Assembly: GCA_020630395.1 (NCBI GenBank)
Contig: JAHDBM010000008.1
Location: forward strand, 1-34,898
Length of the DNA stretch: 34,898 bases
Source of the DNA: Flavobacteriales bacterium
Lineage (GTDB): Bacteria > Bacteroidota > Bacteroidia > Flavobacteriales_D > CAJJDF01
Direction: 5' to 3'
Every line of letters starts with the position of its first letter. Position 1 is the stretch's first letter. Below are positions 1-34,898 of this stretch, piece after piece. The notes under the pieces were generated by a model. The model had not been told where the DNA came from, searched no databases, and worked only from the letters and a program-made list of their open reading frames with translations. Both the position numbers and the translations under genes were made by a program.

Positions 1-102
1 AAATATTCTTTTAGATTTATTCACGGCATGAGAGAAGAATCCCTACCAGAAATTAGTGATGTAGGTTTAAGAATAGAAGAGGTAAAGAAAAATGAGCAAT
101 AA
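1..102 (+). CDS. gldH: C-terminal end of a GldH-like gliding lipoprotein (partial)
   Basis: The window opens inside a reading frame that gives 33 residues and stops at a TAA at 100-102. The tail reads FIHGMREESLPEISDVGLRIE. This resembles the conserved end of GldH, the outer-membrane-associated lipoprotein of the Bacteroidota gliding/T9SS gene set, where a 'QAMR...DVGLRIEK'-type ending is usual (recalled, not searched). The neighbourhood agrees: in many Flavobacteriales gldH lies directly upstream of a class A PBP gene. The frame overlaps the next start (ATG at 92) by 11 bases, so the two are probably co-transcribed and translationally coupled. The signal peptide and lipobox lie outside the window. 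The family call is an inference from a short tail plus context. Confidence 0.7.
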   Translation, partial: KYSFRFIHGMREESLPEISDVGLRIEEVKKNEQ

Positions 103-2506
103 ATCTTCCAAAAAGAAAAAGGAAACAAAAGGAAACTTTTGGGTTAAGCTTATTTGGAGAGGTTTTATTGTTGGGTGGTTGGCTTTCTTTGGTTTATTAA
201 TTATTATAGCGTATACCGATTTACCACCACTAGAACAATTAGAGAACCCTAAATTTAATGAAGCAACAGAAGTTATTTCGGGAGATGGTAAAGTATTAGG
301 CACATATTTTATTGAGAATAGAACCAATGCTGCTTATCATGAACTTTCACCACATTTAGTAAATGCGTTAGTGGCGACAGAAGATGAACGATTCTTCGAT
401 CATTCGGGAGTTGATAGTTGGGCAATTATAAGAGCGATTGCTAAACTTGGACAAGCAGGAGGTGGTAGCACTATCTCTCAACAATTGGCAAAAATGTTAT
501 TTCATAAGAGAGAAAAAAACTTCTTTAAGGCTGTAAAGCAAAAGTTAGGAGAATGGATTATAGCTACAAGAATTGAAAAAAACTATACGAAAGAAGAAAT
601 AATTACCATGTACTTTAATCAGTTTGATTGGACTCGTCAAGCTGTTGGAATAAATTCAGCATCTAGAGTGTATTTTAATAAAACACCTAATCAACTTAAA
701 ATAGAAGAAGCAGCTATGTTAGTTGGGATGGCAAAAAGCCCACATTATTATAATCCAATTAGCAAACCTGAAAGGGCATTGAATAGGAGAAATACAGTGC
801 TTGGTCAAATGAAACGAAATGAATTTATTACCCAGGTTGAGTTCGATTCGTTAACAAAACTCCCTTTAGAAACAGATTACACATCTGCTAGTCATAAAGA
901 AGGAATTGCAACTTATTTTAGAGCATATTTAAAAAAGGAAGTTGTAAATCTTTTAAACGAAAAAGATGCATCTGGGAATTATAAGTTTTATAATAAGAAA
1001 GAAGATAGACCTTACAATATTTATAAAGACGGGTTAAAAATATATACAACAGTAGACTCCCGCATGCAAACCTATGCTGAGAAAGCAATTAATAGACACT
1101 TAGGAAGAGACCTTCAAAAAAAGTTAGATGGTTTTATGAATAAGCGAAATGGATTTTATAGTAAAAATCCACCTTTTGCAAATACAGCCTCAACTAAAAC
1201 AACTCAGAATATCATTAACAGAGCTAAACGACAGACTCCACTTTTTAAGAAGCTAACAGGAAGCATGTGTAATACTTGCGAACGTCCAAAAACTCATGAA
1301 GAGACAATTGATGGTGTAGTTCAGTTTGTATGTGATTTTGACGAAAAGCATATATATCCCAAGCCAACTCCTGCTCAAATAGACAAAGAATTTAATACAC
1401 CAGTAAAAACAAAAGTATTTACTTGGGATAATAAGAAATTCGAAAAAGACACTACTATGTCTCCTTTGGAGGTAATAAAGTATCATAAACGCTTTTTGCG
1501 TTCATCATTACTATCCATGGATCCAAGAAATGGACATGTAAAAGCATGGGTAGGAGGTCCAAATTATAAGTATTTTCAATACGATATGGTTGCTACAGGT
1601 AAGCGTCAAGTAGGGTCAACCATGAAGCCGTTTGTTTATGGAACAGCAATTAGTGAAGGAGTTATCAATCCCTGCACTATGGCTCCTGATATTGTGTATT
1701 GTATTGATGTGCCTTATAATGATCAAAGAACTACTCAATGGTGCCCTGATAAAAAACAGGCTATGGATGGATTGCTAGTATCTATGAAATATGCCTTAGC
1801 AAAATCTAAGAATAATATTACCGCTCATGTAATTGACAAAACAAAACCTTCTAATGTGATTGCAAATCTTGAAAGAGCTGGCATACCCAATGGAGTTGTT
1901 AAAACTGTTCCTTCAATGGCATTAGGTGTGTTCGATCTTTCTTTATATGATATGGTTGGGGCTGTTTCTTCTTTTGCGAATAATGGCGTATATACTAAGC
2001 CAACAGCAATTGTAAGTATAGAAGATAAAGAAGGTAATATTATTTATACAAGTGAGCCTGAAATAAGTCAGGTTTTTGATCCGCATACTGCCTATACCAT
2101 GCTTCAAATGATGAAAGGAGTGGTAGATGGTGTCTCTCATCCTTCTAAGCCTGGAGATATTGGTCAAACATCTCAAAGGTTAAGAAGAAACAACCCGTAT
2201 GGGAATATTCCTTATCCAATTGCAGGTAAAACAGGAACAACTAATGATAATGTAGATGGATGGTTTTTAGGATTAACTCCAGAGCTTGTAACAGGAGTTT
2301 GGGCTGGAGGAGAAGATCGTCAAGTAAGGTTTCAATCTACACGATATGGACAAGGAGCGAATATGGCTTTGCCATCATGGGGATACTACATGAATAGCAT
2401 ATACAAAGATAAATCCATTAAGATATCTAAAGGAGATTTTGAAGTGCCTAATAATCATGTAGATATTTACACCAATTGTGACGGTCAAGCAAATGAAAAT
2501 AATTAA
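92..2506 (+). CDS. pbp1A: Class A penicillin-binding protein (PBP1A type), copy 1
   Basis: This is a bifunctional peptidoglycan synthase that polymerises lipid II and cross-links stem peptides in the periplasm. A lysine-rich cytoplasmic tail is followed by one membrane anchor at about residues 20-42. The GT51 glycosyltransferase domain shows ATEDERFFDHSG with the likely catalytic Glu97, then GGGSTISQQLAK, then EEIITMYFNQ. The transpeptidase domain shows all three motifs: S509-T-M-K512, S572-K-N574 and K713-T-G715, so both activities look intact. A CxxC pair (C393, C396) and C414 sit in the linker before the transpeptidase domain, and further cysteines follow the SxxK motif. At 804 residues the size is normal for the family. 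A collinear paralogue follows after 157 bases. The ATG at 92 overlaps the preceding frame and is the only sensible start. Confidence 0.95.
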   Translation: MSNKSSKKKKETKGNFWVKLIWRGFIVGWLAFFGLLIIIAYTDLPPLEQLENPKFNEATEVISGDGKVLGTYFIENRTNAAYHELSPHLVNALVATEDERFFDHSGVDSWAIIRAIAKLGQAGGGSTISQQLAKMLFHKREKNFFKAVKQKLGEWIIATRIEKNYTKEEIITMYFNQFDWTRQAVGINSASRVYFNKTPNQLKIEEAAMLVGMAKSPHYYNPISKPERALNRRNTVLGQMKRNEFITQVEFDSLTKLPLETDYTSASHKEGIATYFRAYLKKEVVNLLNEKDASGNYKFYNKKEDRPYNIYKDGLKIYTTVDSRMQTYAEKAINRHLGRDLQKKLDGFMNKRNGFYSKNPPFANTASTKTTQNIINRAKRQTPLFKKLTGSMCNTCERPKTHEETIDGVVQFVCDFDEKHIYPKPTPAQIDKEFNTPVKTKVFTWDNKKFEKDTTMSPLEVIKYHKRFLRSSLLSMDPRNGHVKAWVGGPNYKYFQYDMVATGKRQVGSTMKPFVYGTAISEGVINPCTMAPDIVYCIDVPYNDQRTTQWCPDKKQAMDGLLVSMKYALAKSKNNITAHVIDKTKPSNVIANLERAGIPNGVVKTVPSMALGVFDLSLYDMVGAVSSFANNGVYTKPTAIVSIEDKEGNIIYTSEPEISQVFDPHTAYTMLQMMKGVVDGVSHPSKPGDIGQTSQRLRRNNPYGNIPYPIAGKTGTTNDNVDGWFLGLTPELVTGVWAGGEDRQVRFQSTRYGQGANMALPSWGYYMNSIYKDKSIKISKGDFEVPNNHVDIYTNCDGQANENN

Positions 2507-2525
2507 ATTCGCAATAGGTATTGAG

Positions 2526-2583
2526 TTCACTGTCAGTTCGAATGATTTTAGCAGCAGCTAAAATTGTATCGAGGACAAGTGAA
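2526..2583. repeat. Palindromic dispersed (REP-like) element
   Basis: This is an imperfect inverted repeat in the spacer between the two PBP genes. The inner stem is perfect: ATTTTAGC (2545-2552) pairs with GCTAAAAT (2557-2564) around the loop AGCA. The outer arms, TTCACTGTCAGTTCGA and TCGAGGACAAGTGAA, are largely complementary. From memory, 'GTCAGTTCGA...TATCGAG' palindromes of this type are scattered through intergenic DNA of many Flavobacteriia. The copy number in this genome cannot be seen from one window. Confidence 0.7.
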
Positions 2584-2607
2584 TAAACGTGATTAAAAAA
2601 ACAAAAG

Positions 2608-2634
2608 TGTCATGCTGAGCGGAGTCGAAGCATG
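2608..2634. repeat. Second REP-like palindrome (GTCATGCTGAGC type)
   Basis: The 27 bases form a hairpin whose ends are CATGCT (2611-2616) and AGCATG (2629-2634), around a GAGCGGAGTCGA core. The form 'TGTCATGCTGAGC...GTCGAAGCATG' is a common intergenic repeat in Bacteroidota (recalled, not searched). It lies 25 bases after the preceding palindrome and 30 bases before the second PBP start. It may form a weak stem in the transcript, but it has no U-tract and is not a convincing terminator. Confidence 0.7.
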
Positions 2635-2663
2635 TTTATAGTATAGGTGACCAAGTATATATA

Positions 2664-5159
2664 ATGGCAGAAGAAGAAGTAAAAGAAAAAAAGAAAGGAA
2701 AAAAGAGGTTTAGAAAACTGTTTATATGGTGTATTTGGCTATTTGCATTAGGTCCAATTTTTGCCTTATTTATCATATTGTTGGTAACCAGTTTTTCTGA
2801 TTTACCTTCTTTAGAAGAATTAGAAAACCCCAAAAGTAATTTAGCAACCGAAATATTTTCAAGTGATGATAAAGTACTGGGCAAATACTTTAAACAAAAC
2901 CGAACAAATGCTCAGTATTACGAATTATCTCCCAATTTAATAAACGCTCTTGTCGCAACTGAAGATGAGCGTTTTTACGATCATGCTGGAGTTGATCCAG
3001 AAGCACTTGCCAGAGCGGCTTATAAAATGGGGAAAGGAGGTGGAGGTAGTACTTTAACACAGCAGTTAGCAAAAATGCAATTCCATGATCCAGCTAAAAA
3101 TATATGGGATAGAATTGGTCAAAAATTTGGAGAGTGGATTATAGCAACTCGTATTGAGAAGAGCTATACCAAAGAAGAGATTATAGCCATGTACTTTAAT
3201 CAATTCGATTTTTTAAATAATGCTGTAGGAATTAATTCTGCATCAAGAGTGTATTTTGATAAAACTCCAATGGAACTCGATATTAATGAAGCAGCAATGC
3301 TTGTTGGAATGGCAAAGAACCCTTCTTTGTTTAATCCATTAAAACGTCCTGATACCGTTAAGCATAGGAGAGAAGTAGTATTATTCCAAATGAAGAAAAA
3401 TGGGTTCATAGATCAAACTAAATATGACTCTTTAAGGGTTTTGCCATTAGGAATTAATTACACGCAAGTAGATCACAAAACAGGGATGGCACCTTATTTT
3501 AGAGAGGTACTTAGAGGAGAGTTAAAAGATTTATTAGCAGAGCAAGATTCAGTTACGGGAGAATACAAATACTATAATAAAGAGCAAGATCGTCCTTACG
3601 ATATGTATGTAGATGGATTACGAGTATATACAACAATTGATTCAAGGATGCAGGCGTATGGAGAGTGGGCAGTGAAAGAACATCTTTCTCATGAGTTACA
3701 GGATGATTTGGATAAACAATTAGATAGAAAAAGAGGTGTTAATTCTAAACGACCACCTTTTGACAATAGGGTTAAAGAAGAAGTAGTAGAACAAATTGTT
3801 CAAAATGCTAAAAAGCAAACCATGTTGTATCGTAAACTATCTGGAGCAATATGTTCTGTTTGTGAACGACCAGGTACTACAGAAAAAGAAGTTGATGGTG
3901 TAACAAGTTTTGTGTGTGACTACAATAACAAACATATTGAAGTTAAAACATCCGAAGAAAAAATTGAAGAGATTTTTAATACACCTGTAGAAATGAAAGT
4001 ATTCGATTGGAAATCGGATGAATATGAAAAAGATACTGTTTTATCTCCTTACGAAGTTATACGTTATCATAAACGATTTTTAAGATCATCTTTAATGTCT
4101 ATGGACCCTAGAACGGGTTATATTAAAGCTTGGGTAGGAGGTTCTAATTTTAAGTATTTCCAATACGATATGGTTAAAAAAGGAAGAAGACAAGTTGGGT
4201 CAACTTTTAAGCCATTTGTATATGCAACAGCTATTAGTGAAAGTGCAATAACTCCTTGCGAAGAAGTTCCTAATATAGAGTATTGTGTGGATGTACCTTA
4301 TAATGATAGAAGAACTAAACAATGGTGTCCTAAAAATGCAGGAATGAAAATGGACGGCACTCCTGTTTCTTTCAAATTTGCGCTTGCGGCATCTATGAAT
4401 AATATTACTGCAGAGGTAGTAAAAAGAATAAAGCCTCAAAACGTTATTGATAATGTAGAGAAAGCAGGGGTTAGCAAAGGAATTTTAGAGCCATATCCAT
4501 CTTTGGCTTTAGGAGTATTTGATCTTTCTGTTTACGAAATGGTAGGAGCCATTAGTACTTTTGCTAATAAAGGAGTGTATATAGAACCCGTTATGATTAC
4601 GAGAATAGAAGATAAAAAGGGTAATATTATTTATGAAAGTGTTCCTGTTACTAAGCAGGTTTTCGACCCTCACACTGCTTACACAACCATACAAATGATG
4701 AAAGGTGTTGTAGAAGGTGTTCGGCACCCAACTAAGAGAGGAAAGGGTTCAATTGGAAGTACTTCCATGCGATTGCGAGCAAGTAAATCTAAAAGAAGAC
4801 CTTATGCAGGTATAAGAAACCCAGTAGCTGGTAAAACAGGTACAACTAATGATAATACAGATGGTTGGTTTCTAGGATTAACACCCGAATTAGTTACGGG
4901 TGTTTGGACGGGTTGTGAGGATAAAGCAGTTCGTTTTAGATCTACAGCCTACGGACAAGGGGCTAATATGGCATTACCAATTTGGGGATATTACATGAAT
5001 AAAGTATACGAAGATTCTACTATAAATATCAGTACAGAAGATTTTGAACGACCAGATAATCATGTAGACATATTTTCTAACTGTAAAAATATGGAAGATA
5101 CCGAACCTATAAATCCAAATGATTTTGATTTTGGAAGTGGAGGTTATGGCGAATGGTAA
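2664..5159 (+). CDS. pbp1A: Class A penicillin-binding protein (PBP1A type), copy 2
   Basis: This is a second bifunctional peptidoglycan synthase, collinear with its upstream neighbour along almost its whole length. The membrane anchor is at about residues 20-48. GT51 motifs are [12 protein letters not shown] with Glu100, then [12 protein letters not shown], then [10 protein letters not shown]. Transpeptidase motifs are S513-T-F-K516, S577-M-N579 and K724-T-G726. The same linker cysteines recur at C397, C400 and C418. Differences include a basic, longer loop before the KTG motif, a cysteine at TGCEDKA where copy 1 has glycine, and a C-terminal extension rich in Asp, Gly and aromatic residues (ends SGGYGEW). 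The size is 831 residues. The gene end overlaps the open frame of scoA but not its preferred start at 5186. The pair looks like an old tandem duplication with both copies kept functional. Confidence 0.95.
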
Positions 5160-5185
5160 TAAAAGATGACCTAATACATAAAATT

Positions 5186-5884
5186 ATGAATAAAGTTGTT
5201 GCAAATGCTCAAGAAGCAATAAAAGGAATTTCAAGCGGTATGACCTTAATGTTAGGTGGTTTTGGCTTATGTGGAATCCCTGAAAATTGTATTACAGAAT
5301 TAACAAAAACCGATATAAAAGATCTTACCTGTATTTCTAATAATGCTGGTGTTGATGATTTTGGATTAGGACTTTTATTGCAAAAAAAGCAAATCAAAAA
5401 AATGATCTCTTCCTATGTAGGAGAAAATGATGAGTTTGAACGTCAAATGCTTAGTGGAGAATTAGAAGTAGAATTAATTCCACAAGGAACATTAGCCGAA
5501 AGATGCAGAGCAACTGGAGCAGGAGTTCCAGCTTTTTATACCCCTGCGGGTTATGGAACTGAAGTAGCAGAAGGAAAAGAAGTACGTGAGTTTAATGGTA
5601 AACCTCATATCTTAGAACATGCATTTAATTCAGATTTTGCAATCGTTAAGGCATGGAAAGGAGATACAGCTGGGAACTTAATTTTTAAAGGAACAGCCAG
5701 AAACTTTAATCCAATGATGGCAATGGCAGGTAAAATAACTATTGCAGAGGTGGAGGAATTAGTTGAACCAGGAGAACTAGATCCTGCGCAAATTCATACG
5801 CCTGGCATATTCGTAAATAGAATTTTTAAAGGAGTAGATTACGAAAAAAGAATTGAGCAAAGAACAGTTCGTCAACAAGCATAA
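5186..5884 (+). CDS. scoA: 3-oxoacid CoA-transferase, subunit A
   Basis: This is the alpha subunit of succinyl-CoA:3-oxoacid (or acetoacetate) CoA-transferase, a cytoplasmic enzyme that moves CoA between an acyl-CoA and a 3-oxoacid. The family signature is clear: [13 protein letters not shown] near the N-terminus, then [21 protein letters not shown], then [15 protein letters not shown]. The frame is open from an ATG at 5153 that overlaps the previous gene. The ATG at 5186 gives [15 protein letters not shown], which matches how family members begin, and yields 232 residues, the usual size, so I prefer it. The partner subunit is not next door as usual but lies 1.8 kb downstream, behind a membrane protein gene. 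The exact acyl-CoA donor cannot be told from sequence. Confidence 0.93.
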
Positions 5885-7726
5885 TTGAAAAGACTTGCGG
5901 TAAATAAATGGTCACTATTAAGTGTTGTGTCCATTATAGGATATATTATCTATTGGCACCTGCAAAAAGGAGTAACCAATCCTTTTGTGTGGGATAGTTT
6001 TGGTTATTATCTATATCTACCACAAACAATTGTAAATAATGATCTTGCAATACAAGATTTTAGTATTATTGAACAACTTCAAGAAAAGCAGTTTGTATCC
6101 GATACATTCTATCAAATTTATAAAATAGAAAATGGTAATTGGATTATTCGATATCCTTTGGGGTTATCTGTTTTACTTTCTCCTTTTTATATGATAGGAC
6201 ATTGGCTATCTGGTTTTACCGGCTATGATAGTGATGGATTTTCAACACCCTATCAATTGGCTATTGTAACGGGGTGTATGTTCTATGTATCAGCTGGTAT
6301 TATAATGCTAAGAAAAATACTGCTTCACTTTTTTACCGATCATATTTCGGCTTTGGTATTATTAATCTTGTTTTTGGGTACTAATATTATCAACCAAATG
6401 ACGATAAGTATTTCTATGTCTCATGGATTGATATTCTTTTTGTATACCCTCATTATTTGGTATACCATTAAATGGCATAAATTAAAAAAAAGGAAATATT
6501 TAATCTTATTGGGTGTGGTAATAGGACTAGCTGTAATCTGTAGACCTACAGAAATTGTAGCCATATTTATCCCACTATTTTGGGAAGTGAAAAAGATAAA
6601 GGGAGTGGTTGCCAAAGTAAAGAATTTATGGATAGAACATAAAACATCATTAATATTAGCAACACTATCTTTTATAAGTATAGTAATGATTCAGATGTTA
6701 TATTGGAAAATCTATGTAGGTCATTTTATTTATAACTCTTATAACAACCCAGGAGAAGGATTAGATTTGTTTTCTCCACATACCTTAGATGTGTTATTTA
6801 GCTTTAGAAAGGGTTGGTTTATTTATACGCCAATTGCCGTTTTATTTGTGTTGGGTTTTATAGTAGTAAAGAAAAAATACCCACAGTATTTTTGGTCTCT
6901 TTTTTTGTATTTCATATTTAATTTATGGTTTGTTTCTAGCTGGACATGTTGGTGGTATGCTTCTAGTTTTAGCCAAAGAGCATTAGTCCAATCTTATGCG
7001 GTATTAGCAGTAGTATTTGGCTTTTTATTGGTGTATGTTCTACATAAAAGTAACAAGCTAAAATATGCAATAACGATTATTGTACCATTACTTGTGGCGC
7101 TTAATATATTTCAGATGTGGCAATTTAGGAATGGGATTATACATGGTTCTAGAATGACGTTTGATTACTACAAAGCTTCCTTTTTACAAACTAAAAAGCC
7201 CGATAGTAAATACGATAAATTATTAGTGATAGATAGATCAAAAAGCTTTGAAGAATCCAAAAAAGATCGAAATTATGTGGTAAGTACTATTCATACGAAT
7301 GATTTTGAAAAAGAATACATAGATGATGATCTATACTCAGCAAACAGTATAAAGGGAAATTTCAGTTTAAAAATGTCAAAGGAGAATGTATTTTCTAAGG
7401 CTTGGAAAATACCTTATAAAGAAATATCAGGAGGAAAAGATCATAGTTGGGTTAAGGTTAAGTTTAATTACTACCTAACAGGAAAAGAAGCCTCATTTCG
7501 ACTAGTAAATTCAATTGAAAGAGGAGGTAAAGTATATGGTTATATGGCTTATCCATTTACAGGAAAGGAAAGCGAAACAAATAAATGGATTACAAAAGAA
7601 ATTTATTATTTAACCCCACATATTAGAGATGTAAATGACTTATTTTCTACTTATTTTTGGTCAGTGGGTAATGATGAAGTATATATAGATAATTTAATAA
7701 TTAAACGATTTAAACCAATAGAGTAA
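5885..7726 (+). CDS. GT-C-like polytopic membrane protein
   Basis: This is a 613-residue membrane protein. A first hydrophobic segment (about residues 10-26) is followed by an extracytoplasmic loop containing WDSFGYYLYLP. Asp37 there sits where GT-C glycosyltransferases (PMT/GT39-like) place a catalytic acid. About ten further hydrophobic segments run to residue 410, and a soluble domain of about 190 residues closes the protein. Similar proteins with 'NPFxWDxxGYYxYLP' are common in Bacteroidota and are usually annotated as hypothetical or glycosyltransferase family 39. A lipid-linked sugar transfer role is therefore an inference. The start is a TTG immediately after the scoA stop, and its TAA shares an A with the ATG of scoB. 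The gene is thus wedged seamlessly between two subunits of one enzyme. Confidence 0.8.
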   Translation: MKRLAVNKWSLLSVVSIIGYIIYWHLQKGVTNPFVWDSFGYYLYLPQTIVNNDLAIQDFSIIEQLQEKQFVSDTFYQIYKIENGNWIIRYPLGLSVLLSPFYMIGHWLSGFTGYDSDGFSTPYQLAIVTGCMFYVSAGIIMLRKILLHFFTDHISALVLLILFLGTNIINQMTISISMSHGLIFFLYTLIIWYTIKWHKLKKRKYLILLGVVIGLAVICRPTEIVAIFIPLFWEVKKIKGVVAKVKNLWIEHKTSLILATLSFISIVMIQMLYWKIYVGHFIYNSYNNPGEGLDLFSPHTLDVLFSFRKGWFIYTPIAVLFVLGFIVVKKKYPQYFWSLFLYFIFNLWFVSSWTCWWYASSFSQRALVQSYAVLAVVFGFLLVYVLHKSNKLKYAITIIVPLLVALNIFQMWQFRNGIIHGSRMTFDYYKASFLQTKKPDSKYDKLLVIDRSKSFEESKKDRNYVVSTIHTNDFEKEYIDDDLYSANSIKGNFSLKMSKENVFSKAWKIPYKEISGGKDHSWVKVKFNYYLTGKEASFRLVNSIERGGKVYGYMAYPFTGKESETNKWITKEIYYLTPHIRDVNDLFSTYFWSVGNDEVYIDNLIIKRFKPIE

Positions 7727-8388
7727 TGGCACTAGATAAAAATGGTATTGCAAAACGAATTGCGCAAGAATTAAATGATGGATGGTATGTTAATTTAGGG
7801 ATTGGTATTCCTACGTTAGTTGCTAATCATATTCCAGAAGGGATTAGTGTAGAGTTTCAAAGTGAAAACGGAATACTTGGCATGGGGCCATTTCCTATTG
7901 AAGGCGAAGAAGATGCTGATTTAATTAATGCGGGTAAACAAACCATTACGGCTATGCCAGGAGCATCTTATTTTGATTCAGCAACAAGTTTTGCCATGAT
8001 AAGAGGACAGCATGTTCAGTTAACCGTATTAGGAGCTATGGAAGTGGCTCAAAATGGAGATATAGCCAATTGGAAAATTCCAGGTAAAATGGTAAAAGGA
8101 ATGGGAGGGGCAATGGATTTAGTAGCCTCTGCAGAGAATATTATAGTAGCCATGATGCATACCAATAAAAGAGGAGACTCTAAATTATTAGAAGCATGCT
8201 CTTTACCATTAACTGGTGTTGGATGTGTGAAAAAAGTGGTAACTAACTTGGCTTTTTTAGAGATTGATATCGAAAACAATGCATTTATACTAAAAGAGAG
8301 AGCACCAGGAGTAACAGTAGAAGAAATACAAGCAGCTACAGCAGGTAAACTAATTGTTGAAGGTGATATTCCTGAGATGAAGTTGTAG
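7726..8388 (+). CDS. scoB: 3-oxoacid CoA-transferase, subunit B
   Basis: This is the beta subunit of the CoA-transferase and carries the active-site glutamate that forms the enzyme-CoA thioester. The signature VEFQSENGILGMGPFP places that residue at Glu47. GIGIPTLVANHIP near the N-terminus and GGAMDLVASAENIIVAMMHT in the middle are further family hallmarks. At 220 residues it has the normal length. The ATG overlaps the stop of the membrane protein gene (TAATG), so translation is probably coupled. With scoA this would make a complete two-subunit enzyme, acting for example in ketone-body or branched-chain degradation. The substrate is not determined here. Confidence 0.94.
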   Translation: MALDKNGIAKRIAQELNDGWYVNLGIGIPTLVANHIPEGISVEFQSENGILGMGPFPIEGEEDADLINAGKQTITAMPGASYFDSATSFAMIRGQHVQLTVLGAMEVAQNGDIANWKIPGKMVKGMGGAMDLVASAENIIVAMMHTNKRGDSKLLEACSLPLTGVGCVKKVVTNLAFLEIDIENNAFILKERAPGVTVEEIQAATAGKLIVEGDIPEMKL

Positions 8389-8399
8389 GATTTAATAAT

Positions 8400-8735
8400 A
8401 TGGCAATTCCAAAAAAAGGAACTCGAAAAATAATTGTAGATAATATTGTTTATAGGTGGCTTATCAGAAGAAAAGCTACTTATGGGCAGGCTGATTATGG
8501 AAACGGGAAAATTCATGTTGCAATAGAGCTTGAACAAAATCCTGGGACTACTTTGTTTATTATCACAGATAGAGGACATCCAAAGGATTATAATACTATT
8601 ACAGTAGTTCCTGTAACACCATCAGATATTTCGAATTGGATTAAACAAGCTTTAGCATTAGATTGGAAGCCAGAAACAAAAGACTCTCAATTTTCGGGTT
8701 TTATTGAAAAGGGTAAACTGATAAGAAGTAATTAA
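8400..8735 (+). CDS. Small conserved hypothetical protein (111 aa)
   Basis: No function is recognised. The protein starts MAIPKKGTRKIIVDNIVYRWLI, has an extended beta-rich middle (KIHVAIELEQNPGTTLFIITDRG) and ends in an amphipathic segment (TPSDISNWIKQALALDWKP). I recall this layout from small hypothetical proteins in Bacteroidota and Planctomycetes, so it is probably a genuine conserved family rather than a chance frame. There is no signal peptide or membrane segment, so it should be cytoplasmic. It begins 11 bases after scoB and may be the last member of that transcript. Confidence 0.75.
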   Translation: MAIPKKGTRKIIVDNIVYRWLIRRKATYGQADYGNGKIHVAIELEQNPGTTLFIITDRGHPKDYNTITVVPVTPSDISNWIKQALALDWKPETKDSQFSGFIEKGKLIRSN

Positions 8736-8795
8736 AATTGTAGATTTTATAATACAAAATTATAGTTATTGGAATAATTAAATAGTTTAATCGAC

Positions 8796-8821
8796 ACAAT
8801 AGTTGAATTTGGAACTATTGT
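8796..8821. other. Perfect 9-bp hairpin between two small genes
   Basis: ACAATAGTT (8796-8804) and AACTATTGT (8813-8821) are exact reverse complements around an 8-base loop, followed by the AT-rich run TATATATAA. It lies 60 bases after the 111-residue gene and 25 bases before the TTG of the next gene. It could be a weak AT-rich terminator for the scoA-scoB transcript or a leader stem. The same bases are also open in the frame of the next gene, so coding sequence remains possible. The role is unresolved. Confidence 0.35.
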
Positions 8822-8846
8822 TATATATAATGAAAATAATGATGTT

Positions 8847-9209
8847 TTGATCCTTAGGAAGTTACTAATTAACTTGATTAAAATATATCATGAAATTGAG
8901 CCAGTTTTTGATGATGTTGTATATAAAAATGAGCCTAATCTTGATTATAATAAAATTAGAACAGTTGTAGCTACTAATTTTCCGGATCTAGGGTATTACA
9001 ATTCTGAAGATAGTTTAGGGGATGCTATAGATGATTTATCGGACATAATCAGAGATCTTATGGAGATAAAATGGAGGTTTCAAAAGACGAGTGAGAAAGA
9101 TGCAATATGGAATTTTTGTTTTAAAATGCATAACCATACTATAAACCATATTAATGGTTTAATTTCTTACATAGATAGTGATGATATTTACTTACATGAA
9201 TATGAATAA
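8847..9209 (+). CDS. DUF5063-like hypothetical protein
   Basis: No biochemical role is known. The 120-residue product contains NFPDLGYYNSEDSLGDAIDD, followed by LSDIIRDLMEIKWRF, AIWNFCFKMHNHTINH and a final loop. This order of a 'FPxLGYY', a 'GDAxDDLxDI' and a late 'AxWxxxFxxxxHxxxH' block resembles DUF5063 proteins (recalled, not searched). The first usable start is TTG at 8847. The frame stays open for a further 69 bases upstream, back to a stop at 8775, and translates into plausible helix (LIDTIVEFGTIV), but holds no ATG, GTG or TTG. The N-terminus is therefore uncertain and may be eroded, or may use a rarer start. The C-terminus looks intact. Confidence 0.6.
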   Translation: MILRKLLINLIKIYHEIEPVFDDVVYKNEPNLDYNKIRTVVATNFPDLGYYNSEDSLGDAIDDLSDIIRDLMEIKWRFQKTSEKDAIWNFCFKMHNHTINHINGLISYIDSDDIYLHEYE

Positions 9210-9260
9210 ATTATAATATTATATTTTTAACTCTCCTTATTAGTTGTAATCTATTCTGAA

Positions 9261-9290
9261 TGTCATTCCTGACTTCGATCAGGAATCTAA
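9261..9290. repeat. REP-like palindrome (ATTCCTGA/TCAGGAAT)
   Basis: ATTCCTGA (9265-9272) and TCAGGAAT (9279-9286) are perfect complements around CTTCGA. 'GTCATTCCTGA...TCAGGAATCT' is a familiar dispersed intergenic repeat in Flavobacteriia (recalled). It lies in the gene-free spacer between the convergent hypothetical gene and the protease gene. Confidence 0.7.
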
Positions 9291-9308
9291 GACTTTACGA
9301 AATAAATA

Positions 9309-9333
9309 GATCCTTAATCAAGTTGAGGATAAC
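9309..9333. repeat. Degenerate companion repeat arm
   Basis: AGATCCTTAATCAAGTTGAGGAT has the ends ATCCT (9311-9315) and AGGAT (9327-9331), with a mismatched inner stem. It resembles the 'GATCCTGAATCAAGTTCAGGATGACA' half that usually accompanies the preceding palindrome. The substitutions suggest an older, decaying copy. Confidence 0.5.
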
Positions 9334-9356
9334 AAATCATTATTATTTAACAAACA

Positions 9357-9407
9357 GTGTCATGATGAGTTTTTCAAGTTAGCTCAAGATAAACTTAGTT
9401 GAAGCAT
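9357..9407. repeat. Third dispersed repeat in the same spacer (expanded GTCATGATGAG...GAAGCAT form)
   Basis: The stretch begins GTGTCATGATGAG and ends GTTGAAGCAT, matching the ends of the 2608-2634 element (GTGTCATGCTGAG...GTCGAAGCAT) but with about 25 extra bases in the middle. The middle contains loosely complementary TCAAGTT and AACTTAGTTGA segments. It is probably a related but longer or rearranged member of the same repeat class. Confidence 0.45.
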
Positions 9408-9421
9408 AACTAGAACCAAAT

Positions 9422-9459
9422 AAAAAATCCCTTCATTAAACATAATGAAGGGATTTTTT
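9422..9459 (-). terminator. Intrinsic terminator, perfect 17-bp stem, bidirectional
   Basis: AAAAAATCCCTTCATTA (9422-9438) pairs perfectly with TAATGAAGGGATTTTTT (9443-9459) around a 4-base loop. There is a run of six T on either exit side, so it can stop transcription in both directions. It lies 18 bases past the stop of the minus-strand protease gene and also faces the plus-strand genes ending at 9209. It is the clearest intrinsic terminator in the window. Confidence 0.92.
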
Positions 9460-9477
9460 GTCCAAACTTTCGGGATG

Positions 9478-12400
9478 TTACTCTCGAGTAATTTTATAAG
9501 GTAGGTTATTAATGTATAATACATAACTTCCTTTAGCAAGGTTTGTCATATCAAGTGTTTCTTGATAGTTCTTACTTTGCTGATCAAAAGATCGATCAGT
9601 AATTAAATTACCTAATATATCAACTAACCTTAGCGATAAGTTCTCTTCTTTATTAAACTCTACTTGAATATTTAATAATCCATTAGTAGGGTTAGGGAAT
9701 ATCTTAAGATCACTTAATAATTCATTTTCATCAACTCCAATAGAAGAATTAACGGTTATTGTTTGACAAGTACTAACCGTATCACAAGCAGGGTTATCTA
9801 CAATTAAACAAACAGTGTATGTTCCTGCAGTTGCATAAACATGATTGTTGTTTTGTGAAGTAGAGGTATTACCATCTCCAAAATCCCAATCCCATTGTGT
9901 TGCACCACTAGAATTATCGGTAAACAATACATTTAATCCGGCTGCAGTTTGAGTAAATGCTGCAGTTAAGTTATCAAAGACTGTAATATGTCCTGTACTT
10001 GTTTTAGTATCAGATCCAGAAGCATTAGATACTTGTAGTACTACATCATAAGTTCCTGGAGAACTATACGTAACTACAGGGTTTTGAGTAGTAGATGAAG
10101 CAGGTGTTCCACCATTAAAAGTCCAGTTCCAAGAAGTTGGACTACCAGTAGATTGATCGTAGAAGTTAACAGAGCTTCCAGCACATACTAAAGTTGTACT
10201 TGAAGAAAAGTTAGCTACCGGAGTAGGTGAACCAGTATTACACTGCCAATCTATTTGGAATCCTTGTAAATGTAATCCAGGGTCAGTATGGAAATGTATC
10301 GTTACAGCACCACCAGTTGAAGTTATAGTTGGCGGAGGTGTACTAGTATTACAAAATTTACCTAATGAAGGAGAACTAGTTGTTGGTCCATCAAAAATTT
10401 CTAAGTAATCATAATCACATGCTACAGCTCCTCCCGAACCTGGTTCTATATCAAAGAATGCCATGTTAAGTGTAACTGATGTGGCACCAGTTGGAGCAAT
10501 TGTAATGTAAGAATCCTGATTAGGTGTGTAGTTTCCGCTTGGTCCACCATCATCATAAACAGTTCCTGTACATTTAGTTTGTGTAGGATGTGTTGTATTA
10601 GGAGGTAAAATAATAGGACATGTAGTATCTACTTGTATGTAAGCTGTTCTAGTTAAACTATCACTTCCTGAACCATTTGTTGCAACTAATTTTACAGGAT
10701 AAGTTCCAGGAGTATTATATGTTACACTTGGATTAGTAGCAGTTGAAGTGGCTGGAGTACCTCCAGTAAATGTCCAAGAATAGCTAGTTGCATTTATACT
10801 AGAATTGTTAAAAGTTACATTGTCACCTACACATATAGTTGTTGGTGTACCTGTGAATTGAGCAGTAGGTAGTGGGCTTCCGCCTGTAACACAGTTCCAT
10901 GAAATGCTAAACCCTTGTAAATGTAAACCTGGATCAGTATGAAAATGAATAGTAATTGCACCTCCAGTAGAGTTAATAATACTAGGCGGAGGATTATTTG
11001 TGTTACAATATTTTCCTATTAATGGCGAACTAGTAGATGGGCCATCAAAAATTTCTACATAATCGTAACCACAGTTTGTAAATCCTTCAACATCAAAAGA
11101 ATTAATTGTAAGGTTAACTTGAGCAGCACCAGTAGGAGCAATAGTAATATACGAATCTTGGTTAGCAGAATATATACCACTTGGCCCACCATCATCATAT
11201 AAAGTACCTGCACAATTTGTGTCTGTAATATTACCATTTACTGGTAAAATAAGTGGACATGGATTAGATGGATCAACATCAATGTAACCCACTTTAGTTA
11301 TTGAATCTATTCCACAACTTCCACCATCAGCAACTAATTTAACCGTGTAAAGTCCTGTAGCTGTATAAGTATGAGTTGGATTTGCAGCTGTGCTTGTGTT
11401 TCCATCACCAAAATCCCAACTGTACGTAATAGCGTTATTACTTAAGTTATTAAATGTAACAGTAAATGGAGCAGCACAACCAACAGTTTTATTAGCAGCA
11501 AAATCTGCTGTAACATTTGGATTATATGCACTACCAACACCTACTGCATACCAAGCATCAGTAGTAGCTTCAACTTCAGGTGAACATCCCCCATATAAAT
11601 CTGTTGCAGCTTTTATAGCATAGAAACGAGCATCAACATATTGAGAACTAGAAGTTAAATAAACAGTTAAATTTCTAAAAGCAATTTTTTCAGCAATATT
11701 AAATCCTTGAGCAGTAACAGAGTATGAATTACTTAAATCATTTGTTCCTGTTCCACCATTTACCATTAAATAATACCAGAAATTTTGAACTCCACTGTTA
11801 TAATGAACTCCTCCATTATCACCAGATCCAGTATACCAATGTTGCCCCAAATAGGTGTCAGGATGGTTTTTTGCATTTGGATTCGACATATTTCTCATTA
11901 CCCAAGATCCGTTAGATATTTCATCACCAAGTATCCAATTTGCTTGACTAGGTCTTGACCAAAAATCAATTGAAATTCCAAAAATATCAGCAAATGATTC
12001 ATTTAGCGCTCCAGATTGATATGAATAAACTAAGCCAGCAGTTCTTGAGACTAACCCATGTGTAATTTCGTGTCCAGCAATAACCATTGAAGTCAATGGT
12101 TTGGTAGGGAAAGGATTAGAGCTTGTTATAATTGTATCTCCATCTCCATAAGTCATTCTTGATCCATCCCAAAAAGCATTAACAAACTTTGTTCCATAAT
12201 GAATATAACTTCTCAATCGAAAACCGGCATCATCAATTGAGTTTCTATTGTGAACTGACCAAAAATAGTCATAAGTCATTTCAGCTCCCCAGTGAGCATC
12301 ACCAGCATATTGATCTAATTGTGCATTAGCATTATTCCAATTATTGTCATTATCAGTAAAATCTATAGCACTGCCATGGCTTGTATTCTGATTTAAATCA

Positions 12401-13218
12401 TAGGTTTCAACTCCATTACCTCTTCCTGACTCTCTTAATCTGTAAGCTCCTCCAAAAGAATCTGCGGTTATTGGTTGAGTCCCACTATAACCCGTGACTG
12501 CTGTGCCAACAACATCCGCAGTATGAATTAAATCGTTTGAAAAAAGAATTTCTCCGGTATTAGCATCAATGTATAATTCTTTTCGACTTAATGGTTCTTG
12601 TGCGTATATATCTAACTTGTATGCTAATCGAATAGCCTTTGATAGGTCTCCATCTTTTGTGATATAAACTAACTCACTTTTAGGAAAAAATGTAGCAGAA
12701 GGATCATTTTGCTCTGCTTTAATAAATAATTCTTCATTAGGATCTTCCCATTTATACCTTGCTGCACCAATATGACCTTTCGCAATTTGTAAAGCTGTAT
12801 TAAAAGATATAGATGCACTGCTATTTTTTGGCGTGCTAGATAAAGCTTCTCCATTTACAGAAACTACTTTTCCATTTTTAGTATGAACAATAATCATAGA
12901 ATGTTCAACAGGAAAACCGTTTATGGTTTGTTTGTACCTGTAATGATTCATGTTTAATTTATCTTTAGTAGTATTGATAAAATCAAATGATAAATTATTT
13001 TTTGTTGTAGTATTAAGAATATCAAAAATTTCGGATGTAGAAGGTTCTTTTCCTTCGATAAATTCAATGTAGTTTGGTACTTCAGTGAAAGATTTTAGAC
13101 GAATTGTCTTTGCATTATTTACTTTATCGAATGCATCTTGACCAGTTATAACTTGAATTTCTTGGCCAAATACGATACTTGAAAGCCCAATAATAGGCAG
13201 GAGTACTAATCTTTTCAT
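9478..13218 (-). CDS. Secreted M4 (thermolysin-like) metalloprotease with PKD/CUB repeats and T9SS sorting domain
   Basis: This is a zinc endopeptidase exported across both membranes. A signal peptide (about residues 1-19) is followed by an FTP/PepSY-type propeptide to about 225 and the M4 catalytic domain, about 235-560. The catalytic domain has H383-E-I-T-H387, the third zinc ligand Glu407 in NESFADIFG, and His472 in GGVHYNSG. The spacings equal thermolysin's H142, E166 and H231. Then come PKD (about 567-650), CUB (about 653-775), PKD (about 780-860), CUB (about 865-994) and two more PKD domains. A type A T9SS sorting domain with the FPNP motif closes the protein (from about 1160). PKD and CUB domains probably bind substrate or surface polymers. 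The two PKD-CUB modules are near copies. It has its own terminator, and 75 bases separate it from the upstream gene. The substrate is unknown. Confidence 0.95.
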   Translation of the reverse strand: MKRLVLLPIIGLSSIVFGQEIQVITGQDAFDKVNNAKTIRLKSFTEVPNYIEFIEGKEPSTSEIFDILNTTTKNNLSFDFINTTKDKLNMNHYRYKQTINGFPVEHSMIIVHTKNGKVVSVNGEALSSTPKNSSASISFNTALQIAKGHIGAARYKWEDPNEELFIKAEQNDPSATFFPKSELVYITKDGDLSKAIRLAYKLDIYAQEPLSRKELYIDANTGEILFSNDLIHTADVVGTAVTGYSGTQPITADSFGGAYRLRESGRGNGVETYDLNQNTSHGSAIDFTDNDNNWNNANAQLDQYAGDAHWGAEMTYDYFWSVHNRNSIDDAGFRLRSYIHYGTKFVNAFWDGSRMTYGDGDTIITSSNPFPTKPLTSMVIAGHEITHGLVSRTAGLVYSYQSGALNESFADIFGISIDFWSRPSQANWILGDEISNGSWVMRNMSNPNAKNHPDTYLGQHWYTGSGDNGGVHYNSGVQNFWYYLMVNGGTGTNDLSNSYSVTAQGFNIAEKIAFRNLTVYLTSSSQYVDARFYAIKAATDLYGGCSPEVEATTDAWYAVGVGSAYNPNVTADFAANKTVGCAAPFTVTFNNLSNNAITYSWDFGDGNTSTAANPTHTYTATGLYTVKLVADGGSCGIDSITKVGYIDVDPSNPCPLILPVNGNITDTNCAGTLYDDGGPSGIYSANQDSYITIAPTGAAQVNLTINSFDVEGFTNCGYDYVEIFDGPSTSSPLIGKYCNTNNPPPSIINSTGGAITIHFHTDPGLHLQGFSISWNCVTGGSPLPTAQFTGTPTTICVGDNVTFNNSSINATSYSWTFTGGTPATSTATNPSVTYNTPGTYPVKLVATNGSGSDSLTRTAYIQVDTTCPIILPPNTTHPTQTKCTGTVYDDGGPSGNYTPNQDSYITIAPTGATSVTLNMAFFDIEPGSGGAVACDYDYLEIFDGPTTSSPSLGKFCNTSTPPPTITSTGGAVTIHFHTDPGLHLQGFQIDWQCNTGSPTPVANFSSSTTLVCAGSSVNFYDQSTGSPTSWNWTFNGGTPASSTTQNPVVTYSSPGTYDVVLQVSNASGSDTKTSTGHITVFDNLTAAFTQTAAGLNVLFTDNSSGATQWDWDFGDGNTSTSQNNNHVYATAGTYTVCLIVDNPACDTVSTCQTITVNSSIGVDENELLSDLKIFPNPTNGLLNIQVEFNKEENLSLRLVDILGNLITDRSFDQQSKNYQETLDMTNLAKGSYVLYINNLPYKITRE
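10236..10622 (-). repeat. CUB-coding repeat, downstream copy
   Basis: This encodes residues of about 865-994 of the protease, from CPIILPPN to DWQC. It matches the upstream copy at about 10890-11260 in long blocks, such as YDDGGPSG, QDSYITIAPTGA, YLEIFDGP and IHFHTDPGLHLQGF. Together with the neighbouring PKD segments it forms a duplicated PKD-CUB module. The DNA similarity is visible but interrupted. Confidence 0.8.
10890..11260 (-). repeat. CUB-coding repeat, upstream copy
   Basis: This encodes residues of about 653-775 of the protease, from CPLILPVN to SWNC. It shares YDDGGPSG, QDSYITIAPTGA, YVEIFDGP and IHFHTDPGLHLQGF with the other copy. This copy lacks the three-residue-longer GSGGAV loop seen in the second copy, so the two have begun to diverge. 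Confidence 0.8.
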
Positions 13219-13293
13219 ATACAGAGTTGATTGTTTCGTGTATAGATTTAACGGAGCTCAAATGAAAAGGTTTCTTCTTTGGAGTATAAAATA

Positions 13294-14763
13294 TTAACTT
13301 TTGTTAGTTTCTTTTTTTGTATGTTGAATATCAATGGCTACAATCCCAGCTAAACTCCCATAAACTAATATGGACATTTTTTCGTAATCACTAAAAGTGT
13401 TGAATAAGCCATGAGCGTAAAATGTAACTAGCCCAAGAAAGAAACCATATAGAATTATTCTTTGGTTTTTATCTTTAATATGTAGGAGTAAACCAAGTGA
13501 CCTACCAACTGAATAAATGAAGACTAAGATAAATAGTATTAACCCTAAAATTCCTTCTTCTGATAAAAGTGTTAAATACTCAGAATGAGAATTTCCTTTA
13601 TCACCTGCATTACTACTTATTTCAGTTGTAAATTCATTTGTTTGAAATTGTGCATATTGAAATTGGTAGGTTCCTGGTCCCCATCCTGTAAAAGGTCTTA
13701 CTTCAAACATACGATAGGCACAAACCCATCTATTTATTCTTTCAAGATTAGATGCATTAGATTTTAAATCGGTAACCGTTTCTAAATGCTCTCCAGCATT
13801 GTTAGTACTTTTTTTAGCATCTCCTGATTTTACATTTTGATATATACTGTTAAACTTAAGTGAGAAAACAGCAATGGCTATTGTTGCAATGTATAGATAA
13901 TATTTTGGGGGTATTTTAAATTGTGTTATAAATAAAATGCCAAAAGCACCTATAACACTTATCCACCCTGCTCTAGAATAAGATAGAATTTCACCAATTA
14001 TAATTAGAATAGTTACAAAAAGGAAGAAAATAGATTTTAATGCAAAGAATTCCTTTTTAATTAATTGATACGAGTACAACACAAAAAATGGAATCACAAA
14101 GGCTAAACAAGCTCCATAAACGGTATGATCTTCGTAAAATGGTTCGGTCATTTCAAAGGATTCTTCTTGAGAAAAATTAAATTGAGAATGTGTTAGTATG
14201 GCATTAATTATTGGGATAATTAGTCCAACACCATAAAGAACCATAAGCATTTTTTGTTCCTTTTTACTTTTAAATAAATGAGAAAAGATCAAGTAGAACC
14301 CTAAAATAAAGGAGATTTTTAGAACTATTCGTTTAAACGATATCTCGGGCATTGTACTAAACATGGAGGTTAATATCATCCATATTATATGAGCGATTAA
14401 AATAATAGTTATAGGGTGTCTTAAAATCTGTTTATTTATTGAAGTCCCTGATAATAGTTTAATAAAAGAAAGTAAGACTAATAATCCAAGCATACCTTCA
14501 GCAGGTAAACTTAGGGCTAGTCCTCCTGATCCTGAACCGGTTAAATCTGTTATGTTAATTGATAAGGGTGCTAAGAAAATAATAAAATAGCAAAAAACGG
14601 TAGGGTAGAAAAAAGCAAAAAAGACTCCAAATACACCAAGTAAACTACCAATTAAAGCAGTTGCCAATGTAGTTTGGTTATTAATGAAGGCGAAACCAAT
14701 AAACCCAAGTAATAAGGTAACTAGGGTTAAGGTAAGATAATCTCTTTTGATAAGCGTCTTCAT
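13294..14763 (-). CDS. O-antigen ligase / Wzy-type polymerase-like membrane protein
   Basis: This 489-residue protein has about 11-12 hydrophobic segments. It has a large extracytoplasmic loop (about residues 300-390) before the conserved GWGPGTYQFQYAQF and NSHSEYLTLLSEEGILGL blocks, which mark the Wzy_C/O-antigen-ligase family. Members either polymerise polysaccharide repeat units or ligate finished glycans to a lipid or protein acceptor on the outer face of the inner membrane. The gene lies 12 bases after a Wzz-like gene on the same strand, which favours a polymerase or chain-length pairing. The family cannot be resolved into ligase or polymerase by sequence alone. The ATG start gives the cytoplasmic MKTLIKRDYL lead. 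Confidence 0.85.
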   Translation of the reverse strand: MKTLIKRDYLTLTLVTLLLGFIGFAFINNQTTLATALIGSLLGVFGVFFAFFYPTVFCYFIIFLAPLSINITDLTGSGSGGLALSLPAEGMLGLLVLLSFIKLLSGTSINKQILRHPITIILIAHIIWMILTSMFSTMPEISFKRIVLKISFILGFYLIFSHLFKSKKEQKMLMVLYGVGLIIPIINAILTHSQFNFSQEESFEMTEPFYEDHTVYGACLAFVIPFFVLYSYQLIKKEFFALKSIFFLFVTILIIIGEILSYSRAGWISVIGAFGILFITQFKIPPKYYLYIATIAIAVFSLKFNSIYQNVKSGDAKKSTNNAGEHLETVTDLKSNASNLERINRWVCAYRMFEVRPFTGWGPGTYQFQYAQFQTNEFTTEISSNAGDKGNSHSEYLTLLSEEGILGLILFILVFIYSVGRSLGLLLHIKDKNQRIILYGFFLGLVTFYAHGLFNTFSDYEKMSILVYGSLAGIVAIDIQHTKKETNKS

Positions 14764-14775
14764 TTATGTTGGAGA

Positions 14776-15756
14776 CTATATTTCTTGTTTAATACGTTTC
14801 CATTGATCTTTAGCTAAAAGAAGAAGAAGCGTAATAATAAATCCTGCAGCTATAAAAACAATTCCATTAATGGATAGTCTTGGAGACACTTTTTGATAAT
14901 TTGCTTTAGCCCAAGATATCTTGTAGACAGATGCTATAGGCAAATTAAGTCTTGTGTTAGCTTCGTCTAGTTTACCTCTTATAAAATTTAAACGACCTTG
15001 CATAAAATAATATTCATTAATTAACCTCTCTACTTCCTGTGTTTGATTTATGCTTCCGATTTTTTTAACCGCTTCGTCACCAGGATAAATATGGGTGTTT
15101 TTTTGTCGTTCTTCCATAAACATTTCTCTGTTTTTAAAAAGTGGATTTGCTTTGTTTTTACCGCCTTTGTCAGCTAAATAATATATAGAGTCTAATAAGT
15201 TATTTACTTTGGTTTTCTTTATATCATATTCTTTTTGATAATTGTTTACAATTAACTGAACATTAGTTTTTAGAATTTTTTCTCTTTCAGCATCTATAAT
15301 TTCTATTAAACGATTTACAATGTTTTTAGATAATTCGGGGTCTTGGGTAACTGCTTGTATTTTAACAGATAAATATCGTGTTCTACTAAAGGTGATATCA
15401 CTGTCGTAGTTTAGATATAAATAGTATTGAGCAGTAGGGTCAGTTGTGTCTACTTCCCATATTTTAGCTAAGTCAAATTCTTTAATAATGCGATCTTTTA
15501 CATAATTAGATTCAAATAATTGAATTAATTTATCGGCATCATTTTCTGTACCAAAAGAAGGATTATATATGATGTCATTATACGCATTAGAATTTACAGG
15601 ATATACAGTGCCAGAAGATTTAAACCTTTTTGGTGTTAGCATTGTAACAACAATAGCAGCTATAATAGCTATGAAGGTTACAGCAATAAAAAGTTTTCTA
15701 TTGGTGTAAAAAGTTTTCAGTAAATTAATGTTTGCTTCGTTATTGTTTTCCAACAT
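14776..15756 (-). CDS. Wzz-like polysaccharide chain-length determinant protein
   Basis: The layout is that of Wzz/PCP proteins: a short cytoplasmic N-terminus, a first membrane segment (about residues 21-41), a large periplasmic region with predicted coiled-coil helices (about 160-250), and a second membrane segment near the end (about 295-315). It finishes with a short basic tail. The N-terminal block TPKRFKSSGTVYP is typical. There is no C-terminal tyrosine kinase domain. Such proteins set the length of surface polysaccharide made by a Wzy polymerase, and the neighbouring ligase/polymerase-like gene 12 bases downstream fits that role. It begins 11 bases after yicC ends, so all three are probably one transcript. 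Confidence 0.82.
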   Translation of the reverse strand: MLENNNEANINLLKTFYTNRKLFIAVTFIAIIAAIVVTMLTPKRFKSSGTVYPVNSNAYNDIIYNPSFGTENDADKLIQLFESNYVKDRIIKEFDLAKIWEVDTTDPTAQYYLYLNYDSDITFSRTRYLSVKIQAVTQDPELSKNIVNRLIEIIDAEREKILKTNVQLIVNNYQKEYDIKKTKVNNLLDSIYYLADKGGKNKANPLFKNREMFMEERQKNTHIYPGDEAVKKIGSINQTQEVERLINEYYFMQGRLNFIRGKLDEANTRLNLPIASVYKISWAKANYQKVSPRLSINGIVFIAAGFIITLLLLLAKDQWKRIKQEI

Positions 15757-15767
15757 GTTGTTCGAAA

Positions 15768-16643
15768 TTATAGGGTGTTCAATATTTGTTCTTTCAGTTT
15801 TTCTAATTCATCTTTCATTTGGACTACAATTTTTTGCATTCCTTGATGGTTAGCTTTAGATCCTAGTGTGTTTATTTCTCTACCAATTTCTTGTCCAATG
15901 AAGCCAAGTTTTTTTCCTTGATTTGCTTCTTTGTCTAGTACTTCTAAAAAATAATCGCAGTGACCTTTTAATCTAACTTTTTCCTCAGTAATATCTAGTT
16001 TTTCTAAATAGTATATTAGCTCTTGCTCAAAACGATTTTCATCAATTTTTTTATCAGTAAATTGATCGATAAGCGATTTGGAAATTTTAGCTTTTACATT
16101 TTCCATTCGATCACTTTCGAGAGCTGGTATTTGTTCAAGTAAATTTAAAATGGTGTTTATTCTACCTGCTAATTCATTTTGGAGAGTAGTGCCTTCTTGT
16201 ACTCTAAATTTTTCAAATTCAGTTAGAGCAGTTTTAATAACTTCTTGAATTTGCGTCCATTCGTTTTCGTCTAATTCTTGTTTAACAGATGATAGCGTTT
16301 CGGGCATTTTTGTTGCTAATGCAAATAAATTTTCATTCATATTAAGATCTAGAGAATATGATAATTCTTTTAGATCATTATAATACTTTAATACAACTTC
16401 TTTATTTAGATTGTATGCTTTATCAGTTTCAGGAAGTTCTACATAAATTGAGAAATCAACTTTTCCTCTTTTAATCTTATCGGAAACAAAAGATCTAAGT
16501 GTTAATTCTTTTTCTTTGTAAAAATTGGGCATTCTTAAATTTAAATCTAAGAATTTGCTATTCAAAGATTTAATTTCTACCGATACTTTTTTGTTGTTAA
16601 TATTACTTGTGGCTTTACCGTAGCCAGTCATGGATTGTATCAT
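15768..16643 (-). CDS. yicC: YicC family endoribonuclease
   Basis: The N-terminal signature MIQSMTGYGKA, followed by EIKSLNSKFLDLNLRMP, is diagnostic of the YicC family. The C-terminal DUF1732 domain is also present, with FIGQEIGREINTLGSKANH. The length of 291 residues is standard. YicC proteins are reported as endoribonucleases that act on RNA in the cytoplasm. In many bacteria yicC sits next to gmk, but here it is followed by Wzz-like and ligase-like genes. The upstream spacer of 46 bases contains TACCTTTA, one mismatch from the Bacteroidota -10 consensus, so an internal promoter is possible. Confidence 0.93.
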   Translation of the reverse strand: MIQSMTGYGKATSNINNKKVSVEIKSLNSKFLDLNLRMPNFYKEKELTLRSFVSDKIKRGKVDFSIYVELPETDKAYNLNKEVVLKYYNDLKELSYSLDLNMNENLFALATKMPETLSSVKQELDENEWTQIQEVIKTALTEFEKFRVQEGTTLQNELAGRINTILNLLEQIPALESDRMENVKAKISKSLIDQFTDKKIDENRFEQELIYYLEKLDITEEKVRLKGHCDYFLEVLDKEANQGKKLGFIGQEIGREINTLGSKANHQGMQKIVVQMKDELEKLKEQILNTL

Positions 16644-16689
16644 AAGATTTGCCTCATTTTTGGTAAAGGTATTTAAAAAAAGAGAAATT

Positions 16690-17589
16690 TCAGTTAGATG
16701 CTTGCTTATTACCTGTTTTACTTACTAAATAAACACCTAAAAAGATAAGTAGAGTAGCCGTTATTTTTTGCCAACCTATAATACTGTTGTTTTTGGAATT
16801 ATAAATTAAAACACCTAAAAGCATTACAAATACGGGTTGTAAGTATATGTAACTAGCTGTAACTGTAGAGCTAAGTTTTTTTAATGCGTAAATATTTAAC
16901 AAATAGGTTGTGAACGTAGTAAAGAAAATAACAAATCCTACTGAAAGCCAAACTGAGGTTGTGAATTCAAAATTATTATCAGAAATACTATATAGCCCAA
17001 ATGGGATTACGTATAAAGCACCAAAAGAAAATATATATGTAATAACAGTTATAGGCTTATACTTTTTCATTAAAGGCTTAACGATTACTAAATAAATAGA
17101 GTAAGATGTTGCATTAAGCATTACAAATAAGTTTCCTAATAAAGAAGATTCACGATTTGTATCACTGGCGCCTAAATAAATAAGTAGTATTGCACCCGTT
17201 AATCCAATTAATACTCCGCTAACTTTTAAAGTGGTTAATTTATTCTTTAAAATAATTAATGAGAAAATTGTTACTAAAACAGGGGTTGTTACCATAATGA
17301 TAGCAGAATCTAAAGGAGATGTTCTGCTAAGCCCATGAAAGAATAATAATTGATTTGCAGCAATACCAAATAAGCCACATAATGCTAATAATAGAAGGTC
17401 TTGTTTGGCTACTTTTTCTTTTACAAATGACTTAATAATTAGGAATAATGAGGTGGCTCCGATTATCCTAAAAAAAATAAAGGTGTTGGCATTAAGGTAA
17501 GATGGCATTACCGCTTTAGCGATATAAAAGTTTAACCCGTAAATAAGGTTAACAATTATTAAGGCTAAATGTGGAATTAGCCTTTTCAA
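16690..17589 (-). CDS. EamA/DMT-family transporter
   Basis: This 299-residue inner-membrane protein has ten hydrophobic segments arranged as two EamA repeats. The first begins with NLIYGLNFYIAKAVMP, and the second, in the C-terminal half, contains ASYIYLQPVFVMLLGVLIY. The drug/metabolite transporter superfamily exports amino acids, nucleosides or other small metabolites. The substrate cannot be read from the sequence. Its ATG overlaps the last four bases of the ArsC-fold gene (17586-17589), so the two are translationally coupled. Confidence 0.9.
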   Translation of the reverse strand: MKRLIPHLALIIVNLIYGLNFYIAKAVMPSYLNANTFIFFRIIGATSLFLIIKSFVKEKVAKQDLLLLALCGLFGIAANQLLFFHGLSRTSPLDSAIIMVTTPVLVTIFSLIILKNKLTTLKVSGVLIGLTGAILLIYLGASDTNRESSLLGNLFVMLNATSYSIYLVIVKPLMKKYKPITVITYIFSFGALYVIPFGLYSISDNNFEFTTSVWLSVGFVIFFTTFTTYLLNIYALKKLSSTVTASYIYLQPVFVMLLGVLIYNSKNNSIIGWQKITATLLIFLGVYLVSKTGNKQASN

Positions 17590-17933
17590 GCTAGGTATTG
17601 AGTTAACGATTCGACAGTTTTTTTACTGTTACCCACGAAAATATGCTCACCATCAATAAAAACAGGGCGTTTTAAAAAGGTATGTTCTGTTGTGATAAGC
17701 TCTTTTATTTCTGCTTCACTTAGCACTTTATCTTTTAAACCAAGTTCCTTAAATTTCCTAGCTCTTTTATTAGTTAAGTCTTCTCCCTTATCTACTTTAG
17801 ATCTTAAAAAGTCATATTGATCCGAAGTTATTGGATTAAATTTTATGTCTTGTTTTTCGAAATCATTTAGTGGTAAATCTTTCATGATTCGCTTACATGT
17901 ATCACAGGTAGATAGGTAGTATACTTTTTTCAT
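17586..17933 (-). CDS. ArsC/Spx-fold thioredoxin-like protein
   Basis: This 115-residue cytoplasmic protein begins MKKVYYLSTCDTCKRIMKDL. The CxxC pair (Cys10, Cys13) sits where Spx/ArsC-like proteins carry their redox cysteines, and KRPVFIDGEHIFVG near residue 90 is the family's conserved Arg-Pro strand. Annotation pipelines call such proteins 'arsenate reductase family'. Neither true arsenate reduction nor Spx-type control of RNA polymerase is shown, and there are no ars genes nearby. Coupling to an EamA transporter by a 4-base overlap is noted but does not identify a substrate. Confidence 0.85.
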   Translation of the reverse strand: MKKVYYLSTCDTCKRIMKDLPLNDFEKQDIKFNPITSDQYDFLRSKVDKGEDLTNKRARKFKELGLKDKVLSEAEIKELITTEHTFLKRPVFIDGEHIFVGNSKKTVESLTQYLA

Positions 17934-17996
17934 GGAATAATGATTTTTGTTAATTATAATAATTTAGAACCGTCAATACTGTTATTCATCATGGAA

Positions 17997-18989
17997 CTAA
18001 TCATTAAGTTTTTTCCAAAGTTCATCTTTAAGTTCAGTTAGCCCAATTTGAGCAACTGATGAGATAAACATAGTATCCACATTATCGGGAAGTTCTTTTT
18101 TTATTTCTTCGGTTAATTCTTCATCTAGCATATCACATTTAGTAATGGCTAACAAACGATCTTTGTCTAGTAGTTCTCTGTTAAATTCTCCAAGTTCTCT
18201 AACTAATATGTCATATTCTTTTTTAATATCATCACTATCCGCAGGGATCATAAAAAGAAGTAAAGCATTACGCTCAATATGTTTCAAAAACCTGTGACCT
18301 AATCCTTTTCCTTGATGAGCTCCTTTAATTATACCAGGAATATCGGCCATTACAAAAGACCTATGATTTCGGTATGGAACCATACCTAGATTTGGAACCA
18401 AGGTTGTAAACGCATAGTTGGCTATTTTAGGTTTTGCAGCTGTAATTACAGATAACAAGGTAGATTTTCCAGCATTTGGAAACCCAACCAAGCCAACATC
18501 TGCAAGAACTTTTAATTCGAATATTTTCCACTCTTCTTTTCCTTCTTCACCAGGTTGAGCAAACCTTGGTGTTTGCATAGTGGCAGATTTAAAATAGTCA
18601 TTTCCCATGCCGCCTCTTCCACCAGGGGTAATAATTATTTCTTGCCCATCTTCATTTATTTCATGAAGCACTTCTTTTGTTTCAGCATCTTTAATGATGG
18701 TACCTAAAGGAACTTCTATAATAACATCATTTCCATCTGCTCCAGTTTTATGATTACTTGCGCCAGGCATTCCATCTTTAGCTATAAGGTGTCTTTGATA
18801 TTTTAGATGGAGTAATGTCCAAAGTTGCTTGTTACCTTTTAAAATAACATGACCGCCTCTTCCTCCGTCACCTCCATCAGGACCTCCTTTGGCTGAAATT
18901 TTATCTCTATGTAAGTGAGTGCTTCCTGCTCCTCCTTTTCCAGAACGACAACAAACTTTTACGTAATCTATAAAGTTAACATTTGACAA
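17997..18989 (-). CDS. obgE: Obg GTPase (CgtA)
   Basis: This essential GTPase acts in assembly of the 50S ribosomal subunit and in growth control. The glycine-rich Obg fold fills residues 1-157, with [14 protein letters not shown] and [14 protein letters not shown]. The G domain follows, with G1 GFPNAGKST (169-177, Lys175), G3 DIPG, and ITKCD as the guanine-specificity motif. The protein ends at 330 without the OCT extension found in Bacillus. The start is TTG ([12 protein letters not shown]), since no in-frame ATG precedes the Obg fold. An exact TAnnTTTG -10 lies 23 bases upstream, so this gene probably begins a minus-strand transcript running towards yicC. Confidence 0.97.
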
Positions 18990-19011
18990 AGCACTTCTTT
19001 TTAATGAAGTT

Positions 19012-19043
19012 CAAAGGTAAACAAGTCTTAGCCGATCAACAAA
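19012..19043 (-). promoter_or_regulatory. Predicted promoter of obgE (Bacteroidota type)
   Basis: Read on the minus strand, TACCTTTG (19012-19019) is an exact match to the -10 consensus TAnnTTTG of the Bacteroidota major sigma factor. A TTTG (19040-19043) lies 20 bases upstream, with a TTG overlapping it at 17 bases, in the -33 position. The expected start of transcription, near 19005, would leave a leader of about 16 bases before the TTG codon at 18989. Confidence 0.6.
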
Positions 19044-19066
19044 ACTATTATGCGAATAGGTGTTTG

Positions 19067-19213
19067 TTAAACTTGTTTTTCTTTTTTAATGGGTAATTCT
19101 GTTTTGCTCCAGGTTGGGCAGTCACATTTCTTCTTGAATAGTTTGCAGCTGCCTAACATTACAAAACATAGCATTAGTGCACTGGCAAATAGAATATTTT
19201 TCTTGTTTTTCAT
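19067..19213 (-). CDS. Small lipoprotein, 48 residues
   Basis: This short frame starts with ATG at 19213 and ends with TAA at 19067-19069. The product begins MKNKKNILFASALMLCFVML, followed by GSC. It has a basic start, a hydrophobic stretch and a lipobox LGSC with the predicted lipidated Cys23. The mature peptide is only about 26 residues (CKLFKKKCDCPTWSK, then a basic tail). The CDCPTW block resembles tiny lipoproteins seen in many Flavobacteriales (recalled, not searched). Such proteins are routinely missed by gene callers. An exact -10-like TAAATTTG lies about 30 bases upstream on this strand. Its function is unknown, and it should be anchored in the inner or outer membrane. Confidence 0.7.
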   Translation of the reverse strand: MKNKKNILFASALMLCFVMLGSCKLFKKKCDCPTWSKTELPIKKEKQV

Positions 19214-19243
19214 GTTTTGAGTGTTAAGCATTTACATTAAATT

Positions 19244-19251
19244 CAAATTTA
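19244..19251 (-). promoter_or_regulatory. -10 element for the small lipoprotein gene
   Basis: Read on the minus strand this is TAAATTTG, an exact TAnnTTTG match. It lies 30 bases upstream of the ATG at 19213, giving a leader of about 24 bases. No good TTTG is present at the -33 position, so the call rests on the -10 element alone. Confidence 0.45.
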
Positions 19252-19311
19252 GTAAACGTATTTTGGTTTGTATACTATTTAAACAGTAAATTAGCGATCT
19301 TATTACAATAA

Positions 19312-20058
19312 ATGAATTTTTTCGAACAAATAGGACGTTTCTTCTTAATGCTTAAGCTAGCTTTTACAAAGCCAGAGAAAGGTTCTGTGTTGTGGGGTAG
19401 TTTTATTACTGAGATATATAAAATTGGTATTAGCTCTATGAGTTTAGTAGCAATTTTATCCATATTTATGGGAGCGGTTATCATTATACAAACAGATGCT
19501 AATATAGATTCTCCTTGGATTCCCGCCTATACTATAGGATTTACAGCTAGACAATCTATTATTTTAGAGTTCTCCTCAACAATGTTATGTTTAATTTTAG
19601 CAGGAAAGGTTGGTTCTAATATTGCATCAGAGATTGGCACCATGAGATTAACTGAACAAATTGATGCATTAGAAGTTATGGGGATAAACTCAGTTAATTA
19701 TTTAGTGCTTCCCAAAATATTGGCATCAGTGTTTATTTTTCCTTTTTTAGTTATTTTAAGTATGGCATTGGGTATTGCAGGAGGAGGTTTTTTTGCTGTA
19801 CAGGCAGAAATTGTAAACTTTCAGGAGCTAACTTATGGGCTACAGTATTGGTTTGACCCCTTCAGTATTACGTATTCTTTGGTGAAAACTGTCTTTTTTG
19901 CATTTTTTATTGCGGCTATACCGTCTTTTTATGGATATTATGTAAAACCTAGTGGTGGTGCACTTGAAGTAGGTAGAGCAGGTACAAAATCAGTTGTAAT
20001 TAGTAGTGTGATGGTGTTGGTGATAAATTTATTGGTAACGTATTTCCTTTTATTATGA
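19312..20058 (+). CDS. mlaE: MlaE-type ABC transporter permease
   Basis: This 248-residue inner-membrane permease of the MlaE/YrbE family has five to six hydrophobic segments. It carries the hallmark middle region, EFSSTMLCLILAGKVGSNIASEIGTMRLTEQIDALEVMGI, running at about residues 85-125. The family moves phospholipids between the inner membrane and an MCE-domain partner. The next gene, its ATPase, overlaps it by four bases (ATGA). No MCE (mlaD) gene follows, so that subunit must be encoded elsewhere. Upstream, TTTG (19267-19270) and TAAATTAG (19287-19294), one mismatch from the -10 consensus, could serve as the promoter. Confidence 0.92.
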   Translation: MNFFEQIGRFFLMLKLAFTKPEKGSVLWGSFITEIYKIGISSMSLVAILSIFMGAVIIIQTDANIDSPWIPAYTIGFTARQSIILEFSSTMLCLILAGKVGSNIASEIGTMRLTEQIDALEVMGINSVNYLVLPKILASVFIFPFLVILSMALGIAGGGFFAVQAEIVNFQELTYGLQYWFDPFSITYSLVKTVFFAFFIAAIPSFYGYYVKPSGGALEVGRAGTKSVVISSVMVLVINLLVTYFLLL

Positions 20059-20807
20059 TTCAAGTAAAAAACATAGACAAGGGATTTAGTGGAGTCCAAA
20101 TTTTAAAGGATATTTCGTTTACATTCGAAAAGGGAAAAACCAATTTTATTATTGGTCAAAGTGGTTCGGGTAAATCGGTTTTAACAAAGTGTATTGTTGG
20201 GTTACATGAAGTAGATAATGGGGAAGTTATTTATGGAGATAGTGTTTTTTCTGCCATGAATAAAAAAGACAGAAAGGAGATTCGAAAAGAGATTGGGATG
20301 TTATTTCAAGGAAGTGCTTTGTTTGATTCGTTAAGTGTAGTAGAAAATGTGATGTTTCCATTAAGGATGTTTTCTAAGATGTCTAAAAGTGAGATGAGAG
20401 ACAGAGCAAATTTTTGTTTAAAGCGTGTAGATTTAATAAATAAAGATGATTTGTTCCCTTCAGAAATAAGTGGAGGAATGCAAAAAAGGGTTGCAATAGC
20501 TAGGGCAATAGCTATGAAGCCAAACTATTTGTTTTGTGATGAACCTAACTCGGGATTAGATCCAAAAACATCTATTGTAATCGATAATCTTATTTATGAG
20601 ATTACAAAAGAATATGACATTACAACTGTTATTATATCGCACGATATGAATTCTGTTATGGAAATAGGAGAAAATATTATGTACATACACAAAGGAGAAA
20701 AATGGTGGGAAGGAGATAAGCATAGTATAGTTACTACAGATAATAAAGAAATAGGTGAATTTGTATATGCATCTAAGTTTATGAAATCATTAAGAGGAAA
20801 ATTATAA
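20055..20807 (+). CDS. mlaF: MlaF-type ABC transporter ATPase
   Basis: This is the ATP-binding subunit that powers the MlaE permease. Walker A is GQSGSGKS at residues 34-41. The signature ISGGMQKRVAIARAIA precedes the Walker B stretch LFCDEPNSGLDP, and the switch histidine is in IISHD. The GGMQKR form of the signature is characteristic of the Mla/MCE ATPase group rather than of general importers. The size of 250 residues is standard. It overlaps mlaE by four bases and is followed after six bases by a DUF4956 gene, so the three are probably one operon. Confidence 0.93.
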   Translation: MIQVKNIDKGFSGVQILKDISFTFEKGKTNFIIGQSGSGKSVLTKCIVGLHEVDNGEVIYGDSVFSAMNKKDRKEIRKEIGMLFQGSALFDSLSVVENVMFPLRMFSKMSKSEMRDRANFCLKRVDLINKDDLFPSEISGGMQKRVAIARAIAMKPNYLFCDEPNSGLDPKTSIVIDNLIYEITKEYDITTVIISHDMNSVMEIGENIMYIHKGEKWWEGDKHSIVTTDNKEIGEFVYASKFMKSLRGKL

Positions 20808-20813
20808 CGTTAT

Positions 20814-21503
20814 ATGGGTGATCTTTTGTTGTTAAAATCTGCAGATCTTTTTGGGATTGAATTTTTTGATAAGGATATAAAAAAATTAGTACTGTTATTA
20901 CTAATCAATTTTTTTGTGAGTTTTGTGCTCATTAGATTAATATACTATCCTAACAGTGAAAAAAAGAAGCAGTTTTTACTGAGTTTTATGTTAATAAGCA
21001 CAGTGGTATTTTGCGTTACGTTTGCACTAAAATCATTTGAGTTTGATACCGGGATGGCAATTGGATTATTTGCTGTTTTTGGAATATTAAGATTTAGAAC
21101 AGTCTCTATTCCTATTCGAGAAATCTCTTATCTATTTACTGTTATTGGTATTGCGCTAATTAATGCATTATCTAAAAAACTAAGTTTAATTGAGATTGGG
21201 GTAATTGATGGAGTGGTATTAATGGTGGCTGGACTTATGGAGATTTTCTTAGGAAAGATTGTGGTTGAAGATAAGAAAGAGGTGAAAAAGAAAGAGGTAG
21301 TAGTAGAAGAAAAGCCAGTAGAAGTAGGTTTGCCATCTAAACAACTAGTTTATGGTTTATTAGATAATATTAAGCCTGCAAACAGGGCTGTCTTAATGGA
21401 AGATTTAAAAGCTAAAACAGGGTTGAATATCCAAACTATAGAGGTTGGTACTATTAACCTTAAAAAAGGAGAAGCAAAGCTTACGATTACTTATGAGGAG
21501 TAA
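20814..21503 (+). CDS. DUF4956 membrane protein
   Basis: The 229-residue protein shows the DUF4956 core: GMAIGLFAVFGILRFRTVSI, then PIREISYLFTVIGIALINAL. It has about four hydrophobic segments (about residues 24-150). An acidic/lysine-rich linker (KKEVKKKEVVVEEKPVE) leads to a soluble C-terminal domain. DUF4956 proteins are often found beside polyphosphate polymerase (VTC-like) or CotH genes. Neither is present here, and the gene instead follows mlaEF by six bases. Function is not established, and a link to lipid transport is only a context inference. It ends ten bases before the convergent engB gene. Confidence 0.85.
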   Translation: MGDLLLLKSADLFGIEFFDKDIKKLVLLLLINFFVSFVLIRLIYYPNSEKKKQFLLSFMLISTVVFCVTFALKSFEFDTGMAIGLFAVFGILRFRTVSIPIREISYLFTVIGIALINALSKKLSLIEIGVIDGVVLMVAGLMEIFLGKIVVEDKKEVKKKEVVVEEKPVEVGLPSKQLVYGLLDNIKPANRAVLMEDLKAKTGLNIQTIEVGTINLKKGEAKLTITYEE

Positions 21504-21513
21504 GTGATTTCGC

Positions 21514-22149
21514 TTAAAACCTCACCTGGTTTTTCCCTTTGGGTACTTCAAACAGCTTATTGGTTTCTTTTACAAATTGAAGAATTTCTTCATTTCCTTG
21601 TTTGTTTACTGAAGAAGTTCTAAAGATCTGCGGTAGTTCTTCCCAAGATTGTAATAATTCTTGGCAATAATTTTCAATGTTTTGCTCTAGCTCGACTTCT
21701 TTTAATTTGTCAGCTTTTGTAAATACAATTACAAAAGGCAATCCATTAGTTCCAATCCATTCCATAAATAATAAGTCAACTTCTTGTGGTTTGTGCCTGC
21801 TGTCAATTAATAAGAATATACACATCAAACTTTCTCTACTTCTTAAGTATCTTCTAGAAAAATTTTGCCAATGTTGTTTAGAACTAACTGAAGTTCTGGT
21901 GTATCCATATCCAGGTAAGTCAACTAAAAACCATTCTTTGTCAATTAAAAAATGATTAATAAGTTGAGTTTTTCCAGGTTTGCTAGATGTTTTAGCAAGT
22001 TTTTTATTGTTGCATAATGAATTAATCAAAGAAGACTTGCCTACATTACTTCTGCCAATAAAAGCATATTCGGGTAGAGTAGGTTTTGGTAAATAAGCAA
22101 TATCAGAATTGCTCATTACAAACTCAGCACTTTTTACAAACTCAGCCAT
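21514..22149 (-). CDS. engB: Ribosome biogenesis GTPase EngB (YihA/YsxC)
   Basis: This small GTPase is required for assembly of the 50S subunit. G1 is GRSNVGKSS at residues 32-40, followed by SSKPGKTQLINHF (switch I), G3 DLPGYGY at 77-83, and the specificity motif FTKADK. The length of 211 residues fits the family. The gene lies 12 bases after an alpha/beta hydrolase gene on the same strand and probably shares its transcript. The 3' ends of this gene and the DUF4956 gene are only ten bases apart without a clear terminator. Confidence 0.96.
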   Translation of the reverse strand: MAEFVKSAEFVMSNSDIAYLPKPTLPEYAFIGRSNVGKSSLINSLCNNKKLAKTSSKPGKTQLINHFLIDKEWFLVDLPGYGYTRTSVSSKQHWQNFSRRYLRSRESLMCIFLLIDSRHKPQEVDLLFMEWIGTNGLPFVIVFTKADKLKEVELEQNIENYCQELLQSWEELPQIFRTSSVNKQGNEEILQFVKETNKLFEVPKGKNQVRF

Positions 22150-22161
22150 TGGTATTGTTGT

Positions 22162-22923
22162 TTAGCTGTTTTTAGATAGCCATTCGTCTAAAATACGATT
22201 GAACTCTTCTGGTTGTTCCATCATTGGAGCATGACCACATTTATCAATCCATTCTAATGTAGAATTTGGCATTAGTTGATCAAATTGTTCTGCAACATGA
22301 GGAGGAGTAATATTATCTTGTTTTCCCCAAAGAAGTAGTGTTGGCATATTAAAACTTGGAAGCTCTTTTTCCATATTATGTCTAATAGCTGATTTAGCTA
22401 GTTTTAAAATCCTAATAATATCGTTTCGGCTATTCACTAATTCATGACATCTATCAACAAGTTCGTCTGTAACAAAACGCTCATCATAAAAAGTAAGTCT
22501 AATACGATCTCTTAAAAAGTTTTTATCTTCTCTTCTAGGAAAACCTCCACCAAAAGCATTTTCGTATAATCCAGAACTGCCTGTTAAAATCAAATTTTTA
22601 ACTTTTTCAGGATGCTTTTCAGTGTATACTAAGGCAACATGACCTCCTAATGAGTTTCCTAATAATGAAATATTATTAAGGTTCATATGGTCAATAAACT
22701 TCTCAATATACTTGGCTAATGCTCCAACACTGGTTGAAATAATAGGCATAGAATATAAAGGCATTAATGGAGTAATAACTCTATATGTTGAAGAAAAATG
22801 ATTTATTGTGGCTTCAAAATTCGATAGTTCTCCAAACAAACCATGAAGTAAAACTAATGCTGGGCCATCTTTTTTCCCATATTCAGCATATTCGAATTTT
22901 CCGTCTTTTATTATATCGCTCAT
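22162..22923 (-). CDS. Alpha/beta hydrolase
   Basis: This 253-residue cytoplasmic hydrolase of the alpha/beta fold has its oxyanion region at LLHGLFGELSNFE. The nucleophile elbow LLGNSLGGH places the catalytic serine at Ser91. The acid is Asp203 in LLLWGKQDNITPP, and the base is His231 in KCGHAPMMEQPEEF, so the triad is complete. There is no signal peptide. Such enzymes hydrolyse esters, lactones or C-C bonds, and the substrate is not predictable here. The coupling with engB (12 bases) is a common type of chance operon and does not suggest a function. Confidence 0.9.
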   Translation of the reverse strand: MSDIIKDGKFEYAEYGKKDGPALVLLHGLFGELSNFEATINHFSSTYRVITPLMPLYSMPIISTSVGALAKYIEKFIDHMNLNNISLLGNSLGGHVALVYTEKHPEKVKNLILTGSSGLYENAFGGGFPRREDKNFLRDRIRLTFYDERFVTDELVDRCHELVNSRNDIIRILKLAKSAIRHNMEKELPSFNMPTLLLWGKQDNITPPHVAEQFDQLMPNSTLEWIDKCGHAPMMEQPEEFNRILDEWLSKNS

Positions 22924-22942
22924 GAGCTTAAATTTTCTGTCG

Positions 22943-22971
22943 CGAATATACGAAGTTTGTATCGATTACAA
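22943..22971 (-). promoter_or_regulatory. Possible promoter of the hydrolase-engB transcript
   Basis: On the minus strand, TATATTCG (22943-22950) is one mismatch from TAnnTTTG and is preceded, 18 bases upstream, by TTG (22969-22971). Transcription would begin near 22936 and leave a leader of about 13 bases before the ATG at 22923. The mismatch makes this a tentative call. Confidence 0.4.
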
Positions 22972-23003
22972 TCGTATATCGTAACAATGAATAAATTGAG
23001 GGG

Positions 23004-24245
23004 TTATTTTGTTATACAATAATTGCATTTAATTGACTTTAAGGAGGCTAGTTCAATAATTTTATTGTGGTAATCCAAATCAGATGAAAAGTCTTTCCTG
23101 TTCATCTTTTTTGTTAAATAATATTCATTAATTACATCATATCCTCCGTGATAAGAAATGCTTGATCTTAACCTGCTAAAATAGTTGTCGTCAAAAGAAT
23201 AGTTTAACATAATGCAGCTTAGGTATAGTAGGTTATAGGCTTCAGGAGTGTTTATTTTGCCAAGTCTAAGAACTAGTTTCTTTTTTTGATCTGATGTAGT
23301 ATGTTTATTTAAAAGTTGAGCTACTATTAAATCTGTTTCATTTTTAGGCTTGCTATTAATAAAATTTAATTGAAAAGGATGTTCAATTTCATTAACATTT
23401 AATTGTGTTATTTCTATTGTTGAGTCGCATGTTTCATTATAAGCCTTAGATAGTTGGTTTTTTGCTTTAGTAAAATAAAACGTAGTGTTTTTACCTTTAA
23501 TTATTAGTCTATCTCCTTCTGAGGTAATTACATGGTTTAAGTTGTCTTTATGTTTGGTTTCTTTAAGACTTTTTAGGTGTTGTTTAAAGCTCTTACTTTT
23601 TCTTAGTCTTTTTCTTTTAGCGAGTCTTAGTCTCTTTTTTAAAGCCCATTTACTTGGAGGAAGGTCGGTATAAAAATAGTTTTTATAACTGTTGTGCCAT
23701 ATTATTCGATTATCCCATAGTGCTTCTAGGTAGTTTGTTTGGTCGAATAGTATGTTATCATGATATATGTCTAATTCTGTAATTCCATGTTTGTAATTGT
23801 TAGAAATTTCCCAAAAACAATCTAACTTTTTAGTTTTTGTTATGCCATTATTGTTCTTTGTTTTTATTAGTCTCCAAATGCCTGTAAGTTCAAATGGAGC
23901 TAGAGTTTTAGGTGTGCTTTCTATTGCATTTTTTTGAGTAGAACTTTTAATGTCTATTGTTAGTACTATAGGTTTGTTGTTATTAATGATAATTTTTTCT
24001 TCCTGGTGTATATAGTATCGTCCACCTATTATTAAATTGTGAACCCCTTTTTCTAGGTAGATTGATGAGTCTGGTAGTTTATTCCAGTAAAAAATGGAGT
24101 CTTTTAGATTTAACTGAACATAATTAAGCGGTTTCCCTATTCTTTCAGTATCAACTAGGTTAAGTTTTACTTTTGTTTGGGATAGTATACTTGAGGTTAA
24201 TATAATTCCAATCAAAAGGGATAAAGCATGAGTTTTGTTTTTCAT
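23004..24245 (-). CDS. Unrecognised secreted protein (413 aa) with a basic patch
   Basis: I do not recognise this family. A signal peptide (about residues 1-22, ending ILSQ) is followed by a beta-rich region (about 25-100), resembling the carboxypeptidase-regulatory-like folds often found in Bacteroidota surface proteins. A second beta-rich part (about 115-200) has TGIWRLIKTKNNNG, reminiscent of lipocalin-like or META-type stress proteins. Then comes a strongly basic stretch at about 198-232 (KKRLRLAKRKRLRKSK). The last 130 residues are helical, with YNLLYLSCIMLNYSFDDNYF. It ends with a CNYC pair. No T9SS sorting domain is present, so it is probably periplasmic. It is transcribed away from mraZ. 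Confidence 0.65.
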   Translation of the reverse strand: MKNKTHALSLLIGIILTSSILSQTKVKLNLVDTERIGKPLNYVQLNLKDSIFYWNKLPDSSIYLEKGVHNLIIGGRYYIHQEEKIIINNNKPIVLTIDIKSSTQKNAIESTPKTLAPFELTGIWRLIKTKNNNGITKTKKLDCFWEISNNYKHGITELDIYHDNILFDQTNYLEALWDNRIIWHNSYKNYFYTDLPPSKWALKKRLRLAKRKRLRKSKSFKQHLKSLKETKHKDNLNHVITSEGDRLIIKGKNTTFYFTKAKNQLSKAYNETCDSTIEITQLNVNEIEHPFQLNFINSKPKNETDLIVAQLLNKHTTSDQKKKLVLRLGKINTPEAYNLLYLSCIMLNYSFDDNYFSRLRSSISYHGGYDVINEYYLTKKMNRKDFSSDLDYHNKIIELASLKSIKCNYCITK

Positions 24246-24470
24246 AATATTTTGTTAATGAAATTATGAATTACAAATACTGCGCCATTAGTTTAAATAC
24301 TCTAACAACCCTTTAAAAACCCACTTTTCGGCATTAATTAACAAAAGTATGTTGAAAAAATGGGATTTTCTCCCACCATTATTTAGTTGCTTTTTATATG
24401 CGTGTAAAGTGCATTTTTATTAGTTTTTTTTAAAAAGTAAAACTTTTTATGCTTTCTTTACGTTATAAAG

Positions 24471-24479
24471 TTATCCACA
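24471..24479 (+). promoter_or_regulatory. DnaA-box-like sequence upstream of mraZ
   Basis: TTATCCACA is an exact copy of the classical high-affinity DnaA box (TTATNCACA). It lies directly before the first MraZ box. Read on the other strand it supplies an inverted TGTGG, so it could equally be a fourth, reversed MraZ half-site. Only one such box was noticed, so this is not an origin. Confidence 0.4.
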
Positions 24480-24480
24480 A

Positions 24481-24506
24481 TGTGGTTTATTGTGGGGGAA
24501 TGTGGG
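24481..24506 (+). promoter_or_regulatory. MraZ operator: three TGTGG boxes with a 10-base period
   Basis: TGTGGTTTAT, TGTGGGGGAA and TGTGGGATAT follow one another exactly in phase (24481, 24491, 24501). MraZ, the repressor encoded by the first gene of the dcw cluster, is known in other bacteria to bind tandem TGGG-type boxes separated by five bases just upstream of its own gene. The layout here is the same, which supports autoregulation of the whole cluster. The third box ends 11 bases before the -10 element, so bound MraZ would cover the promoter. Confidence 0.85.
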
Positions 24507-24516
24507 ATATATTAAA

Positions 24517-24524
24517 TATCTTTG
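24517..24524 (+). promoter_or_regulatory. -10 element of the dcw promoter
   Basis: TATCTTTG is an exact TAnnTTTG match. Transcription would start near 24531, only about six bases before the ATG at 24537, giving a nearly leaderless mraZ message. The -33 region is not clear (a TTG at 24490-24492 is 24 bases away) and is occupied by the MraZ boxes. Confidence 0.65.
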
Positions 24525-24536
24525 CCCATTATAGTT

Positions 24537-24992
24537 ATGTCTTATTTAGGAGAATACATATGCAAATTAGACGCAAAAGGTCGTCTTACTGTCCCAGCTG
24601 GATTAAAAAAGCAGTTGGAAAATGACGGTAAGGAGGGGTTTGTCTTAAACCGAGGGTTTGAGGGGTGTCTTGGGTTGTATCCTTTTAAAGATTGGCAGGC
24701 TGTTGCAGATAGATTGGAGAATTTGAATTTGTTTGTAGCGAAAAATAGAGCTTTTGTAAGGAAGTTTCAGAATGGAGCTTCTCGTTTAGATATGGATGGT
24801 AATGGTCGAGTGTTATTGCCTAAAGATTTAATGGCTTATGCAGGAGTAACTAAAGAGGTTGTTTTGTTTGCTTATGCAGATAGAATAGAGCTTTGGGATA
24901 AAAAACGCTATGATAAAATGATGAATGAGGAGATGGATGATTTTGCAGAGCTTGCAGAAGATGTAATGGGAAAGGATATGGATGACAAGTAG
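24537..24992 (+). CDS. mraZ: Transcriptional regulator MraZ
   Basis: MraZ is a DNA-binding repressor that controls the dcw cluster and forms a ring-like oligomer. Both conserved half-motifs are present: KLDAKGRLTVPAGLKK near the N-terminus and RLDMDGNGRVLLPKDLMAYAG in the second repeat. The length is 151 residues. The frame extends upstream to a TTG at 24522, but that codon overlaps the -10 element, so the ATG at 24537 (MSYLGEYICKLD) is the real start and also matches the family's usual beginning. The gene end overlaps rsmH by 11 bases. Its own operator lies directly upstream. Confidence 0.96.
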   Translation: MSYLGEYICKLDAKGRLTVPAGLKKQLENDGKEGFVLNRGFEGCLGLYPFKDWQAVADRLENLNLFVAKNRAFVRKFQNGASRLDMDGNGRVLLPKDLMAYAGVTKEVVLFAYADRIELWDKKRYDKMMNEEMDDFAELAEDVMGKDMDDK

Positions 24993-25890
24993 CGAATATC
25001 ATATCCCCGTTCTTTTAAATAGTTCGGTAGAAGGGCTTGATATAAAGCCTGATGGAACGTATGTGGATGTTACCTTTGGGGGTGGTGGTCATTCAAAAGA
25101 AATTTTGAAAAGATTATCGAGCAAAGGAAGGTTGTTTGGATTTGATCAAGATGAAGATGCTCAAAACAATAGTATTGGTGACGAGCGTTTTTCTTTGATT
25201 CCAGAAAACTTTGGGTATATCGAAAATTACTTAGCGCTTTATGGTGTAAATAAAGTGGACGGTATACTGGCTGATTTGGGAGTTTCTTCTCATCAGTTTA
25301 ATCAAAAAGATCGTGGGTTCTCTATTCGTTTTGAGGGAGATCTTGATATGCGAATGGATCAATCAGCTTCACTTTCAGCTATCCAGGTTGTGAATGAATA
25401 TGATGAGGAGCAGCTTGCTTCTATTTTTCGTCAATATGGAGAATTGAAAAATGCATGGAGACTCTCTCAAACAATTGTGCTTCGAAGAAGTGAAGGCAAG
25501 ATTAAAACAACTCAGCAGTTAATTGGTTTGATTGAAGATTTGGCTCCAAAGAAAAAGATGAATCAATTTTTGGCTCAAGTTTTTCAAGCAATCCGAATTG
25601 AGGTTAATCAGGAGTTGGAGGTGTTAAAACAGTTTTTGCTAGCCTCTTCTTCTTTGCTTGGTAAAGGTGGTAGACTTTCGGTTATATCTTATCACTCTTT
25701 AGAGGATCGATTAGTGAAGAATTTTATTAAAAAAGGAAAGTTTGAAGGAGAGTTAGAGAAAGATTTTTATGGTAATGTAATACGTCCATTTAAAGAGGTT
25801 AATCGAAAAGTGATTATACCGAATGAAGAAGAAATTAAGCAAAATTCAAGAGCGCGTAGTGCGAAATTGAGAATTGCTGAAAAATTATAA
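24982..25890 (+). CDS. rsmH: 16S rRNA (cytosine-1402 N4)-methyltransferase RsmH (MraW)
   Basis: RsmH is an SAM-dependent methyltransferase that modifies C1402 in the decoding centre of 16S rRNA. The SAM-binding start is HIPVLLNSSVEGL, followed by YVDVTFGGGGHSKEIL. LADLGVSSHQFN and RGFSIRFEGDLDMRMD are family signatures, and the C-terminal SYHSLEDRLVKNFIKK is highly conserved. The length of 302 residues is typical. It overlaps mraZ by 11 bases and precedes the ftsL-like gene by six, the standard dcw order. Confidence 0.97.
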   Translation: MTSSEYHIPVLLNSSVEGLDIKPDGTYVDVTFGGGGHSKEILKRLSSKGRLFGFDQDEDAQNNSIGDERFSLIPENFGYIENYLALYGVNKVDGILADLGVSSHQFNQKDRGFSIRFEGDLDMRMDQSASLSAIQVVNEYDEEQLASIFRQYGELKNAWRLSQTIVLRRSEGKIKTTQQLIGLIEDLAPKKKMNQFLAQVFQAIRIEVNQELEVLKQFLLASSSLLGKGGRLSVISYHSLEDRLVKNFIKKGKFEGELEKDFYGNVIRPFKEVNRKVIIPNEEEIKQNSRARSAKLRIAEKL

Positions 25891-25896
25891 GTACAA

Positions 25897-26244
25897 ATGA
25901 GTGCTGAAGAAAAAAAGGAAAGAATAAACATTTTTAAGCCAGTTAACGATTTGTTGTCGGGTAACTTTTTTGGAAAAAAGTTTGTTCAAAACAATCTTCC
26001 TTTTGTGTTGTATTTGGGTTTGTTGGTGGTGGTGTATATATGGTATGGGTATTATGTGGATGGCGTTATGAAAAAAGCATCTGCATTAGAAAATATGGAA
26101 GAATTAAACTCGGAGCTACATGCTTCGATACAGGAATTGAATACCGTGAGTTTGCAATCAAATATTGCAAGTAAAACGAAAGAAATTGGATTAGAGGAGC
26201 TGAAAGAGGCTCCTGTTAAAATAGAAGTAAAAGAAGTTGAATAA
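25897..26244 (+). CDS. ftsL: FtsL-like division protein
   Basis: This small bitopic membrane protein of 115 residues has a cytoplasmic N-terminus (about 1-36), one membrane segment (about 37-53, LPFVLYLGLLVVVYIWYGYY), and a periplasmic helical region with leucine spacing (about 60-100) that suits a coiled coil. Sequence identity to FtsL is always low. The call rests on this layout and on its place between rsmH and ftsI. FtsL acts with FtsB, FtsQ, FtsW and FtsI at the division site. The end overlaps the TTG start of ftsI by eight bases. Confidence 0.85.
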   Translation: MSAEEKKERINIFKPVNDLLSGNFFGKKFVQNNLPFVLYLGLLVVVYIWYGYYVDGVMKKASALENMEELNSELHASIQELNTVSLQSNIASKTKEIGLEELKEAPVKIEVKEVE

Positions 26245-28315
26245 AAAAGAAAATATATCGTCAAGAATATACTTAGTGTACTTTGGTGTGCTTGCATTTT
26301 CTTTGTTTGTCATTGTTAAGATGTTTAGAACTCAGTTGGCTAATGCTGGTGAAGAGCAAAATATTATCAGTGCTATAAAAGAGGTGAAAATAAAGGCTTC
26401 TAGGGGGAATATTTTTGCTGATGATCAAGAAAAGAGTGCTTTAGCTATTTCGGTTCCTGTGTATGAGATTCGGTTGGATTTGCTAGCTCCAAAACAAGAG
26501 TTGTTTGATGATAAAGTGGATTCTTTAGGCTTGGTTTTATCTAAGATATTTAACGATAGATCTGCGGTAGCTTATGCTAAGCGTTTAAGGACAGCTAGAG
26601 GAGAGAAAAATCAATATTTTTTATTGAAAAAGAAAGTTTCTTACACTCAAATGAAGCAAGTTAAAGAGGCTCCAATCTTAAGAAAAGGTCAATTTAAAGG
26701 TGGTTGCATTGTGTTAAAAGAAAATACAAGAAAGCATCCTTTTGAGTTGTTAGGGGAAAGAACAGTTGGGTATTTTAATGAGACAGATACGGTTGTTGGG
26801 TTAGAGGGGGCTTATAAACAATTTTTAAGAGGTAGGGATGGTGTGCAGTATATGAAAAATGTAGGAGGTGGTCAAAGGATACCAATTAGTGATGATTATA
26901 TAGTTGAGCCTCAAAATGGCATGGATATTTACACAACAATTGATGTTAATCTTCAAGACGTTGCTGAGCGCGCCTTGTTAAATCAATTAGAAGCTCAAGC
27001 AGCTGAACATGGTTGTGCGGTTTTAATGGAGGTAGAAACAGGTCATGTTAAAGCGATAGCTAATTTATCGAAAGATCGTAAAGGAAGGTATAGAGAGATA
27101 TACAATCATGCTGTAGGTAGGGCTACTGAGCCTGGGTCTACTATGAAACTAGCTTCTGTTATGGTTGCGCTTGAGGATGAGAAAACAACACTTAATGAGT
27201 TGTTTGATACGTATGATGGAACACTTAAATTTTACGATAGGATAATGAAAGATGCGCACATTGGAGGGGATGGTGTTATACCGCTTTCCAAAGGATTTGC
27301 TATTTCGTCAAATGTGGTTATTTCTCAAATGGTAAATAACGCATATAGAAAAGATCCTGCAAAATTTGTTCAAGGAATGCGAGACTTAGGGCTTGGAGAT
27401 AAATTGGGGGTTGAGATAAAGGGAGAAGGAAAGCCATATTTGAAAAATCGACAAGATTCTACTTGGTCGGGTGTTACTTTGCCATGGATGTCTATTGGGT
27501 ATGAAACTAAGTTTACACCATTGCAAATGCTAACGTTTTATAATGCTGTGGCAAATAATGGTAGAATGGTTAAGCCTCAATTTGTAAAGGAGGTTAGAGA
27601 TGGTAGTAAGGTAGTTGAGTCTTATGAAACGGAGGTGCTGAAAGAAAGAATAGCTTCAGAGAAAACAATTAAGCAAGCGCAAAAAATACTAGAGCTAGTT
27701 GTAGAAGAGGGTACTGGGACAAACCTTAAAAATACACAATACAAAATAGCGGGTAAAACAGGTACTACTCAGTTGGCTTATGGGGCAACTGGATATGGTG
27801 CTAATTCTAAGGTTCGTCATCAGGCTTCTTTTTGTGGCTATTTTCCTGCAGATAAGCCTAAGTATTCTTGTATTGTGGTGGTTGCTGCACCTACAAAAAG
27901 TATCTATGGTAATGTGGTTTCTGGAACAGTATTTAAAGAAATAGCAGATAGGGTATATGCTCAAGATATTGAAATGGCTAGATCTAAAGAGGATCTAAAA
28001 AAAGGAAATATGCCAGCTTCTAAAAGTGGTTACGCTAAAGATTTAACAACCGTTTTTGGTGCAATGAAAGTAGCAACTACCTATTCAAATGATGCTGTTG
28101 AGTTTGCAAGAACAAGCGCAAAAAAAAATAAAGTGGTAATTGCTCGATTGGTAACTAATGGTGTTCCTGATGTAAAAGGAATGGGGCTTAAGGATGCCTT
28201 GTTTTTATTGGAAAATAAAGATTTTAAAGTAAGAGTAAAAGGTAGTGGTGTCGTGAAAGAGCAAAGGGTATTGCAATCTGGACAAAATAAAACAATTGAA
28301 TTGATACTAGTATAA
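26237..28315 (+). CDS. ftsI: Septal peptidoglycan transpeptidase FtsI (PBP3) with PASTA domain
   Basis: FtsI cross-links septal peptidoglycan at the division site. A TTG start overlaps the ftsL-like gene, and no earlier ATG exists in frame. The protein has a cytoplasmic lead, one membrane segment (about 10-30), and a class B dimerisation domain with KIKASRGNIFADD. The transpeptidase domain has S301-T-M-K304, S357-S-N359 and K507-T-G509, all intact. A C-terminal PASTA domain (VPDVKGMGLKDALFLLENKDF) ends the 692 residues. PASTA on FtsI is usual in Bacteroidota. The stop is three bases before the RDD gene. Confidence 0.97.
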   Translation: MNKKENISSRIYLVYFGVLAFSLFVIVKMFRTQLANAGEEQNIISAIKEVKIKASRGNIFADDQEKSALAISVPVYEIRLDLLAPKQELFDDKVDSLGLVLSKIFNDRSAVAYAKRLRTARGEKNQYFLLKKKVSYTQMKQVKEAPILRKGQFKGGCIVLKENTRKHPFELLGERTVGYFNETDTVVGLEGAYKQFLRGRDGVQYMKNVGGGQRIPISDDYIVEPQNGMDIYTTIDVNLQDVAERALLNQLEAQAAEHGCAVLMEVETGHVKAIANLSKDRKGRYREIYNHAVGRATEPGSTMKLASVMVALEDEKTTLNELFDTYDGTLKFYDRIMKDAHIGGDGVIPLSKGFAISSNVVISQMVNNAYRKDPAKFVQGMRDLGLGDKLGVEIKGEGKPYLKNRQDSTWSGVTLPWMSIGYETKFTPLQMLTFYNAVANNGRMVKPQFVKEVRDGSKVVESYETEVLKERIASEKTIKQAQKILELVVEEGTGTNLKNTQYKIAGKTGTTQLAYGATGYGANSKVRHQASFCGYFPADKPKYSCIVVVAAPTKSIYGNVVSGTVFKEIADRVYAQDIEMARSKEDLKKGNMPASKSGYAKDLTTVFGAMKVATTYSNDAVEFARTSAKKNKVVIARLVTNGVPDVKGMGLKDALFLLENKDFKVRVKGSGVVKEQRVLQSGQNKTIELILV

Positions 28316-28318
28316 AGA

Positions 28319-28822
28319 ATGAGAGAAGAAACATTGGATGATATAATAGAAAAAGATAAGACAGAGTTTGCTTATGCTGGTTTTGGTAAGCGTTATGCTG
28401 CGGTAATGATTGATACTGTTTTAATAGCATGGATTGCTACTTATGCCGTTAAAAATATGATTCATGAAAACATAACCTTATCGAATTTAATTTCTGGTGA
28501 AGGTTATGAAGGAGGTTTTTATGGAGAATTAGAAGTGCAAAATTTCATCACTTATATATTGTTTATGATGTTGTTTAGATGGTTATACTTTGCTGGTATG
28601 GAAAGTTCTCCATTTAAAGCAACTGCAGGAAAGTTATTAGTTGGATTGTATGTTGAAAATACAGAAGGTGGTAGAGTAACTTTTTTAAAGGCAACAGGTA
28701 GATATTTTGGAAAGATACTTTCGGGATTGATTTTATATATAGGGTATTTAATGATGTTAGGTAGTCCAACAAAACAAACATTACATGATCAAATGAGTGG
28801 TTGTGTAGTAAAAGAAAAGTAA
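28319..28822 (+). CDS. RDD-family membrane protein inside the dcw cluster
   Basis: This 167-residue protein of the RDD family begins its domain with KRYAAVMIDTVLIAWIATYA. It continues with the KATAGKLLVGLYV block typical of the family and ends near LHDQMSGCVV. Three hydrophobic segments are visible. RDD proteins are poorly understood; some have been proposed as ion-transport or stress-related membrane proteins. The gene starts three bases after ftsI and ends ten bases before murE, so it is transcribed with the division genes. This placement is not part of the standard dcw order. Confidence 0.85.
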   Translation: MREETLDDIIEKDKTEFAYAGFGKRYAAVMIDTVLIAWIATYAVKNMIHENITLSNLISGEGYEGGFYGELEVQNFITYILFMMLFRWLYFAGMESSPFKATAGKLLVGLYVENTEGGRVTFLKATGRYFGKILSGLILYIGYLMMLGSPTKQTLHDQMSGCVVKEK

Positions 28823-28832
28823 AAGATTAGAA

Positions 28833-30296
28833 TTGAAATTGCTAAAAGACATATTGTATAAGGTTTCGCTAACAGGAGTAGTTGGTTCAACTAGTGCTGC
28901 AGTAGAAAAAGTGACTTTTGATTCAAGAGAGGTTAGTCGAAAAACATTGTTTGTTGCGATTAAAGGAGAGGTAGTAGATGGTCATGATTATATTGAGCAG
29001 GCAATTAAGGCTGGAGCTTTAGCTATTGTTTGTGAAGTTGTTCCGGATAATATTCAGTCTGGAATTACGTATGTTCAAGTTGAAAGTTCGAGCGAAGCTT
29101 TAGGAATAATTGCAAGTAATTTTTACGATAATCCATCAAGAAAATTAAAGCTTGTTGGTGTTACTGGAACTAATGGCAAAACAACTACTGCTACTTTGCT
29201 GCATAATCTATTTATGAACCTAGGTTATAAAGCTGGCTTGCTATCTACTGTAGTAAACAAAATTGGTAAAATTGATATTCCTGCTACTCATACCACTCCT
29301 AATGCAATAGCATTGAATGAGCTGTTGGTAGAAATGGTAGAGGCAGGTTGTGATTACTGTTTTATGGAGGTAAGCTCACATGCATTAGTTCAAGGTAGAG
29401 TTGCTGGAGTTAAATTTGAGGGAGCAGTCTTTACGAATATTTCTCACGACCATTTAGATTACCATAATACGTTTAAGGAATATATAAAAGCTAAAAAGCT
29501 CTTGTTTGATAATTTGTCGTCAGATGCATTCGCCATTGTTAATGTAGATGATAAAAATGGACCGGTTATGGTTCAAAATTGCAAGGCAAATATTATGTCT
29601 TATGCCTTAAAAACGGGAGCTGATTACAAAGCAAAAGTGTTAGAAAATCAATTTTCTGGTCTTCAGTTAAATCTAAACGGTAATGACATTTGGGTAAGAC
29701 TTATTGGTGACTTTAATGCTTATAATGTATTGTCAGTTTATGCGGTTGCTATGCAGTTTGTGGAGGAAGAATTAGATGTGTTAGCTGCTATTAGCAATTT
29801 GGATAATGTACAAGGACGTTTTCAATATATCCAAACTGAAGGAAAAATTATTGGTATAGTGGATTATGCTCACACGCCAGATGCATTAGAAAATGTCTTA
29901 AAAACCATTAAGAATATAAGAACTGGTAACGAAAAGGTAATTACGATAGTGGGTTGTGGTGGAGACAGGGATAAATTAAAGAGACCTAAAATGGCTGAGG
30001 CAGCTTGTGCTTTCAGTGATAAAGTAATTCTTACATCTGATAATCCAAGAAGTGAAGAGCCTGAAGCTATAATTGCTGATATGAAAACTGGCGTTTCTCC
30101 GGCAGATTTTAAGAAAGTGCTAGCAATTACAAATAGAGAAGAGGCTATAAAAACAGGTTCTGCTTTGGCTGAAGAAGGAGATATTATTCTAGTTGCAGGA
30201 AAGGGACATGAAAATTATCAAGAAATAAAAGGAGAAAGGTTTCCATTTGATGATATGGAAATACTTCAAGAATCATTAAAAATATTAGATAAATAA
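28833..30296 (+). CDS. murE: UDP-MurNAc-tripeptide synthetase MurE (meso-DAP type)
   Basis: MurE adds the third amino acid to UDP-MurNAc-L-Ala-D-Glu. The ATP-binding loop is [10 protein letters not shown] (109-118, Lys116). It is followed by [14 protein letters not shown] and [14 protein letters not shown]. The specificity motif is D403-N-P-R406, which marks addition of meso-diaminopimelate rather than lysine. That agrees with a Gram-negative Bacteroidota wall. The start is TTG ([11 protein letters not shown]), since no in-frame ATG precedes it. Its TAA overlaps the ATG of mraY by one base. murF is absent from the cluster between murE and mraY. Confidence 0.97.
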
Positions 30297-31576
30297 TGTT
30301 ATACCACCTTTTTACATATCTAAATGAAATGGATGTTCCTGGAACAGGAGTATTTCAGTATCTATCTTTTAGAGCTGCAATGGCTATTATTACTTCGCTA
30401 ATTGTAACACTAGTTTTTGGTAAAAGACTAATAAATATTTTAAGAGCTAAGCAGGCAGGAGAGACTGTTCGTGATTTAGGGTTAGAAGGTCAAAAAGAAA
30501 AAGAAGGTACTCCTACAATGGGTGGCTTAATTATTCTTGCTGCCATTTTAATACCAACACTGTTGTTTGCTAAGCTTGATAATATCTACACCATTACCAT
30601 GATCATAACAACTGTTGGTTTGGGAGCAATAGGGTTTATTGATGATTATATTAAAGTTTTTAAAAAGAATAAAAAAGGATTAGCTGGTAAGTTTAAAGTT
30701 GTTGGGCAAGTTGGTATTGGTATTGTGGTTGCTTGTCTATTATTCTTTAATGATAATGTCACTGTAAAAGAAAAGGTTGAGGTTCAGTACATAGATGGAT
30801 TCAAGGATAAGATTGGAGAGAATCTTATCGGAGTTACTGAGGTGTTTAAAAAGGATGAGCCAACAGTGTTAGATTATTACTGGGTAGAGCATCATTCATC
30901 TAAAACAACAGTGCCGTTTATTAAAAATAATGAGTTCGATTATAAATGGTTAGTGCCTTTTGGAGATGACGAAAGTAAAAGTAAATGGGCTTGGCTAATT
31001 TTTGTTCCCATTGTAATTGTAATTGTAACGGCAGTTTCTAATGGAGCCAACCTTACTGATGGTATTGATGGTTTAGCTACCGGTACATCTGCAATAGCTG
31101 GTGTTACCTTATTGATTTTTGCTTACATATCTGGTAATATCATTTTCTCAGGCTACCTAAATGTGATGCATATTCCAAATACAGGAGAACTTGTAATTTT
31201 TATGAGTGCATTTGTAGGGGCTTGTATAGGGTTCTTGTGGTTTAATGCATTTCCTGCACAAGTATTTATGGGAGATACTGGGAGTCTTGCTATTGGAGGA
31301 ATCATAGCGGTATTCGCAATTGCGATTAGAAAAGAATTATTAATTCCTGTTATATGTGGGATATTTTTAATCGAAAATGTTTCAGTAATGATGCAGGTAG
31401 CTTGGTTTAAATATACCAAGAAAAAATACGGAGAAGGACGAAGAATATTTTTAATGTCACCCTTGCATCATCATTACCAAAAGAAAGGTATGCATGAGGC
31501 TAAAATTGTAGCAAGATTCTGGATTGTGGGGATCATGTTTGCAGTGATATCAATCGTAACATTAAAATTGAGATAA
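30296..31576 (+). CDS. mraY: Phospho-MurNAc-pentapeptide transferase MraY
   Basis: MraY makes lipid I from UDP-MurNAc-pentapeptide and undecaprenyl phosphate at the inner membrane. Conserved sites are PTMGGLIIL, the Asp pair D116-D117 in [27 protein letters not shown] with D255 and D258, and the histidine triad H391-H392-H393. The protein is 426 residues against about 360 in E. coli. The difference is a hydrophilic insertion at about residues 155-225, between transmembrane segments. Such an insertion is a known Bacteroidota trait (recalled). The gene overlaps murE by one base. Confidence 0.97.
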
Positions 31577-31582
31577 AAGAGA

Positions 31583-32923
31583 GTGAGTACAAACAAGACC
31601 ATAGCAATTTTAGGAGCTGGCGAAAGCGGGGTAGGAGCTGCTGTGCTTGCTAAAAAGCAAGACTATGATGTGTTTGTATCCGATAAAGGTTATATAGCAG
31701 ATAAGTACAAAACTCAATTAATTGATCATGGAATTGACTGGGAAGAAGGAGCTCATACATTAGAAAAAATTCTTAATGCAGATGAAGTTGTAAAAAGTCC
31801 AGGTATTCCAGAAAAAGTAGAGTTAGTTCAGTTATTGTTGGAGCAAAGTACTCCTGTTATTTCTGAAATTGAATTTGCAAGTAGATATACGAATGCAACA
31901 ATTATTGGTATTACGGGAAGTAACGGAAAAACAACAACTACATCTCTTACTTATCATATTCTAAAAAAGGCAGGATTAAATGTAGGTGTAGCAGGAAACA
32001 TTGGAGATAGTTTTGCTTTACAAGTAGCTACACAAGACTATGATTATTATGTGCTAGAATTAAGTAGCTTTCAGTTAGATGGAGTTAAAGAGTTTAGAGC
32101 AGATATAGCTGTTTTACTTAATGTAACTCCAGATCATTTAGATCGATATGAATACAAATTTTCGAATTACTTGAATTCGAAATTTCAAATAACAAATAAT
32201 CAAACACAAGATAATTACTTCATCTATTGTAATGATGATGAAGCGATAACAGGAAAATTAAAGGATTTAAATCTACCTATGAAACAATTGCCTTTTAGTA
32301 TAAAGGAAACAGTAGAAGAAGGAGCCTTTTTAGATAAAGAAAAATTACTCATCAATATAAAAAACGAATCGTTCAATATGTCAATTCACGATCTAGCACT
32401 TAACGGGAAGCATAACCTGTACAACTCAATGGCCTCAGGAATAGCTGCCAGAATTTTAGACTTACGCAAAGATGTTGTAAGGGAAAGTCTTTCCGATTTT
32501 CAAAATGTAGAACATAGGCTAGAGCATGTTGGCTTTATTAATGGAGTAGAATTCATTAATGATTCTAAAGCTACTAATGTAAATGCTGTTTGGTTTGCTT
32601 TGGAAAGCATGACTAAACCAGTTATTTGGATAGCTGGAGGAGTTGATAAAGGAAACGATTATGAAGAGTTAATGCCTTTAATAAAAGATAAAGTAAAAGC
32701 ATTGGTTTGCCTTGGGACAGATAATTCCAAGCTGCATGCCGCTTTTGATGGGGTTATTGATACATATGATGCAAGTTCTGCAATGGAAGCAGTAAAGATG
32801 AGTTATAAGCTTGCAGCTAAAGGTGAAAGCGTGCTACTTTCTCCAGCATGTGCAAGTTTCGATTTATTTGAAGATTATGAACAAAGAGGATTTAGATTTA
32901 AAGAAGCTGTAAGAGAATTATAA
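31583..32923 (+). CDS. murD: UDP-MurNAc-L-alanine:D-glutamate ligase MurD
   Basis: MurD adds D-glutamate to UDP-MurNAc-L-Ala in the cytoplasm. The N-terminal Rossmann fold has AILGAGESGVGAAVLAKK. The ATP-binding loop is GITGSNGKTTTT (Lys116). LNVTPDHLDRYEYKF and WIAGGVDKGNDYEEL are family signatures, and LLSPACASFDLFEDYEQRG near the C-terminus is the D-Glu/UDP-side motif. The length of 446 residues is usual. The start codon is GTG at 31583, six bases after mraY. An in-frame ATG nearby does not exist. Confidence 0.97.
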   Translation: MSTNKTIAILGAGESGVGAAVLAKKQDYDVFVSDKGYIADKYKTQLIDHGIDWEEGAHTLEKILNADEVVKSPGIPEKVELVQLLLEQSTPVISEIEFASRYTNATIIGITGSNGKTTTTSLTYHILKKAGLNVGVAGNIGDSFALQVATQDYDYYVLELSSFQLDGVKEFRADIAVLLNVTPDHLDRYEYKFSNYLNSKFQITNNQTQDNYFIYCNDDEAITGKLKDLNLPMKQLPFSIKETVEEGAFLDKEKLLINIKNESFNMSIHDLALNGKHNLYNSMASGIAARILDLRKDVVRESLSDFQNVEHRLEHVGFINGVEFINDSKATNVNAVWFALESMTKPVIWIAGGVDKGNDYEELMPLIKDKVKALVCLGTDNSKLHAAFDGVIDTYDASSAMEAVKMSYKLAAKGESVLLSPACASFDLFEDYEQRGFRFKEAVREL

Positions 32924-32943
32924 GATTGAGGTTAAAAGTATAA

Positions 32944-34110
32944 ATGAACACATTATTTAAATATTTAAAAGGAGACCGAGTGGTATGGGTAGTAACATTG
33001 TTACTGTCGGTTATCTCGATCCTTATTGTGTACAGTTCTACTTCTCAATTATCCTATAAATTTAAAGGAGGAAATACAGAGGCTTACTTAATGAAGCATG
33101 TCTTTATCATGGGGTTAGGTTTCTTGGTAATGATCTATGTGCATAAATTAAATTTTAAGTATTTTTCTAGACTATCTCAAATTGGTGTTATAGCATCAGC
33201 AGCATTGTTGTTTATTACCTTATTAATGGGTACTAGCGTAAACTCTGCTTCTAGGTGGATATTAGGGTTTCAACCATCAGATTTAGCTAAGATTACACTA
33301 ATTGTGTATTTAGCTAGACAGCTTTCTATGTATAAAACAGAGTTAAAAGTCTTTAAAACATTTGCGTTAAAAATTTTGTTGCCAATTGCCGTAATATGTG
33401 GCTTAATACTACCTGCCGATTTTTCTACATCTATGATGTTATTTGTGGATTGCATGGTGTTAATTTTCATTGCAAACATTTCAATGAAATTTATTGGTAT
33501 AACATTAGGTTCTGCTGTTATGGGATTCTTGTTGTTATTGTTGTTAGGTGTGGCATTTCCTAAGCTATTACCTAGAGCTAAAACTTGGTCATCTAGGGTA
33601 GCTACATTTATTGGTGCAGGAGAAGCTGAAGATACAGCAGATAAGAACTATCAAACTAATTTGGCTAATTCGGCAATTGCATCTGGAGGTTTATTTGGTA
33701 ATGGACCGGGTAAAGGAAAAACAAAATACATTTTACCTTCAGCTTGGGCAGATTTTATTTTCGTGTCGTTTGTTGAGGAATATGGATCGCTTTTAGGAGG
33801 GGGGACATTAATTTTACTATATCTTATTATACTCTTCCGAGTCATTAAAATTGCAACTGGTACAGAAAACAATTTTGCCAGATTATTAGTGTTTGGTTTA
33901 GGATTTAGTATTGTGTTTCAAGCGTTTTTAAATATGGGGGTAGGTGTAAATTTACTCCCAGTAACCGGTCAGCCATTACCTTTAGTGAGTATGGGAGGAA
34001 CATCTATTTTATTTACCTGTGTTGCTATTGGAATGATATTGAGTGTGAGCACAACAGTTTTTAAGCAAGAAGTTGAACAACAAAAAAAAGGAAAACATGC
34101 AGTCGCCTAG
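32944..34110 (+). CDS. ftsW: Septal peptidoglycan polymerase FtsW
   Basis: FtsW is the SEDS-family glycosyltransferase that polymerises lipid II at the septum together with FtsI. The 388-residue protein has about ten hydrophobic segments and the SEDS motifs STSQLSYKFKGG, GFQPSDLAKITLI, the loop GNGPGKGKTKYILPSAWADF, and the C-terminal PLPLVSMGGTSILFTC. The spacing to murD is 20 bases. Its stop codon overlaps the murG start by 14 bases. Confidence 0.97.
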   Translation: MNTLFKYLKGDRVVWVVTLLLSVISILIVYSSTSQLSYKFKGGNTEAYLMKHVFIMGLGFLVMIYVHKLNFKYFSRLSQIGVIASAALLFITLLMGTSVNSASRWILGFQPSDLAKITLIVYLARQLSMYKTELKVFKTFALKILLPIAVICGLILPADFSTSMMLFVDCMVLIFIANISMKFIGITLGSAVMGFLLLLLLGVAFPKLLPRAKTWSSRVATFIGAGEAEDTADKNYQTNLANSAIASGGLFGNGPGKGKTKYILPSAWADFIFVSFVEEYGSLLGGGTLILLYLIILFRVIKIATGTENNFARLLVFGLGFSIVFQAFLNMGVGVNLLPVTGQPLPLVSMGGTSILFTCVAIGMILSVSTTVFKQEVEQQKKGKHAVA

Positions 34111-34898
34111 AATCATAATAAGTGGAGGAGGGACAGGTGGACACATCTATCCTGCAATTGCAATTGCAAATGCTATTAAGGCAAAGAACAAAGATGCCGA
34201 AATATTGTTTGTTGGGGCTATTGGTAAAATGGAAATGGAAAAAGTTCCAAAAGCCGGATATGAAATAATTGGTTTGCCAATTGCTGGTTTACAAAGAAAA
34301 CTTACGTTTAAGAATTTATCTTTTCCATTTAAGTTGATGAAAAGCTTAAGCAGAGCTAAAAAAATAGTTAAAGATTTTAAGCCAGATATTGCAATTGGTG
34401 TTGGTGGCTACGCAAGTGGACCATTATTAAGGCAAGCAGGTAAGCAAGGTGTAGCAACAATGTTACAAGAACAAAACTCTTACCCTGGTTTAACAAATAA
34501 GATTTTAGCTAAAAAAGCAAAAAAGATTTGTGTTGCTTATGATAATATGGATCGCTTTTTTGAAGCAGATAAAATCATATTTACAGGTAATCCTGTACGA
34601 AAAGAAATTTGTTCTATAGAGGGAAAAAAAGATAAAGCTAGAGAGCATTTTGGATTAGATGGAAGTAAAAAAACGTTATTGGTTTTAGGTGGAAGTCTAG
34701 GAGCAAGAACTGTAAATAATAGTATAAAAGCTGCCCTTGATTTATTTGCTGAAAACGAGATACAGGTTTTATGGCAAACAGGTAAAGGGTATATAGAAGA
34801 AATGAATGCTTTTATTAAAGAGCATAACTATACGCATGTAAAAGCACATGATTTTGTATACGAAATGGATTTGGCTTATGCTACTTCCGATTTAGTAG
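34097..34898 (+). CDS. murG: MurG, lipid II synthase (N-terminal 267 residues; runs off the window)
   Basis: MurG transfers GlcNAc from UDP-GlcNAc to lipid I at the inner face of the inner membrane. The gene begins with ATG at 34097, inside the end of ftsW, and stays open to the window edge, so the C-terminal part is missing. The start MQSPRIIISGGGTGGHIYPA contains the glycine-rich loop, with G10-G-G-T-G-G-H16. IAIGVGGYASGP, MLQEQNSYPGLTN and VLGGSLGARTVN are further MurG signatures. The window ends within EMDLAYATSDLV, just before the region of the UDP-GlcNAc-binding site. Confidence 0.96.
   Translation, partial: MQSPRIIISGGGTGGHIYPAIAIANAIKAKNKDAEILFVGAIGKMEMEKVPKAGYEIIGLPIAGLQRKLTFKNLSFPFKLMKSLSRAKKIVKDFKPDIAIGVGGYASGPLLRQAGKQGVATMLQEQNSYPGLTNKILAKKAKKICVAYDNMDRFFEADKIIFTGNPVRKEICSIEGKKDKAREHFGLDGSKKTLLVLGGSLGARTVNNSIKAALDLFAENEIQVLWQTGKGYIEEMNAFIKEHNYTHVKAHDFVYEMDLAYATSDLV

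Follow-up and report, generated by a model that had tools for sequence, protein, structure and literature searches.

A conserved, probable DnaA box beside the MraZ repeats of the dcw promoter in Bacteroidia

Promoter elements upstream of mraZ

We analyzed a 34,898-nt stretch of a metagenome-assembled Flavobacteriales genome (contig JAHDBM010000008.1; hereafter "the window"), in which mraZ (24537 to 24992, plus strand) is the first gene of a dcw cluster. Its product, P0001, scores above the cutoffs of both TIGR00242 (124 bits versus a cutoff of 98) and PF02381, and its start, the ATG at 24537, is sound. On the same strand follow rsmH (mraW), an ftsL-like gene, a PBP/ftsI-like gene, an RDD-family gene, murE, mraY, murD, and an ftsW-like gene (together 24982 to 34110). 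The RDD-family gene (28319 to 28822, plus strand; PF06271), situated between the PBP gene and murE, encodes a membrane protein. Elsewhere in the window, the minus strand (9478 to 13218) encodes a large predicted secreted peptidase of the thermolysin family (M4), whose architecture includes PKD and CUB domains as well as a type IX secretion tail.

Ahead of mraZ lie the three plus-strand TGTGG boxes with an exact 10-base period that were described in the initial annotation: box 1 at 24481 to 24485, with its GTGG core kept in register, and boxes 2 and 3, likewise kept in register, at 24491 to 24495 and 24501 to 24505. The pattern GTGG-N6-GTGG-N6-GTGG occurs once in the window, so these direct repeats constitute a single MraZ array. 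The Bacteroidota -10 sequence reported just after the boxes is present as well, in the form of the -7 element TATCTTTG (24517 to 24524, plus strand). Promoters of the Bacteroidota primary sigma factor comprise TTTG at -33 and TAnnTTTG at -7 (PMC6847099, PMC9723704); TATCTTTG conforms to this TAnnTTTG consensus (PMC6847099) and also matches its revised version, TAHHTTTG (PMC6847099, PMC9723704). Both the conserved sequence of the element and its position agree with such a promoter, in which transcription starts 4 to 5 nt downstream, the start itself being predicted here. Placed by the spacing of Flavobacterium johnsoniae promoters, T-12 to G-5 (PMC6847099), the start falls at about 24529 and predicts a leader of ∼8 nt before the mraZ ATG, about two bases off the six originally proposed. 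A leader this short would be unusual, as 87% of the predicted F. johnsoniae transcripts have one of >10 nt (PMC6847099, PMC9723704). By the same prediction, the MraZ boxes begin at about -48, -38, and -28, which puts the third within the promoter's upstream portion.

Immediately before the array, we found an extended DnaA-box element, AAAG-TTATCCACA-A (24467 to 24480, plus strand), which is conserved at the MraZ array in relatives. Its 9-mer core TTATCCACA (24471 to 24479; predicted to span -58 to -50) is separated from box 1 by the single base A24480 and represents a perfect DnaA box by the classical consensus, TTWTNCACA. As had been noted, this core sits beside the first box and contains a reversed TGTGG, its CCACA being TGTGG on the minus strand. 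It is this reverse complementarity that makes the two readings offered for the element, an inverted fourth MraZ half-site or a DnaA site, indistinguishable within the window.

The window contains one exact copy of TTATCCACA. In 3.53 Mb, the 9-mer is rarer than its reversed control (22 versus 69 occurrences), and at this frequency, the probability of a chance copy within ∼30 bases of the array is ∼2e-4. The degenerate box TTWTYMACA has a background density of 0.228 per kb, so ∼4 to 5% (about 0.045) of 200-base regions should contain one by chance. Five genomes of the window's own family, when aligned, share a single conserved block that spans the element, the boxes, and the -7 element; further upstream, their sequences diverge.

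Conservation and spacing of the element among relatives

For a broader view, we compared the regions upstream of mraZ in 197 genomes; the counts for families f3 and f10 include one corrected locus each, at which the gene start had been misplaced owing to a contig end. Of 100 genomes of the order, 94 have the degenerate form AAAGTTWTYMACA next to their MraZ array. By family, TTWTYMACA was seen at the array in 6/6 genomes of f1 (the window's own family), 1/1 of f2, 41/42 of f3, 4/4 of f4, 2/2 of f5, 2/2 of f6, 11/11 of f9, 1/1 of f10, 24/26 of f11, and 2/3 of f12; f7 and f8 carry the close variants TTGTTAACA and TTTTAAACA, respectively. In the rest of the class, it was found in 2/2 genomes of f15, 14/15 of f16, and, in inverted orientation, 34/34 of f13 and 4/6 of f14; it is scarce at the arrays of f17 (0/3), f18 (1/3), and f19 (0/1). 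The element is kept in most of the related families sampled in the class. In other classes of the phylum, TTWTYMACA was present at the array in none of 33 genomes with mraZ, where MraZ-type boxes are nevertheless visible. Within the class, genomes lacking a mraZ match also lacked an intact mraW locus, except G195, whose mraZ is split over contigs; G249, another genome without a match, lies outside the class. As a natural experiment on the loss of mraZ, these genomes were therefore uninformative.

An observation from the other classes concerns the array itself. In those classes (L125, L132-L135, L142; family f31), a TTGACA/TACATT-like promoter stands directly ahead of the MraZ boxes, as in Escherichia coli; in Bacteroidia, the boxes precede the -7 element, and the array seems to have changed side of the promoter.

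The exact 9-mer of the window proved to be one among several conserved variants. Many relatives carry A instead of C at position 6, as do 40 of the 40 counted genomes of f3, which places their element outside the classical consensus. On a tree of 89 MraZ proteins, at least 14 C/A switches at position 6 are required, indicating that both letters work there, and orientation changed once. The initial annotation had pointed to loss of TTATCCACA from relatives that keep the TGTGG boxes as evidence against a DnaA site; in the relatives examined, the DnaA reading survives such a comparison, whereas the exact 9-mer is not invariant. Two features nevertheless speak against the DnaA reading: the departure of the f3 elements from the classical consensus, and a 5′ AAAG that is more strongly conserved at mraZ than upstream of dnaA.

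These substitutions bear directly on the proposal that the element is a fourth, inverted MraZ half-site and that the region is purely MraZ autoregulated. A half-site should keep its GTGG core among relatives, yet in the majority of genomes, the reverse complement of the element reads GTTG or GTTA, cores that occur in 0 of 432 register positions of true arrays and in 0 of 102 f13 boxes. While the exact reverse complement of TGTGG in the window, the 10-base phasing relative to the boxes, seen in both the order and f16, and the fact that the element adjoins the array wherever it is found at mraZ would all suit a half-site, the f13 element is flipped and 13 to 16 bases away, the arrays of other classes do without it, and copies are also found upstream of dnaA where no array is present. 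We consider this reading, contradicted by the C-to-A changes, the 0/33 count, and the array-free copies at dnaA, quite improbable, and rejected it on the grounds of core composition, flipped orientation, and class distribution. The alternative, a DnaA site, gains from the same comparison, as the order and much of the class share a degenerate putative box, TTWTYMACA, beside the array.

The distance of the element from the array is nearly constant and changes in 10-base steps. In direct orientation, GTGG boxes begin 10, 20, 30, and 40 bases from the element (50, 69, 83, and 30 cases, respectively), with 19/29 and 21/31 as minor variants. Of 108 genomes, 95 have a TAnnTTTR sequence downstream of the element, and in 90 it lies 45 to 57 bases away; the distance to the -7 element is typically 46 to 47 bases (61 genomes) or one helical turn more, 56 to 57 bases (22 genomes). 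In f13, the inverted element precedes the first box by 13 to 16 bases. Taking 15 bases from the CACA end of this flipped form, the major-groove contact of DnaA would be about one turn off that of the direct form, an arithmetic that is only approximate since the f13 spacing varies.

Further upstream, about 10 bases before the element (24461 to 24464 in the window; L018-L083), a CGTT/CGTA motif is conserved in f1, f3, and f9. In f3, it was counted in 25 of 40 genomes (3.4 expected), accompanied by a G[AT]AAC motif in 30 of 40 (1.1 expected). A TAnnTTTG sequence sometimes lies upstream of these motifs, possibly as a second promoter; this candidate was set aside, being above chance in f3 (12 of 40 versus 1.7) yet not general.

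Related boxes at dnaA and the DnaA protein

If the element is recognized by DnaA, related words might be expected where DnaA regulates its own gene. Upstream of dnaA in 32 f13 genomes, the three word classes found at mraZ are indeed strongly enriched: we counted TTWTCCACA 16 times (0.5 expected), TTWTCAACA 13 times (0.95 expected), and TTWTTAACA 22 times (2.4 expected), with TTWTAAACA somewhat raised (7 versus 2.5). As at mraZ, C and A interchange at corresponding positions in these regions (-204 on the minus strand and -58 on the plus strand), and no GTGG array was present upstream of dnaA in any of the 32 genomes. Enrichment in f3 is weak (TTWTTAACA, 16 versus 3.6; TTWTCAACA, 5 versus 1.2), and in the window's own family, no conserved DnaA box was recognized upstream of dnaA. 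What both f1 and f3 do have ahead of dnaA (L157, L159, L161, L242-L253) is an extended AT-rich stretch, TTTTTTTTTAACTTTTTTnTGTnAATATTTG, which is conserved and contains no recognizable DnaA box.

A cluster of boxes was found in genome G246 (L306:11561-11852), where four boxes with C at position 6, AAGTTATCCACA among them, occupy an intergenic region beside a nadB-like gene, ∼11 kb from dnaA. This cluster looks like a candidate replication origin. Considering the words enriched upstream of dnaA in f13, their C/A interchange, and the oriC-like cluster of G246, the element probably represents the form that the DnaA box takes in this lineage, with the weak signal in f3 and the lack of a recognized box in f1 as the main gaps in that argument. 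Triple direct DnaA boxes were also sought in a set of 14 genomes, with no useful outcome.

One might instead assign the element to a third regulator, common to the mraZ and dnaA promoters of Bacteroidia, with AAAGTTWTYMACA merely resembling a DnaA box. The 5′ AAAG and the tolerated A at position 6 do exceed the textbook box, and the weak enrichment upstream of dnaA in f3 would fit as well. However, the window copy and those of many relatives are perfect DnaA boxes, the oriC-like cluster in G246 includes AAGTTATCCACA, and enrichment at dnaA is the very signature expected from DnaA autoregulation, which together make a third regulator unlikely.

The DnaA protein is present and has its entire DNA-binding domain. 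The recognition loop of its domain IV (L149-L271) has the sequence DHAT in both the order and f16, DHST in f13, f15, f17, and f18, and DHTT in f14, whose element has only C at position 6. The loop motif may relate to the tolerance of A at this position. As a covariation, this is suggestive but was set aside, for the lineages are too few and DHAT families show both letters.

A dcw promoter with two predicted inputs

Most likely, the element is a conserved DnaA box that would relay the status of the replication initiator to the dcw promoter, alongside autoregulation by MraZ; the 66-base region upstream of mraZ is, in our estimation, probably a dcw promoter with two inputs, the MraZ array and the DnaA box. 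Lying on the same face of the DNA, the three MraZ boxes would extend over the promoter's upstream portion and serve autoregulation, occlusion of that portion by MraZ being the natural reading since the repeats sit upstream of the -7 element. DnaA, at -58 to -50 and at a constant helical phase relative to both the boxes and the -7 element, would act on the same promoter, most likely by altering MraZ assembly or RNA polymerase access. Next to box 1, it could exclude MraZ, recruit MraZ, or touch RNA polymerase; the sign of regulation might be activation or antirepression, or else corepression. Transcription of the division genes would then track the availability of DnaA (DnaA-ATP) around initiation. 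What we observe is the sequence, its conservation, spacing, and orientation, and the identity of its motif with sites ahead of dnaA in f13; from these patterns, we infer DnaA binding, its interplay with MraZ, and any role in timing. The tie between division and replication raised in the initial annotation is supported as regards sequence conservation and not as regards function.

A real DnaA box could also serve titration or chromosome organization, or be a passive relic, without controlling dcw transcription. Isolated DnaA boxes can act as reservoirs, and many DnaA-regulated promoters have several boxes, which counts against DnaA control of a dcw promoter carrying a single one. Nonetheless, we regard a box without a regulatory role as very improbable here: in about ten families, its phase relative to the MraZ boxes and the -7 element is fixed, and this, together with the orientation-specific spacing, points to a promoter role. 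The fixed phase favors an interplay of DnaA with MraZ or with RNA polymerase over a passive box.

The conservation of the putative DnaA box suggests a widespread, presumptive link between the start of replication and the making of the division machinery. More tentatively, and with less than even confidence, we propose that the dcw promoter of Flavobacteriales and related orders might be a class-wide composite switch, on one helical face of which DnaA-ATP and MraZ act in competition or cooperation, each round of initiation directly timing or dosing the synthesis of the division machinery. A long-kept putative DnaA box in fixed phase with an MraZ array offers a ready genetic handle on the coupling of replication and division. 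In addition, we suggest A at position 6 as part of the Bacteroidia DnaA-box consensus, which would aid the prediction of origins and regulons in this class.

How does this arrangement compare with known systems? According to PMC8203912, DnaA binds the Bacillus subtilis ftsL and Caulobacter crescentus ftsZ promoters and has been proposed to activate ftsZ in Caulobacter, and a major effect of transcriptional control by DnaA on the timing of cytokinesis has been shown in no species. Proteomics of B. subtilis with arrested replication found the detected products of the ftsL operon unchanged (PMC11019786), which counts against DnaA control. The present case resembles the ftsL and ftsZ promoters in having a putative DnaA box at or near a division-gene promoter, and B. 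subtilis also in the dcw operon region concerned (PMC8203912). Different from both, a single box is locked beside an MraZ array and conserved over much of the class; no coupling to MraZ is described for ftsL or ftsZ in the text consulted (PMC8203912). MraZ arrays and division-gene DnaA boxes are known separately, and our search of open-access papers found none that joins the two.

On the MraZ side, the protein represses its own operon through GTG repeats in E. coli, and binding has also been shown in Burkholderia (PMC7761207). As with MraZ autoregulation in E. coli, Burkholderia cenocepacia, and Mollicutes, the array described here consists of direct GTG-containing repeats with a 10-base period upstream of mraZ (PMC7761207 and references therein). 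However, while the repeats of E. coli and Burkholderia lie downstream of the -10 element, those of the window and the related families lie upstream of the -7 element and are joined by a putative DnaA box.
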